Below are positions 1 through 64,000 of a stretch of 64,000 nt of DNA, one piece after another. Both the position numbers and the translations under genes were made by a program. Under the pieces are notes generated by a model. It had not been told where the DNA came from. It saw only the letters and a program-made list of their open reading frames with translations, and ran no database searches. The stretch spans positions 1 to 64,000 of the forward strand of contig WSYC01000014.1 of NCBI GenBank assembly GCA_009773635.1, written 5' to 3'. The stretch's first letter is position 1, and the number at the start of each line of letters is the position of its first letter. This DNA comes from Beijerinckiaceae bacterium (GTDB taxonomy: Bacteria > Pseudomonadota > Alphaproteobacteria > Rhizobiales > Beijerinckiaceae).

Positions 1-84
1 AAGCCTTTGAAAGTCAGGCGACTTCCGGCAGGCTTGCTCCGCAGCCTCGGGCTTCCTTCGCACGACCGTCGCGCCGAAATTAAT

Positions 85-96
85 GGGTCTGGACCC
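85..96. repeat. Short GGGTC-TG-GACCC palindrome in the leader of the first gene
   Basis: The first 191 bases hold no convincing gene. Within them is a 5-2-5 inverted repeat, GGGTCTGGACCC, set in an AT-richer stretch. It could be an operator or part of a dispersed repeat. Nothing else in the window shares it clearly, so the role is unknown. Confidence 0.3.
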
Positions 97-191
97 TAGC
101 CTTTTTCACGGCTGAGTCTGGCCAATCCCGACGGTGACCGCCGACATCAGGCCGACGATCCCGCCGCTCTCATCCAGGGGGCTGCACCCGA

Positions 192-1922
192 ATGAACGAT
201 CCTTCTTTCCGCCCGTCCGCGCGTCCACCGCGCCCGACCTTCGCCGAGATGTTCACGCCCAAGCTGGTGAGCGTGCTGCGCGAGGGCTACGACGCCGCCG
301 CCTTCCGGGCTGATGCCATCGCAGGGTTGACGGTCGCCATCGTCGCGCTGCCGCTCTCAATGGCCATCGCGATTGCCTGCGGGCTTTCGCCGGATCGTGG
401 GCTTTACACGGCGATTATCGGCGGCTTCCTCATTTCCGCGCTCGGCGGCAGCCGGTTCCAGATCGGCGGCCCGGCGGGCGCCTTCATCGTGCTCATCGCG
501 ACCATCGTCGAGCGGCACGGCTATGACGGGTTGGTGCTGGCAACGATGATGGCCGGCGCGCTCATGATGATCGTCGGCTTTTTCCGGCTCGGAACCTACA
601 TCAAGTATATTCCCTTCCCGGTGATCGTCGGCTTCACGACGGGCATTGCCGTCATCATCTTCGCCAGCCAGATCAAGGAATTGCTGGGTCTCGATATCGC
701 GAAGGAGCCTGCGGCCTTCCTGCCGAAACTGGCGACGATCTGGTCGGCGCTGCCGAGTCTCAAGCCCGCGACGATGCTGGTTGCGGCGCTGGCGATCGGC
801 ATCATCCTTGTCTTGCGCCGGCTCAGGCCGACCTGGCCGGGCATGCTGATTGCGGTTGTCGTCGGCGCGCTCGCCTCGACCCTGCTCGCCAAATTCGGGC
901 ACGAGGTCGCGACCATCGGCTCGCGCTTCGGCGGTGTTCCCTCCGGGCTGCCGGCACCGGAATTTCCTGCTTTGAACCTCGCCAAGATGCGGGCCGTCCT
1001 GCCGGATGCGCTGGCGATCGCGCTGCTGGGCTCGATCGAATCGCTGCTCTCTGCCGTTGTCGCTGATGGCATGAGCGGGCGGCGGCACCGCTCCAACTGC
1101 GAGCTGGTGGCGCAAGGGGTGGGCAACATCGCCTCCGTCGTCTTCGGCGGTGTTCCGGTCACCGGCACGATCGCGCGCACCGCGACCAATGTCCGCTCGG
1201 GCGCGCGCGGACCGGTTTCCGGCATGCTGCACGCGGTCTATATCCTTGCCTTCATGCTCATCGCCGCGCCGCTGGCATCCTATATCCCGCTGGCGGCGCT
1301 TGGCGGCGTGCTGGCGGTCGTCTCCTGGAACATGGCGGAGAAGCACGAGTTCGCCGCACTGCTCCGGGCATCGCCGGGCGATGCGCTGGTGCTGCTCGCA
1401 ACCTTCCTCTTGACGGTGTTCGAAGATCTCACGCTGGGAATCGCGGTTGGTGTCACGCTCGGCGCGTTCCTCTTCCTGCACCGCATGGCGGAAGCCGTGG
1501 AAATCGAGGGCGGCGGCACGCTTCTCGCCGAGGATGTGGCGGATCACGCCCAGGGCACGCATCCGGTCTATGCCGGCATGCCCGAGACGGACCGGGACGT
1601 GATGGTCTATGCCATTCGCGGCGCCTTCTTCTTTGGCGCGACCGCGACCATCGTCTCGACGCTTGATCGTATGGGGCAATTGCCGCGCGCGTTTATCTTT
1701 GATTTTTCGGCGGTTCCCCTTGCTGATACGACCGCGGCGAAAAGCCTCGAAGCCTTCGCGCTCAAACTGCGCAAGAACGGCACGCGCTTTTTCATCGCCG
1801 GCGCGATCCCCTCGGTCCGACGCACGCTGGTGACGGCAGGATTGCGCGAGCCGGATGTCAGCTACACGGCCAGCGTCGCGGATGCGCGCGCGAGCATGAA
1901 GGTCGCCTCCCGAGCAGGCTAG
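192..1922 (+). CDS. SulP family inorganic anion transporter with STAS domain
   Basis: This 576-residue protein is a secondary transporter of the SLC26/SulP family, which carries sulfate, bicarbonate or dicarboxylates across the inner membrane. Residues about 35-430 form many hydrophobic helices, including the glycine-rich GGPAGAF segment near residue 95 typical of the transport core. Residues about 450-565 form a cytoplasmic STAS domain with the usual DFSAVPLAD-type segment. The length is normal for the family. A GGGGG-rich Shine-Dalgarno-like run lies 11 bases before the ATG. The substrate cannot be read from the sequence, and no carbonic anhydrase or sulfur gene lies next to it. Confidence 0.93.
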   Translation: MNDPSFRPSARPPRPTFAEMFTPKLVSVLREGYDAAAFRADAIAGLTVAIVALPLSMAIAIACGLSPDRGLYTAIIGGFLISALGGSRFQIGGPAGAFIVLIATIVERHGYDGLVLATMMAGALMMIVGFFRLGTYIKYIPFPVIVGFTTGIAVIIFASQIKELLGLDIAKEPAAFLPKLATIWSALPSLKPATMLVAALAIGIILVLRRLRPTWPGMLIAVVVGALASTLLAKFGHEVATIGSRFGGVPSGLPAPEFPALNLAKMRAVLPDALAIALLGSIESLLSAVVADGMSGRRHRSNCELVAQGVGNIASVVFGGVPVTGTIARTATNVRSGARGPVSGMLHAVYILAFMLIAAPLASYIPLAALGGVLAVVSWNMAEKHEFAALLRASPGDALVLLATFLLTVFEDLTLGIAVGVTLGAFLFLHRMAEAVEIEGGGTLLAEDVADHAQGTHPVYAGMPETDRDVMVYAIRGAFFFGATATIVSTLDRMGQLPRAFIFDFSAVPLADTTAAKSLEAFALKLRKNGTRFFIAGAIPSVRRTLVTAGLREPDVSYTASVADARASMKVASRAG

Positions 1923-2086
1923 GGTCGATCGACGTTCAGGGTTCGGGCACGGCCTTGAACGACACAAGATCATCCCGCGCATAGGGCGTGGCGCGGGCTC
2001 TTGCGCATGCCATGCATGGCCACCAGCATGAAAAGCGCCGCAATCGTCTCTGGGCAGTTGACAGGGCAAGATTTCTCCATCCTAAT

Positions 2087-2101
2087 TGCAAATGATTTGC
2101 A
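2087..2101 (+). promoter_or_regulatory. Perfect 7-1-7 palindrome upstream of mntH, likely Mur/Fur-type operator
   Basis: TGCAAAT-G-ATTTGCA is a perfect inverted repeat ending 18 bases before the mntH ATG. Rhizobial manganese uptake genes are known to be controlled by Mur, a Fur-family protein that binds TGCAAAT-like palindromes. The position, overlapping the expected promoter or transcript start, fits repression by Mn(II)-loaded Mur. MntR would be the alternative regulator. Confidence 0.7.
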
Positions 2102-2119
2102 TGTGCATTAAGGATCGTG

Positions 2120-3469
2120 ATGTTGACCCCTCCTAACCCTTTCCCTTCGACGCCCGGCTGGCAGCGCCCCCGCGGCGATGCTTCGCTGCTCGAGGTCTTC
2201 CGCTCGATTCCGGTGACGGCTTCGGCAACGTCCTGGCGCAAGTTCCTCGCCTTTCTTGGCCCCGGCTATCTCGTTGCCGTCGGTTACATGGACCCCGGCA
2301 ACTGGGCGACCTCGCTCGCCGGCGGGGCGCAGTTCGGCTACGCACTGCTGGTTGTCGCGCTGGTCTCGAACATCATGGCGATCATCCTGCAATCACTGTG
2401 CGCGCGGCTTGCCATCGCAACCGGGCGCGATCTCGCGCAGGCCTGCCGGGATGCGTTCCCGCGCTGGATTTCCTGGCCGCTCTGGCTCTTTGCGGAACTC
2501 GCGATCTGCGCGACCGATCTTGCTGAAGTCATCGGCACCGCGATTGCGCTGAATCTCCTGTTCAAGATCCCGCTGGAAATCGGCGTGATGATCACAGCAC
2601 TCGATGTTTTCCTGATCCTGTGGTTGCAGAACAAGGGGTTCCGCTGGGTCGAGGCCATCATCATCGCGCTGATCGGCGTCATCGCGATGTGCTTTGCCGT
2701 CCAGATCGCGCTGGCGGACCCGCACTGGGGCGAGGTGATCCGCGGTTTTGCGCCGACGACGGATGTCATCACCAACCCCAATATGCTCTATCTCGCGCTC
2801 GGGATCATCGGCGCGACCGTGATGCCGCATAATCTCTATCTCCACTCCGGCATCGTCCAGACCCGCGCTTATGGCGACACCCTGCCCGAGAAGCGCGAGG
2901 CGCTGAAATTCGCGACGCTCGATTCCACGGTGGCGCTGATGTTCGCGCTCACCATCAACGCTTCGATCCTCATCCTGGCGGCGGCAACATTCCACAAGAG
3001 CGGCCAGACCGAGGTTTCCGAACTGGCCAAGGCGCACGAACTGCTGGCGCCGCTGCTTGGCGCCTCCATCGCTCCTGCCTTGTTCGGCATCGCGCTCCTG
3101 TGCTGCGGTATCACCTCGACGGTGACCGCGACCATGGCCGGGCAGATCGTCATGGAGGGCTTTATCAACATCCGCCTGCCCGGCTGGGCGCGGCGGCTCA
3201 CGACACGGCTGGTCGCCATTGTTCCGGCCATCGCGGTGACGCTGATCTACGGCGAGGGGCAGACGGCGAAGCTGCTCATTCTCAGCCAGGTTGTCCTCAG
3301 TTTCCAGCTGCCCTTCGCCGTGGTGCCGCTGGTGATGTTCACGGCATCGCGCAAGAAAATGGGTGCACTCGTCGCCCCGCTCTGGCTTTCCCTCTTCGCA
3401 GGCGCGATCGCGGCGATTATCATCGCCCTGAACGTGAAGCTTCTCGTGGACATGGCCACCGGAGGTTAG
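2120..3469 (+). CDS. mntH: Nramp family proton-coupled Mn(II)/divalent metal importer
   Basis: MntH imports Mn(II), and to some extent Fe(II), across the inner membrane using the proton gradient. The 449-residue protein shows the two metal-site signatures of the family: DPGN in helix 1 (residues 58-61) and MPHN in helix 6 (near residue 236), with about eleven membrane segments overall. A GTG at 2117 precedes the ATG in frame, but AGGA at 2111-2114 is better spaced for the ATG at 2120. A perfect metalloregulator-type palindrome lies just upstream. The stop codon TAG at 3467-3469 is followed without any gap by the remnant of another gene in the same reading frame. Confidence 0.95.
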
Positions 3470-4291
3470 GGGTGTCGCTGGGCCGAGGGGCCGGCGTATT
3501 TTCCCGCCGGGCGCTACCTCGTCTGGTCCGACATCCCCAACGACCGGATGATGCGGTTTGATGAAACCGATGGCTCGGTCTCCGTCTTCCGCCAGCCCTC
3601 GAACAATGCCAATGGCCACACCGTGGATCGGCAGGGTCGGCTCGTCAGCTGCGAGCACCTGACCCGGCGCGTCACCCGCACCGAGCATGATGGTTCCATC
3701 ACCGTGCTCGCCGATCGCTTCGAGGGCAAGCGGCTCAATTCGCCCAATGATATCGTTGTGAAATCCGATGGTTCGATCTGGTTCACCGATCCGGCGTATG
3801 GCATCGACAGCGATTACGAGGGTATCCGCGCCGAGCAGGAGCAGGCCGCCTGCTACCTCTTCCGGCTCGATCCGGAAACCGGCGCGCTCACGCGCATGCT
3901 GTCCGATCGCGACAGGCCCAACGGCCTCGCCTTTTCGCCGGACGAACGCCTGCTCTATGTCGCCGATACCGGCAGCGATGTTCCGCCAACGATCCACGCC
4001 TACCCGGTGCTCGATGGTGGCACGCGCCTTGGCGCGCCGCGCCTGTTCGCGACGTGTCCTGCCGGCAAGTTCGACGGGTTCCGCGTCGATATCGCCGGCA
4101 ACATCTGGACTTCCGGCGGCACCGCTGTGCTGTGCTACGCGCCGGATGGCACGCATCTCGGCACGATCCCTGTGGGCGAAATCGTTGCCAATGTCTGTTT
4201 CGGTGGGCCGCGCCGCAACCGGCTTTACATCTGCGGGCAAACCTCGCTCTACTCGATTTTCCTCAAAACGAACGGCAATCCCGGCGGATAG
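3470..4291 (+). pseudogene. 5'-truncated SMP-30/gluconolactonase family gene joined in frame to the mntH stop codon
   Basis: Translation directly after the mntH TAG gives GCRWAEGPAYFPAGRYLVWS, the conserved start of the SMP-30/gluconolactonase beta-propeller. There is no ATG, GTG or TTG between the stop and this segment. The first ATG is at 3548 (247 codons), after the WAEGP motif whose glutamate is the first metal ligand of the family. About 20-30 N-terminal residues are missing. The later metal-ligand region around SPND and the PNGLAFSPDE and DG segments is intact to a normal C terminus. A protein begun at 3548 would lack a metal ligand, so it is probably inactive. A deletion that removed its start and promoter is the simplest reading; readthrough of the TAG is less likely. 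Confidence 0.8.
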
Positions 4292-4297
4292 GCGGAA

Positions 4298-5662
4298 TCA
4301 GGTTCCCGCCATCTCCATCAACCGGCGCGAGAGCCGGTTATGCGTTTCGACCTGCCGCGCGAGATCGAGCGTGACGAGTTGCGCCTCGCGCACCACGACG
4401 CGGCCGTTGATCAGGCTCCAGCTCGCCTTCGCCGGGGTGCAGAACACCAGCGCTGCGACGGGGTCCGCCATCGCGCCGGCGAAATCGATGGTGCGCATGT
4501 CATAGGCCACGATATCGGCCGCCATGCCGACAGCGAGATGGCCGATATCATCGCGGTTGAGCACCTTCGCGCCGCCGCGCGTTGCCAGTTCCAGCGCCTC
4601 GCGGGCTGTCATCGCCTGAGGGCCGAAGCCGACGCGCTGGAGCAGCATCGCCTGCCGCGCTTCGGCCAGCAGGTGCCCGCCATCCGCCGAGGCCGAGCCG
4701 TCGACACCAAGCCCCACCGGCACACCCTCAGCGCGGAACTTGCCGATCGGCGCGATGCCGGAGGCAAGCCGCATGTTCGAGCACGGGCAATGCGCGATGC
4801 CGGTGCCCGTGCGGCCAAAGAGCTTGATCGCCTTGTCATCGAGTCTCACGCAATGCGCGTGCCAGACATCCGGCCCGATCCAGCCGAGGCTTTCGACATA
4901 ATCTGCCGGGTCCTTGCCGAAAACCTCCAGCGAATAGCTGATGTCGTTATCGTTCTCCGCGAGATGCGTATGCAGCGAAACGCCATACTGCCGCGCAAGC
5001 ACGGCGCTTTCCCGCATCAAATCCTCGCTCACCGTGAAAGGCGAGCAGGGTGCAATCACGATGCGCAGCATCGCGAAGCGTGAGGCGTCATGATAATCCT
5101 CGATGAGCCGCTGCATCTCCTTGAGGATGGCGGGCTCCTCCTCCACCACCCTGTCCGGCGGCAGGCCACCTTTTGATTCCCCAACGCTCATCGCCCCGCG
5201 CGCCGCATGGAAGCGGATACCGACCTCGCGCGCGGCCTCGATGGCATCATCGAGCTTTGCTCCATTCGGATAAATGTAGAGGTGATCCGAGGAGGTCGTG
5301 CAGCCGGAGAGCACCAGCTCGCTCATCGCGGTCGCGGCTGAGACGCGGATCATCTCCGGCGTCAGGTTGGCCCAGATCGGGTAATGCGCCTTCAGCCAGC
5401 CGAAGAGTTCCGCATCCTGCCCGCCGGGCGTTGCGCGCGTCAGCGACTGCACCATGTGGTGGTGCGTGTTGACGAGGCCCGGCAACACGACATGGCCCGA
5501 AAGATCAATCACCTCATCCGCTTCCGGCAAGGGTTCGCCCACCAGGCCGATCTGCCGGATTTCGGGGCCATCAACGAGGATGAACCCGCCCGCGATCTCA
5601 CGCCGGGCGTCGTCCATCGTCGCGATAACGAGGATGTTCTTCAGAAGGATTTTGCGGGCCAT
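4298..5662 (-). CDS. 8-oxoguanine deaminase (amidohydrolase superfamily)
   Basis: The 454-residue enzyme belongs to the cytosolic amidohydrolases that deaminate 8-oxoguanine or related purines to urate-type products. The metal site is visible: HxH at residues 67-69 in NTHHHMVQ, then SLHTHLAEN, WHAHCVRLD and VDGSASADGG, which carry the two further histidines and the catalytic aspartate. The sequence CPCSNMRLASG before the last aspartate is typical of the 8-oxoguanine/chlorohydrolase branch. It ends 6 bases from the SMP-30 remnant on the opposite strand. Isoguanine or another amino-heterocycle deaminase would be the alternative. Confidence 0.85.
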   Translation of the reverse strand: MARKILLKNILVIATMDDARREIAGGFILVDGPEIRQIGLVGEPLPEADEVIDLSGHVVLPGLVNTHHHMVQSLTRATPGGQDAELFGWLKAHYPIWANLTPEMIRVSAATAMSELVLSGCTTSSDHLYIYPNGAKLDDAIEAAREVGIRFHAARGAMSVGESKGGLPPDRVVEEEPAILKEMQRLIEDYHDASRFAMLRIVIAPCSPFTVSEDLMRESAVLARQYGVSLHTHLAENDNDISYSLEVFGKDPADYVESLGWIGPDVWHAHCVRLDDKAIKLFGRTGTGIAHCPCSNMRLASGIAPIGKFRAEGVPVGLGVDGSASADGGHLLAEARQAMLLQRVGFGPQAMTAREALELATRGGAKVLNRDDIGHLAVGMAADIVAYDMRTIDFAGAMADPVAALVFCTPAKASWSLINGRVVVREAQLVTLDLARQVETHNRLSRRLMEMAGT

Positions 5663-5719
5663 ACAACGTCCGATTCAACCGGAAAGAATGCCGAGAATGG
5701 CTTGTCCTGACGGTGGAAT

Positions 5720-6718
5720 CTAGCCGGAAATCGCGATCGCCGCGCCGGGATCGATCTCCAGCGACACCCGCGTTCCCGCCGCGATAGCACGCTCGCGCAT
5801 GGGGCGGATCACCAGCATTTCGCCCCAGGGCGCTTCGATGCTGTATTCGCGCGATGGCCCCACGACCCGATCCGGCCGGAAGGCCGCCGCCTTCGCACCC
5901 TCGGGCAGAAGAATATCGCCCAGAACAAACCGCACACCGCCAGCCTCGAACACCACCCCGTCCTGATCCGCCGAGAACGCGCCTTCGACGATATTCGCCT
6001 CGCCGATGAAATCCGCCAGAAACCGCGTGCGCGGCCGCTCGTAGAGATCGGTGGGCGTGCCTTCCTGCGCGATGACGGCATTGTCCATCACGATAACCTT
6101 GTCGGATACCGCCAGTGCTTCCTGCTGGTCGTGGGTGACATAGAGCACGGTGAGCCCCAGCCGCTGCTGGAGGTCGCGGATATCGTCGCGCACCTTGCGG
6201 CGGAGCTTCGCATCGAGGTTCGAAAGCGGTTCATCGAACAGCAGCACGCTCGGCTCCAGCACGATGGCGCGCGCCACCGCAACGCGCTGCTGCTGCCCGC
6301 CCGAGAGCTCGGACGGCAGCCGCTTCTCCAGCCCGGAAAGGCCGATCAGCGCCAGTTTCTCGCGCGCCATCGCCTCGGCATCCTTGCGCCTCGCGCCAGA
6401 AACCAGCGGGCCATACATCACGTTTTCCAGCACATTCATATGCGGGAAGAGCGCGTAGGACTGGAACACCATCGAGACATCGCGCTCTGCCGCCCCCAGC
6501 GCCGTCACGTCCTGATCGCCGATCATGATCCTGCCGCCGGTGGCGAGTTCCAGCCCGGCGACAAGGCGCAGCGTGGTCGTCTTGCCGCAGCCGGAGGGGC
6601 CGAGCAGTGTCACGAGCGTACCCGCCTCGACGCGGAACGAAACATCGCGCACGGCCACCACCGAGCCGTATTTCTTCTCGACATTGATGAATTCAACCGA
6701 GGCAGCTGTGGCCATCAA
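5720..6718 (-). CDS. afuC: ABC transporter ATP-binding protein of the AfuC/FbpC type
   Basis: This 332-residue ATPase powers an inner-membrane importer. The Walker A GPSGCGKTTT is at residues 40-49, the signature LSGGQQQRVAVARA near 138 and the Walker B VLLFDEP near 160, followed by the H-loop (VLYVTHDQQEA). A C-terminal TOBE-like domain fills residues about 245-332. It is the last gene of a five-gene minus-strand unit with a fused permease, a binding protein, an inositol-phosphatase-family gene and iolG. The name follows the Fe(III)/hexose-phosphate branch. The substrate is discussed at the binding protein and is probably not iron. Confidence 0.85.
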   Translation of the reverse strand: MMATAASVEFINVEKKYGSVVAVRDVSFRVEAGTLVTLLGPSGCGKTTTLRLVAGLELATGGRIMIGDQDVTALGAAERDVSMVFQSYALFPHMNVLENVMYGPLVSGARRKDAEAMAREKLALIGLSGLEKRLPSELSGGQQQRVAVARAIVLEPSVLLFDEPLSNLDAKLRRKVRDDIRDLQQRLGLTVLYVTHDQQEALAVSDKVIVMDNAVIAQEGTPTDLYERPRTRFLADFIGEANIVEGAFSADQDGVVFEAGGVRFVLGDILLPEGAKAAAFRPDRVVGPSREYSIEAPWGEMLVIRPMRERAIAAGTRVSLEIDPGAAIAISG

Positions 6719-6730
6719 TGGGCTCCCAAA

Positions 6731-6775
6731 GCATGATCCCAGAAAGTGGGAACCGGTTTTTGGGCAAGATCATGC
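6731..6775. repeat. 45-bp dispersed-type repeat with GCATGATC/GATCATGC ends
   Basis: The gap between the ATPase and permease genes holds a 45-bp element bounded by a perfect 8-bp inverted repeat, GCATGATC (6731-6738) and GATCATGC (6768-6775), enclosing GTGGGAACCGGTTTTTGGGC. From memory, near-identical elements are scattered through many Hyphomicrobiales genomes. Only one copy is seen in this window. As RNA it could fold and lower expression of the distal ATPase gene. Confidence 0.6.
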
Positions 6776-6815
6776 GCCGCAATAAAATCGATCACATTCA
6801 TGTCTTGATCCATCA

Positions 6816-8942
6816 TCAATGGGCTCCGATCGTGACAACGGGCGCGGCAACCGCGCGCCGCCCGATCCTGCGTTCGCCAACCAGTTTCTGGATGCCCAGA
6901 ACAACCGCCAGCATGAACACGATAAGCAGCGACGAATACGCGATCGCGAGCGGATATTCCCCGGCCTCAACGCGGTTGACGATGTAGACGGTCGCCATGT
7001 TGTATTTCGCGGTGACGAGAAACACGATGGCGCTCACCGCCGTCATCGCGTGGACGAAAGAGAACACCAGCGTCGCGATGATCGCGGGCTTCAGCAGCGG
7101 CAACGTCACGCGCCGGACCGTGGTGCCCGTCCGCGCACCCAGCGTCGTCGAGGCTTCGTCGAGCGAACGGTCGATCTGGCTCAGCGCCGCGACGCCGGCC
7201 CGCACGCCCACCGGCATGTTGCGGAACACGAAGCAGATGATGAGGATCAGCCCCGTCCCCGCCATCTCGATGGGCGGCACGTTGAAGGCAATGATATAGG
7301 CGACACCGATCACCGTGCCGGGAATGGCGAACGAGAGCATCGTCAGGAACTCGAAGACATCTTTGCCGACGAAATTATGCCGTGAAAGCACGTAGGCCGT
7401 GAGAATACCGACGAGCGTGGTGAGCGGCGCGGCGATGGCCGACACCGCGACCGTGACAAAGAACGAATCCCAGGCAGAGCCGGCAAAATAGAGCCCGTTC
7501 CTGCCGATCTCGATATCGAAACCGGTTCTGAAATGCTCGACCGTCGGCGTCATCGCGCCACGTCCGATATCAGTCACGAAGCCGCCGACGAGAATGATGC
7601 CGTAGATCACGATGGTGAGGACCACCCACGGCACGACGACCGAGAGCGCGGCGAACCGCACCGGCCCCGGCAGCGGCAGCGGCTGGCCGGCGTCGCCCTT
7701 GCCGGTGACGGTGACGTAGGATTTCTTGCCGAGCCAGACCGTCTGGAGCCAGAAGGCTGTCAGCGTCAGCACGAGCAGGATGATCGCTAGGCTCGCCGCG
7801 CGGCCCGGATCATGCTGCGCGCCGGCGACCGCAAAATAGATCTTGGTTGAGAGCACCTCGAACGAACCGCCGAGCACCAGCGGATTGCCGAAATCGGCGA
7901 GGCTCTCGACAAAGCCGAGCAGGAAGGAGGCCGCGATTGCGGGCCTCAGCAACGGCCAGGTCACGGTGCGGAACGTCTGCCACGGCGAGGCCCGCAGCGT
8001 CTGCGCCGCCTCCTCCAGCGAGGGCGAAATGCCCTGCAACGCCCCGCGCAGGATCATGTAGGCGAGTGGCGTCTGCGACAGCACCTGCGAAATCAGCACG
8101 CCCGGAAGGCCGTAAATCCAGCGCGAGCGCGGGATATCGAAGGTGCGATCGAGGAAAGTTGTGATGATCCCCGTGCGCCCGAACAGCACCACCAGCGCCA
8201 GCGCGATGACGAAGGGCGGCGTGATGATCGGCAGCAGCGAGAGTGCATCGAACACCTTGGTGTTCTTCATCCCGCCGCGCTGCGCAAGCAGCGCGAAGCC
8301 AAGCCCGAGAAACGTCGAGGCGGCCCCAGCCATCAGGCCGAGAATGATCGTGTTCGGCACGACGCCGCAGCTTCGAGAGGACGTCAGGCAGCCAAGCGCC
8401 CAGATTTCCGGCGTGCCGAAGCGCTGCGCCATCACGCCAAAATCGAGGTTGCCTTTCGCGTCGAACATCACGCTCGCCAGCGCACGCATCACCGGGAAAA
8501 AGACGAAGAGCAGCACCAATGCCACGATGGTCCAGGTCGTTGTGGCCACCCAGCGATCGGCCTTGAAGTCCCCGGCGGAAGCAAGCCCGCGCGTCAGCTG
8601 CACCAGCAGCGCACCAGCCAGCACCGCCGCCCCCGCACCATGCGAAATCAGCGGCTGGCCATCGAGCACCTGGCCGAAAAAGGCGTAACCGAACACAGCG
8701 GCGAAGCCGATCGTCGAGAGCAGGATCCGGCGTCGCGCCGTCGATGAACCACCAAGCGCCAGCACGCCCGTTGCGATTGACAGCAGCAGCGGCGGCAGCA
8801 TCAGCCAACGGCCACCCAGCACCCAGCCGAGCCCGCTCTGCTGGCTGCCGGCATATGACCACGGCACGATGAGGAAGGCGGCGAGGGCGAGCCCCGCTGC
8901 GATCAGATCAACCCTGCCGCGATCGGCACTCCGCCGGCGCAT
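6816..8942 (-). CDS. afuB: ABC transporter permease, fused two-half FbpB/AfuB type
   Basis: At 708 residues this is the double-length permease of the FbpB/AfuB branch, with two copies of the binding-protein-dependent transport domain in one chain. The two halves (about residues 180-420 and 450-700) each contain the cytoplasmic EAA loop, seen as EEAAQTLRASPW and DEASTTLGARTG. An extra hydrophobic N-terminal section covers residues 12-170. The start lies 11 bases after the stop of the binding-protein gene, so the two are co-transcribed. The partner ATPase follows after a 97-base gap that contains a small repeat. Confidence 0.88.
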   Translation of the reverse strand: MRRRSADRGRVDLIAAGLALAAFLIVPWSYAGSQQSGLGWVLGGRWLMLPPLLLSIATGVLALGGSSTARRRILLSTIGFAAVFGYAFFGQVLDGQPLISHGAGAAVLAGALLVQLTRGLASAGDFKADRWVATTTWTIVALVLLFVFFPVMRALASVMFDAKGNLDFGVMAQRFGTPEIWALGCLTSSRSCGVVPNTIILGLMAGAASTFLGLGFALLAQRGGMKNTKVFDALSLLPIITPPFVIALALVVLFGRTGIITTFLDRTFDIPRSRWIYGLPGVLISQVLSQTPLAYMILRGALQGISPSLEEAAQTLRASPWQTFRTVTWPLLRPAIAASFLLGFVESLADFGNPLVLGGSFEVLSTKIYFAVAGAQHDPGRAASLAIILLVLTLTAFWLQTVWLGKKSYVTVTGKGDAGQPLPLPGPVRFAALSVVVPWVVLTIVIYGIILVGGFVTDIGRGAMTPTVEHFRTGFDIEIGRNGLYFAGSAWDSFFVTVAVSAIAAPLTTLVGILTAYVLSRHNFVGKDVFEFLTMLSFAIPGTVIGVAYIIAFNVPPIEMAGTGLILIICFVFRNMPVGVRAGVAALSQIDRSLDEASTTLGARTGTTVRRVTLPLLKPAIIATLVFSFVHAMTAVSAIVFLVTAKYNMATVYIVNRVEAGEYPLAIAYSSLLIVFMLAVVLGIQKLVGERRIGRRAVAAPVVTIGAH

Positions 8943-8953
8943 TGCCCGTCGCC

Positions 8954-10000
8954 TTAGTTGCGTGGCGCGTTACGGACTTCAGCATCCCATTTTTTCAGCA
9001 GACGCGAACGCTCGGCACTGGAGCCGTATTTCGCGAAATCATAGTCGATGAGCTTGATCTCGCCGAGCTTGGGCGATTCAGCCGGAACCTCGGAATTCTT
9101 GTTCGAGGGCACCTGATAGGATTTCGCAGCAATCGCGATCTTCTGCGCTTCCGGCGTCAGCGCCCAGTCATACCACTTCCTGGCGTTTTCGAGGTTCTTG
9201 GCCCCCTTGATGATCGACATCGAGCCGACCTCGAATCCCGTGCCTTCGCAAGGTGCGACGATCTGCACCGGCGCGCCGATCACGGCCTGCTGCACGGCAT
9301 CATGCAGGAAGGTAATCCCGATCAACGTCTCGCCGGTGGCCGCGGCACGCGAGGGCGCAGCGCCGGATTTGGTATACTGGTTCACGTTCTTGTGCATCGC
9401 CTTCATGAAAGCGAAGGCCTTGTCCTCGCCCCAGAGCTGCACGAAGGTCGCCAGCATCGTATAGGCCGTGCCGGAGGAATTCGGGTCCGCGACCTGGATT
9501 TCGTCCTTGTATTCGGGCTTGGCGAGATCGGCCCAGCACTTCGGCTCCGGCAGCTTCTTCTTGGCCAGTTGCTCCTTGTTGAAGGAGAAGCCAAGCGCGC
9601 CGGCATAGATGCCGACGGTCTTGAACTGCGATTGCACGGCCTGCTTGAACGCCGAAGGCAGCAATTCCGGCAACTTCGCCGACTTGTAGACCTCGGTGAG
9701 GTTTTCCTCGGCCGCCTGAAGATGCGGATCGCCGGTGCCACCCCACCAGATGTCCCCGCGCGGATTGGCGGCCTCGGCCTTGATCTGGGCATAGGTCTCG
9801 CCGGAGGACTTCCGGGTCATCGAGACCTTGACGCCGGTTGCACGCTCGAAGCCCTGCACCATCGGGCGGCACCACTCCTCCTGCACGGAGCAGTAAACGA
9901 CAAGCTCACCCGCACCTTGCGCCAGTGCCGAATGCGATGCAAAACCCAACAGGGCTGCTGATGTGAAGACAAGTGCCGAAACAGCGCGACGCGAAACCAT
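8954..10000 (-). CDS. afuA: Periplasmic binding protein of the AfuA/FbpA family, probably for a phosphorylated sugar or polyol
   Basis: The 348-residue protein has a clear signal peptide, cleaved near ALAQ-GAG (about residue 28). It belongs to the FbpA-like type II binding proteins. The paired tyrosines that bind ferric iron in FbpA are not visible. Instead it has FLHDAV (His233, Asp234) and GTGFE (Glu257). After removal of 28 residues these become 205, 206 and 229, which match, as I recall, the sugar-contacting residues of Actinobacillus AfuA, a hexose-phosphate binder. The neighbours iolG and an inositol-phosphatase-family gene support an organophosphate ligand such as inositol phosphate or hexose phosphate. 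That ligand assignment is inference. Confidence 0.82.
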   Translation of the reverse strand: MVSRRAVSALVFTSAALLGFASHSALAQGAGELVVYCSVQEEWCRPMVQGFERATGVKVSMTRKSSGETYAQIKAEAANPRGDIWWGGTGDPHLQAAEENLTEVYKSAKLPELLPSAFKQAVQSQFKTVGIYAGALGFSFNKEQLAKKKLPEPKCWADLAKPEYKDEIQVADPNSSGTAYTMLATFVQLWGEDKAFAFMKAMHKNVNQYTKSGAAPSRAAATGETLIGITFLHDAVQQAVIGAPVQIVAPCEGTGFEVGSMSIIKGAKNLENARKWYDWALTPEAQKIAIAAKSYQVPSNKNSEVPAESPKLGEIKLIDYDFAKYGSSAERSRLLKKWDAEVRNAPRN

Positions 10001-10088
10001 GATAACCTCCCAAGAACCAGACAGACCATTCAGCCCGTCACACTCACTTCTGTGATTTTCTTATTCATTTCAGTCTGGATCGGGAACG

Positions 10089-10925
10089 TCAATCCTTCGC
10101 TGGCGAAGGAAATGCGATTCCCGCGGCATCAAAGACGTGAAGGGCAATTCCCGGTGTAGCCACCAGGACCGGATTGCCGTCCACCAGCCAGTTGCCCGAG
10201 CAAAAATCGTTGAGAACCGCGCCGGCCTCGGCGGCGATCACCAGCCCCGCTGCAACATCCCAGGCATTGATATGCGCTTCGGCGTAGGCATCCGTCCGGC
10301 CGATCGCAACATGGGCGAGGCCCATCGCGCCGGAAGCCCCGCGTTTGACGGCGCTCCCCATCTCGAACAGCTTGCGCACGGGGCCGAGATAGGCCTCGAG
10401 CGAGCGGCGTGGCGACCAGCCGTATTCAATCGACGAGCGTGCAATGTCGTTGGTCCGCGCGACCTCGATGCGCTTGCCATTCATCGTCGCGCCCTTGCCG
10501 CGGCAAGCAAGATAGGTTTCGCCGAGCGCCGGCGCGTGGATGATGCCGATTTCCGGCCGCCCGTTGAGCACGAAACCGATGGAGACGCACCACATCCGGT
10601 CTCCGCGCGCAAAATTCGCGGTGCCGTCGATGGGATCAATGATCCAGAGCCGGTCTGCTGCCGAGCCCCCGGCTTCCTCGCCCATCACGGCATCGCCGGG
10701 GAAGGCTTCGGCAATCTGAGCGCGGAACAGCGCCTCGACCTTGCCGTCGGCGATCGTGAGCCAGTCCTGCGCGCCCTTCATCGAGATGCCCAGCGATTCG
10801 TGGTTCTCGAAATACCCCATCGCAACCCGGCCAAGTTCGAGCACCATGCCCTGAACGGCCTGGAAGCGTGCGGCGATATCCGCAGGGGTGAGCGTGGCCG
10901 GGTGGTGCGAGGCAGGCGCGGTCAT
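10089..10925 (-). CDS. Inositol monophosphatase family protein
   Basis: This 278-residue cytosolic Mg-dependent phosphatase removes phosphate from inositol monophosphate or related sugar and nucleotide phosphates. The family motifs are present: GEEAGG (residues 82-87), DPIDGTANF (97-105) and AWDVAAG near 222, which supply the metal-binding acidic residues. An upstream in-frame ATG exists at 11021, but the start at 10925 has AAGGA with good spacing and fits the family N terminus. It sits between iolG (43 bases away) and the AfuA-type binding protein (88 bases away). This suggests that it dephosphorylates the imported substrate before oxidation by IolG. Histidinol-phosphatase or PAP-phosphatase activity cannot be excluded. 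Confidence 0.88.
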   Translation of the reverse strand: MTAPASHHPATLTPADIAARFQAVQGMVLELGRVAMGYFENHESLGISMKGAQDWLTIADGKVEALFRAQIAEAFPGDAVMGEEAGGSAADRLWIIDPIDGTANFARGDRMWCVSIGFVLNGRPEIGIIHAPALGETYLACRGKGATMNGKRIEVARTNDIARSSIEYGWSPRRSLEAYLGPVRKLFEMGSAVKRGASGAMGLAHVAIGRTDAYAEAHINAWDVAAGLVIAAEAGAVLNDFCSGNWLVDGNPVLVATPGIALHVFDAAGIAFPSPAKD

Positions 10926-10968
10926 CGTCTTTTCCTTGTCAGTCAAAGGGATCGATCGTTGTTTCAGG

Positions 10969-11961
10969 TCAGTACACGGGTCGGACCGGCTTGCCGGAGA
11001 AGGCGGATTCGGTGGCGGCATCGGCCAGAACCTGCGCCTTCAACCCATCCTGCCCGGAGGGAGTCGGCACACGCCCGGCCGCAACCGAGGCCAGGAAATG
11101 ATCGAGCTCGTCGCGATAGGCCGCCGCATAGCGCTCCAGGAAGAACGGCTGCGCGGGATCGGTGCGAAACCCGCTTCCATCCGCGAATTCGACGGAGGTG
11201 ACGGGGATATTCTGCGCCCGCACCATGCCTTTTGCGCCATGCACCTCAATGCGCTGGTCGTAGCCATAGGTCGCGCGGCGGGAGTTTGAGATCTGGCAGA
11301 TCTTGCCACTCGCGGTCTTCAGCAGCACCGCCGCTGTATCGACATCCCCCGCCTTGCCGATCTCGGGATCGACGAGGGATGAGCCGACCGCGTGGACCTC
11401 AACCGGGTCCTCGCCAAGGAGGAAGCGCGCCATATCGAGATCGTGGATCATCATGTCGCGGAAGAGCCCGCCCGAGCGCGCGACATAGGATGCCGGCGGC
11501 GGCGAGGGATCGCGCGAGAGGATGGTGACAAGTTCCACCGCGCCGATCTCCCCGGCAACAAGGCGGCGTTTCACCTCTGCGAAATTCGGGTCAAAGCGCC
11601 GGTTGAAGCCGATCATCAGTGGCTTTCCCGATGCCGCCACCTTCGCAAGACAGACCCGGATACGCTCCGAGGACAAGTCCACCGGCTTCTCGCAGAAAAC
11701 GGCCTTGCCCGCCGCCGTCGCCGCCTCGATGTAGTCGGCGTGGGTATCGGTCGGCGAGCAGATCAGCACGGCGTCGATGCTGGAATCCCCGAGCAGCGCC
11801 TCGGCGGTTCGGGCCTCAGTGCCCAGGGCACGCGCGAGCAGTCCGGCGGCGTCGGCAACGTAATCCGCAACCCCGACAAGGGTCGCCTTTGGAGAAATCA
11901 CCACATTTCCGGCATGAATTCGGCCAATTCGGCCGGCTCCGAGGACTGCGACACGGATCAA
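10969..11961 (-). CDS. iolG: Inositol 2-dehydrogenase, Gfo/Idh/MocA family
   Basis: IolG oxidises myo-inositol to 2-keto-myo-inositol with NAD, the first step of inositol breakdown. The 330-residue protein has the Rossmann GAGRIG at residues 8-13, the EKP motif (91-93) with the catalytic lysine, and DMMIHDLDMARF (169-180) with the catalytic Asp/His pair. It is the first gene of the minus-strand arm, divergent from the iolC-iolD-iolE-iolB arm, with about 190 bases between them. Another cyclitol dehydrogenase is possible, but the surrounding iol genes make IolG the best call. Confidence 0.9.
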   Translation of the reverse strand: MIRVAVLGAGRIGRIHAGNVVISPKATLVGVADYVADAAGLLARALGTEARTAEALLGDSSIDAVLICSPTDTHADYIEAATAAGKAVFCEKPVDLSSERIRVCLAKVAASGKPLMIGFNRRFDPNFAEVKRRLVAGEIGAVELVTILSRDPSPPPASYVARSGGLFRDMMIHDLDMARFLLGEDPVEVHAVGSSLVDPEIGKAGDVDTAAVLLKTASGKICQISNSRRATYGYDQRIEVHGAKGMVRAQNIPVTSVEFADGSGFRTDPAQPFFLERYAAAYRDELDHFLASVAAGRVPTPSGQDGLKAQVLADAATESAFSGKPVRPVY

Positions 11962-12103
11962 GGGAACCTCACTTCGATGGAGCGGCCGAGTTCAGGCCAA
12001 AAAACATTTTGTCGGATAACGAACAAGGTTTGCAGGGGAGCGCAAAATTTGATCTCATGCAAGACATAGGGACGCAGGAAACGCAGGGTTTCTGCCCTCA
12101 GAA

Positions 12104-12141
12104 CAAGAACAGGCTATCCCTCCAAGAACAGGCTATCCCTC
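12104..12141 (+). repeat. Two perfect tandem copies of a 19-bp unit before the SDR gene
   Basis: CAAGAACAGGCTATCCCTC occurs at 12104-12122 and again at 12123-12141, and is followed by CAAGGA-like bases that supply the Shine-Dalgarno sequence of the next gene. The block lies in the divergent iolG / SDR intergenic region, so it may bind a regulator or be a recent slippage duplication. Confidence 0.75.
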
Positions 12142-12154
12142 AAGGACTCCCGGA

Positions 12155-12958
12155 ATGCCGGATATCAAAGGCAAATATGCCGTCATCACCGGCGGAACGC
12201 AGGGGCTTGGCGAGGCCATCGCCATTCGTTTCGCGGAAGCCGGGGCTGCCGGGCTCGTGATCACCGGCCGGAACGCGGCACGCGGTGAAGCGGTTCGCGC
12301 CCGGCTCGAAGCGCTCGGCACGAAAGCCGTGTTCATCGCGGCCGACCTTGCGGATGTTGCAGCGGCACGCGCTGTCATCAATGCGGCGGATGCTGCCTTC
12401 GGCCGCATCGACGTGCTGGTGAACGCTGCCGGGCTGACCGATCGCGGCACGATCCTCGATACATCGATCGAGCGTTTCGACGAACTCTTCGCGGTCAATG
12501 TCCGCGCGCCGTTTTTCCTGACGCAAGGCGCGGTGAAGATCATGATCCGCGAGAAAATCCGGGGCTCGATTATCAACATCCAGTCGATGTCTGCGCATGG
12601 TGGCCAGCCGTTCCTCTCGGCCTATTCCGCCTCCAAGGGCGCGCTGGCCACACTGACGCGCAATCTCGGCCATGCGCTGGTGAAACACCGCATTCGCGTC
12701 AATGGTCTCAACATCGGCTGGATGCACACGCCCGGCGAGGAACGCGTGATGCGCCAGTATCACGGTGCGCAGGATGGCTGGCTCGATGCCGCCGCAGCTT
12801 CGCGCCCCTTCGGTCGGCTGATCGACCCTGCCGAGGTCGCGCGCGCCTGCCTCTATCTCGCCTCCGATGAGTCCGGTCTGATGACCGGCTCGAACATCGA
12901 TTTCGACCAGACCGTGATCGGCGCCGGTGATCCGCCGCTGGAGCCTTCGGACGCATGA
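12155..12958 (+). CDS. SDR family NAD(P)-dependent oxidoreductase, first gene of the iol plus-strand arm
   Basis: The 267-residue protein is a classical short-chain dehydrogenase. It has the cofactor motif TGGTQGLGE (residues 12-20), NAAG (90-93), a catalytic serine in QSMS (near 144) and Tyr157-x3-Lys161 in AYSASKGA. AAGGA at 12142-12146 sets the start. Its stop overlaps the iolC start in ATGA, so the two are translationally coupled. The setting suggests oxidation of an inositol isomer or of a pathway intermediate, beside or instead of IolG. The exact substrate is not readable. Confidence 0.85.
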   Translation: MPDIKGKYAVITGGTQGLGEAIAIRFAEAGAAGLVITGRNAARGEAVRARLEALGTKAVFIAADLADVAAARAVINAADAAFGRIDVLVNAAGLTDRGTILDTSIERFDELFAVNVRAPFFLTQGAVKIMIREKIRGSIINIQSMSAHGGQPFLSAYSASKGALATLTRNLGHALVKHRIRVNGLNIGWMHTPGEERVMRQYHGAQDGWLDAAAASRPFGRLIDPAEVARACLYLASDESGLMTGSNIDFDQTVIGAGDPPLEPSDA

Positions 12959-14826
12959 GCATGTCGGCTTCCAGCAAGACTTCGCTTGATGTCATCACCA
13001 TCGGCCGCTCCTCGGTCGATCTCTATGGCGCGGAAATCGGTGGCCGGCTGGAGGATATGGCGCAGTTCGTGAAAGCCGTCGGCGGCTGCCCCGCGAATAT
13101 CGCCATCGGCTCGGCGCGGCTCGGGCTGAAATCCGGGCTCATCACCCGCGTCGGCGACGAGGCGATGGGCCGCTTCATCCGCGAGCAGATGCTGCGCGAA
13201 GGCGTCTCGACGGCCGGCATCACGACTGACCCCAAGCGGCTCACCGCGCTGGTGATCCTCGGCGTGCGCGACGAGAAAACCTTCCCGCTGATCTTCATGC
13301 GCGAGAACTGCGCCGACGCCGCGCTCAACGAGGATGATATTGACGAGGCCTTCATCGCCACCGCGAAGGCCATTGTCGTCACCGGCACGCATTTCTCGAA
13401 GCCGAATTCGGATGCCGCACAGCGGAAAGCCATCCGGCTGGCGAAAAAGCACGGACGCAAGGTCGCCTTCGACGTCGATTATCGCCCCAACCTCTGGGGC
13501 CTTGCCGGGCACGACGCCGGAGAAAGCCGCTACATGCGCTCGGACATGGTGAGCCAGCACCTCCAGTCGATCCTGCCCGAGTGCGATCTCGTTGTTGGCA
13601 CGGAGGAGGAACTGCATATCGCCGGCGGCTCGGAGGATACGCTCACCGCGATCCGCACCATCCGCCGGCTGGCGCCGGCTGCACTCATCGTGGCCAAGCG
13701 CGGGCCGACGGGCTGCACGGCCTTTCCCGGCGATATCCCTGATGATCTCGACAAGGGCGTGCGCGGTCCCGGCTTCCCGGTCGAGGTCTACAACGTGCTC
13801 GGCGCGGGGGATGCCTTCATGTCCGGCTTCCTCAGGGGCTGGCTGCGGGATGAACCGCTCGAAACCACCTGCGCCTATGCCAACGCCTGCGGCGCCTTCG
13901 CCGTCTCGCGGCTTCTGTGCTCGCCGGAAAGCCCGACCTGGGCGGAGTTGCAGCATTTCCTCAAGAATGGCTCGCCCGAGCGCGCGCTGCGCAAGGATGC
14001 CGCTCTCACGCATATCCACCACGCGACGACGCGGCGGCCAGCGCCTGATGCGCTGCGCATTCTTTCCATCGACCACGGCGCGCATGATCTCGTGCCCATG
14101 GCCAAGGCGCTGGGCGCCGATCCTGCGCGCATTCCCGCCTTCAAGGCGCTGGCGGTGAAGGCGGCAGCGCGGGTCGCGGCCGGAAGGCCCGGCTTCGGCA
14201 TGTTCCTTGATGGCGATCTTGGCCGCGAGGCGCTGTTCCGCACCGTCGATCACGGGTTCTGGGTCGCGCGGCAGTTTCCGCACGGCGATACCGCTGCCTT
14301 TGCCAGCAACCCCGCCGAATGGCCGGTGACCGAGGTGGTGAAGCTCATCGCCAACGGTCGCGCCGATGCGCTGATGCCGCTTGAAGCCCGGCTCGACGAT
14401 ATCCGCCGGGTGATGCCGATCTGTCTCGCGACCCGACGCGAAACGCTGATCGAGGCGCTGCCCGGCGCCGGTCAAACAACGGCGGATTTCATGGCCGCGC
14501 TTTATGCCGAAGGCCTGAAGCCGGATTGGTGGCTGATCGAATGCCAGACCGGTGATGGCTGGCAGGCGGTTGCCGACGTGATCGAGCGGTATGACCCACT
14601 CTGTCGGGGCCTGATCGTCATCGCCCGCAGCGCCGATGCCGGGCCGGAACTCCGCATCGCCGCGAAGATGCCGCACGTGCGCGGCTTTGTCGGCGGTCGC
14701 GCGATCTTCGGCGAGGCCTTCAAGGGTTGGCTTGCGGGCGCGCTTGACGATGAGGCCGCGATCCGCGCGATGGCCGCACGGTTTGCAACGCTCGCGGAAG
14801 CCTTCGATCAGGGACTGGAGGAGTGA
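12955..14826 (+). CDS. iolC: Bifunctional 5-dehydro-2-deoxygluconokinase / DUF2090 aldolase-like protein
   Basis: The N-terminal 325 residues form a PfkB/ribokinase-fold kinase (GGCPANIAIG near residue 44, NVLGAGDAFMSGFLRG near 280 with the catalytic aspartate) that phosphorylates 2-deoxy-5-keto-gluconate. The C-terminal 300 residues are DUF2090, a TIM-barrel domain thought to do the IolJ-type aldol cleavage of the phosphorylated product. This fusion is the usual form in Hyphomicrobiales. At 623 residues it is full length. The start ATG overlaps the SDR stop; an in-frame ATG at 12961 is an alternative. Confidence 0.93.
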   Translation: MSMSASSKTSLDVITIGRSSVDLYGAEIGGRLEDMAQFVKAVGGCPANIAIGSARLGLKSGLITRVGDEAMGRFIREQMLREGVSTAGITTDPKRLTALVILGVRDEKTFPLIFMRENCADAALNEDDIDEAFIATAKAIVVTGTHFSKPNSDAAQRKAIRLAKKHGRKVAFDVDYRPNLWGLAGHDAGESRYMRSDMVSQHLQSILPECDLVVGTEEELHIAGGSEDTLTAIRTIRRLAPAALIVAKRGPTGCTAFPGDIPDDLDKGVRGPGFPVEVYNVLGAGDAFMSGFLRGWLRDEPLETTCAYANACGAFAVSRLLCSPESPTWAELQHFLKNGSPERALRKDAALTHIHHATTRRPAPDALRILSIDHGAHDLVPMAKALGADPARIPAFKALAVKAAARVAAGRPGFGMFLDGDLGREALFRTVDHGFWVARQFPHGDTAAFASNPAEWPVTEVVKLIANGRADALMPLEARLDDIRRVMPICLATRRETLIEALPGAGQTTADFMAALYAEGLKPDWWLIECQTGDGWQAVADVIERYDPLCRGLIVIARSADAGPELRIAAKMPHVRGFVGGRAIFGEAFKGWLAGALDDEAAIRAMAARFATLAEAFDQGLEE

Positions 14827-14828
14827 GC

Positions 14829-16676
14829 ATGAGCACAACCATCCGGCTCACGGCGGCACAGGCGCTGGTGCGCTATCTCGCCGCGCAGACGACCGAGATC
14901 GATGGCAATGAGGTGCCGCTGTTCGCGGGCATCTGGGCGATTTTCGGCCATGGCAATGTCGCCGGCATGGGCGAGGCGCTGGCCGGCGCACGGGCGGCGC
15001 TTCCCACGTTCCGCGCGCATAACGAGCAGGCGATGGCCCATGCCGCGATCGCCTTTGCCAAGCAGACCCGCCGCCGGCGGATGATGGCCTGCACGACCTC
15101 GATCGGCCCCGGTGCGACCAACATGGTCACCGCTGCCGCGCTGGCGCATGTCAACCGTCTGCCGGTGCTGCTGATTCCCGGCGATGTCTACGCGTCGAGA
15201 CGGCCCGACCCCGTGCTCCAGCAGATCGAGGATTTCACCGATGCGACGGTTTCCGCCAACGATTGCTTCCGTCCGGTCTCGCGTTTCTTTGACCGGATCA
15301 CGCGACCGGAGCAATTGCTCGCCAGCCTGCCGCGCGCGCTCGACGTGCTGACGGACCCTGCCGAGTGCGGTCCGGTGACGCTGGCATTCTGCCAGGACGT
15401 ACAGGCGGAATCCTACGATTATCCCCTCGCCTTCTTCTCCCCGCGCCTGCGGAAGCCGCGCCGGCCCCGCGCCGACGCTGGCGAAATTGAAGCGGCGCTC
15501 AAGACCCTCAGGGCTGCCCGCAAGCCGATGATCGTCGCGGGCGGCGGTGTCCTCTATTCCGAAGCAGAGGGCGCGTTGGCCCGATTTGCGTTGCATCACG
15601 CAATCCCTGTCGGCGAGACGCAGGCCGGAAAATCCGCGCTGGCGTCCGATCACCCGATGGCGATGGGGGCGATCGGTGTCACCGGCACCTCGGCAGCGAA
15701 CGCGGTGGCACGCGAGGCGGACCTTGTGCTTGCGGTCGGCACACGCCTGCAGGATTTCACCACGGGATCACGGACGATTTTCGAGAACCCGTCGTGCCGG
15801 ATCATCGGCCTGAACATCCAGCCCTTCGACGCCGGCAAACACGGCGCGATGCCCCTCGTCGGCGATGCTCTCGCAACCCTTGAGGAACTGGGCGCGGCGC
15901 TGGACGACTGGCGCGCGCCGGAAGGTTGGCGCGAAAAGGCGCGCGCCAAGCGCGAGGCCTGGGATGCGGAGGCCGCCGCGGTTCTTGCTTCGACCAATGC
16001 GGCGCTTCCCTCCGATGCGGCCGTGATCGGCGCTGTCCGCCGGCAGGGCCACGCTGGTGATATCGTCGTCTGTGCGGCCGGCGGGTTGCCGGGCGAACTC
16101 CATAAACTCTGGGAGGCCGGTGCGCCGGGGGGCTATCACGTTGAGTACGGCTTCTCCTGCATGGGCTATGAGATCGCGGGCGGACTTGGCGTCAAGATGG
16201 CGGAGCCCGACCGCGAGGTCATCGTCATGGTCGGCGATGGCTCGTATCTGATGATGAATTCCGAGATCGCGACCTCGGTGATGCTGGGGCTGAAGCTCAC
16301 CATCGTGTTGCTGGACAATGGCGGCTACGGCTGCATTGACCGGCTGCAGCGCTCGACGGGATCGCCGAGCTTCAACAACCTCTTGGCGACCGCGCAGCAC
16401 CAAGCGCTGCCCCCGATCGATTTCGCCGCGCATGCCCGCAGCCTTGGCGCGGAGGCGGTGAAGCTTGCCGGCATCGGCGACCTCGAAACCGCCTTGCAGG
16501 CTGCGCGCCAGCACGCGAAAACGAGCGTTATCGTCATTGACACCGATCCGGCCGAGGGTTCGGGGGTCGGTGGCCACTGGTGGGATGTCGCAGTGGCGGA
16601 AACGTCGGAAAACAAGGATGTCACCGCGAAACGACGCGCGTATGACGATGCGCGAAAAGCGCAAAAACTGGTTTAA
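14829..16676 (+). CDS. iolD: 3D-(3,5/4)-trihydroxycyclohexane-1,2-dione acylhydrolase
   Basis: IolD is a thiamine-diphosphate enzyme that opens the ring of the diketone made by IolE, giving 5-deoxy-glucuronate. The three TPP-enzyme domains are recognisable: an N-terminal Pyr domain with the active-site glutamate region (HNEQAMAHAAIAFAKQ), a middle domain, and a C-terminal PP domain with the GDGSYLMMNSEIAT motif and DNGGYG. The length of 615 residues is typical. A GTG at 14823 overlaps the iolC stop, but GGAGGAG at 14816-14822 is better placed for the ATG at 14829. The gene is part of a tight iolC-D-E-B run. Confidence 0.95.
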   Translation: MSTTIRLTAAQALVRYLAAQTTEIDGNEVPLFAGIWAIFGHGNVAGMGEALAGARAALPTFRAHNEQAMAHAAIAFAKQTRRRRMMACTTSIGPGATNMVTAAALAHVNRLPVLLIPGDVYASRRPDPVLQQIEDFTDATVSANDCFRPVSRFFDRITRPEQLLASLPRALDVLTDPAECGPVTLAFCQDVQAESYDYPLAFFSPRLRKPRRPRADAGEIEAALKTLRAARKPMIVAGGGVLYSEAEGALARFALHHAIPVGETQAGKSALASDHPMAMGAIGVTGTSAANAVAREADLVLAVGTRLQDFTTGSRTIFENPSCRIIGLNIQPFDAGKHGAMPLVGDALATLEELGAALDDWRAPEGWREKARAKREAWDAEAAAVLASTNAALPSDAAVIGAVRRQGHAGDIVVCAAGGLPGELHKLWEAGAPGGYHVEYGFSCMGYEIAGGLGVKMAEPDREVIVMVGDGSYLMMNSEIATSVMLGLKLTIVLLDNGGYGCIDRLQRSTGSPSFNNLLATAQHQALPPIDFAAHARSLGAEAVKLAGIGDLETALQAARQHAKTSVIVIDTDPAEGSGVGGHWWDVAVAETSENKDVTAKRRAYDDARKAQKLV

Positions 16677-16686
16677 GGAATAGGTG

Positions 16687-17574
16687 ATGATCCGTATCGG
16701 CGCGAACCCCATCGGCTGGTCGAACGACGACCTGCTCGAGCTTGGCGGCGAGACCCCGCTCGAGACCTGCCTCGCGGAAGCCGCAGAGATCGGCTTCTCC
16801 GGCATGGAACTTGGCAACAAGTTTCCGCGCGAAGCTGGTGCGCTGAAGGCCGCACTGGCACCGTTCAACCTCGCCTGCATTTCCGGCTGGTATTCCGCCG
16901 AGTTGCTGGAGCGCGATGCCAAGTCCGAGATGACGGCCTTGCGTCCGCATCTCGACCTCCTGAAGGCGATGGGCTCCAACGTGCTTGTCTTCGCGGAAAC
17001 CTCAAACGCCATCCATTCGAACCGCGCCGTGCCGCTGTCGCGACGCCCGGTTCTGGCCGCCGGCGCTTGGAAAACTTTTGGCGCGCGGATGACCGAAGTC
17101 GCGAAGATGACGCTCGATGAGGGCGTGCGTCTCGTCTACCACCATCATATGGGCACCATCGTGCAATCGGGCGCGGATATCGCCGCGCTGATGGACAACA
17201 CCGGCGACGCCGTTCACCTGCTGCTCGATACCGGCCATGCGACCTGGGGCGGGACGGATCCGGCCGCGCTGGCGCGGACCTATCGCAACCGCATCAGCCA
17301 CGTGCATACCAAGGACGTGCGCGACGCCGTGATGCGCGAAGCCGCGCGCGGCGACTGGAGCTTCCTCGAGTCGGTTCTCGCCGGCGTCTACACCGTTCCT
17401 GGCGACGGCATGGTGGACTTCACCGCCGTTTTCCGCGAACTCGCGGGGTATTCGGGTTGGGTCGTGATCGAGGCCGAGCAGGACCCGGCGAAAGCCAATC
17501 CGAAGGCCTATGCCACCAAGGGCTACCGGCACCTCGTCGAGGTGCTGAGTGCGCTCGGCTTTCCGTGCGCCTGA
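16687..17574 (+). CDS. iolE: Myo-inosose-2 dehydratase
   Basis: IolE dehydrates 2-keto-myo-inositol to the trihydroxycyclohexane-dione in the cytosol. The 295-residue protein has the xylose-isomerase-like TIM barrel with metal-binding segments (YHHHMGTIVQ, LLDTGHATWGG, HVHTKDVRD, VIEAEQDP). It opens with the ANPIGWSNDD sequence characteristic of IolE. A GTG three bases upstream is in frame; the ATG at 16687 is preferred from the TAAGGAA Shine-Dalgarno. It starts 10 bases after iolD. Confidence 0.95.
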   Translation: MIRIGANPIGWSNDDLLELGGETPLETCLAEAAEIGFSGMELGNKFPREAGALKAALAPFNLACISGWYSAELLERDAKSEMTALRPHLDLLKAMGSNVLVFAETSNAIHSNRAVPLSRRPVLAAGAWKTFGARMTEVAKMTLDEGVRLVYHHHMGTIVQSGADIAALMDNTGDAVHLLLDTGHATWGGTDPAALARTYRNRISHVHTKDVRDAVMREAARGDWSFLESVLAGVYTVPGDGMVDFTAVFRELAGYSGWVVIEAEQDPAKANPKAYATKGYRHLVEVLSALGFPCA

Positions 17575-17585
17575 AAGGACCAGCG

Positions 17586-18383
17586 ATGAGCCGCCTTTGC
17601 CTGCGACCGCTGACCACTGGAAACGGTGTCGTCCATGATGTGACGCCGCAATCCGCTGGCTGGACCTATGTCGGCTTCCAACTGCACCGGCTGGCCGATG
17701 GCGAGCATTTGAGCGCGGAAACGGGGACACGTGAGGTCTGCCTCGTGATTGTTTCCGGCCACGCCCGCATCACCGCTGATGGCACGGACTTCGGCACGCT
17801 CGGCGGGCGCGCCTCGCCGTTCGAGGGGGCACCGCATTCGGTCTATATTCCCGCGCATTCCAACTATACCGTCACGGCGACGGGGCCGCTGGAAATCGCG
17901 GTCTGCACAGCACCCGGCACCGGCGCTCTCCCCGCACGCGTCATCCCGCCTGAAGCTTGCGGGCGGGAGACGCGCGGCACCGGCACCAACACGCGCCACG
18001 TATGCAACATCCTGCCGGAGAACGAGCCGGCGGAAAGCCTGCTGGTGGTGGAAGTCATCACCCCCGGCGGCAACTGGTCGAGCTATCCGCCGCACAAGCA
18101 CGACCGCGACGCCTTCCCCGAGGAGACGCTGCTGGAAGAAACCTATTATCACCGGCTCAATCCGCCGCAGGGCTACGGCGTGCAACGCGTCTACACCGAT
18201 GCCCTCGACCTCGACGAGACGATCACGGTCCGCGATGGCGATTGCGTGCTCGTGCCACGCGGCTATCATCCTGTCGGGGCAGCGCATGGCTATGATCTGT
18301 GGTATCTCAACGTGATGGCGGGGCCGAAGCGTGCCTGGCGCTTCCACAACCAGCCGGAGCACGCATGGCTCGTAAAACGATGA
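17586..18383 (+). CDS. iolB: 5-deoxy-glucuronate isomerase
   Basis: IolB isomerises 5-deoxy-glucuronate to 2-deoxy-5-keto-gluconate, the substrate of IolC. The 265-residue double-cupin protein shows the second cupin metal site in SYPPHKHDRDAFPEE, plus the family EETYYHRLNPPQGYG segment. The reading frame extends upstream, but the Met at 17586 with AAAGGA just before it matches the family N terminus. It follows iolE by 11 bases. The pathway lacks an IolA (methylmalonate-semialdehyde dehydrogenase) gene here, so that gene must lie elsewhere. Confidence 0.94.
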   Translation: MSRLCLRPLTTGNGVVHDVTPQSAGWTYVGFQLHRLADGEHLSAETGTREVCLVIVSGHARITADGTDFGTLGGRASPFEGAPHSVYIPAHSNYTVTATGPLEIAVCTAPGTGALPARVIPPEACGRETRGTGTNTRHVCNILPENEPAESLLVVEVITPGGNWSSYPPHKHDRDAFPEETLLEETYYHRLNPPQGYGVQRVYTDALDLDETITVRDGDCVLVPRGYHPVGAAHGYDLWYLNVMAGPKRAWRFHNQPEHAWLVKR

Positions 18384-19514
18384 ATGCGCCGGTTTATTCG
18401 CATGGCTGAGCCCGCTGCCTTCAGTCCTCTGCGCGTGATCGGCACGATCAGCGGGACATCGATGGATGCAATCGATATCGCGGTTGTCGAAACCGACGGT
18501 GATGGCTTTGTTCGCCCGCTGGGCGGGGCGGCCTACCCCTATCCCGCCGATCTTCGGGCGGATTTGCAGGCTGTCATCGCTGATCCCGCCCGCGCTGAAC
18601 AGGACCCGCTCCCGGAGATCGAGGCGCGGGTGACGACAGCCTTCGCGGAGGCCATCCGCCGGTTCATGGCCGAAACGGGCCTCACCGCCGGCTCCGTCGA
18701 TCTCGTGGGGCTGCACGGCCAGACGATCTTCCACAGGCCCGAACGGCGCCTGACACGCCAGCTCGGCGATGGCGCGAGCCTCGCGCACACGCTGGGCATC
18801 CCGGTCGTCAACCGCTTCCGCCATGCCGATGTTGCGGCGGGCGGACAGGGCGCGCCCTTGGTGCCGCTTTACCACGCCGCGCTCGCGCGCACCCTTGCTG
18901 CGCCGCTGATCGTGCTCAATCTGGGTGGTGTTGCCAACATCACCTACCTTGACGGCGAGATGATCATCGCCTGCGATACCGGCCCGGCATCCGCCCTCAT
19001 CGATGACGCGATGCTGCGTCATTTCGGGCGGCCGTTCGACGAGGATGGCGCGGTTGCTGCTGCGGGAAGGGTGGATGCTGGTACGCTCGCCACGCTGATG
19101 GCCAACCCGTTCTTCGCACTCCCCCCACCCAAATCGCTCGACCGGAACGATTTCCACGCCCGGGCGGCCATCGTCGATGCCCTCGCGCCCGCGGACCAGA
19201 TCGCGACGCTGACGGCGTTCACCGTCGCTGCAACCGCCGCCATTCTGCGCCATCTGCCGAAAGCGCCGGCGCGCTGGCTGGTGACGGGTGGCGGGCGGCA
19301 CAATGGGGCGATGATGGCAGGCTTTTCAGACGCACTGGGGGTTCCGGTCGAGCCGGTCGAGGCTGTGGGCTGGAACGGCGATCTTCTGGAGGCGGAGTGC
19401 TTCGCCTACCTCGCCGTCCGCTCCCGGCGCGGGCTGCCGCTCAGCCTGCCGACAACGACCGGCGTCTCCCAGCCGATGCCGGGCGGCGATTTCTGGCCAG
19501 CATTCCGCGCCTAA
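18384..19514 (+). CDS. anmK: Anhydro-N-acetylmuramic acid kinase
   Basis: AnmK converts imported 1,6-anhydro-MurNAc to MurNAc-6-phosphate during cell-wall recycling. The 376-residue protein opens with the ATP-site motif GTISGTSMDAIDIAV and has VDLVGLHGQTIFH, NLGGVANIT, CDTGPASALIDD and VTGGGRHN, all typical. The ATG at 18384 directly follows the iolB stop; a second in-frame ATG at 18402 is equally plausible. Its place at the end of the iol run may reflect co-transcription rather than shared function. Its stop overlaps the stop of the convergent phosphatase gene. Confidence 0.93.
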   Translation: MRRFIRMAEPAAFSPLRVIGTISGTSMDAIDIAVVETDGDGFVRPLGGAAYPYPADLRADLQAVIADPARAEQDPLPEIEARVTTAFAEAIRRFMAETGLTAGSVDLVGLHGQTIFHRPERRLTRQLGDGASLAHTLGIPVVNRFRHADVAAGGQGAPLVPLYHAALARTLAAPLIVLNLGGVANITYLDGEMIIACDTGPASALIDDAMLRHFGRPFDEDGAVAAAGRVDAGTLATLMANPFFALPPPKSLDRNDFHARAAIVDALAPADQIATLTAFTVAATAAILRHLPKAPARWLVTGGGRHNGAMMAGFSDALGVPVEPVEAVGWNGDLLEAECFAYLAVRSRRGLPLSLPTTTGVSQPMPGGDFWPAFRA

Positions 19515-19960
19515 TCGCGAAACCGGCAGCCAATCTCGTCGCGGATGCGCAGATCGATACTGTCACGCACACGGCGATACGCCTCGATGCGCTGCTCGCG
19601 GCTGCCGGTCACCTGAGTCGCGTCTTCGATCGGCCAGAATAGCAGCTCAACCGAGGTCGTGCGCAGCAAATCTGCGGCGCGGGTGTGCGCTTCGGACGAC
19701 AGTGCCACCACAAGGTCGAACGCTGCGCAATCGACCTCGTCGAGCGTTTGCGGCTCGTCGTTCTCGAATTCGATACCCGCTTCACGCAGCACGGCGAGCG
19801 CGAAGCCGTCGCGTTCCATTTTCGCAAGCCCGGCAGAATCGACATAGACCCGCTTGCCATAGCGCAGGCGCGTCAGCCCTTCCGCGATGGGCGAGCGCAC
19901 GGCGTTCATCGAACAGACGAACAGCACGGCGTGGAGTTTGTTCGCGGCGAGTTCCGTCAC
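19511..19960 (-). CDS. Low-molecular-weight protein-tyrosine-phosphatase / ArsC-like family protein
   Basis: The 149-residue protein has the P-loop CSMNAVRS (C-x5-R-S) near residue 16 that forms the phosphate-binding active site of LMW-PTPs and related arsenate reductases. VDSAGL follows as usual. The general-acid aspartate may lie in FWPIED near the C terminus. Its start overlaps the UPF0262 stop by 4 bases (ATGA), in a hisD, UPF0262, phosphatase order found in many Hyphomicrobiales. A true arsenate-reductase role is less likely, because no ars genes are near. Confidence 0.85.
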
Positions 19961-20454
19961 CGATCCTGCCCCTTCCAGGACAGGGCGGCGATCAGCGTGA
20001 AAAGCCGGCGTGCGGTCTTGTGATCGATCTCGATCTTGCCCTCGAGCCGCTCGATCACGAGCCCGGCGCCTTCGTCGTGAACACCGCGCCGGCCCATGTC
20101 GATCGCCTCGATCCGGTCCGGCGAGGCCGAGCGGATGGCGTCGTAGTAGCTCTCGCAGATCAGGAAGTAATCCTTGATGACCTTGCGGAACGGCGACAGC
20201 GACAGCAGGTGCACGATGACCGGGCTCTCGTCCTCGAGGCGGATATCGAACGAAAGGCGGCCCGACAAAAGCCCGAGACCCAGGACATAGGGGCCTCCCG
20301 CATGGCCGGGAATGCCGAAGCGGTTTTCCTCGACGAGATCATAGATCGCAATGGCGCGTTCGTGCTCCTGATCCGGTGTTCCGCGCTCGATCGAGGCTTC
20401 ATCCAGCGTAACGGAGACAAGGCGGCGATTGGTGCTGTCAGGATCGTTGCTCAT
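19957..20454 (-). CDS. UPF0262 family protein
   Basis: The 165-residue cytosolic protein matches UPF0262, a family of unknown function confined largely to Alphaproteobacteria. Diagnostic segments are RLVSVTLDE near the start, [36 protein letters not shown] and the [12 protein letters not shown] segment. It lies 21 bases after hisD and overlaps the phosphatase gene, so the three are probably one operon. Confidence 0.88.
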
Positions 20455-20475
20455 GGTGTTTTCCGGATCATGGCA

Positions 20476-21822
20476 TCACACTCGATTGAGCCGGATCGAG
20501 ACCGACCGCGCATGGGCGTGCAGCCCCTCGGCCTCGCCGAGCGCGATAGCGGCAGGCCCGAGTGCCGCCAGCTGCTCCGGCCCGCACGACAGGATCGACG
20601 AGCGCTTCATGAAGTCGAGCACGCCGAGCCCGGAGGCAAAACGCGCCGACCGCGCCGTTGGCAGCACGTGGTTCGAGCCACCCACATAATCCCCGATCGC
20701 TTCGGGGGTAAACCCGCCAAGGAAGATCGCGCCGGCCTCGCGGATGCGCGCTGCAATGGCCTCCGGGTCGCGCGTCATGATTTCGAGGTGCTCGGCGGCG
20801 ATGCGATTGGCGATGGCGATGGCGTCATCCATGCCATCGACGAGGATGATCGCACCATTGTCCTGCCAGCTCGGCTCGGCAATCGCGCGGCGCGGCAGGC
20901 TCGCGAGCTGGCCATAGACAGCTGCGTTGACGGCCCCGGCGAGCGCCGCATCATCCGTGATCAGGATCGATTGCGCGGCGGTATCATGCTCCGCCTGCGC
21001 CAGCAGATCCGCCGCGATCCACGCCGGATTGGCCGTTTCATCCGCGATGATCACCACCTCGGACGGGCCGGCGATCATATCGATGCCAACCTGCCCGAAC
21101 ACCTGCCGTTTCGCCGCGGCAACATAGGCATTGCCGGGTCCGACAACCTTCGAAACCGGGCGGATCGTTTCCGTGCCATAGGCGAGCGCCGCGACCGCCT
21201 GCGCCCCGCCGACGCGGTAGATTTCATCGACGCCGCCGAGCGCCGCCGCTGCCAGCACCAGCGGTGACACCTCGCCGCCCGGCGTCGGCACCACCATCAC
21301 CACCCGCTCGACACCGGCAACCTTGGCCGGAATGGCATTCATCAGCACGGACGAGGGATAGGAGGCAGAACCACCGGGAACGTAAAGACCCACGGCCGCG
21401 ATCGCCGACCAGCGCCACCCCAGCTTGACGCCGAGCGCATCCTCGAAAAGCTGGTCCTGTGGCTTCTGCCGCTCATGGAAAGCTCGGATGCGCGTCGCGG
21501 CGAACTCCAGCGCGTCGAGATGGCCGGGATCACAGGCCGCGCGCGCGGCGGCGATTTCGGCATCGGCGATCCGGATGCCGGTTTTTGTCAGATCAATGGC
21601 ATCGAAGCGCTGCGAATACTCGATCAGCGCCGCATCACCCTTAGCTCGCACCGCTGCGATGATCGCGGAGACCGCCCGGTCGACATCCTCCGAAACCTCG
21701 CGCTTGGCGCCCAGCAGCGCGGCGAACCGGCTTTCAAAATCAGGGTCACGTGTTGAAAGACGCCATGCCGGCCCCGGAGCGGGCGTCGCATTCTTGGGTC
21801 GGGGTGATTGAGGGCTCATCAT
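20476..21822 (-). CDS. hisD: Histidinol dehydrogenase
   Basis: HisD catalyses the last two steps of histidine synthesis, from L-histidinol to L-histidine, using NAD and Zn. The protein shows GWRWSAIAAVGLYVPGG, the cofactor region VVGPGNAYVAAAKR, the family signature around IAGPSEV, and ADLLAQAEHD with a Zn-ligand Gln/His pair. The frame opens further upstream to 21921. The Met pair at 21822/21819 gives 448 residues, close to the usual 430-440, and is preferred, although no strong Shine-Dalgarno is seen. Confidence 0.94.
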   Translation of the reverse strand: MMSPQSPRPKNATPAPGPAWRLSTRDPDFESRFAALLGAKREVSEDVDRAVSAIIAAVRAKGDAALIEYSQRFDAIDLTKTGIRIADAEIAAARAACDPGHLDALEFAATRIRAFHERQKPQDQLFEDALGVKLGWRWSAIAAVGLYVPGGSASYPSSVLMNAIPAKVAGVERVVMVVPTPGGEVSPLVLAAAALGGVDEIYRVGGAQAVAALAYGTETIRPVSKVVGPGNAYVAAAKRQVFGQVGIDMIAGPSEVVIIADETANPAWIAADLLAQAEHDTAAQSILITDDAALAGAVNAAVYGQLASLPRRAIAEPSWQDNGAIILVDGMDDAIAIANRIAAEHLEIMTRDPEAIAARIREAGAIFLGGFTPEAIGDYVGGSNHVLPTARSARFASGLGVLDFMKRSSILSCGPEQLAALGPAAIALGEAEGLHAHARSVSIRLNRV

Positions 21823-22072
21823 GGTCGATCTGGTTCGGCGAGTGGTCAGGTGCGGCAGGGGATCTGGTTCGGAAGCAGCAGTGATCGGTCTGTTGTTACC
21901 CGTCATACCGGACGCTCGCAATGTCGACGGCCATTTTTCATGGGTCGATTGTCCGAAAGTCGCGGCAGGTCCTAAGCCTGCTCCGGCTCCCGCCCTCGCT
22001 TCTGCCTTATTTCCTTCATGACAGCTTCAGGTTGACCCACTAAAGTGAGGCCGTTCGCCAGGAACTGGAGAT

Positions 22073-22447
22073 GTGAACCCGATGACCCGCACGAGCTTTT
22101 TCCACAAGAATGCCATGCTCGCTCTCAAGGCTGCGCTGGCCGGGCTTGCTCTCGCCACCGCAGCAACCGGAATGGCCGAAGCCCAATACTATCCCGATCC
22201 CGGCTATTACCGCCCGGCCCCTCCGGGCACCGGTGGCTATTATCCGCAGCCGCGTCCGCCACGCTATTATCAGGAGCGCCGCGTCTATCAGGACGATGGC
22301 TACGCCGTCTATCCGCGCCGCCGCGCCTATGGCTCGATCTGCGTGACATCGCGCGGCAATTGCTCGATCGGCCAGCCGGTTCCGCTGCCCGCCGGCTGCG
22401 TGTGCAACATCCCCGGCTTCGGCAAGAAGCGCGGCGCGGTGCAGTAA
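22073..22447 (+). CDS. Small secreted Tyr/Pro-rich protein with Cys-containing C terminus
   Basis: The 124-residue product has a signal peptide (hydrophobic ALKAALAGLALATAA, cleavage near AEAQ). A Tyr-Pro-Gly-rich middle region follows, with repeated YYP/YYR steps. The C terminus (GSICVTSRGNCSIGQ, CVCNIPGFG) carries four cysteines and looks structured. Comparable short exported proteins are common in Hyphomicrobiales, with no assigned function. The start may be the GTG at 22073 or the ATG at 22082. It lies alone between hisD and murA on the opposite strand to both. Confidence 0.65.
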   Translation: MNPMTRTSFFHKNAMLALKAALAGLALATAATGMAEAQYYPDPGYYRPAPPGTGGYYPQPRPPRYYQERRVYQDDGYAVYPRRRAYGSICVTSRGNCSIGQPVPLPAGCVCNIPGFGKKRGAVQ

Positions 22448-22517
22448 GACCGAAACCCGCCAGGGCAGCACGGGCGCAGGAATCCGGCGCGGGCAGCGCT
22501 CTTCGGAGAGCCCCGCG

Positions 22518-23807
22518 TCAGCCGCGGATACGGTCGATCTTGGCGCCGCAGCGGCTGAGCTTGCTTTCGAGCCCCTCGAAGCCGCGATCAAGGTGATAGA
22601 CGCGGTTGATCATCGTCTCGCCTTCGGCAGCCAGCGCCGCGATCACTAGACTGACGGACGCGCGAAGGTCCGTCGCCATCACCGGCGCCCCCTTGAGCGA
22701 GCCCGTGCCCTCGACAATCGCCATATCGCCATCGAGCCGGATTTTCGCGCCGAACCGCGCGAGTTCCTGCACGTGCATGAAGCGGTTTTCGAAGATCGTC
22801 TCGGTAATATGCGCGGTGCCATCAGCGCGCGTCATCAGCGCCATGAACTGCGCCTGAAGATCGGTCGGGAAGCCGGGGAAGGCTTCGGTCGTCACGTCCA
22901 CCGGCTTGATCGGCGTGCCGTTGCGGCGGATGCGGATGCCGGTATTCGTCGCGATCACCTCGGTGCCCGATTGCACGAGCTTGTCGAGCGCCGCCTGCAA
23001 ATGGATCGGCTGGATGCCCTCAAGCGTGACATCACCGCCCGCCATCGCTGCCGCGAAGGCATAGGTGCCGGCCTCGATCCGGTCCGGCAACACGCGGTGG
23101 GTCGCCCCGTGCAGGCCCTCGACGCCCTCGATTTCGAGCGTGGACGTACCGATCCCCGTGATTTTCGCGCCCATCTTGACGAGGCATTCGGCGAGATCAC
23201 TCACTTCCGGCTCGCGCGCGGCGTTGCGGATCACGGTCTTGCCCTTGGCAAGCACCGCCGCCATCAACGCAGTATGCGTACCGCCGACGGTCACTTTCGG
23301 GAAATCGATTTCGGCGCCCTTGAGGCCATCCGGCGCCTTGGCGATGACATAGCCTGCGTCGATCTCGATGGAGGCACCGAGGCGTTCGAGCGCCATCAGC
23401 AGCAGGTCCACCGGCCGGGTGCCGATCGCGCAGCCGCCGGGCAGCGAAACCTTCGCCTGCCGCATCCGCCCGAGCAGCGGCGCGACGACCCAGAAACTTG
23501 CACGCATCTGCGACACGAGTTCATAGGGCGCAACGGTATCGACGATATCTGCCGCGTTGAGGCGCACAACCTCGCCATCCTCGGTCGATTCGCCGGCGCG
23601 CTTGCCGGCCACGGTGACATCGACGCCGTGATTGCCGAGAATGCGCTTGAGCATGCGCACATCCGAGAGGCGCGGCACATTTTCCAGCACCAGCGTCTCC
23701 GGCGTCAGCAGGCTGGCGATCATGAGCGGAAGCGCCGCGTTCTTGGCGCCCGAGATCGGGATCGACCCGTGAAGCTGCGTGCCGCCGACGATCCTGATGC
23801 GATCCAT
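22518..23807 (-). CDS. murA: UDP-N-acetylglucosamine 1-carboxyvinyltransferase
   Basis: MurA transfers enolpyruvate from PEP to UDP-GlcNAc, the first committed step of peptidoglycan synthesis. The 429-residue protein has the catalytic cysteine in [13 protein letters not shown] (Cys126), which makes it fosfomycin-sensitive in principle. It also has the N-terminal [10 protein letters not shown] with the substrate-binding lysine and asparagine, and the [11 protein letters not shown] segment. An upstream in-frame Met exists, but the ATG at 23807 has GAGG at correct spacing and the standard N terminus. Confidence 0.96.
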
Positions 23808-23926
23808 GTGTCTGCCTCGATCCGAGAAATGCCACCCTGGCGGATGGATGAAGAACGCGCTCCTCTGCCACGCCGATCCGGTGATAGCAACCAGAGCGGG
23901 TTTGGCATGCACAGCAACGAGCGCAG

Positions 23927-24169
23927 CTAGTCTTCGCGTTTCATCGTGATTTGCGGCGGTTTGACGGCGGAAGCCAGAGAGTTTTCATCCGCGGAACCTA
24001 CATTTTCCAGCAGGACTTCTTCGGGCTGGCCTTCTTCCGGGTGCTCAACCTGCCCTTTGACAGCGGCGCGCAGCCGCGCCTGCTCGCGTCGACGCCGCAG
24101 ATTGGCGCGCAGAGCCTCTGCGAGGCGGGCCTTCTTGTCGTTCCCCTTGCCGCTTCCTTGGCCGTTCAT
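23927..24169 (-). CDS. Small basic conserved protein upstream of murA
   Basis: This 80-residue protein has a strongly basic, helix-prone N-terminal half ([21 protein letters not shown]) and an acidic, extended C terminus. It has no signal peptide or membrane segment. A short protein of this composition, with an ALRANL(R/K)RR core, is a frequent murA neighbour in Hyphomicrobiales. Function is unknown. It reads in the same direction as murA, about 120 bases upstream, and the regular codon use supports a real gene. Confidence 0.6.
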
Positions 24170-24337
24170 GCGGGCTCCCGAACCGTGATTCCGGGACAGT
24201 TCATACCAAAAATGGCGCTGTCACCAAAAATTCTTCTGAATTTGTCGGCAATCAATGCCCGGCCTTGGTGGACAAGGGCAAGAACGTTATAGAACCTTGG
24301 AAGAGTTCCAGAGTTGCTGCGCGCAGGGCGAGAGTTC

Positions 24338-25517
24338 ATGTTCGATTACAAGAGTGCTTTTTCAGCCGTCACCGACGCGCTGCGCAACGAGAACCGCTAC
24401 CGCGTGTTCACCGAAATCGCACGTGATCAGGCCCGCTTCCCGCGTGCGACATGGCACGTCAACGGAGAGGCGCGTGATGTCACCATCTGGTGCTCGAACG
24501 ATTATCTCGGCATGGGCCGGCACCCGGATGTCGTTGCTGCCCTGACCGAAGAGGCCGCACACGGCTCGGTCGGTGCCGGCGGAACCCGCAATATTTCAGG
24601 CAACAGCCATGCTGTCGTGCAGCTGGAACGCGAACTCGCCGACCTCCATGGCAAACCGGCGGCGCTGGTATTTTCCTCCGGTTATGTCGCGAACCAGACC
24701 GCGATCGCCACCATCGCGCAGTGCCTGCCCGGCTGCATCATCTTCTCGGATTCCGAGAACCACAACTCGATGATCGACGGTGTGCGTCGCGCGGGCTGCG
24801 AGAAGCAGATTTTTCGCCACAACGATGTTGCACACCTTGAAACGCTGCTGAAAGCCGCCGACCCCGCCCGGCCAAAGCTCATCGTGTTCGAGAGCGTCTA
24901 TTCGATGGATGGCGATGTCGGTCCGATCCGCGAAATCACCGATCTTGCCCGCCGCTATGACGCGCTGACCTACCTCGATGAGGTCCATGCCGTCGGTCTC
25001 TATGGCGACCATGGCGCGGGCTATGCCGAGGAAATCGGCGCGATGGGGCAGATCGATATCCTTCAGGGCACGCTCGGCAAGGGGTTCGGCTGTTTTGGTG
25101 GCTATTTCGCCGCCAGTGCCGAGATCGTCGATGCCGTCCGCTGCAACGCGCATGGCTTCATTCCTCCGCGCGTCCGGCGAGGAGCGTCTTGGCCATCGGC
25201 GGCAGGTTGCCAGAACCAAGCGCGCACTTGCCCAGGCCGGCATTCCCGTTCTCGACAACCCCACGCATATCGTTCCGGTAATGATCGGTGATGCCGCCAA
25301 AGCGAAGGCCGCAAGCGATCTTCTGCTGGAGCGCCACGGCATCTATGTCCAGCCGATCAACTTTCCCACCGTGCCGCGCGGCACCGAACGGCTCAGGATC
25401 ACCCCGACGCCGTTCCACGACGATGCCTTGATCGCGACGCTGGCCGAAGCGCTGGTCGATGTTTTCAGCGAACTCGGGCTGAAGCTGGCGCCAAAGCCGG
25501 CTGTCGCGGCGGAGTAG
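24338..25517 (+). pseudogene. hemA: 5-aminolevulinate synthase gene broken by an internal deletion of about 56 nt with frameshift
   Basis: HemA condenses glycine and succinyl-CoA to 5-aminolevulinate, the start of haem and chlorophyll synthesis in Alphaproteobacteria. Residues 1-275 read normally from the ATG at 24338, with GSVGAGGTRNISG, LDEVHAVGLYG and the PLP lysine in GTLGKGFG (Lys248). At about 25160-25170, after HGFI, the frame changes. The rest (RASGEERLGHRRQV, THIVPVMIGD, PINFPTVPRGTERLRITPTP) continues in another frame to 25517. The FTTALPP segment and following helix, about 19 residues, are absent. The size that restores the frame (2 mod 3) fits a 56-nt loss. The missing part contributes a PLP-phosphate-binding threonine, so the product should be inactive. 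Confidence 0.85.
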
Positions 25518-25520
25518 CCT

Positions 25521-26000
25521 CTATTTCTTCGGTTTTGCCGCGCCTTTGGCCGCATCCTTCGCGGCCGTAACGCCCTTGTCGATGATATCCTTGGCTTGGC
25601 CCTGGATCTTGGCGACTTCCGCCGCCAGCTCTTCCGCGACCGCCTTCGATTGCTGCTGCAGCGCCTGCCCGGCCTCCTCGACATGGCTGCGGACGGAGGC
25701 CATCTGCTTCGACATGTAATCGGCCTGAAGCTTCATGACCTCGTCGATGCTTTTCGCGTTGACCATTTTTTGCGCGAGTTCGAATGCCGCGGCCATGCTG
25801 TTTTCGGTGAAGGTGAGGCTCTTGCGGCGGATTTCGGCGGCCTGCGCCTGCGCCGAACCGGCCTTTCCTTCGAGCGCCGCAACCGCCTCTTCGGCAGCGC
25901 TCATGACCTTCCCGAAACCTTCGCGGGCCTGCGTCACGCCCTGTTCGAGCATCGCGCGCATGTCGTCGGGAACCTGAAAACCAGTGCCGGGCTTGATCAT
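25521..26000 (-). CDS. Phasin family protein
   Basis: Phasins coat polyhydroxyalkanoate granules. The 159-residue protein is almost wholly amphipathic helix (MLEQGVTQAREGFGKVMSAAEEA, ENSMAAAFELAQKMVNAKS, MKLQADYMSKQMASVRSHVEE). It ends in an Ala/Lys-rich tail like those of phasins. GAGGAGG stands 7 bases before the ATG. It converges with the hemA remnant, with 3 bases between the stops. A second phasin gene lies 10 kb away. Confidence 0.85.
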   Translation of the reverse strand: MIKPGTGFQVPDDMRAMLEQGVTQAREGFGKVMSAAEEAVAALEGKAGSAQAQAAEIRRKSLTFTENSMAAAFELAQKMVNAKSIDEVMKLQADYMSKQMASVRSHVEEAGQALQQQSKAVAEELAAEVAKIQGQAKDIIDKGVTAAKDAAKGAAKPKK

Positions 26001-26262
26001 ACGCAGTCCTCCTCGGGTTCCGGCAGGATCATTCCTGCGTCGCGGTGATGCTAGCAGAGAACAGGCCTGCGGCGTTAAGGTTGTTTTTCGGTAAATGCCA
26101 CCGATCTCGCTGCCACGATGGACGTCTCGCCAATGGGGATTTATGGATGATATGTTAAGGCTTGTGTCAGTTCGGGACAGGTTGGATGCACGGCTCAGGC
26201 CGGCTTCAGGCTTCCAGATCCGTTATAGTCGCGTGTGAGTAGAGTTGAGATGAGGCATCGCC

Positions 26263-29238
26263 ATGGCGATCGAGACCGCAAACCGGGCTGCTGAAAGCCT
26301 CCTGCCGACCGGGCTGCTCGATCCCGCGACGCGCGAGGCCATCCTGTCGAACACCATGCCCTCCTTCCTTGCTGCGCCGGATGGCGGTGGCATTCTCTGG
26401 TCGAGCCACGAGGCGGCGCGCCGTTTCGGGCATGCCGGGGGCGCGGCCTTCATGCGCGCGGGGCTGCCCCCGCTGGCTGCCGGCACCCAGCGCATCGCAG
26501 CGCTCGGGCGCGGCATTGCGCCGGACGCCCCCAAGCGTCTGGAACGCCTGCGCTTCAACATCGGCTTTCGCAGCCAGGTCCTGACCGCGCTCTGTGAGCC
26601 CGTTCGCCTCGACGACGGCGCGATTGCCTTGCTGGTCTCTTTCATCGAGGCCCGGCCCGTCCGCACCGCCGAGCCCTATGCCGTCGATGACATCGCGCCC
26701 CCGGAAACCCAGTCGCGTCCGGCGGGTATTCCTGAAACCGGCCCTGCGCCGCAGGAGCCGTTACTGCGTCGGCACGATGACCCCGTGCCCGCCGCTGATC
26801 TTCCCGTCGCCGATCTCCCTGCACGCGTCACCGAAAGTGCCGGGCCCGATCTGTCGGGCACGCCGGCCTGGCTCGCCGGGGGCGCTACGGAGCTAAAATC
26901 GCTGCGGTTTATCTTCGCGCTCGATGCCAATGGCGTTGTCGAACGGGTCACGCCGCCGCTGGCTGAGGCTGTCGGCGCGGCCAATGCCGCCGTTCTCGGC
27001 CAGCCGCTCGCCGGATTTGTCGATGCTTTCGATGCACCGGCGGCCGAGGCGATCCGCTCGGCAGTGCTCGCAGGCGAGACCTGGAACGGCATCATGGTGC
27101 GCTGGCCCGTGGCCGGCACCGATCTTGTCGTGCCCGTCGATCTCTCGGCACTGCCGATCATTTCGGGCGAGGCCGGGCTGACCGGGTTTTCCGGTTTCGG
27201 CCGCTGCCATCTCGACCGGGCGGAGGCGATGTCCGAGCCGGTCGCCACCGCAGCAACAGCCCCTGAAGACGTTGAGCAACCCGATCTCCTGTCGGCGCTG
27301 GAAGCGTTCGGGGAGCCGGAGAGCATCGATATCGCAGAACTATCAGCACTGGAACCAGAGAGCGAGACGCTTGCGGACAGCGTGAGCGCGGACCATGAGG
27401 AGCGTGCCGAAGGGCCGGTCATTACCCCCGCTCCACCGCTTCCGGCCGCCAGACCGGCTGAACCGCTGCATAATCAGAATGTCTTCTCGCTGAAGACCGG
27501 CCAGCCCGCTGACCCCCAGCCCAACGGCAAGCACGGGCTGTCGATGGCAGAGCGCAACGCCTTCCGCGAGATCGCCCGCGCGCTGGGCGCGAAATTCGAC
27601 CCCGACGGGCAGGACGATACGCCATCGCCCCGTCCGTCCGAGGCGGAAACGGCAGCCACTGATCGGGCTGCATCCGCCGGCGCGAAGACGCCCGCGCCAT
27701 CCGTTTCAACCTTTGCCCCGATGCTGCCAAGCGTGCAGGCGGTCAAGCCGGCCGAGCACATGCCTGCCGATCACGCGCTGCTCGACCGGCTCCCGGTCGG
27801 ATTGCTCGTGCTCAAGGGTGACGAACCACTCTTTGCCAACCGGACGCTGCTCGACCTGACCGATTACCCGGATTTTCAGACTTTTGTCGCTGAGGATGGC
27901 GCCCGCGCGATTTTCCGCAAGAGCACCATGCCGCGCGATCGCGGTGCCGGATTTGACACTGTGGTGCTCACCTCGCGCGATGGCGAGATGATCCCTGTCG
28001 ATACCCACCTCCAGATCACTGACTGGCGAGGAGAAAAGGCGACGCTGATTTCCCTGCGCCGCGCGGTGGAGCTCGAGCAAGGCAAGGCCCTGCGCTCGGT
28101 CGCGCTTGATCTCAAGCGGTCCCGCTCCGAGGCGCAGGAGCTGCGCGCCGTGCTCGACACCGCAACCGACGGCGTCGTCACCCTCGACGAAAAGGGCCGT
28201 ATCCTCAGCCTGAACGGCGCGGCGGAGGCCTTGTTCGGCCTCAACCAGAACGAGGTTTCCGGCGAGAGCTTCACGACCCTTCTGCTCAACGAGAGTCACG
28301 CCGAGGCGCTCGATTATTTCGAGGGCCTGAGCGCCAACGGCGTCCGCAGTGTGATGAACGACGGCCGCGATGTCTTCGGCCGCGAGAAGAAGGGCGGGCG
28401 CATTCCGCTGTTCATGACCTTCGGCCGCATCTCCGACGATGAACCCCGCCGCTATTGCGCAGTGCTGCGCGACCTCACCTCCTGGAAGCGCGCCGAAGCG
28501 GAACTGACCGATGCTCGCCGCGCCGCCGAACTCGCGAGCGCCAAGAAGAGCGATTTTCTCGCCAAGATCAGCCACGAGATCCGCACGCCGATGAACGCCA
28601 TCATCGGTTTTGCGGAAGTGATGATGGAGGAGCGCCTCGGCCCGGTCGGCAACCCGAAGTACAAGGAATACCTCGGGGATATCCGGACTTCCGGCAAGCA
28701 CGTCGTCAGCCTCGTCAATGACCTCCTCGATCTCGCGAAGATCGAGGCCGGACGCATGGAAATGACGTTTGCCGCGACCGATCTCAACGCGGTCGTGGCA
28801 AGCTCGGTCGGCATCATCCAGCCGCAGGCCAACGCAAACCGCGTGCTGGTGCGCACGCAACTGGCGCAGAAGCTGCCGCCGGTTGTTGCCGATGAACGCT
28901 CCATCCGGCAGATCATCCTCAACATGCTCTCGAACGCCACGCGCTTCACCGAGAGCGGCGGGCAGGTCATCGTCGCAACCAGCCTGCTCGACAGCGGCGA
29001 GGCCGTGATCCGCATCCGCGATACCGGCGTCGGCATGAGCAGCAGCGAGATCGAGCAGGCGCTCGAACCGTTCCGGCAGGTCGGCACGCGGCGCGATCAC
29101 GGCGGAACCGGGCTCGGCCTGCCCTTGACCAAGGCGCTGGTGGAAGCCAACCGCGCGAATTTCGCCATCCGTTCGACCCCCGGCGAGGGCACGATGGTGG
29201 AAATCACCTTCCCGTCGACGCGCGTTCTGGCGGAATAA
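26263..29238 (+). CDS. pdhS: PAS-domain sensor histidine kinase of the PdhS/PleC-DivJ cell-cycle type
   Basis: The 991-residue protein has a long Pro/Ala/Glu-rich N-terminal half without membrane segments, and PAS-like domains near residues 215-310 and 640-755. The HisKA/HATPase core begins at the H-box SHEIRTPMNA (His about 771) and includes the N-box (NMLSNATRFTE), DTGVGMS and the GGTGLGLPLTKALVEANRA segment. The C terminus ends FPSTRVLAE, nearly as in rhizobial PdhS, a polarly localised kinase acting on DivK. Its TAA is immediately followed by the stop of the convergent L,D-transpeptidase gene, with no spacer. Confidence 0.85.
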   Translation: MAIETANRAAESLLPTGLLDPATREAILSNTMPSFLAAPDGGGILWSSHEAARRFGHAGGAAFMRAGLPPLAAGTQRIAALGRGIAPDAPKRLERLRFNIGFRSQVLTALCEPVRLDDGAIALLVSFIEARPVRTAEPYAVDDIAPPETQSRPAGIPETGPAPQEPLLRRHDDPVPAADLPVADLPARVTESAGPDLSGTPAWLAGGATELKSLRFIFALDANGVVERVTPPLAEAVGAANAAVLGQPLAGFVDAFDAPAAEAIRSAVLAGETWNGIMVRWPVAGTDLVVPVDLSALPIISGEAGLTGFSGFGRCHLDRAEAMSEPVATAATAPEDVEQPDLLSALEAFGEPESIDIAELSALEPESETLADSVSADHEERAEGPVITPAPPLPAARPAEPLHNQNVFSLKTGQPADPQPNGKHGLSMAERNAFREIARALGAKFDPDGQDDTPSPRPSEAETAATDRAASAGAKTPAPSVSTFAPMLPSVQAVKPAEHMPADHALLDRLPVGLLVLKGDEPLFANRTLLDLTDYPDFQTFVAEDGARAIFRKSTMPRDRGAGFDTVVLTSRDGEMIPVDTHLQITDWRGEKATLISLRRAVELEQGKALRSVALDLKRSRSEAQELRAVLDTATDGVVTLDEKGRILSLNGAAEALFGLNQNEVSGESFTTLLLNESHAEALDYFEGLSANGVRSVMNDGRDVFGREKKGGRIPLFMTFGRISDDEPRRYCAVLRDLTSWKRAEAELTDARRAAELASAKKSDFLAKISHEIRTPMNAIIGFAEVMMEERLGPVGNPKYKEYLGDIRTSGKHVVSLVNDLLDLAKIEAGRMEMTFAATDLNAVVASSVGIIQPQANANRVLVRTQLAQKLPPVVADERSIRQIILNMLSNATRFTESGGQVIVATSLLDSGEAVIRIRDTGVGMSSSEIEQALEPFRQVGTRRDHGGTGLGLPLTKALVEANRANFAIRSTPGEGTMVEITFPSTRVLAE

Positions 29239-30654
29239 TCAGGGATCGATCCGCTGGACCGGCATTTCGCTGGCGGCGGTAATGCGTGCATCCAGCCCGG
29301 AGGAATCAAGGCTGACCGGCGCGGCCTTCGCCTTGCGTTGCGGTGCCGGTTCGCCGGACGCTGTCAGAACGCTGCCTGAATCAAGCCCGTAGATATCGGA
29401 CCGGAAATGCACGAGCCCATCGGGCGTGACATAGCCGGTGAGATAGGTCCAGGCGACGGGGATCGGTTCCTTCGGGCGGATGTCCTTGCGCTGGTTGGTG
29501 GCGATCGCCGCGTCGATCGCCATGCGATCCCAGCCCTTGTTGCCCTCGAGAACCCAGGCCGCGAATTCGCGCACGTTTTCGACGCGCACGCACCCCGAGG
29601 AGTGGAAGCGGTTGTCCGCCCCGAACAGGCGTTTGGATGGCGTATCGTGCATATAGACCGACTCGCGGTTCGGCATGTCGATGCGGAGCTGGCCAAGCGC
29701 GTTCGCGGTGCCGGATTCCTGCCGCAGCGTGAACGCCGCTGCCCGTTCGGTCGACCAGTTGATAGCGCGCGGATCGACCTCATTGCCACTCGTGCCGTAG
29801 ATGCGGATTTTCGCCTTCTGGAGATACGAGGCATCCTTCTGCATCTTCGGGATGATGTCTTTCCTGATGATCGAAACCGGCACCGTCCATGTCGGATTGA
29901 GGTTCACATTCGTGATCCGCGTCTCGATCTCCGGCGACGCCCGGTCCTTCTTGCCGACGACGGCGATGAAGCGTTTTTCGACAACGCCGTTCTCGATCGC
30001 CTCGACGGAGGCCGAGGGAATATTCACGACGACATAGCGCGGCCCGAAGGCAAAGCCGCGCAGCGCCAGCCGCCGCGCGCTTTCGTTGAGCTGGGTGAAG
30101 CGCTCGCGCGCCGGGGTCCGTAGCGCGGTCAGCGTCGGCCCCTGCACCAGCGCGTTCTGGCTATGGCCGTGCCGCGCCTGAAACCGTTTGACGGCGGCGG
30201 CAAGCCCGGGATCGAACACCGGATTGGTAACGTCAGCGGCGGCAAGATCGCCCTCCGCCGCGAGGCGCTGGCGCAGCATCAGGACTTCCTCGCCCTCGCT
30301 GCCGGGCTTCAGGACCACATTCCCCGGCAGGATCGGCCAGCCCCCGGCATTGGCGATGGCGAGATATTTCTGCGCGGCCTCGTTGATCGCGGCGAGGCTA
30401 TCCGGGTGGAAGCTCGGGCGCTTGTCGTTGCGGGCAACGACACGCTCGTGAACGGTTGGCGCGGCAACGGCTTTTTTCTTGGGCTTTGGTGCTGCAACCG
30501 CTTCGGGCACCGGTGCGCCGATGCTGCCGGCAAAGCCGCTGGCGGCGGGCGGGGGTGCGCCGAGCCCCTGCGCGGCAGCAGCGCCTAAAAACGCCGGAAC
30601 CGCCAGCAGGAGGCTGGTTGCTGCAATCAGCAGGGGCGTTTGCGCAAGACGCAT
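29239..30654 (-). CDS. Murein L,D-transpeptidase (YcbB-like) with peptidoglycan-binding domain
   Basis: The enzyme makes 3-3 peptide cross-links or attaches proteins to peptidoglycan in the periplasm. A signal peptide covers residues 1-29. A peptidoglycan-binding domain (LKPGSEGEEVLMLRQRL, VKRFQARHG) covers about residues 110-185. The YkuD catalytic domain follows with RFHSSGCVRVENV, where Cys about 355 is the nucleophile. HDTPSKRLFG precedes it. The length of 471 fits the larger YcbB-like group. Hyphomicrobiales rely heavily on L,D-cross-links, so several paralogues are expected in the genome. Confidence 0.9.
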   Translation of the reverse strand: MRLAQTPLLIAATSLLLAVPAFLGAAAAQGLGAPPPAASGFAGSIGAPVPEAVAAPKPKKKAVAAPTVHERVVARNDKRPSFHPDSLAAINEAAQKYLAIANAGGWPILPGNVVLKPGSEGEEVLMLRQRLAAEGDLAAADVTNPVFDPGLAAAVKRFQARHGHSQNALVQGPTLTALRTPARERFTQLNESARRLALRGFAFGPRYVVVNIPSASVEAIENGVVEKRFIAVVGKKDRASPEIETRITNVNLNPTWTVPVSIIRKDIIPKMQKDASYLQKAKIRIYGTSGNEVDPRAINWSTERAAAFTLRQESGTANALGQLRIDMPNRESVYMHDTPSKRLFGADNRFHSSGCVRVENVREFAAWVLEGNKGWDRMAIDAAIATNQRKDIRPKEPIPVAWTYLTGYVTPDGLVHFRSDIYGLDSGSVLTASGEPAPQRKAKAAPVSLDSSGLDARITAASEMPVQRIDP

Positions 30655-30740
30655 CGGACGTTCCCGGGGTATCCAAGAACCCGACGGATATCATCAAATG
30701 GCGAACAAATCCTTGTTAACCATGCCCCGCCGCGGGGCAG

Positions 30741-31415
30741 TTAAGCCCCGACGATCAGCACATGCAGGCGGCGCGGACCATGCGCGCCGAGGAGGATGGT
30801 CTGCTCGATATCGCCGGAGCGCGACGGGCCGGTGATGAAATTCACCGTGCGTGGCATTTCGCCCTTGCCGTATTTCGCCCGGATGCGCGGCCAGATCGCC
30901 TCGAGATCACCGACGACATCCGTCGCGGAGAGCACGACGATGTGGTTGTCGGGGAGGAAATTGAGCGTCGTCGGGTTCTCCGGGCCTGAAATCAGCGCCA
31001 TCGTGCCGGTTTCGGCGATACCCGCTTCGGCATGGCTGATGGCGTTGAGATCGCCGCCATCGCTGCGGCCGACCGAGACATCGAGCGCGGTCTTGTCCCA
31101 CGGGCAGGCGGCCAGACGCGGATCATCGCCGCGCTTCAGCGTCGCCGGCAGGTTATTGGCGCGCAGATAGTCCGCGACCGCTGCCGGCACTTCCGAATAA
31201 TCCGCCAGCACCGCTGTCGTTGCCTGCACGCCGACGAGCTTTTCAAGCAGCAGCGCAAGCTTTGCGGGGGCGTCGATCTGCGCACGATCCGGGATGATGC
31301 CCTTCGGCGCACGATCAAGCCGATCCTCGACAATGCCGGCCCGCAGGCGCTCGTCGCCCTTCACATGCAGCGAACGGCGGATGGAGGCGAAGAGGTTGTC
31401 GCGGGATGTTGTCAT
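30741..31415 (-). CDS. lutC: L-lactate utilisation protein LutC
   Basis: LutC (YkgG, DUF162) is part of the LutABC iron-sulfur complex that oxidises L-lactate to pyruvate. The 224-residue product has the GIAETGTMAL and NPTTLNFLPDNHIVVL segments of the family. The frame extends far upstream, but the Met at 31415 overlaps the lutB stop in the ATGA arrangement and gives the normal length. It is the last gene of a three-gene operon lutA-lutB-lutC with 4-base overlaps. Confidence 0.9.
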   Translation of the reverse strand: MTTSRDNLFASIRRSLHVKGDERLRAGIVEDRLDRAPKGIIPDRAQIDAPAKLALLLEKLVGVQATTAVLADYSEVPAAVADYLRANNLPATLKRGDDPRLAACPWDKTALDVSVGRSDGGDLNAISHAEAGIAETGTMALISGPENPTTLNFLPDNHIVVLSATDVVGDLEAIWPRIRAKYGKGEMPRTVNFITGPSRSGDIEQTILLGAHGPRRLHVLIVGA

Positions 31416-32917
31416 TTCACGCCCCTCTCGCGCTTCCATTTCGCCTGAAAGGTCTCGCCCTCCGGCACCGCGAAATCGCGGTATTTTGTCCAGGCGCTGG
31501 CACCGAGCAGCCAGGTGAAGCGGCCCTTTCCACGTCCGAGAAGGCGCATCGCCTTCATCGCGATACGGGTGGAAAGCGCATAAAGCTTCGGGCGCCGCGC
31601 GAAAAACGCCCAGAGCCCCAGGCCATAGCGCGCGATGGCCGGGTTGAGGTTGCGCTCGAACTCGCGCTCGCGCCAATGCCGCATCATTTTGGGCAAAGGA
31701 ATTTTCATCGGGCAGACGCTTTCGCAGCGTCCGCAGAAGGTCGAGGCATTGGGCAGGTGCCCGGCTTCATCGACGCCGATCAGCGACGGGGTCAGCACGG
31801 AGCCCATCGGTCCCGGATAGATCCAGCCGTAGGCATGCCCGCCGATCTGGTGATAGACCGGGCAATGGTTCATGCAGGCCGCGCAGCGGATGCAGCGCAG
31901 CATGTCCTGAAACTCGCCGCCCAGCATCGCCGAGCGCCCGTTGTCGAGGATGATGACGTGGTATTCCTCGGGCCCATCCACATCCCCACGCGCTTGCGCG
32001 CGGGCTTCCTTCTTTGTCGCATTTTCTTCACGCGAACCGGCATCCACTTCGCTTGAAAATGCTCCCTTGCGCCTCGGCCCCGTGGAGAGCGTGGTGTAGA
32101 CGCTCATCTCCTGTCCGGTGGCGGAACGCGCGAGCAGGCGCAAGATCTGGCTGACATCTTCGAGCGTCGGCACCATCTTTTCGATGGAGGCCATGACGAC
32201 ATGGACCTTCGGCAGCACCTGCGTGAGATCGCCGTTGCCCTCGTTCGTCACGATGATCGAGGTACCGGTTTCCGCGATGAGAAAATTCGCGCCGGTGATA
32301 CCGACATCGGCGACGAGAAACTTCTCGCGCAGTACCGCGCGGGCTTCGGTGAGCAGCGACGTCTTCTCGGTGAGGTCGCGGTTCGCATCAAGATGCGTAT
32401 GGACGCGGCGGAAATCGCTCTCGATCTGCTCTTTGTTGAGGTGAACCGCCGGCGCGATGATGTGGCTCGGCGCCTCGCCCCTGAGCTGGATGATGTATTC
32501 GCCGAGATCCGTTTCCACGGGCGTCACGCCATTGGCTTCGAGGAAGGCGTTGAGGCCAACCTCCTCGGTGATCATCGATTTGCCCTTGGTCACCGTTTTC
32601 GCGCCGACCTTGCGGCAGATATCGAGCGTGATCTGGCGCGCTTCTTCGGCATCGGCGGCAAAATGCACATAGCCACCGCTCGCCGTCACCTTCGCCTCGT
32701 ATTTTTCGAGGTAGAGATCGAGATGGGCGAGCGTGTGGTTCTTGATTTCCTTGGCGTTCTCGCGAAGCGCTTCGAATTCGGGCAATTCGCTCGCGGCTTT
32801 CGCCCGCTTGTCGATGAAATTCTGCCGAACGGCCTTGAGATTGCCGGTGAGCTGCGCATCGGCCATCGCGCCGGTGGCATTGGCCTTGAACGAATGGGCG
32901 GTGGACTGCGCGCTCAT
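31412..32917 (-). CDS. lutB: Iron-sulfur cluster-binding protein LutB
   Basis: LutB carries the 4Fe-4S centres of the LutABC lactate oxidase. The 501-residue protein has an N-terminal DUF162-type region (TEVGLNAFLEANGV, ETDLGEYIIQL, NFLIAETGTSIIVTNEGNGD). Two cysteine clusters follow: CIRCAACMNHCPVY and CGRCESVCPMKIPLP, each supplying 4Fe-4S ligands. Start and stop overlap lutA and lutC by 4 bases each. The acidic/basic stretch near residues 285-305 (ENATKKEARAQARGD) is an insertion compared with shorter homologues. Confidence 0.93.
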   Translation of the reverse strand: MSAQSTAHSFKANATGAMADAQLTGNLKAVRQNFIDKRAKAASELPEFEALRENAKEIKNHTLAHLDLYLEKYEAKVTASGGYVHFAADAEEARQITLDICRKVGAKTVTKGKSMITEEVGLNAFLEANGVTPVETDLGEYIIQLRGEAPSHIIAPAVHLNKEQIESDFRRVHTHLDANRDLTEKTSLLTEARAVLREKFLVADVGITGANFLIAETGTSIIVTNEGNGDLTQVLPKVHVVMASIEKMVPTLEDVSQILRLLARSATGQEMSVYTTLSTGPRRKGAFSSEVDAGSREENATKKEARAQARGDVDGPEEYHVIILDNGRSAMLGGEFQDMLRCIRCAACMNHCPVYHQIGGHAYGWIYPGPMGSVLTPSLIGVDEAGHLPNASTFCGRCESVCPMKIPLPKMMRHWREREFERNLNPAIARYGLGLWAFFARRPKLYALSTRIAMKAMRLLGRGKGRFTWLLGASAWTKYRDFAVPEGETFQAKWKRERGVK

Positions 32918-33750
32918 GGTGTTGTCCCTCTTGGCGTCGTCTCCTTCGCCGCGGCATCCGGGGTAACCTTGCCGATCGGCGGTGTGGCCGTCATCCCGGC
33001 GAGCACTTCGGCGACGTGCCGGACATCCATGGCCGAACCCTTGCGCGAGAGCTTTCCGGCCATGTTCATCAGGCAGCCGAGATCGCCCGCGAGCAGGGTT
33101 CCGGCCTCGGAAGCCTGAGCATTGACCGCCTTTTCACTGACGATCTTGTCGGAAATCTCGCCGTATTTCACCGCAAACGTGCCGCCAAACCCGCAGCAGA
33201 CGTCATTGTCCTTCATCTCGACGAGGCTGAGCCCCTGCACGCTCGCAAGCAGCTTGCGCGGCTGGCTCTGGATGCCAAGCTCCCGGAGGCCCGAGCAGCT
33301 GTCGTGATACGTTACGCGCCCCTCGAAGGTCGCGGAAACCGAGGTCACGCCGAGCACATCGGTGAGGAAGGAGACGAGTTCGAACGTCTTTGCCGCGAGC
33401 CGCTCAGCCCTACCCGCGAGATTGGGATCACCGGCGAAGAGTTCGGGGTAATGCTTCGAGATCATCCCGCCGCAGGAGCCCGAGGGCACCACCACGTAAT
33501 CATAGGGCTCGAAGGCCGCAATCATCTGTAAAGCAAGGTCCCTGCTGGTCTGGCGGTCACCATTATTGAACGCCGGCTGGCCGCAGCAGGTCTGCGGCGG
33601 CACATGCACGGTGCAGCCGGCATCCTCCAGCAGTTTGGCAGCGGCGAACCCGACCGTCGGGCGCATTGCATCGACAAGGCAAGTCGCGAACAGCGCGACG
33701 CGCGGGGCCGCCCCTGGTTGGTCTGGTGAAGCCAAGCTCTCTACGGGCAC
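32914..33750 (-). CDS. lutA: (Fe-S)-binding protein LutA
   Basis: LutA is the CCG-domain subunit of the lactate utilisation complex. The 278-residue protein contains two cysteine-rich CCG motifs: TCCGQPAFNNGD near residue 58 and DVCCGFGGTFAVKY near 185, plus SGSCGGMI. It is the first gene of lutABC. The intergenic region to the divergent phosphopantetheinyl transferase gene is about 220 bases and must hold both promoters. No obvious GntR operator was identified. Confidence 0.92.
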   Translation of the reverse strand: MPVESLASPDQPGAAPRVALFATCLVDAMRPTVGFAAAKLLEDAGCTVHVPPQTCCGQPAFNNGDRQTSRDLALQMIAAFEPYDYVVVPSGSCGGMISKHYPELFAGDPNLAGRAERLAAKTFELVSFLTDVLGVTSVSATFEGRVTYHDSCSGLRELGIQSQPRKLLASVQGLSLVEMKDNDVCCGFGGTFAVKYGEISDKIVSEKAVNAQASEAGTLLAGDLGCLMNMAGKLSRKGSAMDVRHVAEVLAGMTATPPIGKVTPDAAAKETTPRGTTP

Positions 33751-33974
33751 TTGGCCCGCCTCCCTGTCAGCTGCCGCGGATTGTCGTGAATTTCCGCATG
33801 CCGTGAATTACTTCTAGGAGGGTTCGGGGACCCTCCGCAAGATGTGAGATCAATCCCGTGCGAAGCCGGCCATGCCTTCCCCGCATGCCCCCCTTGCGCG
33901 CCAGCGCAGAATTGCCGCAAGAATGCCGGCCTGACCGCGCCGCGCTCACTGAGGCCGGCAGACCGCAGGACCGC

Positions 33975-34769
33975 ATGACGCGCACGCCACCACCTGATCC
34001 CGATTGGTTGATCCGCCTCGCGACCACGTCGATCACCGAGGCTGTCGAACGGCTTTCGAGCCACGGGGTTGTCGTTGTTCTGGCAGAAGATGGCATCGCC
34101 ATACCCAATCTGCCGCCGGCGACGGAGGCCGAGATCGGGGCCGCTGCCGGAAGCCGGAACGGTGTCGGCTTCCTGCTGCGTCGGCGGATCGCCCGCGCGC
34201 TGGCGGCGGAGGCATGCGGGCAGGATGCCGCCGTGATCCGCCTGGTTGCGGATGCAAACGGCAAACCCGGATTTGAGATGCCCGGAGTTGGCTTGCCCGG
34301 AGTTGAGATGCCCGGAGTTGCCCCCGCCGCCCCCCGGCTCCACGTGAGCTTTTCCGCGCGCTCTCCTCTCAACCTGATCGCAGTGGCGCATGATCCTGTT
34401 GGCGTTGATCTCGAAATGCCTATCACGCAGGAAGCGATCCCCTGGAACATCCTGCGGCCCGATGAGGCCGATGCGATCCGCGCCCTGCCCGCACCTGAGC
34501 AGCCCGGCGCCTTCGTCAGGCTCTGGAGCCTCAAGGAAGCCTTTCTCAAGGCATCCGGCAATGTGCTGGCCATTCCGCCCGAGGCGATCCGCATCGCGGA
34601 TGACGACACCATTGCCGTGCACAGCGATGCCCGTGGATCGCGCGCGGTCGAGGCGCGGCTTCGGCTTCTTCGCGGCAGGAGCACCGTTTCCATCGGATTT
34701 CCACATCCTACAATCGCACTCGCGCTATTGTCAGCGGCGCATCAATCAGCGATGAGGGGGAAAGATTGA
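33975..34769 (+). CDS. 4'-phosphopantetheinyl transferase superfamily protein
   Basis: The enzyme moves phosphopantetheine from CoA to carrier proteins. The 264-residue product has the paired family motifs: VGVDLEM (Mg-binding aspartate and glutamate) and LWSLKEAFLKASG (the W-S-x-K-E-x3-K signature). An in-frame ATG exists at 33858, but the ATG at 33975 with AGGA at 33967 gives a more typical length. An insertion of three pentapeptide repeats lies before the catalytic core. The stop overlaps the TTG start of the TerC gene. The target carrier protein is unknown, and the nearest synthase is the KAS II-like gene 21 kb away. Confidence 0.85.
   Translation: MTRTPPPDPDWLIRLATTSITEAVERLSSHGVVVVLAEDGIAIPNLPPATEAEIGAAAGSRNGVGFLLRRRIARALAAEACGQDAAVIRLVADANGKPGFEMPGVGLPGVEMPGVAPAAPRLHVSFSARSPLNLIAVAHDPVGVDLEMPITQEAIPWNILRPDEADAIRALPAPEQPGAFVRLWSLKEAFLKASGNVLAIPPEAIRIADDDTIAVHSDARGSRAVEARLRLLRGRSTVSIGFPHPTIALALLSAAHQSAMRGKD
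34275..34319 (+). repeat. Three in-frame 15-bp repeats inside the phosphopantetheinyl transferase gene
   Basis: Three consecutive 15-bp units, GAGATGCCCGGAGTT, GGCTTGCCCGGAGTT and GAGATGCCCGGAGTT, encode EMPGV-GLPGV-EMPGV. Units 1 and 3 are identical. They lie in a loop before the HVSFSAR segment, so copy number could vary without breaking the frame. Confidence 0.9.
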
Positions 34770-35536
34770 TCACGGGCGAGACTCTTCTCATGGATTTCAT
34801 CACACCCTACCTCGTGCCTCTGGCCAAGATCGTCTGGATCGATCTTCTGCTCTCCGGCGACAACGCCATCGTCATTGCGCTGGCGTGCCGGTCGCTGCCC
34901 GAAAAGCAGCGCAAGCTCGGCATGCTGCTGGGCGCGGGCACAGCCATCGCCCTGCGCATCGTTTTTGCGATTTTCATCACCTACCTGCTTCAGGTCCCCT
35001 TCCTGAAGATCGTCGGCGGCCTGCTGCTGCTCTGGGTCGGCATCAAGCTCGCGGTCGGCGAGGAAGAGGGCGAGCACAACATCGAATCCAGCGACAACCT
35101 CTGGCGTGCGGTGCGCACCATCGCCATCGCCGATGCCGTGATGAGCCTCGACAACGTCATCGCCATTGCTGCCGCTGCGGGCGGCAACATCTGGCTCTTT
35201 GTCTTCGGCCTGCTGCTCTCCATCCCGCTGATCATTTACGGCTCAAGCCTGCTTACCTCCGTCATGGAGCGCTTCCCCATCATCATCTGGGCCGGTGCGG
35301 CACTGCTGGGCTGGATTGCCGGCGAGATGGTCGTTTCCGACGGGTTCATCGTCGAGCACCTGCGCAACATCAATCCGGCCTGGGCCATCATGGCGCAGGT
35401 GTCGGACGGCCATGGCGGCATGGTGTCCGAGGCAAGACCCGCAGCCTGGATCTACTATGGCGCGGCAGTGATCGGTGCCGCCATCGTGGTCGGCTGCGGC
35501 TACTTCCTGAAGAAAAAGGCCGAGAGGCTCGCCTGA
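34766..35536 (+). CDS. TerC family integral membrane protein
   Basis: TerC/YjbE-type proteins are inner-membrane proteins linked to Mn(II) export and metal homeostasis. The product has about seven membrane helices. It has the conserved acidic signatures IDLLLSGDNAIVIALA in helix 1 and IADAVMSLDNVIAIAAAAG in the middle, whose Asp/Asn residues are expected to bind metal. The TTG at 34766 overlaps the previous stop and has a strong GAGGGGG Shine-Dalgarno. The in-frame ATG at 34790 (248 residues) has a weaker one. A perfect terminator follows. Confidence 0.88.
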   Translation: MITGETLLMDFITPYLVPLAKIVWIDLLLSGDNAIVIALACRSLPEKQRKLGMLLGAGTAIALRIVFAIFITYLLQVPFLKIVGGLLLLWVGIKLAVGEEEGEHNIESSDNLWRAVRTIAIADAVMSLDNVIAIAAAAGGNIWLFVFGLLLSIPLIIYGSSLLTSVMERFPIIIWAGAALLGWIAGEMVVSDGFIVEHLRNINPAWAIMAQVSDGHGGMVSEARPAAWIYYGAAVIGAAIVVGCGYFLKKKAERLA

Positions 35537-35565
35537 GCCCCGGTCCGATCCGATGTCCAACGCGC

Positions 35566-35595
35566 AAAAAAGGCCGCTTCGCAGCGGCCTTTTTT
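35566..35595. terminator. Bidirectional rho-independent terminator between terC-like gene and tRNA-His
   Basis: AAAAAAGGCCGCT and AGCGGCCTTTTTT form a 13-bp stem with the TCGC loop. The A-run and T-run on either side make it work on both strands: it ends the TerC transcript on the plus strand and the tRNA-His transcript on the minus strand. Confidence 0.92.
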
Positions 35596-35615
35596 ATGAT
35601 GCGCTACCATAAGAA

Positions 35616-35692
35616 TGGTACAGTCGGGTGGTCTCGAACCACCGACCTTCGGTACCACAAACCGACGCTCTAACCAACTGAGCTACGACTGC
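35616..35692 (-). tRNA. tRNA-His (anticodon GTG)
   Basis: The minus strand folds into a full cloverleaf: acceptor GCAGTCG/CGACTGT (first pair G-U), D arm GCTC...GAGC, anticodon stem TCGGT/ACCGA with loop TTGTGGT giving anticodon GTG, and T arm GGTGG-TTCGAGA-CCACC. CCA is encoded. The discriminator base is A73 and the extra G at -1 is not encoded in the usual paired form, as known for most Alphaproteobacteria. Confidence 0.95.
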
Positions 35693-35812
35693 GCATCGAG
35701 GAAGCGTTGACTAACTTCAATCGCCGCGGATTTCAAGGCGGCATTTCAGACCCGGACAAATTGTTTACGGTGGGATGTCCAGAACGACGCCCCAACCTTC
35801 CGGGGCCATGTC

Positions 35813-35840
35813 AAAAAAAAGCGCGGGCCGAAACCCGCGC
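35813..35840 (-). terminator. Rho-independent terminator of the phasin gene
   Basis: Read on the minus strand, GCGCGGG and CCCGCGC form a 7-bp GC stem with a 6-base loop, followed by a run of eight T. It lies 40 bases after the phasin stop codon. Confidence 0.9.
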
Positions 35841-35879
35841 CTTGAAATGTTTGCCTCTGCCGATGGCAGAAACCCGAGA

Positions 35880-36401
35880 TCAGCTCTTGAACGGAATAAC
35901 CATCGACGCCTTGACCGGCTCGACGACATCCGTCGCAACCTTCTGGGCGATCTCACCGAGATGCTTCGACTGCGCCTGAAGCGTTTCAACCTGGGCCTTG
36001 GCAAAATCCTGCTGCAACTTCACGGCATCAGCAACGGTCTTCGCGGCGAACAGCGCCTGCATGTGTTCGAAGCCGGCGTTGGTCTGCGTGCGGAAAAGGT
36101 CGAGAACCTTCATGTTGAAATCGCGGGTGCCGGCGTGGGCAGCCGTCATGCTCGCTTCAAGCTTGTCGGTCGCCGATTCGGCGTTGCCCTTGAGCGTGGC
36201 GTAGTGCGACCGGAGCTGCTCGATGCCCTTCTCGGCATTGGCGCGAACCTTTTCCTGCATGTCCGCGAACGGCTTCATCAGGTCCGAGGCAGCAGCGGTG
36301 ACGGCAGCGGTCGCGGCCTGTGTGTTGGCAACGGTCTGCTCGACAACAGTGGTTGCGGCGTCTTCGATCGTCTTGGTGACAGGCTTTTTGGCGATGGCCA
36401 T
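35880..36401 (-). CDS. Phasin family protein
   Basis: The 173-residue protein is a helical phasin expected on polyhydroxyalkanoate granules. It shows the Phasin_2 core (FADMQEKVRANAEKGIEQLRS, FNMKVLDLFRTQTNAGFEHMQALFAAKTVADAVKLQ, LGEIAQKVATDVVEPVKA). The ATG at 36401 has a strong AAAGGAG Shine-Dalgarno. The longer open frame upstream crosses the tRNA-Thr and is not coding. Two tandem TGCA-type palindromes lie about 130 bases upstream and a strong terminator lies downstream, so the gene is a single transcription unit. Confidence 0.9.
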   Translation of the reverse strand: MAIAKKPVTKTIEDAATTVVEQTVANTQAATAAVTAAASDLMKPFADMQEKVRANAEKGIEQLRSHYATLKGNAESATDKLEASMTAAHAGTRDFNMKVLDLFRTQTNAGFEHMQALFAAKTVADAVKLQQDFAKAQVETLQAQSKHLGEIAQKVATDVVEPVKASMVIPFKS

Positions 36402-36527
36402 GGTGATTCTCCTTTGAAAAGCGGAAAACTCCCCAGAGAGCTTCCCCGAAATGAATGCGGCCCAGCCATGGCGGAAGGTTTCGCTTCCGGTCTTGCCTGC
36501 CGACGCGATGCAGGTAGCCGATTTTTT

Positions 36528-36559
36528 GTTGCAATGCAACATTTTTGTGCGGTGCACAA
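36528..36559. promoter_or_regulatory. Two adjacent TGCA-core palindromes upstream of the phasin gene, candidate PhaR operator
   Basis: GTTGCA-A-TGCAAC (36528-36540, perfect 6-1-6) and TTGTGC-GGT-GCACAA (36545-36559, perfect 6-3-6) lie 4 bases apart in an AT-rich stretch where a promoter is expected. PhaR, the PHA-responsive repressor, is known to bind TGC/GCA palindromes before phasin genes. The pairing of sites suggests cooperative binding. Confidence 0.6.
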
Positions 36560-36641
36560 TTTTTCCTGAGGTCAGAATGTCACCTTCTCTGTATCCGTGC
36601 TTGACCTTACGGTCGTCCGTGTGGCAATGGGCGTCCTCGTT

Positions 36642-36710
<69 letters not shown>

Positions 36711-36716
<6 letters not shown>

Positions 36717-36865
36717 GCCACTCCTGATCGAACCGATGATTTTCCGGTTCTGGCAGAGAAGGCTGGCAATTTCCGGGGTTTAGGCAAATGACCGGCTTGC
36801 AGAGAGAGCCGACCTCAGGAAGTCCGGGCGCTTTGCTGGACCGGATTCAGGGCAATTCTCGGCGA
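36711..36865 (+). repeat. Diverged direct repeat, copy A, at the 3' end of tRNA-Thr
   Basis: From GCACCAGCCACTC, which includes the tRNA CCA end, about 155 bases match 44454-44610. Shared stretches include ATTTTCCGGTT(C/T)TGGCAGAGAAG, CCGGGCGCTTTGCTGGA and CGGATTC(A/T)GGGCAATTC. The copies differ at perhaps a quarter of positions. The gap from here to 37105 shows no gene; it contains only short inverted repeats such as TTCTCGG / CCGAGAA. Confidence 0.7.
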
Positions 36866-37105
36866 CCAATTTATCATTTTCCGAGAACAACATGCGCGCA
36901 GGTCACAGAGCAGTTCGAATTTTCGCAGAGAGCGGTTCGAACGACCGCTATCCACGCCTCTTTTGTCATTCGACCAATAGGAACTAAAAGTCGCTGACCA
37001 ACCGAACAGGACCGATATCCGCTTGGCGGTTTTCGATTGACCTGCCCCCCTGAACGTCCCTCGCTCTGATGTAAAGTCTGCCCAACCTGCGAAGGAGCGG
37101 ACGAC

Positions 37106-37402
37106 CTGAGAAAGAGCCGCTTCACCGATGCGCAGATCATCGGGATGATCAAGGAACAGGTGGCGGGACTGCCGACCTCCGAGTTGTGCCGGAAGCATGG
37201 GCTTAGCCCGGCGACGTTTTACAAGCTCAAGGCCAAGTATGACGGGATGGAGCTTTCAGACGCCAAACGGCTCAGGCAACTCGAGGACGAGAACAACAAG
37301 CTCAAGCGCCTTCTGGCAGATGCGATGCTCGACAATGCCGTGCTGAAGGATCTCCTGGGAAAACCCCGGCATCAGGTAGCAAACGCACCAAGCCAGACAT
37401 AG
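37106..37402 (+). pseudogene. IS3-family transposase OrfA, with CTG in place of a normal start
   Basis: The product reads RKSRFTDAQIIGMIKEQ, CRKHGLSPATFYKLKAKYDG and LEDENNKLKRLLADAML, a helix-turn-helix followed by a leucine-zipper segment typical of OrfA. The expected start codon at 37106 is CTG, 8 bases after GAAGGAG. The first ATG lies inside the helix-turn-helix at 37145. Any product cannot transpose without OrfB. Confidence 0.8.
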
Positions 37403-37588
37403 CCTGATCCCCGCCGATCACTGGCTCTCTGGCGCGACGACTACAACAATGTCAGGCCGCATTCGTCACTGGGAAACAAGACCCCGGCCGAAGCGCGCCG
37501 GGCGCTTGAGCAATCGGAAAGCTCCGCGCCAGCCGCGTTTGCCCACACTGCACCCAACCACTATCAACCCAAAGGACTCTCGTTATGA
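37403..37588 (+). pseudogene. C-terminal remnant of IS3-family transposase OrfB
   Basis: Directly after the orfA stop, in the same frame, the sequence encodes SLALWRDDYNNVRPHSSLGN and then TPAEARRALEQ through to NHYQPKGLSL and a TGA at 37586. RPHSSLG is the conserved C-terminal motif of IS3 integrases. The start codon and the DD(35)E residues are lost. In intact elements orfB is in the -1 frame to orfA, so the deletion also changed the relative frame. Confidence 0.85.
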
Positions 37589-37626
37589 CCGGGGGACTAC
37601 CGGGGTGCACTTCAGACTACCAGGTT

Positions 37627-38940
37627 TCAAGGTCCGTAAACTAGCTCTGGCAGCCAAAGCGAAATTTTTGGAAGAACGATAATGATGCCCAGCAAGACCA
37701 TTTCCAAGCAAATGAATGGGATGACACCGCGGAAGAGCTCGCGCGAGGTGATCTCTGATCGGGCTGACGCCATGACCGCGAAGAGATTGAGCCCGACGGG
37801 GGGCGTGATCGCTGAAATCTCGATCAACTTGATGAGGACGATGCCGAACCAGATTGGATCGTACCCAAGCCCCACCATGATTGGATGCAGAAAAGGAACG
37901 GTCACCACCGTTATCGAGACAGTGTCCATGAACATGCCAAGGATCAGGTTCGCGATCACCACCGCCGCCAATACCTGCCATGGGGCAATGCCGCTGGCCG
38001 AGATCGCGTCGACGAGTTCGGAGATGAAGCCGGAATAGACGAGGAAACGCGCAAACAGGAGCCCGCCGATCAGAACGAGGAAGATCGTCCCTGAACTGAC
38101 TGCTGCCTCTTCGAGCGCTTCCCGAATCATTTTCGGCTTGCCCACACCACGCCAGACAGCGATGCCCAATGCACCGAGTGCTCCGATCGCGCCGGCTGCC
38201 GTAGGAGCCACCAAACCGCTGTAAATCCCGCCGACCACAATCGCCGCGAGCACAAGGAAGGGCCCGATGCGGGTCAGGGCAGCGAATTTTTCTTGGGTCG
38301 TGAAAGTCTTCTCCACTTGCGGCGCCACGACTGGACGAACGCGCACTAGAACGAAGACAAAGACCACGTAGGCAATCGCCGTGACAATGCCGGGAACGAT
38401 ACCGGCCACAAAAAGCCGACCGATGGATTCGCCCGTCAGCAGCGCATAAATCACCATCATCATGGAAGGTGGAATGAGCGAAGCGAATGTGCCGGCGGCC
38501 GCAATGCACCCGGCACCAACGCCAGAATCGTAATTGAAGCGCTTCATCTGCGGCAACGATAACCGGGTGAAGACCGCTGCACTGACCACGGTTGAACCGG
38601 ATATCGTGGCAAATCCTGCCGAAGACAGGATTGTCACGATGAAAAGGCTGCCACGGACCCGTGCCAGGATGCGATAAAAAGCTTCATACAGATCGCTCGT
38701 GATCCCCGCGCGGTGGGCAAGGATTCCCATCAGCACAAAAGTCGGTATGACAACAAACGAATACTGGTTGAGCGCGTTGTAGACAAGTGATTCGGCTGAC
38801 GAAGAGAGCAACGTTTGCCCGCCCACCATGAACAGGCCACCGAGACCGACAAGGCCGAGCGCAGACGCCACCGGAACGCCGAGCAGGGTGAGAACAAGCG
38901 CCACGCCGATCGCGAGGCCCCCAAGCGTAAGACTTTCCAA
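37627..38940 (-). CDS. dctM: TRAP transporter large permease subunit
   Basis: DctM is the 12-helix membrane channel of a tripartite ATP-independent periplasmic transporter, which uses an ion gradient to import organic acids. The 437-residue product is full length. It has the family segments GVPVASALGLVGL, FATISGSTVVSAAVFTRLSLPQM, ASLIPPSMMMVIYA and VLIKLIEISAITPPVGLNLF. It is preceded by dctQ with a one-base gap. The cognate binding-protein gene is truncated, so the transporter is probably inactive unless another DctP serves it. Confidence 0.9.
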   Translation of the reverse strand: MESLTLGGLAIGVALVLTLLGVPVASALGLVGLGGLFMVGGQTLLSSSAESLVYNALNQYSFVVIPTFVLMGILAHRAGITSDLYEAFYRILARVRGSLFIVTILSSAGFATISGSTVVSAAVFTRLSLPQMKRFNYDSGVGAGCIAAAGTFASLIPPSMMMVIYALLTGESIGRLFVAGIVPGIVTAIAYVVFVFVLVRVRPVVAPQVEKTFTTQEKFAALTRIGPFLVLAAIVVGGIYSGLVAPTAAGAIGALGALGIAVWRGVGKPKMIREALEEAAVSSGTIFLVLIGGLLFARFLVYSGFISELVDAISASGIAPWQVLAAVVIANLILGMFMDTVSITVVTVPFLHPIMVGLGYDPIWFGIVLIKLIEISAITPPVGLNLFAVMASARSEITSRELFRGVIPFICLEMVLLGIIIVLPKISLWLPELVYGP

Positions 38941-38941
38941 C

Positions 38942-39481
38942 TCAGTTCTCCTCGTTCTTCTTGTTGGCCGGTATGTCGTCTGCGACGGAGAACAGGCTTA
39001 GAATGACAATCCGTGCAGCTTCTAAACATGTCATGCAAACGCCGATGGCGAAGGCAACCTTCATGGGCCAAACGGCGAATTCGCCGGCCGCGACCGCGGT
39101 TTCGCGGATCGCCACGCTCGAAGCCGCCAGCTTCGCCGCGCCAAGAGCAAGGATGATGAAGAACAGGAAGGACAGTGCCGCTGCAAGCATTTCAAGTGCC
39201 CGCTTGACCCGTCCACCCACCCAGTCCGTCAGCAGGTCCACCACGATGTCGGCCTTGCTCCGTACGACCATGCCCGTCGAAAGGAAGACGGCGGGCGGCA
39301 GCAATTCCTCGGACAAGTTCGTTGCGGCGGCGATCGGTCGGTTCAGTGCAAAACTCATGAAGATGTCGAGCGCACTGATGCCGATGATCGCGAGTATCAG
39401 GATCCCCGCGACATTGACACAGAGCAGGCTGCCTGCGCGCAACGCCCGATCGACGCCGCTTATGAAGTTTATCGGATGCAT
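38942..39481 (-). CDS. dctQ: TRAP transporter small permease subunit
   Basis: The 179-residue protein has four predicted membrane helices and the DctQ-type segment SEELLPPAVFLSTGMVVRSKADIVVDLL. It sits between the dctP remnant (11 bases upstream) and dctM. It appears intact, but it lies in a cluster that has lost its binding-protein 5' end and promoter, so expression is doubtful. Confidence 0.85.
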   Translation of the reverse strand: MHPINFISGVDRALRAGSLLCVNVAGILILAIIGISALDIFMSFALNRPIAAATNLSEELLPPAVFLSTGMVVRSKADIVVDLLTDWVGGRVKRALEMLAAALSFLFFIILALGAAKLAASSVAIRETAVAAGEFAVWPMKVAFAIGVCMTCLEAARIVILSLFSVADDIPANKKNEEN

Positions 39482-39492
39482 TCGCCCGCGCC

Positions 39493-39762
39493 CTATTCGA
39501 GTTCGGCTTGCTTGGCGCGCCAGTAGTCGAGCACCGTTTTAGCCTGATCACCCAACCCCTTCGATACCATGCTCTTGAACCATACTTCGCGCATGTCCGG
39601 GATCGCGGCATTGTAGGCATCACGCTCGGCGAATTCGACAGTCGTCACGCCCTGCTTTTTCAGGAATTCGAGCGCCTCGGACTCAGCTTCCGTGATCGCC
39701 TGCAGGCTGCGCTCGGCGGCCTCCTGGCTGACCTCCATGATCAGTTTCTTGACCTCGCTCGG
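39493..39762 (-). pseudogene. dctP: C-terminal fragment of TRAP transporter substrate-binding protein
   Basis: Only about 90 C-terminal codons remain (PSEVKKLIMEVSQEAAERSL, FLKKQGVTTVEFAERDAY, DQAKTVLDYWRAKQAELE), where about 330 are expected. The segment reads in the dctQ-dctM direction. Its upstream side ends abruptly at about 39762, where a divergent enolase-superfamily gene fragment begins. An open frame continues to 40023 on this strand, but it is antisense to that gene and has no DctP character. Confidence 0.85.
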
Positions 39763-40767
39763 ATAACCGAAGTCGACGTCATCATCTGCGATCTCGTCTC
39801 CGATGATGGCGTCGCGGGGTTCGGCTTTTCTTATGCAATCGGCGGACGTGGCGTGGCGGCGCTTAAAGCGCTGGATGTGATGGGTCGCGAACTGGTGACG
39901 GGTACACAGGCAGTGCACCCTGAGGCGAATTGGCGACGCATGAAAGCTGCCTGCAACAGAACAGGCCGTGGCCCCAATTTTGTAGGCCTCGCAGCGCTGG
40001 ATGTCGCGTACTGGGATCTTCACGCGAGAAATCTGGAGATGTCACTTGGCGTTGCTATGGGCGGCGTCCAGCGGTCCGTGCCGGTTTATGGCAGCGGCGG
40101 CTACCGTCCGAATCAGGATCTGGATACGATTGCCGAGCAAGTCCAGCGACATCGCAAGCAGGGCTTCAAAGCAGTCAAGTTAAGGCTATCAGGCCGGCCA
40201 GATGACACCAAGGTTATCGAGGCCGCGCGATCCGTCATGGGGCCGGATCAATGGTTGATGGCCGACATGAACGAGAAAGGCAATCTGAGCACGGCACGCG
40301 CACTCATCGCCGCAGTGCTGGGCAACGGTGGCCTGTTTGTGGAAGAGCCGCTTCCGACAGAGGACGTCGAGGGATATCGGTCGCTGTCCCGGGCGTTCCC
40401 GGGCGCAATTGCATGCGGCGAACATATGCAAGGCTGCGAAGTGGCCCTTCCGTTCATCAAGGATGGGCTATGCGGCGTCATTCAGCCCGATCTCGCCATG
40501 ATGGGCGGACTAACTGAATCGTTGCGCCTGGCGCGGCTGGCCGAAACCTTTGGCATCGAGGTCACACCCCATTTTCTACCTGGCCTTTTTGTACATCTCG
40601 CCGCGGCCGCGCCCAATGTCACCTGGCTGGAAGACTTCCCCCTCCTCGAACCGCTCTTCGACAACGTTCCGATTGCCACCTCTGATGGAATGCTGACGGC
40701 CGGCAGCGGAGCGGGGCACGGCTTGTTGCTTACGTCAAGAGCCCGTGAACAACTGATCTCAGCGTGA
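39763..40767 (+). pseudogene. 5'-truncated mandelate racemase / muconate-lactonising enzyme family gene
   Basis: The frame encodes an enolase-superfamily protein from the middle of its capping domain (VDVIICDLVSDDGVAGFGFSY) to a natural C terminus. Catalytic-region motifs are present: FKAVKLRLSG, MADMNEKG, FVEEPL, CGEHM and TPHFLPG. About 40-50 N-terminal residues are lost. The frame stays open back to an ATG at 39508 through antisense dctP, which would give a 419-residue hybrid. The loss of the capping-domain start suggests an inactive enzyme. It probably worked on the sugar acid or lactone carried by the TRAP system. Confidence 0.8.
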
Positions 40768-40838
40768 GCGTCCCTATGCGGAAGGTCGCCAGTGGCTCTC
40801 TTCACGGTGCCCAAGTCAAGGAACCATCAAGGAGGATC

Positions 40839-41132
40839 ATGACTCTGAAGGCCAACATGCGCGGCTATGGCCCCCGCAAGGTTCTTTTTCTGCACGGGTG
40901 GCTTAGCGATCACCAAGTCTTCGATACGGTGCCCCTCTGGTTCTCGCAATCTGAATTCACGTTCGCTCAGATGGATTTCCGGGGTTACGGTCTCAACCGC
41001 GCCGTTGCCGGCAATTACAGCGCGGACGAAATCGCCAAAGATGCCCTCGAGCTATGCGACCAGCTTGAATGGCAGAATTTCCACGTGGTCGGTCATTCGA
41101 TGGGCGGGATGGTCACGCAGAAAATGGCGTAG
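40839..41132 (+). pseudogene. 3'-truncated alpha/beta hydrolase
   Basis: After a good AAGGAGG site, the product begins MTLKANMRGYGPRKVLFLHG and proceeds through the oxyanion region and MDFRGYG to the nucleophile elbow VGHSMGGMVTQKMA, then stops. About 97 residues remain of an expected 250-270. The catalytic acid and histidine are lost. It reads in the same direction as the enolase-family remnant, 71 bases downstream, so both likely belonged to one catabolic operon. Confidence 0.85.
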
Positions 41133-41162
41133 ACGGCCCGCAGCCGCTTTGCTGCTACCGGA

Positions 41163-41981
41163 TCAGAACGCCAGGTCCCTGAGCACGATCTCGCTCACGC
41201 GCGCGACGAAATCCGGGTTCGAACGCATCAGCGCAGTCGTCGCGCGCCCCTGTTCCAGCGCACTGATGTGTTTGCGAATTTCGGAGACGTTCGGGTGCTT
41301 GCCGGCGCCAGCTGCGAAATCGGCGCGTCCGGGAGCCACCCGTCCGCAACGGAGCGCCGGTTCCACGCGTTTGGCGCATCGGCAGGCCGCCGCGTTACCG
41401 ACGAGGCCACAGGATGTGGTCACGAACGACATCACCGCTCCCCGCGCGCGCTTGAGGCGTTGGCGATAGGTCGCCGCCTCGATTTCGAGGATCTCCGCCG
41501 CCTCGCGGTCCGGAACCTCGAAGACATCGCCCAGGATATAAGCCATCCTGTTCTTGCGCGACAGACAGGTGAGCATCGCGAGCGTGCAGCCGATCTTCAC
41601 CTCCTGAATGGCAATCGCCTCCTCTGCGTCGCTCAGGCCAGCATCCTCGATCGGGGCGAGACCAGCCTCGATATCGCTGGCGAAGCCCTGAAACGTCAAA
41701 CGCATCGCTTCGATGGCTCCGCGCTTGCGTTCGTGCACAAGGTGGCGGCAGGCGATCCGGAAAGCCCAGGCACCCGCTGCGCCGACGTCCTCGATCGAAC
41801 CGAGATTGGTGATGATACGGATCAGGATCTCCTGCGTCGCATCTTCCGCGTCCGCCCGATGGGCCAGCATCCTGATAGCGATATTGAAGATCGGCCGCTC
41901 AATCGAGCGAACAAGCGCTTCAAGGGCGGCGCGGCTTCCCAGCCGCGCCGCCGCCACAAGATCGGGCTCGATCCTGATCAT
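41163..41981 (-). CDS. Sigma-70 family (ECF-like) RNA polymerase sigma factor with Cys-rich tail
   Basis: The 272-residue protein has sigma-2 (IFNIAIRMLAHRADAEDATQEILIRI, about residues 31-56) and sigma-4 (VFEVPDREAAEILEIEAATYRQRLKRAR, about 152-180). A C-terminal extension of about 90 residues contains CGLVGNAAACRCAKR and continues to the end. Such Cys-containing tails occur in a group of ECF factors and may act as a built-in sensor or anti-sigma region. Its start overlaps the stop of an SRPBCC gene by 4 bases. No anti-sigma gene is adjacent. Confidence 0.82.
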   Translation of the reverse strand: MIRIEPDLVAAARLGSRAALEALVRSIERPIFNIAIRMLAHRADAEDATQEILIRIITNLGSIEDVGAAGAWAFRIACRHLVHERKRGAIEAMRLTFQGFASDIEAGLAPIEDAGLSDAEEAIAIQEVKIGCTLAMLTCLSRKNRMAYILGDVFEVPDREAAEILEIEAATYRQRLKRARGAVMSFVTTSCGLVGNAAACRCAKRVEPALRCGRVAPGRADFAAGAGKHPNVSEIRKHISALEQGRATTALMRSNPDFVARVSEIVLRDLAF

Positions 41982-42379
41982 GCCTCGAGTAGCGTCTTGA
42001 GCGACAGAAGCTCTTCCGCCAGCAGCTTCATCTGAGCGGCCAGCGCACCCTCCAGAGCTTCCAAGGGAACAGGTGGAGCCATCAGCACGAACGAATACAC
42101 GGCATTGCGTTCTCCATCCGGCGTGATGCGCGAATATGCCATCCCGACCGAACCGTCGGGGAATGTCATTTTCCAGTCGACGGTGCCGGCCTTGCTGTCA
42201 GCCAGTGTATCAAGCCTGATCGTCACCGCGCCTCCGGCAGTCGCCAGATCGGCCGTCGCGGCATCGGCACGCTTGAACGCGCCGGTCCAGCGCGGCAGGT
42301 TGGCCGGATTGGAAACGAAGGCAAACACATCGGCCGCACCGGCCTTGATTCCGACGGACTGGACATCAAACGTTTTCAT
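41978..42379 (-). CDS. SRPBCC family protein
   Basis: The 133-residue protein has the START/Bet v1-like pattern (VFAFVSNPANLPRWTGAFKRA, VDWKMTFPDGSVGMAYSRITP) of small hydrophobic-ligand-binding or polyketide-cyclase-like proteins. It is translationally coupled to the Cys-tailed sigma factor downstream (ATGA overlap). A good Shine-Dalgarno (AAAGGAGCAAGTTCC) precedes the ATG. The ligand is unknown. Pairing of an SRPBCC protein with a sigma factor suggests a sensory or output role. Confidence 0.8.
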   Translation of the reverse strand: MKTFDVQSVGIKAGAADVFAFVSNPANLPRWTGAFKRADAATADLATAGGAVTIRLDTLADSKAGTVDWKMTFPDGSVGMAYSRITPDGERNAVYSFVLMAPPVPLEALEGALAAQMKLLAEELLSLKTLLEA

Positions 42380-42731
42380 GGAACTTGCTCCTTTGACATG
42401 AGCCCGATTGATTTCGGGTCATGAAGACAAGGAGTGCGGAACCGATCTCGTTGTGACATCGTTGTGCGCAATCAAGCCGCAGAATGCAAAAATTGTCGTG
42501 CGTCTGTTCAAAGACATCCCGGAGCCTCGCTTGCAGGGGTAACTTGATGCAGCGACCGTTCATCCACCGACAATCAAGAACGAGACAATTTTGCGTGACT
42601 TGCCGCGCAGCTGCGGCGAATTCGGGTTCCGGAAGCGGCCGACCGCCGATCGCTTGGCTGCGTCTTAATATTTGCCCGCTAGTTTCCGGCCAATTGCATT
42701 GTTCAACAGAAGCAGTGATGAGGCAACGAAG
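42380..42731. other. Intergenic region between divergent SRPBCC and HD-GYP genes
   Basis: These 352 bases must hold promoters for both flanking units. No convincing gene, tRNA or repeat was found. The plus strand has a GGGGTAACTT segment near 42535, but no matching -10 for the GTAAC/CGAA promoter type seen at 48.6 kb. Confidence 0.5.
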
Positions 42732-44234
42732 ATGCCGCGAATCCGTCGAAATCGCTCGATTGCATCTGAAATCGCCTTGGTATTCGTCATCATTGTTCTC
42801 GTCACCGTCTCCGGCGGCCTCCTCATTCGCGGTCTGGCCCAGCAACTTGTGGCCGACGCACGCGATGCGGTCTGGGAATCGTCAGTTCCGGCCTCCTTCG
42901 TCTACCAGACCGTCGGCGACCAATGGGTTATTCATCAGGTTCTCACGAAGGCGCTGAAACCCGGAAACGATCCGGGCAATCTGCGGGGCGAGATTGAAAC
43001 CCTCGAAAAGCTCTCCGCAGCACGCTGGGGCGAGTTGGTCGGGCTTTCGGTCTATTTCCCCGAGGCACCGCGGATCGGGATCGAGAAGGCGAACCGGCGC
43101 CTTGAGGCCTATCGGACGGCTTATCGCGATACGCTCGCCCGGATCGAAAATCGGGACTATTCCGGCGCGCGTGTCATCCATGAAACAACGCAGACCGATG
43201 CCATTCATGCGCTTGCCCAGGAAGCATCGACACTCCTGCGGACGATGAGCGAACGCATCGAGTGGGTGACGCAACGCATGGAGACAACCGCGAAGAACGG
43301 GGTTGCCGATTTTGCACTTGCCGGTCTTGCGATCTGCCTGTTGCTCGTCATTGCCTATGCGGCCATCCACTTTCGCATCACGCGCCCGATTCTTGAACTG
43401 AACGAGGCCATGGAAAGGCTGGCCGCCGGTGATCTCGCCACGGTTCTTCCTCTGGCTTCGCGCAAGGATGAAATCGGCCGCATGGCCGACACGGTGGCGA
43501 TATTCAAGGAAGGGCTCGTCAGGATCAACCAGCTGGTCCGGGATCTGGATGAGGCGAACGCAACCAACATCCGCACCAATGAAGCGATGATGCGCGCGCT
43601 GATCGGCCTGGCTGGCGCTCGTGACAACGAGACCGGTGCGCATCTCGATCGTACGCAGCAATACGTACGGATCCTCTGCCGCCGGCTCGCGCAGGATACG
43701 GAATTCACCGCCGATCTCGATGCACCAACCATCGGGTACATCGTCGCCGCCGCGCCGCTTCATGATATCGGCAAGGTCGCGATTCCCGACAAAATCTTGC
43801 ACAAACCCGGCAAACTGACCGACGAGGAATTCGCGATCATGAAGACCCATGTGGTCGAAGGGCTGGCAGTTGTCGATCAGGTTATCGCTGATGTCGGCCG
43901 GACACCGTATCTTGCTGCGGCGCGCGATGTCATTGCAGGGCATCACGAGCGCTATGATGGCCGCGGCTATCCGCACGGCCTATCCGGAACCGCCATCCCC
44001 CTGGCCGGGCGGATCATGGCGCTTGCCGATGTCTACGATGCCCTGCGCAGCGCCCGCGTCTACAAGCCAGCGATGTCGCACGGAGAGGCCCGGCAGGTCC
44101 TGATCGACGGCGCGACAAAGCATTTCGATCCGAAGATCGTCGCGGCCTTCCTGCTCTCGGAAGGCGAGTTCGAGCGGATCGCCGTCGCGATGAACGACCA
44201 TCCCATCGTCACGAAGATCGGGGCTGTGGCGTAA
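42732..44234 (+). CDS. HAMP and HD-GYP domain protein, probable cyclic-di-GMP phosphodiesterase
   Basis: The 500-residue membrane protein has an N-terminal helix (EIALVFVIIVLVTVSGGLLI), a periplasmic sensor region of about 150 residues, and a second helix (FALAGLAICLLLVIAYAAIHF). A HAMP domain follows (ITRPILELNEAMERLAAGDL). The C-terminal HD-GYP domain has APLHDIGKVAIPDKI, KTHVVEGLAV, GHHERYDGRGYPHGL and RIMALADVYDALRS, so metal ligands and the GYP motif are intact. It should hydrolyse cyclic-di-GMP in response to an external cue. The Met at 42732 fits the membrane topology. Confidence 0.9.
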   Translation: MPRIRRNRSIASEIALVFVIIVLVTVSGGLLIRGLAQQLVADARDAVWESSVPASFVYQTVGDQWVIHQVLTKALKPGNDPGNLRGEIETLEKLSAARWGELVGLSVYFPEAPRIGIEKANRRLEAYRTAYRDTLARIENRDYSGARVIHETTQTDAIHALAQEASTLLRTMSERIEWVTQRMETTAKNGVADFALAGLAICLLLVIAYAAIHFRITRPILELNEAMERLAAGDLATVLPLASRKDEIGRMADTVAIFKEGLVRINQLVRDLDEANATNIRTNEAMMRALIGLAGARDNETGAHLDRTQQYVRILCRRLAQDTEFTADLDAPTIGYIVAAAPLHDIGKVAIPDKILHKPGKLTDEEFAIMKTHVVEGLAVVDQVIADVGRTPYLAAARDVIAGHHERYDGRGYPHGLSGTAIPLAGRIMALADVYDALRSARVYKPAMSHGEARQVLIDGATKHFDPKIVAAFLLSEGEFERIAVAMNDHPIVTKIGAVA

Positions 44235-44453
44235 GAGTGAATCGCCTCGAGTTGTCTCGACGCAAATTCCCTGTCCCGCCATCAAGCTTTCCCTGCTAGC
44301 GCAGATGGAACATTTGGGCCAACCATTTGAGTAATTGTTACTTCCACGCAAAAGGAGCCACAATCAGACATCAATTTTCCGCGCATTCCCTGCTGATTTC
44401 CCTGTTTGCACCGAAAACCGGATGTCAGAGTGGTTCACGCCAGACTGCGTCCG

Positions 44454-44610
44454 GCACCAGCCACTCTCACGGAAACTGACAATTTTCCGGTTTTGGCAGA
44501 GAAGTCTGGCGATATCCGTCGCTTGGGCGAATGCCCCTCCCACATAAAGAGACGACAACAAGGAATTCCGGGCGCTTTGCTGGATCGGATTCTGGGCAAT
44601 TCCCGGCACC
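44454..44610 (+). repeat. Diverged direct repeat, copy B
   Basis: This is the partner of the repeat at 36711-36865, in the same orientation and also beginning GCACCAGCCACTC, although no tRNA is present here. The preceding 44235-44453 shows no gene. It has several TTCCCTG/CAGGGAA-like short motifs typical of degenerate intergenic repeats. An IS3 fragment follows directly. Confidence 0.7.
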
Positions 44611-44715
44611 CTAGGCGAAGCACTCGGTTGTCCAGCGCGAGGGCCAATCGCCCTCGTGATCCAGCAGCAATCTGACAGTGCGCTCACGCATTTCGCGTAA
44701 AACTCGTCCGTCGCT
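44611..44715 (-). pseudogene. Short remnant of an IS3-type transposase OrfA
   Basis: On the minus strand, RVLREMRERTVRLLLDHEGD followed by WPSRW matches the N-terminal pattern [24 protein letters not shown] of IS3-type OrfA proteins. The frame then ends in a TAG at 44611. Only about 34 codons are recognisable. A 7-5-7 hairpin (CGAGGGC/GCCCTCG, 44638-44656) lies within it. Confidence 0.5.
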
Positions 44716-44785
44716 TTGCTTGTCAAGGCTCCATCCAATTTGGAAATTGGAGCTTCCGGCAAACCGAGAGCGGTTCAGGAGGCAT

Positions 44786-44810
44786 GCGGAGCGAGTTGGT
44801 CCCGCTCCGC
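44786..44810 (-). terminator. GC hairpin downstream of the MBL-hydrolase gene, possible terminator
   Basis: GCGGAGCG and CGCTCCGC form an 8-bp stem with a 9-base loop, ending 8 bases past the hydrolase stop codon. No T-run follows on the minus strand, so intrinsic termination is uncertain. Confidence 0.35.
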
Positions 44811-44817
44811 CACTATC

Positions 44818-45777
44818 CTAGAGACCAAACCGCCATTCGGCCGGGACATAACGAAAAGCGGGTCCGTCCCTCAGCACCCGCCCTACACCCGGAAACGCGA
44901 TATGCGCGCCGGCAACGAGAAGACCATCGGCAGCGATCATGTCGAAGATGCGCTTGCGGGATGCAGCTGCCTGCGCGGCGTCCGTGTCGAACGCAAAGCC
45001 GACGTCCGGCCGCACGGTGTGGATGGCCGAGTTGTGGATGATGTCACCGATAAAGATCATCTGCTCGGAACCGGAATTCACCCGAACAACCGAATGCCCC
45101 GGCGTGTGGCCGACCGCAGGCTCGAAGGTCACGCCGGGGAAGATTTCTCCTCCTGTCACCAACCGGGTCTGCTTCGCGTAAGGCGCCAACGCCTTGCGCG
45201 CCGAAGCAAAGAGGAAGCGGACGCCTTCCGGCATGCGGTTCATGCTGGAATCATCCAGCCAGAAGCGATGTTCATCGCGATGAAGAACCAGCTCCGCATT
45301 GGGAAACAGGGCTTTTCCACCTGAATCGATCAATCCTTCGACGTGATCGGTATGGGCATGGGTCAGGATCACCGCATCGATATCGGCGGGCTTGATCCCC
45401 GCTGCGGCAAGGTTGGCCTGAACCCGCCCGAGGTCGGGGCCGAAAGCGGTGTTCGAGCCCGTGCCGCTGTCAATGAGATAGGTCTTCTCGCCGGTGTTGA
45501 CCACGAAGGCATTGACAGCGGTCGGAAGTTGTTCGGTGAGACCCGAGGCTGCGAGGATGCGCTTGAGTTCGGCCGGTTCCGCGCCTGTGAAAACCTGAGC
45601 GCTCAACGGAACAAATCCGTCGAGGATACAGGTCACCTCGATGGACCCGACCTTCTGACGGTAGATGCCCGCGACCTGTTTGCCGGCGACAGGCGCCCGC
45701 GCCAGAGCGGGCAGGTGCGCCACGGGAAGAGCGGCAACACTGAGTGCCGCGGTGAGAATTGAGCGTCGGTTGAGCAT
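44818..45777 (-). CDS. Exported MBL-fold metallo-hydrolase
   Basis: The 319-residue protein has a twin-arginine-like signal (NRRSILTAALSVAALPVA, cleavage near ALA). Its metallo-beta-lactamase fold has the metal site THAHTDHVEGL (His140, His142, Asp144, His145), a later PAVGHTPGHS histidine and GDIIHNS aspartate. This matches the lactonase-like branch that includes acyl-homoserine-lactone lactonases, but the substrate is not established. It follows the AhpD-like gene by 72 bases and is probably controlled by the adjacent TetR protein. Confidence 0.85.
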   Translation of the reverse strand: MLNRRSILTAALSVAALPVAHLPALARAPVAGKQVAGIYRQKVGSIEVTCILDGFVPLSAQVFTGAEPAELKRILAASGLTEQLPTAVNAFVVNTGEKTYLIDSGTGSNTAFGPDLGRVQANLAAAGIKPADIDAVILTHAHTDHVEGLIDSGGKALFPNAELVLHRDEHRFWLDDSSMNRMPEGVRFLFASARKALAPYAKQTRLVTGGEIFPGVTFEPAVGHTPGHSVVRVNSGSEQMIFIGDIIHNSAIHTVRPDVGFAFDTDAAQAAASRKRIFDMIAADGLLVAGAHIAFPGVGRVLRDGPAFRYVPAEWRFGL

Positions 45778-45849
45778 GTCTTTGACCTTTCATTTGTGAT
45801 GGAACCGGAATGCTGGCACGCTCGCGCGAGCGCGCCGGTGCTTGACGCT

Positions 45850-46440
45850 TCAGGCTGCTTGCGACCAGACTCGCCCCGCGAACATCGGATCGAGCGGCGT
45901 ATGCAGGACGTGATTGGCGTAGTTGCTGATCGTCTTGACCGAGATCGCCAGGATGATCTCGAGGATATTCTGCTCGGTGTAGCCGGCTTCAAGAAAGGTT
46001 GCCGCTTCTGCGATCGTCGGCCGGCCCCTGCTTTCAACCAGAATCCGGGTGAACCTGACGAGAGCACCGAGGCGCGCATCTCCAACCGGATCTCCTGCCC
46101 GGATCGTGTCCGTAACCTCGGCCGGAACGCCGGATTTCTTGTCTGCGATGAAGCTGTGAGCCGCAACGCAATACTCGCAGCCGTTCACACAAGAGATCGT
46201 CAGGAAAATGACTTCCTGCTCGAGTGCCGAGAATCCGGTGGCATTGCGAAAACGGCCGTAGCCATCGAGGTACGCTTCCAGCAGTGCCGGAGAATTGACC
46301 ATGCCGGCATACATATTGGGGATGAACCCTACCTGCGCCTTGGCCTTTTCAAGGATCGCCCTGGCTTCTGGCAAGGCTGTTTCCGGCGTTTGAGCGGCGA
46401 GGCTCAGCTTGAAGGTGTCGCTGTTCCGGGTATCTGGCAT
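45850..46440 (-). CDS. Carboxymuconolactone decarboxylase / AhpD-like protein
   Basis: The 196-residue protein has the AhpD redox motif CVNGCEYCVAAH: Cys88-x2-Cys91 with His95. It belongs to the peroxidase-related alkylhydroperoxidase group. The frame opens upstream, but the ATG at 46440 with GGAGAAG at good spacing is preferred; the longer frame would run through the operator. Such proteins are usually induced by electrophiles or peroxides and reduce them with a thiol partner. A perfect 26-bp palindrome lies 31 bases upstream. Confidence 0.86.
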   Translation of the reverse strand: MPDTRNSDTFKLSLAAQTPETALPEARAILEKAKAQVGFIPNMYAGMVNSPALLEAYLDGYGRFRNATGFSALEQEVIFLTISCVNGCEYCVAAHSFIADKKSGVPAEVTDTIRAGDPVGDARLGALVRFTRILVESRGRPTIAEAATFLEAGYTEQNILEIILAISVKTISNYANHVLHTPLDPMFAGRVWSQAA

Positions 46441-46471
46441 GTCACTTCTCCATTTTGGACATGGCGGGGAA

Positions 46472-46497
46472 TTATCTGGAATGATCATTCCAGATAA
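46472..46497. promoter_or_regulatory. Perfect 26-bp palindrome, probable TetR operator of the AhpD-like/MBL operon
   Basis: TTATCTGGAATGA and its exact reverse complement TCATTCCAGATAA are fused without a spacer between the tetR stop and the AhpD-like start. A related imperfect copy precedes the tetR gene itself, so this is very probably the binding site of that regulator. Confidence 0.85.
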
Positions 46498-46508
46498 GGG
46501 CAAAAAAA

Positions 46509-47090
46509 TCAGCCTAGCTTTGCCATCGCATCGTCGATGATCGAGGCGAGCAAGGCTTCATCCGGGCGGGACCGGATCAGCACCAGCAATCCCGACAGGG
46601 AGGCCAGAAGCCCTTTGGCGATGCGCGGCGGGTTCAGCGCCGGAGACATTTCCCCGAGTTCCTGCCCCCGAAGGATCATTCGATGAAAGAAATCCTCGAT
46701 CTGCTCCTGAGCATGCGCAACGATGCTTCTGATTTCCGGATCGTGCGCCGCCAGTTCCAGCGCCGTGTTGGTCATCAGGCAACCCGCAGTATCGCCCTTT
46801 TCCAACAGGCCTGTCGAAAAGCAGACAAGCAATTCCCGGATTGCGTGGCGCGGGGAATGCTCCGCCTCCAGCTCGCTGAGGATTTTCCGGCGAATATCCT
46901 TGTCGTATTTCCCAAGCGCGGCCAGGAAGAGCGCGCGCTTGTCGCCATAGGTGCCATAAAGGCTCCCGCGGTTAATGCCGGTGCTGTCGATGAGATCCTG
47001 GACGGACGTCGCCTCATAGCCGCGCTCCCAGAAGGTGCGCATGGCCTTGGCCAGCGTTTCGTCGACATCAAATTGCTTGTTCGGCGGCAT
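46509..47090 (-). CDS. TetR/AcrR family transcriptional repressor
   Basis: The product has an N-terminal helix-turn-helix (FDVDETLAKAMRTFWERGYEATSVQDLIDSTG region, then NRGSLYGTYGDKRALF) and a C-terminal TetR_C ligand domain with a lone cysteine (DTAGCLMTNTALELA), as in electrophile-sensing NemR-like repressors. An upstream Met at 47111 exists, but GAGGAACGAA is correctly placed for the ATG at 47090 (193 residues). It is co-directional with the AhpD-like and MBL genes, with a perfect palindrome between. Confidence 0.87.
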   Translation of the reverse strand: MPPNKQFDVDETLAKAMRTFWERGYEATSVQDLIDSTGINRGSLYGTYGDKRALFLAALGKYDKDIRRKILSELEAEHSPRHAIRELLVCFSTGLLEKGDTAGCLMTNTALELAAHDPEIRSIVAHAQEQIEDFFHRMILRGQELGEMSPALNPPRIAKGLLASLSGLLVLIRSRPDEALLASIIDDAMAKLG

Positions 47091-47118
47091 TTCGTTCCTC
47101 GTTACGACCATATGTCAC

Positions 47119-47140
47119 ATCTGGAACGATCGTTCAAGAT
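47119..47140. promoter_or_regulatory. Imperfect palindrome upstream of tetR, probable autoregulatory operator
   Basis: ATCTGGAACGA and TCGTTCAAGAT form an 11-0-11 inverted repeat with one mismatch, 28 bases before the preferred tetR start. It shares the ATCTGGAA(C/T)GA half-site with the perfect palindrome at 46472-46497. Confidence 0.78.
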
Positions 47141-47227
47141 AAATCTTACCCCGGATCGCTTCGATTTCCGAGCATCGAAAAAGGCCCGAGTTCAAGCCTG
47201 CCGGAAGCCGCCGCGAACGGAAGGTAT

Positions 47228-47252
47228 CCCACGAAAATTCGTGGGCTTTTGT
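47228..47252 (+). terminator. Terminator-like hairpin without an obvious upstream gene
   Basis: CCCACGAA and TTCGTGGG make a tight stem, followed on the plus strand by CTTTTGTATTTGTT. The nearest upstream plus-strand gene is kilobases away. It might end a small RNA starting after 47143, where a second hairpin (TTCGAT/ATCGAA) also lies, or it may be incidental. Confidence 0.3.
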
Positions 47253-47411
47253 ATTTGTTACGCGCGAAACGCTCACGTTGTCCGGATTCTTCGTGATGAA
47301 AACGACAAGGCAGCTTGATTGGCCGGTGAAGCGGGATTGGCGGTATCTTTTTGGTCATGGGCAAGCAGGGCGGAGTGGCTCCGGACCTGCAAATGCCAAA
47401 GGAGAATGACC

Positions 47412-47630
47412 ATGAAAATCCTCACCGGAACCGCCCTTGCCTTCGCTGTGCTTCTTTCGGCCAATGCCTTCGCCAGTGCTGAAAGCGACCATCTCGGCAG
47501 CCCGGTGATGAAGGCCCCTGCCGCAGCAGGCCCTCTCGCCAACTTCACAGCCATCTCACCCGAGACGATCCAGAAAGTCGCCGTTACAAAATCGACCGAT
47601 CCAGCCCGCAACGTCAATTCCGGCAAATAG
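47412..47630 (+). CDS. Small exported protein of unknown function
   Basis: The 72-residue product has a signal peptide (MKILTGTALAFAVLLSANAFA, cleavage AFA-SA) and a mature part of about 50 residues that is polar and Ser/Thr/Lys/Pro-rich and has no cysteine. AAAGGAG with a 7-base spacer marks the ATG at 47412; another ATG two codons upstream lies inside that spacer. Similar tiny periplasmic proteins are common in Hyphomicrobiales and are often stress-induced. No function can be given. Confidence 0.65.
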   Translation: MKILTGTALAFAVLLSANAFASAESDHLGSPVMKAPAAAGPLANFTAISPETIQKVAVTKSTDPARNVNSGK

Positions 47631-47657
47631 CAGGCCCCCGCCTGATGCTGGAAAGGG

Positions 47658-47685
47658 CGCCGGTTCCTCCCCCAAGGAACCGGCG
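47658..47685 (+). terminator. Strong hairpin after the small exported protein gene
   Basis: CGCCGGTTCCT and AGGAACCGGCG form a perfect 11-bp stem with a 6-base loop, 28 bases after the stop codon. There is no following T-run, so it may stabilise the short mRNA or act as a weak terminator. Confidence 0.55.
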
Positions 47686-47866
47686 TCCGCCAGCCGGGCA
47701 GGACGTTCTTATTGGACCGTGAGGGAAAATCCTGCTGACGACCCGCTTCTTCCGGGGCTTCCTGTGCGGGCACGCGGGCCGACTTCCTCTTTTCACGAGC
47801 GGGCTGGGCATGCGTCGAACTCACCCATATGATCGGCAGAGATACTCTGGCTGGAAAGGCCCCACG

Positions 47867-48553
47867 ATGAGCAAACTGACCGGCATCCGCGCCTGCGTTT
47901 TCGATGCCTACGGGACAATTTTCGATTTTGCATCCGCCGTCGCGCGGTGCCGCGATATTCCGGACGACAAGCGGGGGGCGCTGACAACGCTCTGGCGCGA
48001 CAAGCAGCTTCAGTACACCTGGTTGCGGGCGCTTCAGGGACGATACGTCGATTTCTGGCAGGTGACGGGTGATGCTCTCGACTTTGCGCTCGACAGTCTG
48101 GGCATCCATTCGCCTGCCCTAAAGACTCAACTGATGGACCTTTACCTGACACTCAGCGCCTTTCCGGAAGTCCCGGAGGTGCTCCGATCGCTGAGGGAAG
48201 CCGGTTTTGTCACGGCAATCCTCTCCAATGGCTCTCCTGCCATGCTGGAATCAGCTGTTTCGGCGGCCGGATTGTCATCCCTGTTCGATGCGATCCTTTC
48301 TGTGGATGCGGTCGGCACCTACAAAACCCATCCGTCTGTCTACCAATACGCCCTTGACCAACTGGGTGTTTTGGCGCGCGAGGTGTCCTTCCAGTCCTCG
48401 AACGCGTGGGATGCCTATGCGGCGTCGGATTTCGGAATGCGCGTCGTCTGGTGCAACCGTTACAGCCAGCGTGAGGAACGCCTGCCGGGCAAGCCGGACC
48501 GGGAAATTCGAACGCTGACGCAGCTTCCCGCACTGCTGTCATTGGCCAGATGA
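47867..48553 (+). CDS. Haloacid dehalogenase type II (HAD superfamily)
   Basis: The 228-residue enzyme matches L-2-haloacid dehalogenases. The nucleophile is Asp13 in VFDAYGTIFD, with SNGSP (motif II), YKTHPSVYQYA (motif III lysine) and SSNAWDAYAASDFGM (motif IV), in the order and spacing of DehII. The Met at 47867 is preferred over an upstream in-frame Met. The natural substrate may not be a haloacid. It lies just before the SigF-type promoter of the YHS gene, but has no such promoter itself. Confidence 0.85.
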   Translation: MSKLTGIRACVFDAYGTIFDFASAVARCRDIPDDKRGALTTLWRDKQLQYTWLRALQGRYVDFWQVTGDALDFALDSLGIHSPALKTQLMDLYLTLSAFPEVPEVLRSLREAGFVTAILSNGSPAMLESAVSAAGLSSLFDAILSVDAVGTYKTHPSVYQYALDQLGVLAREVSFQSSNAWDAYAASDFGMRVVWCNRYSQREERLPGKPDREIRTLTQLPALLSLAR

Positions 48554-48577
48554 AGGGCATCACATCGACGTGATGGC

Positions 48578-48603
48578 GTAACGAAAACCTGCCTTTTTGC
48601 GAA
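48578..48603 (+). promoter_or_regulatory. SigF-type promoter GTAAC-N17-CGAA before the YHS gene
   Basis: GTAAC at 48578-48582 and CGAA at 48600-48603 are separated by 17 bases. This matches the GTAACC-N16-CGAA consensus reported, as I recall, for the Caulobacter ECF factor SigF. The -10 element lies about 68 bases before the YHS start. The same spacing occurs before bufA. Confidence 0.75.
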
Positions 48604-48671
48604 TTCCGGATAGCAGCCGATTTTTGTGGCGGCTCAACGATCCATCTGGATTTCAAAGAGGAACGATCATC

Positions 48672-49184
48672 ATGGCAAATGCGACCAAAACGATCCTGCG
48701 GCGATCGGTTCTCGCTCTGGGTCTCGGCCTCGCGGTGGTGGCGACCCCCATAAACCTGGGGACCGCCTTCGCATACGACGAAGGCTCCGAAAGCGCCATC
48801 AATGTGGATGGCAAGGGCATTGCGCTGCGCGGATACGACCCCGTGGCCTACTTCACGCTCGGCAAGCCGACGCCGGGAGATGCCAAGTTCACAGCCAAGC
48901 ATGACGGGGCGACCTATCACTTCGCCAGTGCCACCACCCGCGATGCCTTCACCAGGGAACCTGCCAAGTTTGCACCGGCCTTCGGCGGTTATTGCGCCAT
49001 GGGCGCCGTCTTCGAGAAGAAGCTCGATGGCGACCCCAATCTCTGGAAGATCGTCGATGGCAAACTCTATCTGAATGTCGGCGAGCCCGCGCAGAAGCGC
49101 TGGCTGGAAGACACCAAGGGCAACATCTCCAAGGCGGCGGTGAACTGGCCGAAGATCAGGGACAAGGCGCCCAAGGAACTCTGA
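48672..49184 (+). CDS. Exported YHS-domain protein
   Basis: The 170-residue protein has a signal peptide (RRSVLALGLGLAVVATPINLGTAFA region) and a YHS-type domain: GIALRGYDPVAYF, AKHDGATYHFASATTRDAF, FAPAFGGYCAMG. YHS domains bind metals, and exported versions often accompany copper-handling genes. AGAGGAACG precedes the ATG at 48672. A SigF-type promoter lies upstream and sigF-nrsF downstream in the same direction, so it is probably part of that regulon. Confidence 0.85.
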   Translation: MANATKTILRRSVLALGLGLAVVATPINLGTAFAYDEGSESAINVDGKGIALRGYDPVAYFTLGKPTPGDAKFTAKHDGATYHFASATTRDAFTREPAKFAPAFGGYCAMGAVFEKKLDGDPNLWKIVDGKLYLNVGEPAQKRWLEDTKGNISKAAVNWPKIRDKAPKEL

Positions 49185-49191
49185 TGCCCAG

Positions 49192-49227
49192 CCCGGCAGG
49201 TCTGTTCCGTTCGACAGGCCTGCCGGG
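49192..49227 (+). terminator. Hairpin between the YHS gene and sigF
   Basis: CCCGGCAGG and CCTGCCGGG pair over 9 bp, extended by an inner CTGT/ACAG stem. It begins 8 bases after the YHS stop. Without a T-run it may attenuate rather than end transcription into sigF. Confidence 0.5.
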
Positions 49228-49312
49228 TCTCACCGGTCCATCTCGGACATGTGATGATGCCGTGGCATGCAACGGAAGTAATCTCTCCGGATATTGCAGG
49301 CTGGGCACCGCC

Positions 49313-49849
49313 ATGATGATGCGCGAAGAAGAACTGAAGCACTATCTGGTTCTTGCCAATGCCGGCGATGAAACAGCCTATCGGATGTTTTTCAACGCGT
49401 TGCTTCCCGCATTGAGGATCCTGGCGACGGCTGCGATGTCTCGCACCTCTCTGCCGGCCGCCGATGCGGAGGATATCGTGCAGGAGACGCTGGTAGCGTT
49501 GCATCAGAAGCGTCACACTTTTGATCCCGCCTATCCTGTGGGGCCCTGGGTTCGCGGTATCGTACGGCACAAACTGCTCGATGCGCTCCGCAGGCGGCGC
49601 GTGGTCCATGTTCCCATTGAAGACTTCGACGACCTGCTGCCGATCTCGCCCTCCGAAACGAGAGACGATATGGCGGAAGTCATCAAGCTGGCTGAAGGTT
49701 TGCCCGTTCGCCAGCGGGACGCGGTTCTTGCGGTTGTCCAGGGATTCTCGGGCAGGGCCGCTGCGGCGCGTGCTTCAATGACGGAAGGCGCTTTTCGTGT
49801 AGCGCTCCATCGCGGGATTAGCCGTCTCGCACGCATGGTAGAGGGGTAG
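49313..49849 (+). CDS. sigF: ECF RNA polymerase sigma factor of SigF type
   Basis: The 178-residue protein has sigma-2 (YRMFFNALLPALRILATAA, AEDIVQETLVALHQKRHTFDP, PWVRGIVRHKLLDALRRRR) and sigma-4 (LPVRQRDAVLAVVQGFSGRAAAARASMTEGAFRVALHRGISRL). Three consecutive ATG codons at 49313, 49316 and 49319 are possible starts. Its partner nrsF follows after 4 bases. In Caulobacter the SigF/NrsF pair controls bufferin genes, and the same association is seen here with matching promoter elements. Confidence 0.88.
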   Translation: MMMREEELKHYLVLANAGDETAYRMFFNALLPALRILATAAMSRTSLPAADAEDIVQETLVALHQKRHTFDPAYPVGPWVRGIVRHKLLDALRRRRVVHVPIEDFDDLLPISPSETRDDMAEVIKLAEGLPVRQRDAVLAVVQGFSGRAAAARASMTEGAFRVALHRGISRLARMVEG

Positions 49850-49853
49850 GATT

Positions 49854-50483
49854 TTGACACGGGATACCGAGGACCTGATCCATCAACTTGCCCGTCAAGG
49901 CGTGTCTTCGCGCGCGGAAACTCCACCGGGCCTCTCGTATACGGTCATGCTGGGTGTGTTGCCGGCGATCGCCATCTTCCTGATTTTCTTCGGGTTCCGG
50001 CCTGATTTCATGCAATCGCTCGCGAACCCTTATTTTGTTCTGCGCGGGATGTTTCTGGCCGCGCTGGCCGCGGTCTGCCTCACGCTCATTCCTCCGGTCG
50101 GACGTCCTGGTGCCGTCATCCCGTGGCACCGACTGCTCTGGGCCCCGTCGATCCTGGTGCTTGGTCTTGTGGCGGAACGCTTCGGTTGGGATCCCGCCAT
50201 GAATACCGTTTCCGCCCCCGCCTGGGTTTGCATCACAGGAATAGCGAGCCTCGCCGCCTTCCCCATCCTGGCGTTGTTGCTGGCTGTCAGGCGGCAGGCT
50301 GCGACGCAGCCCGAACTTGCCGGCGCCATTTCAGGGCTAACAGGCGGAGCGATCGGCGCGACGCTCTATGCTCTCTGGTGCGCTGAAACCAGCCCCGGCT
50401 ATGTTGCGCTCTGGTACGGGCTTGCCCTTGCGATCTGCGCCGCAGCGGGAGCGCTTGCCGGGCGGCATTTGCTGCGTTGGTGA
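49854..50483 (+). CDS. nrsF: NrsF family (DUF1109) membrane anti-sigma factor
   Basis: The 209-residue protein has six hydrophobic helices and the DUF1109 pattern (short N-terminal cytoplasmic segment, SYTVMLGVLPAIAIFLIFFGFRPDF, LIPPVGRPG, SGLTGGAIGATLYALWCAETSP). NrsF proteins hold their ECF factor at the membrane until a signal, reported to involve membrane cysteines, releases it. WCAETSP and VCITG each supply one cysteine. The start appears to be TTG at 49854, just after GAGGGGTAGG. The stop lies 10 bases from the convergent tlpA stop. Confidence 0.88.
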   Translation: MTRDTEDLIHQLARQGVSSRAETPPGLSYTVMLGVLPAIAIFLIFFGFRPDFMQSLANPYFVLRGMFLAALAAVCLTLIPPVGRPGAVIPWHRLLWAPSILVLGLVAERFGWDPAMNTVSAPAWVCITGIASLAAFPILALLLAVRRQAATQPELAGAISGLTGGAIGATLYALWCAETSPGYVALWYGLALAICAAAGALAGRHLLRW

Positions 50484-50492
50484 CGCGGGATT

Positions 50493-51080
50493 TCAGTCCC
50501 GTCGGGATGCGCTCTCAAGCAGCGCGCGGGCCTGCGGGGATTGCCAGTCCACCAGCCCCGTGAAGTAGCCGAGGTTTCGTCCACCCGGCGAGAGCACATA
50601 GCTGAGCGGCAAGCCAAAAAGCCGGAACGGATCCTGCGGCGTCGCTTCATCGGCCCGTTTGGCAACGCGGAAATCCGGATCGAGAAACACCGGCAGATCC
50701 CGCACTTTCAGCTCGGCCAGATAAGGTTTTACGGTTTTCGCGCCACCCTGATCAAGCGAAATCGCGATCACGCGAACGCCCGGCGGGTCCTGTGTGCGGG
50801 CGAGAGCATCAAGCATCGGGATTTCGCGCCGGCAGGGTGGGCACCAGCTCGCCCAGAAATTCACGATCAGCACATTGCCCTGATAGGCTGACAGCAGCAC
50901 CTCCTTGCCATCGAGGCGCTTGAGCCGGAAATCCGGCACGCGCTCCGCCGGCTCGAATTCCACGAACTGCCCCCGTCCCTCCCGAAGTGTCGGCAGGCGA
51001 GGAGCAGATTGCGACAAAGCCGGGCCAGCGACCGCGCCTGCTGCACCGGCCAGGAGGATGCGACGGGAAATCTGGTGCAT
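50493..51080 (-). CDS. Exported TlpA-like thiol:disulfide oxidoreductase
   Basis: The 195-residue protein has a Tat-like N terminus (ISRRILLAGAAGAVAGPALSQ) and a thioredoxin fold with the WCPPC motif (Cys80, Cys83) in NFWASWCPPCRREIPML. AGGAAAG precedes the ATG at 51080; a longer frame exists. It is the last gene of the bufferin operon, 46 bases after the DoxX gene. A periplasmic thiol reductase would suit the maturation or maintenance of Cys-derived metal-binding groups. Confidence 0.88.
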   Translation of the reverse strand: MHQISRRILLAGAAGAVAGPALSQSAPRLPTLREGRGQFVEFEPAERVPDFRLKRLDGKEVLLSAYQGNVLIVNFWASWCPPCRREIPMLDALARTQDPPGVRVIAISLDQGGAKTVKPYLAELKVRDLPVFLDPDFRVAKRADEATPQDPFRLFGLPLSYVLSPGGRNLGYFTGLVDWQSPQARALLESASRRD

Positions 51081-51126
51081 CACTTTCCTGTCCCGAATCC
51101 CAGGTGCTTCTTCCGGTAACTCTTCA

Positions 51127-51651
51127 TCAGCGCATCCTCGCAATCAGATGGTCGAGCGAGAGCCAGCCGGCCCCTTTCGCCATCAGGAACAGCAGCACAA
51201 CCGCCCAGGTGCCGTGCAGCGGATAGGCACCGGGGTAGACAAGCACCTGAATCACAAGGGTCATGATGAGAAGCGCGAAGGCGGAAAGCCTTGTGGCCAA
51301 CCCTAACAGGATCAGGACAGGGAAAATATGTTCGGCGGTGGTGGCCAACACGGCCGAAATCTCCGGCGGCAGGAACGGCAGCTTGTATTCGTCGCGGAAG
51401 AGGTCAACCGTCGTTGCCCCAAGCCTTGGCCAGCCCAGCGTGAAGGTTCCCTCGATCAGATCGATCGCCAGTCCCTCGACCTTCGTCTGCCCGGATTTCC
51501 AGAACACGGCAGCGATGGAAAAGCGCGCCAGAAGGGCGGTGAACCAATCCGGAATAGCGGAGAAAAGACGATGCACTGCGGCGATCAGCCGCGTGATGAA
51601 GCCGGGTCCGGCTTTGTTGAGGTCAATGAGGGAGTTCTCAGATCGGGCCAT
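51127..51651 (-). CDS. DoxX family membrane protein of the bufferin operon
   Basis: The 174-residue protein has four predicted membrane helices and the DoxX/SURF4 pattern (LLARFSIAAVFWKSGQTKVEG, AEHIFPVLILLGLATRLSAFALLIMTLVIQV). It overlaps the 3' end of the DUF2063 gene by 14 bases. DoxX proteins regularly accompany DUF692/DUF2063/DUF2282 genes (as bufD in Caulobacter). Their role there, perhaps in electron or metal transfer at the membrane, is not settled. The longer upstream frame lies inside the DUF2063 gene. Confidence 0.85.
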   Translation of the reverse strand: MARSENSLIDLNKAGPGFITRLIAAVHRLFSAIPDWFTALLARFSIAAVFWKSGQTKVEGLAIDLIEGTFTLGWPRLGATTVDLFRDEYKLPFLPPEISAVLATTAEHIFPVLILLGLATRLSAFALLIMTLVIQVLVYPGAYPLHGTWAVVLLFLMAKGAGWLSLDHLIARMR

Positions 51652-52417
51652 GTTCGGCGTCCTTTTCCAGAGTAACGGCTTCGGTTGCGCCGCTTTCCAG
51701 CAGCAACGCCAATGCGCCCGGCAGATCGAATGTCTCATCGCCCGGCAGCGCTTCCTGAGCGCCGACGCCAAGTGGTTGACCGGCAAGCACCGACGAGAAA
51801 AACGGGAATGCGCCCTGCGGGAGCCGATAGATCCGCACAGCAAAATCGGGCCTCGTGATCAACACGGTCTCGGGTCGTGCGGGATCGATATCCCCGAGAT
51901 CACCTTGCCCGTGATGTGCGAACCAGAGCGAGGCCACCGCAAACGCCGACGTGATGATGCGGGTCGCCGGATGCGCCCGGAAGCGAAGATCGGCGAGTTG
52001 CTCGGAGACAAATGTCGCGAGCAAACCCGGCTCGAACGGCGCGGCATCCGCTGCGTGAAAGGCCTCGACCTGAAGGAATTCGAGACGCGCGAGATCGGCG
52101 AGGTAAGGCAGGCTTGCTGCGGGGCCGAAGGCACGCACGAAATCAGGAAATTCTTCGCCATAGCCAGACATGATCGGGCTTTTCGGCGGGTGAACCAGCA
52201 CGAATTCACGCGCCATGGCGGCAAAGAATTCGTCACCCACCATCTGCCGCACAACCGGGAAGGTCTGCGCGAGTGCATCGCAGAGCGAGACCGTGACATT
52301 GTTGCGATAGACATTGAAACGACGCGAGGGGATTCGCCCGCCCTCCTTGCGCAACCCCGAGGGGGGCGGAACGTTCGGGTCAACAAGCGCCCGCGAAAAA
52401 TCGACTTGTCCGCTCAT
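51638..52417 (-). CDS. bufC: DUF2063 protein BufC, partner of the MNIO enzyme
   Basis: BufC/HvfC proteins bind the precursor leader and deliver it to the BufB enzyme. The 259-residue product has the DUF2063 N-terminal segment (RFNVYRNNVTVSLCDALAQTFPVVRQMVGDEFF, MAREFVLVHPPKSPIM, YGEEFPDFVRAFGP) and a variable C-terminal domain of about 130 residues. The Met at 52417 overlaps the bufB stop in ATGA. Coupled bufB-bufC translation is the rule in these clusters. Confidence 0.88.
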   Translation of the reverse strand: MSGQVDFSRALVDPNVPPPSGLRKEGGRIPSRRFNVYRNNVTVSLCDALAQTFPVVRQMVGDEFFAAMAREFVLVHPPKSPIMSGYGEEFPDFVRAFGPAASLPYLADLARLEFLQVEAFHAADAAPFEPGLLATFVSEQLADLRFRAHPATRIITSAFAVASLWFAHHGQGDLGDIDPARPETVLITRPDFAVRIYRLPQGAFPFFSSVLAGQPLGVGAQEALPGDETFDLPGALALLLESGATEAVTLEKDAEHGPI

Positions 52418-53355
52418 GCCCGATGGCCGGTATTCTGCCGCTTCTCGAGCGCTTCCGCGTGGAGGATCTCCCCGGCCCGGCGCGCTTCGGACATCAGCTC
52501 GGCAAGCGGCGGCACATCGTTGTCCCACTCGATCAGCGTCGCGCAGGGGCCCATGCGGCGGACGAGGCGCGCATAGAGCACCCAGACATCCGCATCGACA
52601 GGGCGGTCATGACTGTCGATGAGAAGCCTGTCTCCGAGATCATCCTGATCTTCAGCATGCCCGCCGAGATGGATCTCGCCCACAGCCTCGACCGGAAAGG
52701 CATCAAGGTAGGCAAACGGATCACGGCGATGGTTGACGCAGGAAACCTGCACGTTGTTGACATCGAGAAGCAGCCCGCAGCCGGTCCGCCGCGCTATCGC
52801 AGCCAGAAAGTCGACCTCGTCCATCGTGCTCGACGAGAACTCGACGTAGGTGGAAGGATTTTCCAGCAGCATGCGACAGCGCAGATACTCCTGCACCAGA
52901 TCGATGTGATCGCAGACCCGATCAAGCGTGTCCCGATTGTAGGCAACCGGAAGCAGGTCGTTGAAGTAGGCCACATCGTGGCTCGACCAGGCGAGATGCT
53001 CGGAAAACGAGGCTGGCTCGTAGCGATCAATGAGGAGCCGCAGGCGGTTGAGATGCTCTCTGTCGAGCGGCCGCTCGCCCCCGATGGACAGCCCCACCCC
53101 ATGCAGCGAGATCGGGTAGAGCTCCCGCAATCGCCCGAGCTGGAAATGAGGCAACCCGCCGGCGCCCATGTAGTTTTCCGCATGCACTTCCAGAAAGGCT
53201 GGCCGATGAGTGCCATCAACCAGCCCGTCGAAGAAATCCGGCTTGAAGCCGATGCCCACGCCGGCAGGAAGACGCGGCACGCTTGAAAACCGCATGGTTT
53301 CAGCCCCCGAAGGATCGGGATCTGGTGATTTTCCGGATTGGAGCCGATCAGACAT
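52414..53355 (-). CDS. bufB: DUF692 multinuclear nonheme iron oxidative enzyme BufB
   Basis: BufB (MNIO family) modifies cysteines of a ribosomal precursor peptide, forming thiooxazole-type rings in bufferins. The 313-residue TIM-barrel protein has the expected metal-ligand segments: LEVHAENYMG, SLHGVGLSIGG, FSEHLAWSS, LENPSTYVEF, LLLDVNNVQVS, GEIHLGGHAED, IDSHDRPVD and LIEWDNDVPP. AAGGA with a 5-base spacer selects the ATG at 53355 over an in-frame Met at 53382; 53295 is also possible. It lies 59 bases after the bufA gene. Confidence 0.9.
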   Translation of the reverse strand: MSDRLQSGKSPDPDPSGAETMRFSSVPRLPAGVGIGFKPDFFDGLVDGTHRPAFLEVHAENYMGAGGLPHFQLGRLRELYPISLHGVGLSIGGERPLDREHLNRLRLLIDRYEPASFSEHLAWSSHDVAYFNDLLPVAYNRDTLDRVCDHIDLVQEYLRCRMLLENPSTYVEFSSSTMDEVDFLAAIARRTGCGLLLDVNNVQVSCVNHRRDPFAYLDAFPVEAVGEIHLGGHAEDQDDLGDRLLIDSHDRPVDADVWVLYARLVRRMGPCATLIEWDNDVPPLAELMSEARRAGEILHAEALEKRQNTGHRA

Positions 53356-53414
53356 CGCGTCCTTGCCCTGCGGATAGTCCATGCGCTGCTGGCGGAATTG
53401 TTCGGCAGGAGACC

Positions 53415-53711
53415 TCAGGCCTTCTTTTCCTTGAATTCCTTCAACTGGCCAAAGCCGGTCGAGGACGCCGGTGAGGCAGTCTTGGGGCAGGTGCCCTTCG
53501 GTACGAGCTTCCAGGCGTTCCCCTGGTAGTCAATTTTCGAGGTGCCGGCGCATGTGGTCCCGGGCCCGGCGGCGCAATCGTTCTTGCCCTTCAACGAGAC
53601 GCCGAAGCATTTCTCGTTGGCGGCGTCCTGCGCCTGAGCCGGCAATGAAACGCTGGTCACGGCGGCGGCAACGGAAACGGCCAGCGCCAGATTGATCGAA
53701 CGACGATCCAT
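53415..53711 (-). CDS. bufA: BufA1-type bufferin precursor (DUF2282)
   Basis: The 98-residue precursor has a signal-like N terminus ([24 protein letters not shown]) that doubles as the recognition leader. The mature part has four cysteines (Cys35, Cys46, Cys54, Cys75) in [26 protein letters not shown] and PKGTC, followed by a charged tail. This is the DUF2282 pattern. In bufferins some of these cysteines are converted to copper-binding thiooxazoles and the others form a disulfide. AAAGGAG precedes the ATG, and a SigF-type promoter lies about 44 bases upstream. Confidence 0.9.
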
Positions 53712-53754
53712 GATGTTCTCCTTTGAGCAAGGCCAATCGGGCCTGCGAGAGGAG

Positions 53755-53780
53755 TTCGCTGTTTCATGGCGGATTGTTAC
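53755..53780 (-). promoter_or_regulatory. SigF-type promoter GTAAC-N17-CGAA before bufA
   Basis: On the minus strand, GTAAC (complement of 53776-53780) and CGAA (complement of 53755-53758) are 17 bases apart, identical in spacing to the element before the YHS gene. The -10 lies 44 bases before the bufA ATG. A second, 16-base-spaced GTAAC/CGAA pair lies upstream at 53856-53880. Confidence 0.75.
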
Positions 53781-53993
53781 ATGTTCACGTCTTCGTGAAG
53801 CCAGAGACCTCCACCGCCGGCTTTTGCGACGACAAAAACCCGCAGTTTTCGCGCATTCGCTGGTGAGCCGGGTTTGTTACAAGGGCTCACATCAAATAAA
53901 TGTGCGGATCGGCGAAGTGCATTTCCGGGCGATTGGCTTCAGGATCAAGGATCGATGAAGCCCAGTTCGAGAGACCCGGAGGGAGCCGTTGCC

Positions 53994-54494
53994 ATGAAAT
54001 CCATTGATCGCAGAAGCCTGATCGGCATCACCGGCAGCCTTTTTCTCGCAATTCCCACTGCCTCTCTGGCTCAGACTGCCCCGATGGCTGCCCGGCAGGG
54101 GTGGATCGTCAAATCCACCGCGCACGGTTTTGCGACGCTGGTTGGCAGGCTTGACGAGTCCGTGAAGGCCAACAAGATGGGGCTGGTGACTGTCGCGAGT
54201 GCATCGGATGGCGCAAAGGCGCAAGGGTTCACAATCCCCGGCAATCGCGTTGTCGGCGTCTTCCGGAATGATTTTGCCCGGCGCATGCTCGCAGCCAGCA
54301 TTCCTGCGGGGATCGAGGCCCCGATCCGCTTCTACATCACCGAGAACGCAAACGGCACGTCCACGCTGTCCTACAAGACGCCGGGCACCGTCTTTGCGCC
54401 CTATTTCGACGGTGCGGCAGCCGATCTGAAAACGCTGGCGGCCGAACTGGATGTGATTTTTGCAAAAATCGCCGAGGACGCAACCAAGCCTTGA
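53994..54494 (+). CDS. Exported DUF302 family protein
   Basis: The 166-residue protein has a Tat-like signal (DRRSLIGITGSLFLAIPTASLAQ) and a DUF302 domain (VKSTAHGFATLVGRLDESVKANKMGLV, FRNDFARRMLAASIPAGIEAPIRFYITEN, VFAPYFDGAAADLKTLAAELD). DUF302 proteins are small periplasmic or cytosolic proteins of unsettled function, found near redox and metal genes. It is divergent from bufA. GGAGGGAGC before the Met at 53994 supports this start. No GTAAC/CGAA promoter reads toward it. Confidence 0.82.
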   Translation: MKSIDRRSLIGITGSLFLAIPTASLAQTAPMAARQGWIVKSTAHGFATLVGRLDESVKANKMGLVTVASASDGAKAQGFTIPGNRVVGVFRNDFARRMLAASIPAGIEAPIRFYITENANGTSTLSYKTPGTVFAPYFDGAAADLKTLAAELDVIFAKIAEDATKP

Positions 54495-54720
54495 TCGGCG
54501 CGAATCCTCACATCGTTGCAACAAGACGTCTGCAATGACCGGCCGTCGGAAGATCGCCGACACGGATCATCGTGTGCAGCAAATGATGGGGACGGTCCGC
54601 CGGTATATCGTCCGTTCCACGATAGCGCGCTTCACTGATAAGCTTGTGAAATTATGACATATATCTAATTTTTGTTCGCCGCACCTTTCAGAACAGACAT
54701 GCGTAGTGTATATGCACATT

Positions 54721-55200
54721 ATGGATGAATCGAGTTCAAATTCCCTGGAAGAGCGTGATCTGGCGCTCGTGAGCCAGACCTGTCTGGTCCGGGCGGCGCG
54801 TCGCACAGCCAACCTGTTGACGCGTGTTTATGCGACGCGCCTGTCGGATGCGAGGATCGAGCCGACCCAGTTCACGCTGCTGGTTGCGATCGCTGTTGGC
54901 AAGGCCCGTTCCGCCTCCGAGCTTGCAGGGCAAATCGGCATTGAACGCTCGACCTTGGTCCGCAACCTGGGACCGATGCTGTCTGCCGGTCTAGTCGTCG
55001 CAGAGCCCGGCGAAGGCCGCCGCCTGACCTACCAGCTGACAGCGCCGGGACAGGTAAAGCTGGATCAGGCATTGGTCCACTGGCGGAAGATCCAGAAGGA
55101 TCTGCTTGATGCCATGCCCGAAGGATCACTGGAAGCCGTGCAGGGTCAGTTGGCGCTGCTGCGGCGCGCCGCCCGGCAGGCTGGTTCAGAATCCGACTAG
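54721..55200 (+). CDS. MarR family transcriptional regulator
   Basis: The product has a MarR winged helix (FTLLVAIAVGKARSASELAGQIGIERSTLVRNLGPMLSAGLV, EGRRLTYQLTAPGQ) flanked by dimerisation helices. In-frame starts at 54706 (GTG), 54712 and 54721 are all possible, and none has a clear Shine-Dalgarno. A near-palindrome, GTGTATATGCAC at 54706-54717, suggests an operator there and so favours 54721. The single cysteine CLVRAARR near the N terminus is typical of the HosA/SlyA-like group. The target is unknown. Confidence 0.83.
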   Translation: MDESSSNSLEERDLALVSQTCLVRAARRTANLLTRVYATRLSDARIEPTQFTLLVAIAVGKARSASELAGQIGIERSTLVRNLGPMLSAGLVVAEPGEGRRLTYQLTAPGQVKLDQALVHWRKIQKDLLDAMPEGSLEAVQGQLALLRRAARQAGSESD

Positions 55201-55303
55201 CACATGAAGACTTGGGAAGGGGTAAATGCATGCCAATATGTGTATCTGCAACATCAATCTTCTGCATCTGCGTCAGACGCATGCAGGTCTTTGGCTCGAA
55301 GGG

Positions 55304-55426
55304 ATGACGCAAAATGAGCCCTGGCGTGACAACACGACGGGCACCTTGTTGTCGCCTGCACAGCGCGAGACGCCGCCAGAAGCCGTTGGCACCCCTGTTT
55401 CGCAGACGGCAGCAGAACCTGCCTGA
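55304..55426 (+). CDS. Possible 40-codon ORF between marR and the KAS gene
   Basis: The sequence MTQNEPWRDNTTGTLLSPAQ and onward is polar and has no recognisable domain. AAGGG touches the ATG, which is too close for a normal Shine-Dalgarno. It may be a small gene, or chance. The rest of 55201-55471 shows an imperfect hairpin (CTGCAT/ATGCAG, 55257-55284). Confidence 0.25.
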   Translation: MTQNEPWRDNTTGTLLSPAQRETPPEAVGTPVSQTAAEPA

Positions 55427-55431
55427 TCATG

Positions 55432-55459
55432 CCCGCTGGCAGAAACCCGCTGGCAGAAA
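55432..55459 (+). repeat. 14-bp tandem duplication before a small ORF
   Basis: CCCGCTGGCAGAAA is present twice in direct tandem (55432-55445 and 55446-55459). The second copy runs into the AAAGGAG Shine-Dalgarno of the next ORF, so the duplication may change the leader length of that gene. Confidence 0.8.
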
Positions 55460-55471
55460 GGAGTAATCTTC

Positions 55472-55672
55472 ATGCGCGCCTCAGCCTGGCTTTCAATCCT
55501 GCCGGAATTCCTGAAGGGGCTCGACGCCGACGACGATCCCATCGAACGGCTTGAGGCCCGTGTCGCGGCGCTGGAGCGCTCGATGACAGCCGCTTCGATG
55601 ACTATGCCACCCGACAACCCGATGCCTTCGGACCCGTCGTTCGAATCTTTGTCTCCCTCACGAAGGATCTGA
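55472..55672 (+). CDS. Small protein upstream of the KAS II-like gene
   Basis: The 66-residue product starts after an excellent AAAGGAG site and stops 1 base before the synthase gene, so the two are co-translated. A central helix (PIERLEARVAALERSMTAA) looks like a short coiled coil, followed by a Pro/Ser-rich tail. It is not an acyl carrier protein: there is no DSL motif. Function is unknown; a synthase partner or leader peptide is possible. Confidence 0.55.
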   Translation: MRASAWLSILPEFLKGLDADDDPIERLEARVAALERSMTAASMTMPPDNPMPSDPSFESLSPSRRI

Positions 55673-55673
55673 T

Positions 55674-56939
55674 ATGCCTCGCTCAGCCAAGATTGTTGTC
55701 ACCGGCATGGGCATCGTATCGCCCCTCGGGGTCGGCGTGGAACGCGTCTGGGAAAGGCTCGTCGCCGGAAGAAGCGGAATCCGGCGGCTTGACGATGCCA
55801 TCGTGCCGGATGTTCCCGCCAAGATCGGAGGTGTCGTGCCTGATCTGGCGGAGGATGCCGAGGGTGGCTTCGACCGTGATGCCGTCGTTCCCCCGAAGGA
55901 CCAGAAGAAGATGGACCGGTTCATCCAGTTCGCGGTTCGCGCGGCGGATGAGGCGATCGCGCAGGCCGGCTGGCATCCGGCGACGGACCGGGGCCGTGCG
56001 CGAACCGCGACGGTGATCGCTTCCGGCATTGGCGGGTTCCATACCATCACCGAGGCGGTGGAAACCACAGCAGAACGTGGTGTGCGGCGACTTTCGCCCT
56101 TCACGGTGCCCTCGTTTCTCGTGAACCTCGCGGCAGGATGGGTGTCGATCCGTCACGGGTTCCGTGGTCCACTCGGCGCCCCTGTCACGGCTTGCGCCGC
56201 CAGCGTGCAGGCCATCGGTGATGCCGCCCGGATGATCCGCTCGGGCGAAGCCGACATCGCGATCTGCGGCGGCGCCGAAGCCTGCATCTCTCGCGTGGCT
56301 CTGGGCGGATTTTCTGCGGCGCGCGCGCTTTCCACCGGCTTCAACGACACGCCTGAACAGGCATCGCGCCCATTCGATCAGAGCCGCGACGGCTTTGTCA
56401 TGGGAGAAGGCGCGGGTATGCTGGTGATCGAGACGCTTGAACATGCACTCGCACGCGGTGCGAAGCCGCTGGCCGAACTCGCGGGCTACGGGACAAGCGC
56501 CGATGCCTACCACCTCACGGCCTCCCCGGAGACTGGCGAGGGCGCGCAGCGGGCCATGCGCGCGGCGCTTGACGCCGCCGGGTTAGAGCCGCGGCAGATC
56601 GATCATCTCAACGCTCATTCAACCTCGACGCCTGTCGGAGATCGCGGCGAACTCGCGGCCATTCGCGCGATTTTCGGCGAGGGGCGGAGCCCTGCCATCA
56701 GCGCCACCAAGTCCGCGACCGGGCATCTCCTTGGTGCAGCGGGTGGCATCGAGGCCATTTTCTCGATCATGGCGCTGAGGACCGGCATCCTGCCGCCGAC
56801 TCTCAATCTCGATACGCCTGACGAAGCGGCCTACGGACTCGATATCGTCGGCCCTCGGGCGCGAATCCAACCGATCTCCGCCGTGCTTTCCAACGGATTC
56901 GGCTTTGGCGGCGTCAACGCCAGCGTGATCTTCCGGTGA
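55674..56939 (+). CDS. Beta-ketoacyl-ACP synthase II (KAS II/FabF-like)
   Basis: The 421-residue condensing enzyme has the thiolase fold with an intact Cys-His-His triad: TACAASVQAI (Cys174), AHSTSTPVGD (His near 312) and KSATGHLLGAAGG (Lys and His near 342-347). FGFGGVNASVIF closes the protein. It elongates acyl-ACP with malonyl-ACP. It stands apart from fab and acpP genes, in a MarR-flanked unit. It may therefore be an accessory synthase for a special lipid or secondary product rather than the housekeeping FabF. Confidence 0.88.
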   Translation: MPRSAKIVVTGMGIVSPLGVGVERVWERLVAGRSGIRRLDDAIVPDVPAKIGGVVPDLAEDAEGGFDRDAVVPPKDQKKMDRFIQFAVRAADEAIAQAGWHPATDRGRARTATVIASGIGGFHTITEAVETTAERGVRRLSPFTVPSFLVNLAAGWVSIRHGFRGPLGAPVTACAASVQAIGDAARMIRSGEADIAICGGAEACISRVALGGFSAARALSTGFNDTPEQASRPFDQSRDGFVMGEGAGMLVIETLEHALARGAKPLAELAGYGTSADAYHLTASPETGEGAQRAMRAALDAAGLEPRQIDHLNAHSTSTPVGDRGELAAIRAIFGEGRSPAISATKSATGHLLGAAGGIEAIFSIMALRTGILPPTLNLDTPDEAAYGLDIVGPRARIQPISAVLSNGFGFGGVNASVIFR

Positions 56940-57040
56940 AACCGCTTCCAGCCGTCTGTACGAATCTCGCGGTAGTTCAATGCGTTACCACACCTGTCCA
57001 ATAACTGGTGAGCCAACACCTGCGGACTTGACGCCATGTT

Positions 57041-57054
57041 ATTGCATATGCAAT
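57041..57054. promoter_or_regulatory. Perfect palindrome ATTGCATATGCAAT before the second marR gene
   Basis: A perfect 14-bp palindrome lies 26 bases before the preferred marR start. The 12-bp core TTGCATATGCAA recurs at 57550-57563, on the far side of the same gene, so both are probably sites for the encoded MarR protein. Confidence 0.75.
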
Positions 57055-57079
57055 GACTATGCGGCATCGGGAGATTGTC

Positions 57080-57532
57080 ATGCCGAAAGAGGATATGATC
57101 AGCAACATGGCGGGCAGTTGCCTGATGGGTCGGGCGAGGCTTCTGACGCGCGTCCTGACGGGCATATACGACGACGAGCTGCGTCCGTTTGGTCTCAAGG
57201 CGACACAGCTCAATCTGCTCGTCGTCGTCGCCCAACTCGGCCCTGTTCGTCGCATCGAGATCGGCCGCATGATCCATCTCGACCCCTCGACACTCACCCG
57301 CAATCTGCAGGTCATGCTGAACAACGGCTGGATCGAGGAAGTCGCCGACGACGAGGATGGACGCGGACTTCCCCTTCAAGCAACGCGTCCCGGTATGACG
57401 CTGCTGGAAAAGGTATCGCCGGCCTGGGAGTGCGCGCAAGGGAAAGCCGGGAGGCTGCTTGGCGCTGACGGCGCCGCACTGTTGCGCAAGCTGTCGTCAG
57501 GACTTTTTGGCACGGCACCGGGAAGGGTGTGA
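57080..57532 (+). CDS. MarR family transcriptional regulator
   Basis: The 150-residue protein shows a winged helix-turn-helix (LKATQLNLLVVVAQLGPVRRIEIGRMIHLDPSTLTRNLQVMLNNGWIEEVADDEDGRG) between dimer helices. In-frame Met codons at 57053 and 57059 overlap or adjoin the palindrome. GGGAG at 57069-57073 selects the ATG at 57080. It probably represses itself and the downstream membrane-protein unit through the two TTGCATATGCAA sites. It shares general fold, but little sequence, with the MarR at 54.7 kb. Confidence 0.85.
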   Translation: MPKEDMISNMAGSCLMGRARLLTRVLTGIYDDELRPFGLKATQLNLLVVVAQLGPVRRIEIGRMIHLDPSTLTRNLQVMLNNGWIEEVADDEDGRGLPLQATRPGMTLLEKVSPAWECAQGKAGRLLGADGAALLRKLSSGLFGTAPGRV

Positions 57533-57549
57533 AATTTTTTGACTATGTA

Positions 57550-57563
57550 TTTGCATATGCAAA
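57550..57563. promoter_or_regulatory. Perfect palindrome TTTGCATATGCAAA after the second marR gene
   Basis: A perfect 14-bp palindrome sharing the TTGCATATGCAA core with the site before marR. It lies 18 bases after the marR stop and upstream of the small-ORF and membrane-protein region. Confidence 0.75.
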
Positions 57564-57584
57564 AACATCGATCACAGGTGGTCC

Positions 57585-57871
57585 CATGTGGAAACTGATC
57601 CCGGCAGACGAGGCATCGCCGCTGATTACCTTCGGTATGGCGGGTATTGCCGGGGAAGAATCTGGCACCTGTCGTCGGGAAGAGAAGAGAGCGTGCCGAC
57701 TGCCTCACGTGGATGGCATTTCCGATCGGTACATCGGAGCCAGCAACCCTCAAAGAGGTTCGGCCGATCTGGGCTCGCGCGATGGGACTTCTCGCCCGCT
57801 ATCCGAAAGCCAATGACTGGATCCGGCGCCTGCAATTTCGACAGGCCTGTCAACGCGCAATAAGCAAGTAG
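57585..57871 (+). other. Region with short competing frames, possibly a frameshifted small gene
   Basis: Between the operator and the membrane-protein gene no single convincing gene is seen. One frame gives MWKLIPADEASPLITFGMAG and then loses coding character. Another, entered from TTG at 57647, gives ERADCLTWMAFPIGTSEPAT and then KANDWIRRLQFRQACQRAIS with better codon use, up to TAG at 57869. A single small gene with a frameshift near 57650-57700 would explain both. No family was recognised. Confidence 0.3.
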
Positions 57872-57881
57872 GGAAGCCACA

Positions 57882-58616
57882 ATGTACCAGACGATCGCCA
57901 CCATCTATGTTCTAGCGTTCCTGACATTCCTGCCAGCCGTCGTTCTGGGCCTGCTGGCTGCCGGTGCCTTTCGGGCCGGGCTCGCACCCCGCCAGACGGC
58001 ATGGGCATTGGGGCTTGTGGCTGCACTTCTTGGCCTCTGGGCAGCAGCAATGGTGCCATTGGCACAGGCAGGAGTCCTGCTGCCACCTCCGACAATCTTC
58101 GATCCACCGTTTGCTCTGATGCCCCTCATCGGGGGAGCTGCAATCTTGTGGGGTCTGGGGCGTTTCACTGCCAGCGGGCAAGCCATTCTCAGAGGTCTCG
58201 ACCAACGGCACCTGGTCGGGTTCCAGATATTCCGTGTGATGGGCGGGCTCTTCCTTCTGGGCTGGGCGATGGGGAAAGTTCCGTGGCAATTTGCACTGCC
58301 GGCTGGCATTGGCGATATCTGGGCCGGAGTTGCAGCAATTCAGGCGTTGTCGGCACTGAACAGCGGAGCTCCGCAGGCTCGGGCGCTTGTGGTCAGGGCC
58401 AATGTCATCGGACTGGTTGACTTCGTCGTGGCGGTCAGCACCGGCTTGATAACTTCAGAAGGGTTCCTGCATTTGCTTTCCCGCGACGCGCCCAACATCA
58501 TCAACATGTACCCGCTCGCGCTCTTTCCGGCCTTTTTTGTGCCAATCTTCATCGCTTTCCATCTGTTCTCGCTGAGGGCGCTGCGTAGCGAGCCGCTGGT
58601 CCGACCGTCGACCTGA
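57882..58616 (+). CDS. Multi-pass membrane protein of unknown function
   Basis: The 244-residue protein has about seven hydrophobic helices (for example YVLAFLTFLPAVVLGLLAAGAF and ALGLVAALLGLWAAAMVPLA) with short loops. FQIFRVMGGLFLLGWAMGKVPWQFALPAGIGD looks like the best-conserved part. No transporter or enzyme motif was recognised. It ends with a short cytoplasmic tail. It probably belongs to the MarR-controlled unit behind the second TTGCATATGCAA site. Confidence 0.65.
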   Translation: MYQTIATIYVLAFLTFLPAVVLGLLAAGAFRAGLAPRQTAWALGLVAALLGLWAAAMVPLAQAGVLLPPPTIFDPPFALMPLIGGAAILWGLGRFTASGQAILRGLDQRHLVGFQIFRVMGGLFLLGWAMGKVPWQFALPAGIGDIWAGVAAIQALSALNSGAPQARALVVRANVIGLVDFVVAVSTGLITSEGFLHLLSRDAPNIINMYPLALFPAFFVPIFIAFHLFSLRALRSEPLVRPST

Positions 58617-58728
58617 GGGCTGGCAGAGGAAAAATCGGGTATCGCGACAGTGGCGATGGTGGCCTGAGCCTGATGCCGGAATGTTCTGCCGTTTGAGCGG
58701 TTCCAAACCCCGACACTGCGGTGCCCCC

Positions 58729-59799
58729 TCACGCCGGCAGTAACGGGCGGGCCTCATCCCAGAGCCGCTTCAGAATCGCCGCGGCAGGCTCCGCCCGCGC
58801 CAGAGCCGCCGATTGCCCGGCCCAGGCCTGCATGCGCTGGAGATCGCCGGTGCGCAGCGCCTCCTCCCGCATGGGCCGCGTCATACCGCGCTGCACCGGG
58901 TAGGGGGCCGGTGCCGGCGCATCCGGTGCCGCGCTCGCCTTGACGTAATCGGTCGCGATGCCCCGCCCCGCCCGGCCACTGAAAGCGCGGGTAAGGGTTG
59001 TCTGTTCGGGGAGCGTGTGCCCGAGAGCCTCCGCCCATGCCGGCGCGATCCCCGCCTCCGGCGCGCGCAGGAAGCCGGTACCGACCTGCACGGCACTGGC
59101 CCCGAGAACGAGCGCCGCCGCCAGGGTCCGGCCATCCGCGATCCCGCCGGCCGCGATCACCGGGAGGCGGACAGCATCCACCACCGCCGGCAACAGGGAG
59201 AGCAGGCCGACGGCTTCAGCCTCTGCCGTTTCCGACGCGAAGGACGCCCGGTGCCCACCGGCCTCGAAGCCCTGAACCGCGATGGCATCGGCCCCGGCGC
59301 GTTCGGCGGCGAGCGCATCGCGCACCGTCGAGACGATCGCGATCCAGCGGATACCGGCGGCCTTGAGCGCACGCACTTCGGCCTCGCCGAAAAGCCCCAT
59401 CACGGAGGAAGCCGCATCGGGCTTCGCGGCCATCAGCGCCGCGAACTGCGTGGCATAGTCGATGAGCGGGGTATCGGCATCCCCGTCGCTGACCGGCGGG
59501 CCCCAGACACCAAGAAACTGCCGCATGGCCCTCTCGCGCCCGGCGTCGCGGTGCGGGGGCGGATCGGGCACCCAGAGATTGATCTGGACCGGGCCGCTGG
59601 TGCCGGCCCGGAAATCCGCCATCCATTTGAGAATCGCATCCGGTGCGAGCATCAGCCCGGCGCAAGCCCCCATCCCGCCTGCGTTGGCTACCGCAATCGA
59701 GAGCCCGACCGGGCAGGCCCCCGCCATCGGGCCGAGCAGGATGGGCGCCTGAAGTGCATGGCCCTGACAGAAATTGCGGATGCGCGCGCTGATCGACAT
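58729..59799 (-). CDS. Nitronate monooxygenase-like FMN enzyme (NPD family)
   Basis: The 356-residue TIM-barrel flavoenzyme resembles 2-nitropropane dioxygenase/nitronate monooxygenase (LGPMAGACPVGLSIAVANAGGMGACAG near the start, VQGFEAGGHRASF with the candidate catalytic His, VIAAGGIADGRTLAAALVLGASAVQVGTGFL for FMN phosphate). The Met at 59799 after GGGAG is preferred to a longer frame. It follows the sulfatase gene by 22 bases, so it is in the TetR-sulfatase operon. Enoyl-reductase-like activity is an alternative for this superfamily. Confidence 0.86.
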   Translation of the reverse strand: MSISARIRNFCQGHALQAPILLGPMAGACPVGLSIAVANAGGMGACAGLMLAPDAILKWMADFRAGTSGPVQINLWVPDPPPHRDAGRERAMRQFLGVWGPPVSDGDADTPLIDYATQFAALMAAKPDAASSVMGLFGEAEVRALKAAGIRWIAIVSTVRDALAAERAGADAIAVQGFEAGGHRASFASETAEAEAVGLLSLLPAVVDAVRLPVIAAGGIADGRTLAAALVLGASAVQVGTGFLRAPEAGIAPAWAEALGHTLPEQTTLTRAFSGRAGRGIATDYVKASAAPDAPAPAPYPVQRGMTRPMREEALRTGDLQRMQAWAGQSAALARAEPAAAILKRLWDEARPLLPA

Positions 59800-59821
59800 G
59801 GTTTCATCTCCCAAAAAGGTC

Positions 59822-61462
59822 CTATTCCGGGCGCGCCCACAGCTCGGCGGTGACATCGCTCTCGTCATAAATTCCGAGAAGAATACCGCGTCGGTCCGAT
59901 CCACCTCGCATCGCGGCGATCTCGGCCTCCGAGCGGGTGGTGCGCTGGCTCGCCCTCAACCCCCAGGCGGCCAGCACCGCATGGAGGCGTTCGCGCTCGG
60001 CGGCATAGTCGGGATCATCCCCGAGATCGCGGAACTCCTGCGGGTCATCGGCGAGATCGAACAGCAGCGGCCGGAACCCCGGCGCGTGGATATATTTCCA
60101 GCGCCCGTCCGTGATCATGAACAACCGCGCCTTGAGCGGCGGCACACCGAGCGAAGGCGCTGCGCCGCCGAGGCCGTAATCGTATTCGCTGATGGCAAAC
60201 TCACGCCAGACCACCGTCTCGCCCCGCAGCAACGGCATGAGGGAGCGCCCTTCAAGCCGATGCGCCTGCGCACCCGCATCCCCGCCCGCCGCGTCGAGAA
60301 AGGTCGGCAGGAGGTCGATGGTTTCGACGAGCGCCGCCGAGATGGTGCCGCGCGTCGCATCCGCCAAGGGGCGCGGATCGGCGATGATCAGCGGCACCTT
60401 GACGCTGGGATCGTGGAAGAGATCCTTCTCGCCGAGCCAGTGATCCCCGAGATAATCGCCGTGATCCGAGGTGAAGACGATCATCGTCTCCGAAGCAAGG
60501 CCGCGCTCTTCGAGAAAACCGAACAGAAGTCCGAGCTGATCGTCGATCTGGCTGATGAGCCCCATGTAGACCGGGATGACGGCTTCGCGCACCTCGTCCC
60601 GCGCGAACGTCCTGCCGATGCGGTTGTCCATGAAGGCGCGATAGACCGGGTGCGGGTTCTGCCGCTCGCGATCCGAGCGCTGAAGCGGGATCACATCGCC
60701 GGGCCCATACATAGCGTTGTAGGGCGCAGGCGCGATATAGGGCCAGTGCGGCTTGATGAACGAGAGGTGCAGGCACCAGCGGGCATCGCCGGCCTCCTCG
60801 ATGAACTGCATCGCCCGGCGGGTCATGTAGGGCGTTTCGGAATCCTCGTCTTTCACGCGCGCCGGCTTGGGCGCGTGCCGCATCGCAAAGCCGTTGCCGA
60901 TGCCGCCCTCGTCCGTCTCGACGGCATTGGCCCAGTCCTGCCAGCCGTAGTCGCCGGGGTAGCCCTTCTCGCGCAGATAGGTTTCGTAGCGCGGCGGCTT
61001 CGGATCATAACGCCCGTCCGGGCCGACAGGATGAAGCCCGTCGTCGCGGTCATAGGGGTCAAAGCCGCATTCGGAGACGCGCACGCCGATGATCGAATCC
61101 GGGTCGATTCCGAGCCGCTCCATGCCCTCGGTATCGGCGCGCATATGCGTCTTGCCGACGAGCGTGGTCGCCAGCCCGAGCGGGCGAAGGTAGTCGCCCA
61201 TCGTCATCTCGCCGACCTTCAGCGGCACGCCGTTCCAGCTCGCGCCATGGCTCGAAACGTAGCGCCCGGTATAGAACGACATCCGCGACGCCCCGCACAC
61301 CGGTGACTGGCAATAGGCATTGGTGAACCTCACGCCGCGCGCCGCAAGCTTGTCGATGTTCGGCGTCCGGATATGCGGATGCCCGGTGCAGCCGAGGTAA
61401 TCGAACCTGAGCTGGTCGCACATGATGAAGAGGATGTTCCGGATCGGACGTTGGTTCGCCAC
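59822..61462 (-). CDS. Sulfatase / phosphonate monoester hydrolase family enzyme
   Basis: The 546-residue alkaline-phosphatase-fold enzyme has the formylglycine motif C-x-A-x-R at Cys56-Gly-Ala-Ser-Arg60 in SPVCGASRMSFYTGRY. Metal ligands are in MCDQLRFDY and FTSDHGDYLGDH. The N-terminal sequence and length match the phosphonate-monoester/arylsulfate hydrolase subgroup, which can cleave both sulfate and phosphonate esters. No signal peptide is seen, so it is cytosolic and may act on an ester imported by the divergent ABC system. The maturation enzyme is not in the window. Confidence 0.88.
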   Translation of the reverse strand: MANQRPIRNILFIMCDQLRFDYLGCTGHPHIRTPNIDKLAARGVRFTNAYCQSPVCGASRMSFYTGRYVSSHGASWNGVPLKVGEMTMGDYLRPLGLATTLVGKTHMRADTEGMERLGIDPDSIIGVRVSECGFDPYDRDDGLHPVGPDGRYDPKPPRYETYLREKGYPGDYGWQDWANAVETDEGGIGNGFAMRHAPKPARVKDEDSETPYMTRRAMQFIEEAGDARWCLHLSFIKPHWPYIAPAPYNAMYGPGDVIPLQRSDRERQNPHPVYRAFMDNRIGRTFARDEVREAVIPVYMGLISQIDDQLGLLFGFLEERGLASETMIVFTSDHGDYLGDHWLGEKDLFHDPSVKVPLIIADPRPLADATRGTISAALVETIDLLPTFLDAAGGDAGAQAHRLEGRSLMPLLRGETVVWREFAISEYDYGLGGAAPSLGVPPLKARLFMITDGRWKYIHAPGFRPLLFDLADDPQEFRDLGDDPDYAAERERLHAVLAAWGLRASQRTTRSEAEIAAMRGGSDRRGILLGIYDESDVTAELWARPE

Positions 61463-61464
61463 CG

Positions 61465-62064
61465 CTATCTCCGCTTCAGGCCGTAGGCATGGTGCACCAC
61501 GCGGCTGAACGAGCGGTAGAGCTGCTCTAGCCGGTCGAAATTGCCACCATCCTGCGTGATGGGGCCGGCGCTGTTGGCGATGGCGACAAGCTGGAGCGCG
61601 ATATCAGCGCGCGGGATATCGTCGGACAGCTCGCCTTTGGCCACCGCCTGATCGATCCCCGTGATGACGAGGTTTTCGAGCGCAACGCCGAAATCCGCGA
61701 GCGCCTGCCTCGCCTTCGGGCCGATCACGTCCCGTTCGAGGCGCATGCGGCCGATCAGGCTCCAGGGATTGCCGGTCGCGCCAGTCGGATTGTAGCGCAG
61801 ATAGCGCTGGCGATTGGACTCCATCATGCCGTGGATCTTGCTCTCCAGCGTCGCATCACTTTGCCAGTTGGCCCGCCAGTTCTCCAGCGTTTCATCAACG
61901 TAATCGACGATGACTTCCTCGGCGAGGTTGAGCTTGTTGCCGTAATAGTAGTGGATATTCGCACGCGTGGTTTTCAGGAGATCCGCGATGTCGCGAAAGC
62001 GAAAGCCCTGATAGCCATTGCGGATGAGCAATTGCGTCGAGACGGTCTTGATCTCGCCCTTCAT
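61465..62064 (-). CDS. TetR/AcrR family regulator of the sulfatase operon
   Basis: The 199-residue protein has an N-terminal TetR helix-turn-helix (STQLLIRNGYQGFRFRDIADLLKTTRANIHYYYGNKLNLAEEVI) and a TetR_C domain. The ATG at 62064 has GAGGGAG 8 bases upstream. It lies 2 bases before the sulfatase gene and is divergent from the ABC binding-protein gene, with a TTGTCTAGACAA palindrome between. It probably controls both arms. Confidence 0.87.
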   Translation of the reverse strand: MKGEIKTVSTQLLIRNGYQGFRFRDIADLLKTTRANIHYYYGNKLNLAEEVIVDYVDETLENWRANWQSDATLESKIHGMMESNRQRYLRYNPTGATGNPWSLIGRMRLERDVIGPKARQALADFGVALENLVITGIDQAVAKGELSDDIPRADIALQLVAIANSAGPITQDGGNFDRLEQLYRSFSRVVHHAYGLKRR

Positions 62065-62215
62065 CCACGCTCCCTCGTTCTCGCGCCGCCGTTGCGCAAT
62101 CCTTGTGCTCTGTTCCGCCTTTCGCGTCCAGATGCCTGACGATGAGGCAGAGCCTAGGCAAGACAAATCCTTGCCTGCATGCCATCATCGATCAATCGCT
62201 TTTTTGACCCTTAAT

Positions 62216-62227
62216 TTGTCTAGACAA
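62216..62227. promoter_or_regulatory. TTGTCTAGACAA palindrome in the tetR / ABC importer divergent region
   Basis: A perfect 12-bp palindrome in the AT-rich middle of the divergent region, 56 bases before the binding-protein start. A second inverted repeat, AGGCAAG-N7-CTTGCCT at 62156-62176, lies nearer tetR. Either could be the TetR site. Confidence 0.6.
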
Positions 62228-62283
62228 TAAAGCATGGCAATGCTTCACTCTCATCCGCTCAATCGCCTCAGGGGAGTAGGGAA

Positions 62284-63237
62284 ATGAACAAGTCTCTCGT
62301 CGCCGTCACCTTCACCGCCGCCATGCTGGCCGCGACCGGCTTTGCCGCGCAGGCCCAGGAAGCTAAGCTCGCGCTTGGTCTTTCCGGCTGGACCGGCTTC
62401 GCTCCGCTGACACTGGCCAAGGAAGCCGGCATCTTCAAGAAGCACGGCCTTGACGTCACCTTGAAGAAAATCCCGCAGGCTTCGCGCCATCTCGCACTCC
62501 TCTCCGGCGACATCCAGTGCGCGGCGACCACCGTTGAAACCTGGGTTGTCTGGAACGCGAACGGCGTGCCGACCAAGCAGATCTTCCAGCTCGACAAGAG
62601 CTACGGCGCCGATGGCATGGTGGTGCGCTCAACAACTGCCAAGATCGCAGACCTGAAGGGCAAGACTGTTGCGGCATCCGCGCCCGGCACCGCCCCCTAT
62701 TTCACGCTGGCCTGGTTCCTCAAGAAGAACGGCCTTTCGGTGAAGGATGTCACGGTTGTCAATATGGAGCCCGGCCCGGCCGCGCAGGCCTTCATCGCCG
62801 GCCAGAACGATGCCGCGATGACCTACGAACCCTATCTCTCTGCCGTGCGCGCAGCGCCGCAATCGGGCAAGATCATCGCGACCACGCTCGATTACCCGAT
62901 GATCATGGATACGGTTGGCTGCACGACCGATTATCTCGCCAAAAACGAGAAGGTCGCCAAGGCGCTTGCGGACAGCTATTTTGAAGCGCTCGAGATGATC
63001 GCGAAGGAGCCGGCCAAGGCCAACGAGATCATGGGCGCGGATGTCAAGCAGTCGGGAGAGGCTTTCGCGAAATCCTCGGCCTATCTGCGCTGGCAGGACA
63101 AGGCGGCGAACAAGAAGTTCTTCTCGGGCGAACATGCCGCCTTCTCGAACGAGGCGGCCGATCTCCTGCTCGAAATCGGGATCATCAAGGCGAAGCCCGA
63201 CATGAACGCCCTCGCTGATCCGCGCTTCGTGCAGTAA
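62284..63237 (+). CDS. ABC transporter substrate-binding protein, SsuA/TauA (NMT1) type
   Basis: The 317-residue protein has a signal peptide (LVAVTFTAAMLAATGFAAQAQ). Its fold has the family segments GWTGFAPLTLAKEAGIFKKHGLDVTL, LKGKTVAASAPGTAPYFTLAWFL and MTYEPYLSAVRA. Relatives bind sulfonates, taurine, nitrate or pyrimidine precursors. The neighbouring sulfatase-family gene suggests a sulfate or phosphonate ester, or a sulfonate, but this is inference. GGGGAGTAGGGAA precedes the ATG. Confidence 0.88.
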   Translation: MNKSLVAVTFTAAMLAATGFAAQAQEAKLALGLSGWTGFAPLTLAKEAGIFKKHGLDVTLKKIPQASRHLALLSGDIQCAATTVETWVVWNANGVPTKQIFQLDKSYGADGMVVRSTTAKIADLKGKTVAASAPGTAPYFTLAWFLKKNGLSVKDVTVVNMEPGPAAQAFIAGQNDAAMTYEPYLSAVRAAPQSGKIIATTLDYPMIMDTVGCTTDYLAKNEKVAKALADSYFEALEMIAKEPAKANEIMGADVKQSGEAFAKSSAYLRWQDKAANKKFFSGEHAAFSNEAADLLLEIGIIKAKPDMNALADPRFVQ

Positions 63238-63255
63238 CGGCGCGAAACATCGTCA

Positions 63256-63277
63256 CGGGGCACCGTTCGGTGCCCCG
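63256..63277 (+). terminator. Intercistronic hairpin after the binding-protein gene
   Basis: CGGGGCACC and GGTGCCCCG make a perfect 9-bp stem with a GTTC loop, 18 bases after the stop codon. No T-run follows and the permease gene starts 31 bases further on. It more likely protects the binding-protein mRNA and sets expression ratios than fully terminates. Confidence 0.6.
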
Positions 63278-63308
63278 AATCGCGCCGCCCCATCTCCGGA
63301 TAACCCCC

Positions 63309-64000
63309 ATGCGCCCGCTGGAACCGATCTCGCAGACGGCCCGCCTCTGGCTTGGCCTCAGCTTCTTCCTGCTCTTTTTCGCGGCGTGGGCCTTGGCGAC
63401 GCTCGGCGGCTTCGTGCCAAAAATCTTCCTCGCCGACCCCATCACCATGGTGAAGGACGGCTGGCTGTTGCTGACGAAGTTCGGCTTCGGGCTCGATATC
63501 CTCATCACCATCTGGCGTGTTGTCGGCGGCTTCGTGCTGGCGGTGATCGTCGCGGTGCCGCTCGGCATCCTGATGGGGGCCTACAAGCCGGTCGAGGCTT
63601 TCTTCGAGCCCTTCGTCTCCTTCGCACGTTACCTGCCGGCCTCGGCCTTCGTGCCGCTCTTGATCCTCTGGGCGGGCCTTGGCGAAACGCAGAAGCTGCT
63701 GGTGATTTTCATCGGCTCGGTGTTCCAGATCGTGCTGATGGTGGCCGTCGTCGTCGGCAACACCCGGCGCGATCTCGTGGAAGCAGCCTACACGCTTGGC
63801 TCGGGCGATCGCTCGGTGGTGCGCCGCGTGCTCATCCCCATGAACGCGCCGGAAATCGCCGAAATTCTCCGCCTCGTCCTCGGCTGGGCCTGGACCTATG
63901 TGATCGTCGCCGAACTCATCGGCTCCTCGACCGGCATCGGCCACATGATCATCGATAGCCAGGCCTTGATGGCGACCGGCCAGATCATCTTCGGCATCAT
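63309..64000 (+). CDS. ABC transporter permease, SsuC/TauC type (runs off the window end)
   Basis: From the ATG at 63309 the frame is open to the last base, giving about 230 residues of an expected 250-280. It begins MRPLEPISQTARLWLGLSFF and has the permease core (LGILMGAYKPVEAFFEPFVSF, LPASAFVPLLILWAGLGETQKLLVI). The EAA loop is EAAYTLGSGDRSVVRRVLIPMNAPEI, where the ATPase docks. It continues as GWAWTYVIVAELIGSSTGIGH. The 3' end and probably an ATPase gene lie beyond the window. Confidence 0.88.
   Translation, partial: MRPLEPISQTARLWLGLSFFLLFFAAWALATLGGFVPKIFLADPITMVKDGWLLLTKFGFGLDILITIWRVVGGFVLAVIVAVPLGILMGAYKPVEAFFEPFVSFARYLPASAFVPLLILWAGLGETQKLLVIFIGSVFQIVLMVAVVVGNTRRDLVEAAYTLGSGDRSVVRRVLIPMNAPEIAEILRLVLGWAWTYVIVAELIGSSTGIGHMIIDSQALMATGQIIFGI

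What the first reader, a model, noticed from the sequence alone, without database searches (positions are those of the whole stretch)
48578..54494. Bufferin biosynthesis locus joined to a SigF/NrsF unit and a YHS protein
BufA (four Cys, DUF2282), BufB (DUF692 MNIO), BufC (DUF2063), DoxX and a TlpA thiol reductase form one operon convergent with sigF-nrsF. Bufferins are copper-binding modified peptides described recently in Caulobacter. Here the operon also carries an exported WCPPC protein, and the regulon seems to include a YHS protein and possibly a DUF302 protein, which extends the known system.
Basis: partly seen in the sequence, partly recalled or inferred. Interest (0 to 1): 0.75.

Follow-up and report, generated by a model that had tools for sequence, protein, structure and literature searches.

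The report
Copper-buffering peptide operon with recurring partner
This stretch holds a standard bacterial copper-buffering peptide (bufferin) operon with its usual stress switch, plus an exported YHS-domain protein that also sits beside or inside bufferin operons in several unrelated bacterial families and so looks like an overlooked part of the system.

Summary
The genes are real. BufA (DUF2282, four Cys), BufB (MNIO), BufC (DUF2063), DoxX and a TlpA-like protein form one minus-strand operon, tail to tail with sigF-nrsF; a YHS gene precedes sigF. Bufferin plus SigF/NrsF is ordinary: 38 of 46 bufA+bufB loci fetched from the family carry sigF, and Caulobacter work describes it. What holds up beyond that: two SigF-type promoters (GTAAC-N16/17-CGAA) lie upstream of bufA and one upstream of YHS, 3 of 15 exact sites in the 3.24-Mb genome. 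YHS genes lie within 5 kb of bufA in 13 of 131 fetched loci (12 after dropping one probably incidental case; about 0.45 expected), 9 of them directly upstream of bufA on the same strand, in six other families. My searches found no paper linking YHS to bufferins. TlpA is a rare add-on (one close parallel in 131 loci). DUF302 is not supported. The 'exported WCPPC protein' is the TlpA itself. Copper binding, modification and the roles of YHS and TlpA are untested. Verdict: new variant of a known kind; the YHS link is the part that adds something.

The parts
48578..48603 (+). SigF-type promoter of the YHS gene, GTAAC-N17-CGAA, about 70 nt upstream of the ATG
   Evidence: relative L136 has the same element before its YHS gene
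48672..49184 (+). exported YHS-domain protein (NF041384), one conserved Cys in GGYCAMG
   Evidence: alignment of 14 proteins printed before that script stopped on an error
49313..49849 (+). ECF sigma factor, SigF type; no SigF motif of its own found
   Evidence: motif scans
49854..50483 (+). NrsF anti-sigma factor, conserved C126 and C176 (50 apart, like Caulobacter C131/C181)
   Evidence: 42-row alignment; PMC3511200
50493..51143 (-). TlpA-like exported thioredoxin, WASWCPPC; likely start at 51080; rare add-on
   Evidence: parallel in L145
51127..51651 (-). DoxX / HvfX-type membrane protein, no cysteine
   Evidence: HvfX model under its cut-off
51638..52417 (-). BufC, DUF2063 partner of the MNIO enzyme
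52414..53382 (-). BufB, MNIO (DUF692) bufferin maturase
   Evidence: every column at least 93% conserved among 121 BufB rows is kept
53415..53711 (-). BufA, DUF2282 bufferin precursor with signal peptide and four Cys
53755..53780 (-). SigF-type promoter proximal to bufA (N17)
53856..53880 (-). second SigF-type promoter, distal to bufA (N16)
53994..54494 (+). exported DUF302 protein, divergent neighbour; judged NOT part of the system
   Evidence: no DUF302 hit (51 loci) and one weak hit (80 loci)

Best explanation
A stress-switched bufferin operon. In unstressed cells the membrane protein NrsF holds SigF. Excess copper, or another thiol-reactive stress, disturbs NrsF cysteines C126 and C176 and frees SigF. 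SigF then transcribes bufA-bufB-bufC-doxX-tlpA from two GTAAC-N16/17-CGAA promoters and the YHS gene from a third. BufB with BufC oxidises the two central cysteines of BufA to thiooxazoles, and mature BufA chelates copper in the periplasm. The exported YHS protein is an accessory periplasmic component of the same response, most likely a thiol-redox or copper-handling protein acting through its single conserved GxC cysteine. TlpA is a lineage-specific thioredoxin that could reduce the YHS cysteine, the BufA outer disulphide, or NrsF. Shown here by sequence: gene content, promoter-type sites, conserved residues, recurrence of YHS. Taken from work on relatives: SigF/NrsF switching, copper induction, thiooxazole formation. 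Inferred: the roles of YHS and TlpA.
For: Family assignments. BufB columns conserved at 93% or more and the four BufA Cys are kept. NrsF C126/C176 match the Caulobacter pair C131/C181 in spacing (PMC3511200). SigF-type sites: 3 of 15 exact genome-wide sites lie here, 2 before bufA and 1 before YHS; the reversed control pattern has 47 sites in the genome. Across 131 loci, 51 of 107 sites precede bufA and 31 precede sigF; of 29 reversed-control sites 1 precedes bufA and 1 nrsF. YHS: within 5 kb of bufA in 13 of 131 loci, 12 without L186, 0.45 expected by chance; directly upstream of bufA and co-directional in 9 loci of six other families, 8 of which also have bufB; YHS-bufA-bufB-bufC-doxX-sigF-nrsF on one strand in Thalassobaculum plasmid NZ_CP139716.1 (the same locus as L251). 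In the clustering of flanking ORFs the YHS family tied for most lineages (9 units) with a generic ABC-transporter ATPase cluster. In a 37-row tree 13 of 14 locus-linked YHS domains fall in one weakly supported half. Copper induces the SigF regulon and a sigF mutant is copper-sensitive in Caulobacter (PMC8224329, passages).
Against: No expression, copper or mass data for this organism. YHS proteins are common outside bufferin loci: 82 plasmid records match, and the 4 stretches I opened show no annotated bufferin genes. Of 131 loci 118 show no YHS, though some stretches end at a contig edge. The nine operonic YHS genes have no SigF motif of the form searched, so SigF control of YHS rests on the window, L136 and perhaps L129. 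The window's sigF has no SigF motif within one mismatch. Inducers differ among relatives: no induction of the Sinorhizobium unit by H2O2, Cd or chromate (PMC6180224, passage), and the Cupriavidus gig genes did not affect copper resistance, perhaps because of other copper determinants (PMC8224329, passage). Several NCBIfam models hit under their cut-offs.
Confidence: 0.72

Rival explanations
1. Plain bufferin operon; YHS and TlpA are bystanders or unrelated SigF-regulated stress genes with no role in bufferin making or function.
For: The core in print is bufA, MNIO, DUF2063, doxX, with other genes in 'extremely low proportions' (PMC12452194, section read). YHS is a common family found alone elsewhere. 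Only 1 of 131 loci has a close TlpA.
Against: YHS lies within 5 kb of bufA in 12 to 13 of 131 loci in about nine lineages, 9 of them immediately upstream of bufA with gaps of 0-151 nt between stop-to-stop frames, against 0.45 expected.
Confidence: 0.3
2. The locus answers mainly to oxidant or reactive-chlorine stress, not copper; SigF/NrsF relatives switch on methionine or thiol repair, and YHS and TlpA repair oxidised thiols.
For: A related sigma/anti-sigma pair responds to hypochlorous acid in Brucella (PMC8315932, abstract and one section), and sigF/nrsF goes with hypochlorite defence in perchlorate reducers (PMC4623255, passages). The Caulobacter sigF mutant is impaired against oxidative stress in stationary phase (cited in PMC8224329). 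The YHS family has selenoprotein members with a GxU motif (PMC13188914, passage), which suggests a redox-active Cys.
Against: In Caulobacter the sigF mutant is copper-sensitive and the regulon copper-induced (PMC8224329), and the regulon is not induced by agents that generate reactive oxygen (PMC3511200, abstract). The two Oxidored_molyb (yedY-type) genes of this genome, on contig C5, are not at any of the 15 exact SigF-type sites. A methionine-rich peptide was not searched for.
Confidence: 0.2
3. The YHS protein is a second substrate of BufB/BufC: an exported protein in the precursor position whose single conserved Cys is modified.
For: In 9 loci YHS sits in the precursor slot just before bufA. 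MNIO enzymes are suspected of modifying proteins and tandem precursors (PMC12452194, sections read).
Against: One conserved Cys and no bufferin-like Cys spacing in the 14-protein alignment. One of the nine, L249, has no bufB in its stretch. YHS genes also lie far from bufferin genes in the same genomes.
Confidence: 0.07

Closest known systems
Caulobacter vibrioides SigF/NrsF regulon with Buf1 locus CC3254-CC3257
   Same: Same four core genes in the same order, same kind of sigma/anti-sigma pair, same promoter element, conserved NrsF cysteines (PMC3511200, sections read)
   Different: Window has sigF-nrsF convergent with the operon, adds tlpA at the operon end and a YHS gene with its own SigF-type site; no YHS, TlpA or DUF302 is in the table of sigF-dependent genes
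Sinorhizobium meliloti RpoE7 (ECF16) unit
   Same: Promoter GTAAC-N17-CGAAT and a DUF692/DUF2063 target operon (PMC6180224, passages)
   Different: No occurrence of YHS or thioredoxin in the main text
Thalassobaculum sp. OXR-137 plasmid NZ_CP139716.1 locus
   Same: YHS, bufA, bufB, bufC, doxX, sigF, nrsF together
   Different: All on one strand with YHS first; no TlpA annotated in the stretch
gig operons (Cupriavidus, Legionella)
   Same: Called bufferin BGCs in PMC12452194
   Different: Compared only through the literature; not aligned here

Membership tests
Buf1 bufferin BGC | DUF2282 precursor with signal peptide and four conserved Cys | tested here: met
   the signal peptide is read by eye from the sequence
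Buf1 bufferin BGC | MNIO enzyme of the bufferin maturase type | tested here: met
   NF050167 368.6 bits over cut-off 310; conserved columns kept
Buf1 bufferin BGC | DUF2063 partner and DoxX in the operon | tested here: met
   (Pfam over cut-offs; the NCBIfam HvfC and HvfX models under theirs)
Buf1 bufferin BGC | Central Cys turned to thiooxazole and copper bound | not testable with these tools
   needs expression and mass spectrometry
SigF/NrsF (ECF16) regulation | ECF sigma beside an NrsF-family protein with two conserved Cys | tested here: met
   the NCBIfam NrsF equivalog is under its cut-off; helices not counted
SigF/NrsF (ECF16) regulation | GTAAC-N16/17-CGAA promoter before target operon | tested here: met
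SigF/NrsF (ECF16) regulation | SigF promoter before sigF itself | tested here: not met
   no match in 49181-49320 within one mismatch; read-through from the YHS promoter is possible
SigF regulon member: YHS | SigF-type promoter conserved in relatives | tested here: inconclusive
   present in window and L136; L129 at uncertain distance; absent in L117, L186 and the 9 operonic cases
SigF regulon member: DUF302 | SigF-type promoter | tested here: not met
   none on the + strand between 53711 and 53994 within one mismatch
TlpA/ResA thioredoxins | WCxxC in an AhpC-TSA-type domain, exported | tested here: met
   (TlpA 1jfu 3e-21); export read by eye

The most novel reading that the evidence does not exclude
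An exported YHS-domain protein is an overlooked, repeatedly recruited functional component of bufferin copper defence in Alphaproteobacteria: a periplasmic thiol-redox or copper-transfer partner of mature BufA, switched on by SigF in this family, and in some lineages kept reduced by a co-transcribed TlpA.
Probability: 0.45. Interest if true: 0.6.

Novelty: new variant of a known kind. Interest (0 to 1): 0.42.

Why it matters
The bufferin core is described as precursor, MNIO, DUF2063 and DoxX (PMC12452194), and what happens to a copper-loaded bufferin in the periplasm is not settled in what I read. A protein that recurs beside and inside these operons in about nine lineages gives a direct handle: delete it, pull it down, ask whether it loads, unloads or protects BufA. 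The window's YHS protein has no match among solved structures by sequence, so this would also give that family a biological setting.

Tried and rejected
DUF302 as a regulon member: no promoter, not conserved (one weak hit, L215). L244's TlpA-like hit is a peroxiredoxin-like protein and was not counted. WCPTC thioredoxin-like proteins near L124, L144 and L183 are not close to the window TlpA and were not counted. L186's YHS (4.4 kb away, no bufB in the stretch, another part of the tree) was treated as incidental and dropped from 13 to 12. Structure of YHS from one sequence: mean pLDDT 37.5, discarded, no fold search made. Selenocysteine in a YHS relative: the in-frame TGA in G476 is not at the conserved Cys and the copy looks broken, so the Sec argument rests on a paper's table only. 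Motif hit at 47080-47105: inside the tetR frame, taken as chance. The other 11 of the 15 genome-wide sites were looked at; most lie inside long frames and none fronts another bufferin gene. First paper search for 'bufferin' matched 'buffering' and was useless. PHROGs: no hits for three proteins. A DoxX-TlpA pair resembling MauE-MauD was considered from recall and left: the window DoxX has no cysteine.
Full report
What is there. The window carries, on the plus strand, YHS (48672-49184), sigF (49313-49849) and nrsF (49854-50483), and on the minus strand bufA (53415-53711), bufB (52414-53382), bufC (51638-52417), doxX (51127-51651) and a tlpA-like gene (50493-51143, likely start 51080). Family models support each assignment, with several NCBIfam equivalog models under their cut-offs. 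The minus-strand genes overlap or lie close together, so one operon is likely. It is tail to tail with sigF-nrsF.

Is it a working bufferin locus? BufA has the four cysteines conserved among 138 aligned BufA rows; BufB keeps every column conserved at 93% or more among 121 BufB rows, and the NCBIfam bufferin-maturase model scores above its cut-off. NrsF has C126 and C176, 50 residues apart like Caulobacter C131 and C181, whose substitution loosens repression of the regulon (PMC3511200, abstract and sections). Nothing here tests modification or copper binding.

Promoters. The Caulobacter SigF element is GTAACC-N16-CGAA (PMC3511200), and the Sinorhizobium RpoE7 sites read GTAAC-N17-CGAAT (PMC6180224, passage). 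Exact GTAAC-N16/17-CGAA occurs 15 times in the 3.24-Mb genome; the same pattern read backwards occurs 47 times. Three of the 15 are at this locus: 53755-53780 and 53856-53880 before bufA, and 48578-48603 before YHS. A fourth window site, 47080-47105, lies inside a tetR frame; the other 11 are elsewhere in the genome, and by eye none fronts another bufferin gene. At that density a site in a given 100-bp upstream stretch has a chance of about 2 in 10,000 (arithmetic). In the 64-kb window alone the one-mismatch N17 pattern is twice as frequent as in shuffles (14 against 6.3) and the N16 pattern is not enriched (4 against 6.2), so it is the exact sites and their places that count. In 131 loci from relatives, 107 exact sites fall 51 before bufA, 31 sigF, 4 bufB, 2 YHS, 1 doxX and 18 elsewhere; 29 reversed-control sites fall 1 before bufA, 1 nrsF and 27 elsewhere. 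The window's sigF has no such site; the gap between YHS and sigF holds a GC-rich hairpin that the terminator scan did not report, so sigF may be read from the YHS promoter or from another one. DUF302 has no site on its strand.

How ordinary is it? DUF2282 is found in 50 of 149 family genomes and 135 of 385 class genomes. I fetched 51 stretches covering the 49 other positive family genomes and 80 stretches from 79 class genomes outside the family, the latter taken roughly from the top of a score list that was itself cut off, and not chosen by neighbours; some end at contig edges. Of the 51, 46 have bufA and bufB, and 38 of those 46 have sigF; of the 80, 72 and 14. So bufferin with SigF/NrsF is the rule in this family. 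In the genus 2 of 17 genomes, this one included, carry DUF2282, so the locus is accessory here; the other one's contig starts just before bufA and shows no YHS, TlpA or sigF.

What recurs. A clustering of non-core ORFs near the operons put the exported YHS family at the top by lineage count, 9 units and 13 loci, tied with a generic ABC-transporter ATPase cluster of the kind single linkage tends to produce. Placement: in 9 loci from families f43, f53, f106, f108, f124 and f156 YHS is directly upstream of bufA on the same strand (8 of the 9 have bufB; L249 has bufA and doxX only); in L117 and L129 it lies downstream of doxX on the same strand; in L136, as in the window, it is a separate unit with its own SigF-type site; in L186 it is 4.4 kb away and probably incidental. 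Chance expectation is 0.45 loci within 5 kb, from 59 YHS matches in 40 genomes, a sample enriched for linked genomes and so conservative; Poisson P is about 1e-13 for 12 loci and 5e-7 for 7 independent units. Related genomes are not independent, so the second figure is the fairer one. A tree of 37 YHS domains (14 locus-linked; 23 of the 28 unlinked matches in 11 genomes) needs 6 label changes against 11.4 for shuffled labels, with 13 of 14 linked rows in one half whose branch is weakly supported (86/74): neither one origin nor random. A public example is NZ_CP139716.1, with YHS, bufA, bufB, bufC, doxX, sigF and nrsF on one strand.

Against. No YHS was found in 118 of 131 loci. YHS proteins are frequent without bufferin genes nearby. 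The nine operonic YHS genes show no SigF motif of the searched form.

What YHS may do. The YHS domain of a mycobacterial adenylyl cyclase makes that enzyme copper-responsive, attributed to one Asp and three Cys (PMC4626032, abstract). The window protein has one conserved Cys, in GGYCAMG, so that copper site is not shown to exist here. A 2026 table lists NF041384 among selenoprotein families with a GxU motif (PMC13188914, passage), which matches GxC and hints at a redox cysteine; my own in-frame TGA case did not bear this out. The single-sequence structure was useless. I therefore prefer a periplasmic thiol-redox or copper-handling helper, as inference.

TlpA. One close parallel, L145 (43% identity over 192 residues, same place after doxX), in 131 loci; a lineage-specific add-on.

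Literature. PMC12452194 (abstract, introduction, bufferin section, discussion and a term search of the main text; not its supplements) names the core genes and sigma/NrsF and has no occurrence of YHS, TlpA, thioredoxin or DUF302. A search for YHS terms with MNIO, DUF2282, bufferins or MbnB found 18 papers holding two or more terms (16 listed), none of the listed ones holding both kinds; three more YHS searches showed none in their listings. PMC8224329 (passages) reports copper induction of the SigF regulon and copper sensitivity of a sigF mutant in Caulobacter. The library holds open-licence papers only, and the original bufferin paper was not read.

Verdict. The YHS link is the part worth following.

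Noticed in passing
plasmid collection; L264: BufB relatives are on many enterobacterial plasmids: 73 Escherichia, 18 Klebsiella and 8 Salmonella records of 355 with a match (the listed ones about 52% identical); the one opened has tetR-bufA-bufB-bufC-doxX and no sigF in the stretch.
   Followed up: partly
window 36000-58000: GC is 57-63% per 2-kb bin just after tRNA-His and tRNA-Thr (35616-36716), against 62-68% in bins of 1-36000; with 2 of 17 genus genomes carrying DUF2282 this may be an acquired island, though no mobility gene was among the nine proteins scanned.
   Followed up: partly
window 53711-53900: bufA has two exact SigF-type promoter sites about 100 bp apart with different spacers (N17 and N16).
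   Followed up: no
own genome, L167 and L170: Two of the other exact SigF-type sites lie just before frames that by eye (recalled, not searched) look like Fe-S assembly proteins (A-type carrier and SufB), a known copper target; probably chance, as the second starts only 11 nt after the site.
   Followed up: no
L136 3000-9486: Close relative locus: YHS with SigF-type site, bufABC without a detected doxX, a peroxiredoxin-like gene (by eye) next to YHS, sigF-nrsF behind bufA.
   Followed up: partly
L118, L128, L145, L194: Some loci carry a second, opposite-strand bufB-bufC pair beside the first.
   Followed up: no
L124, L144, L183: Another thioredoxin-like protein with WCPTC lies near bufferin genes in three lineages.
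   Followed up: no
window 49190-49230: GC-rich hairpin between YHS and sigF (the 49180-49320 stretch folds 3.8 sd below shuffles), possibly a processing site or attenuator.
   Followed up: no
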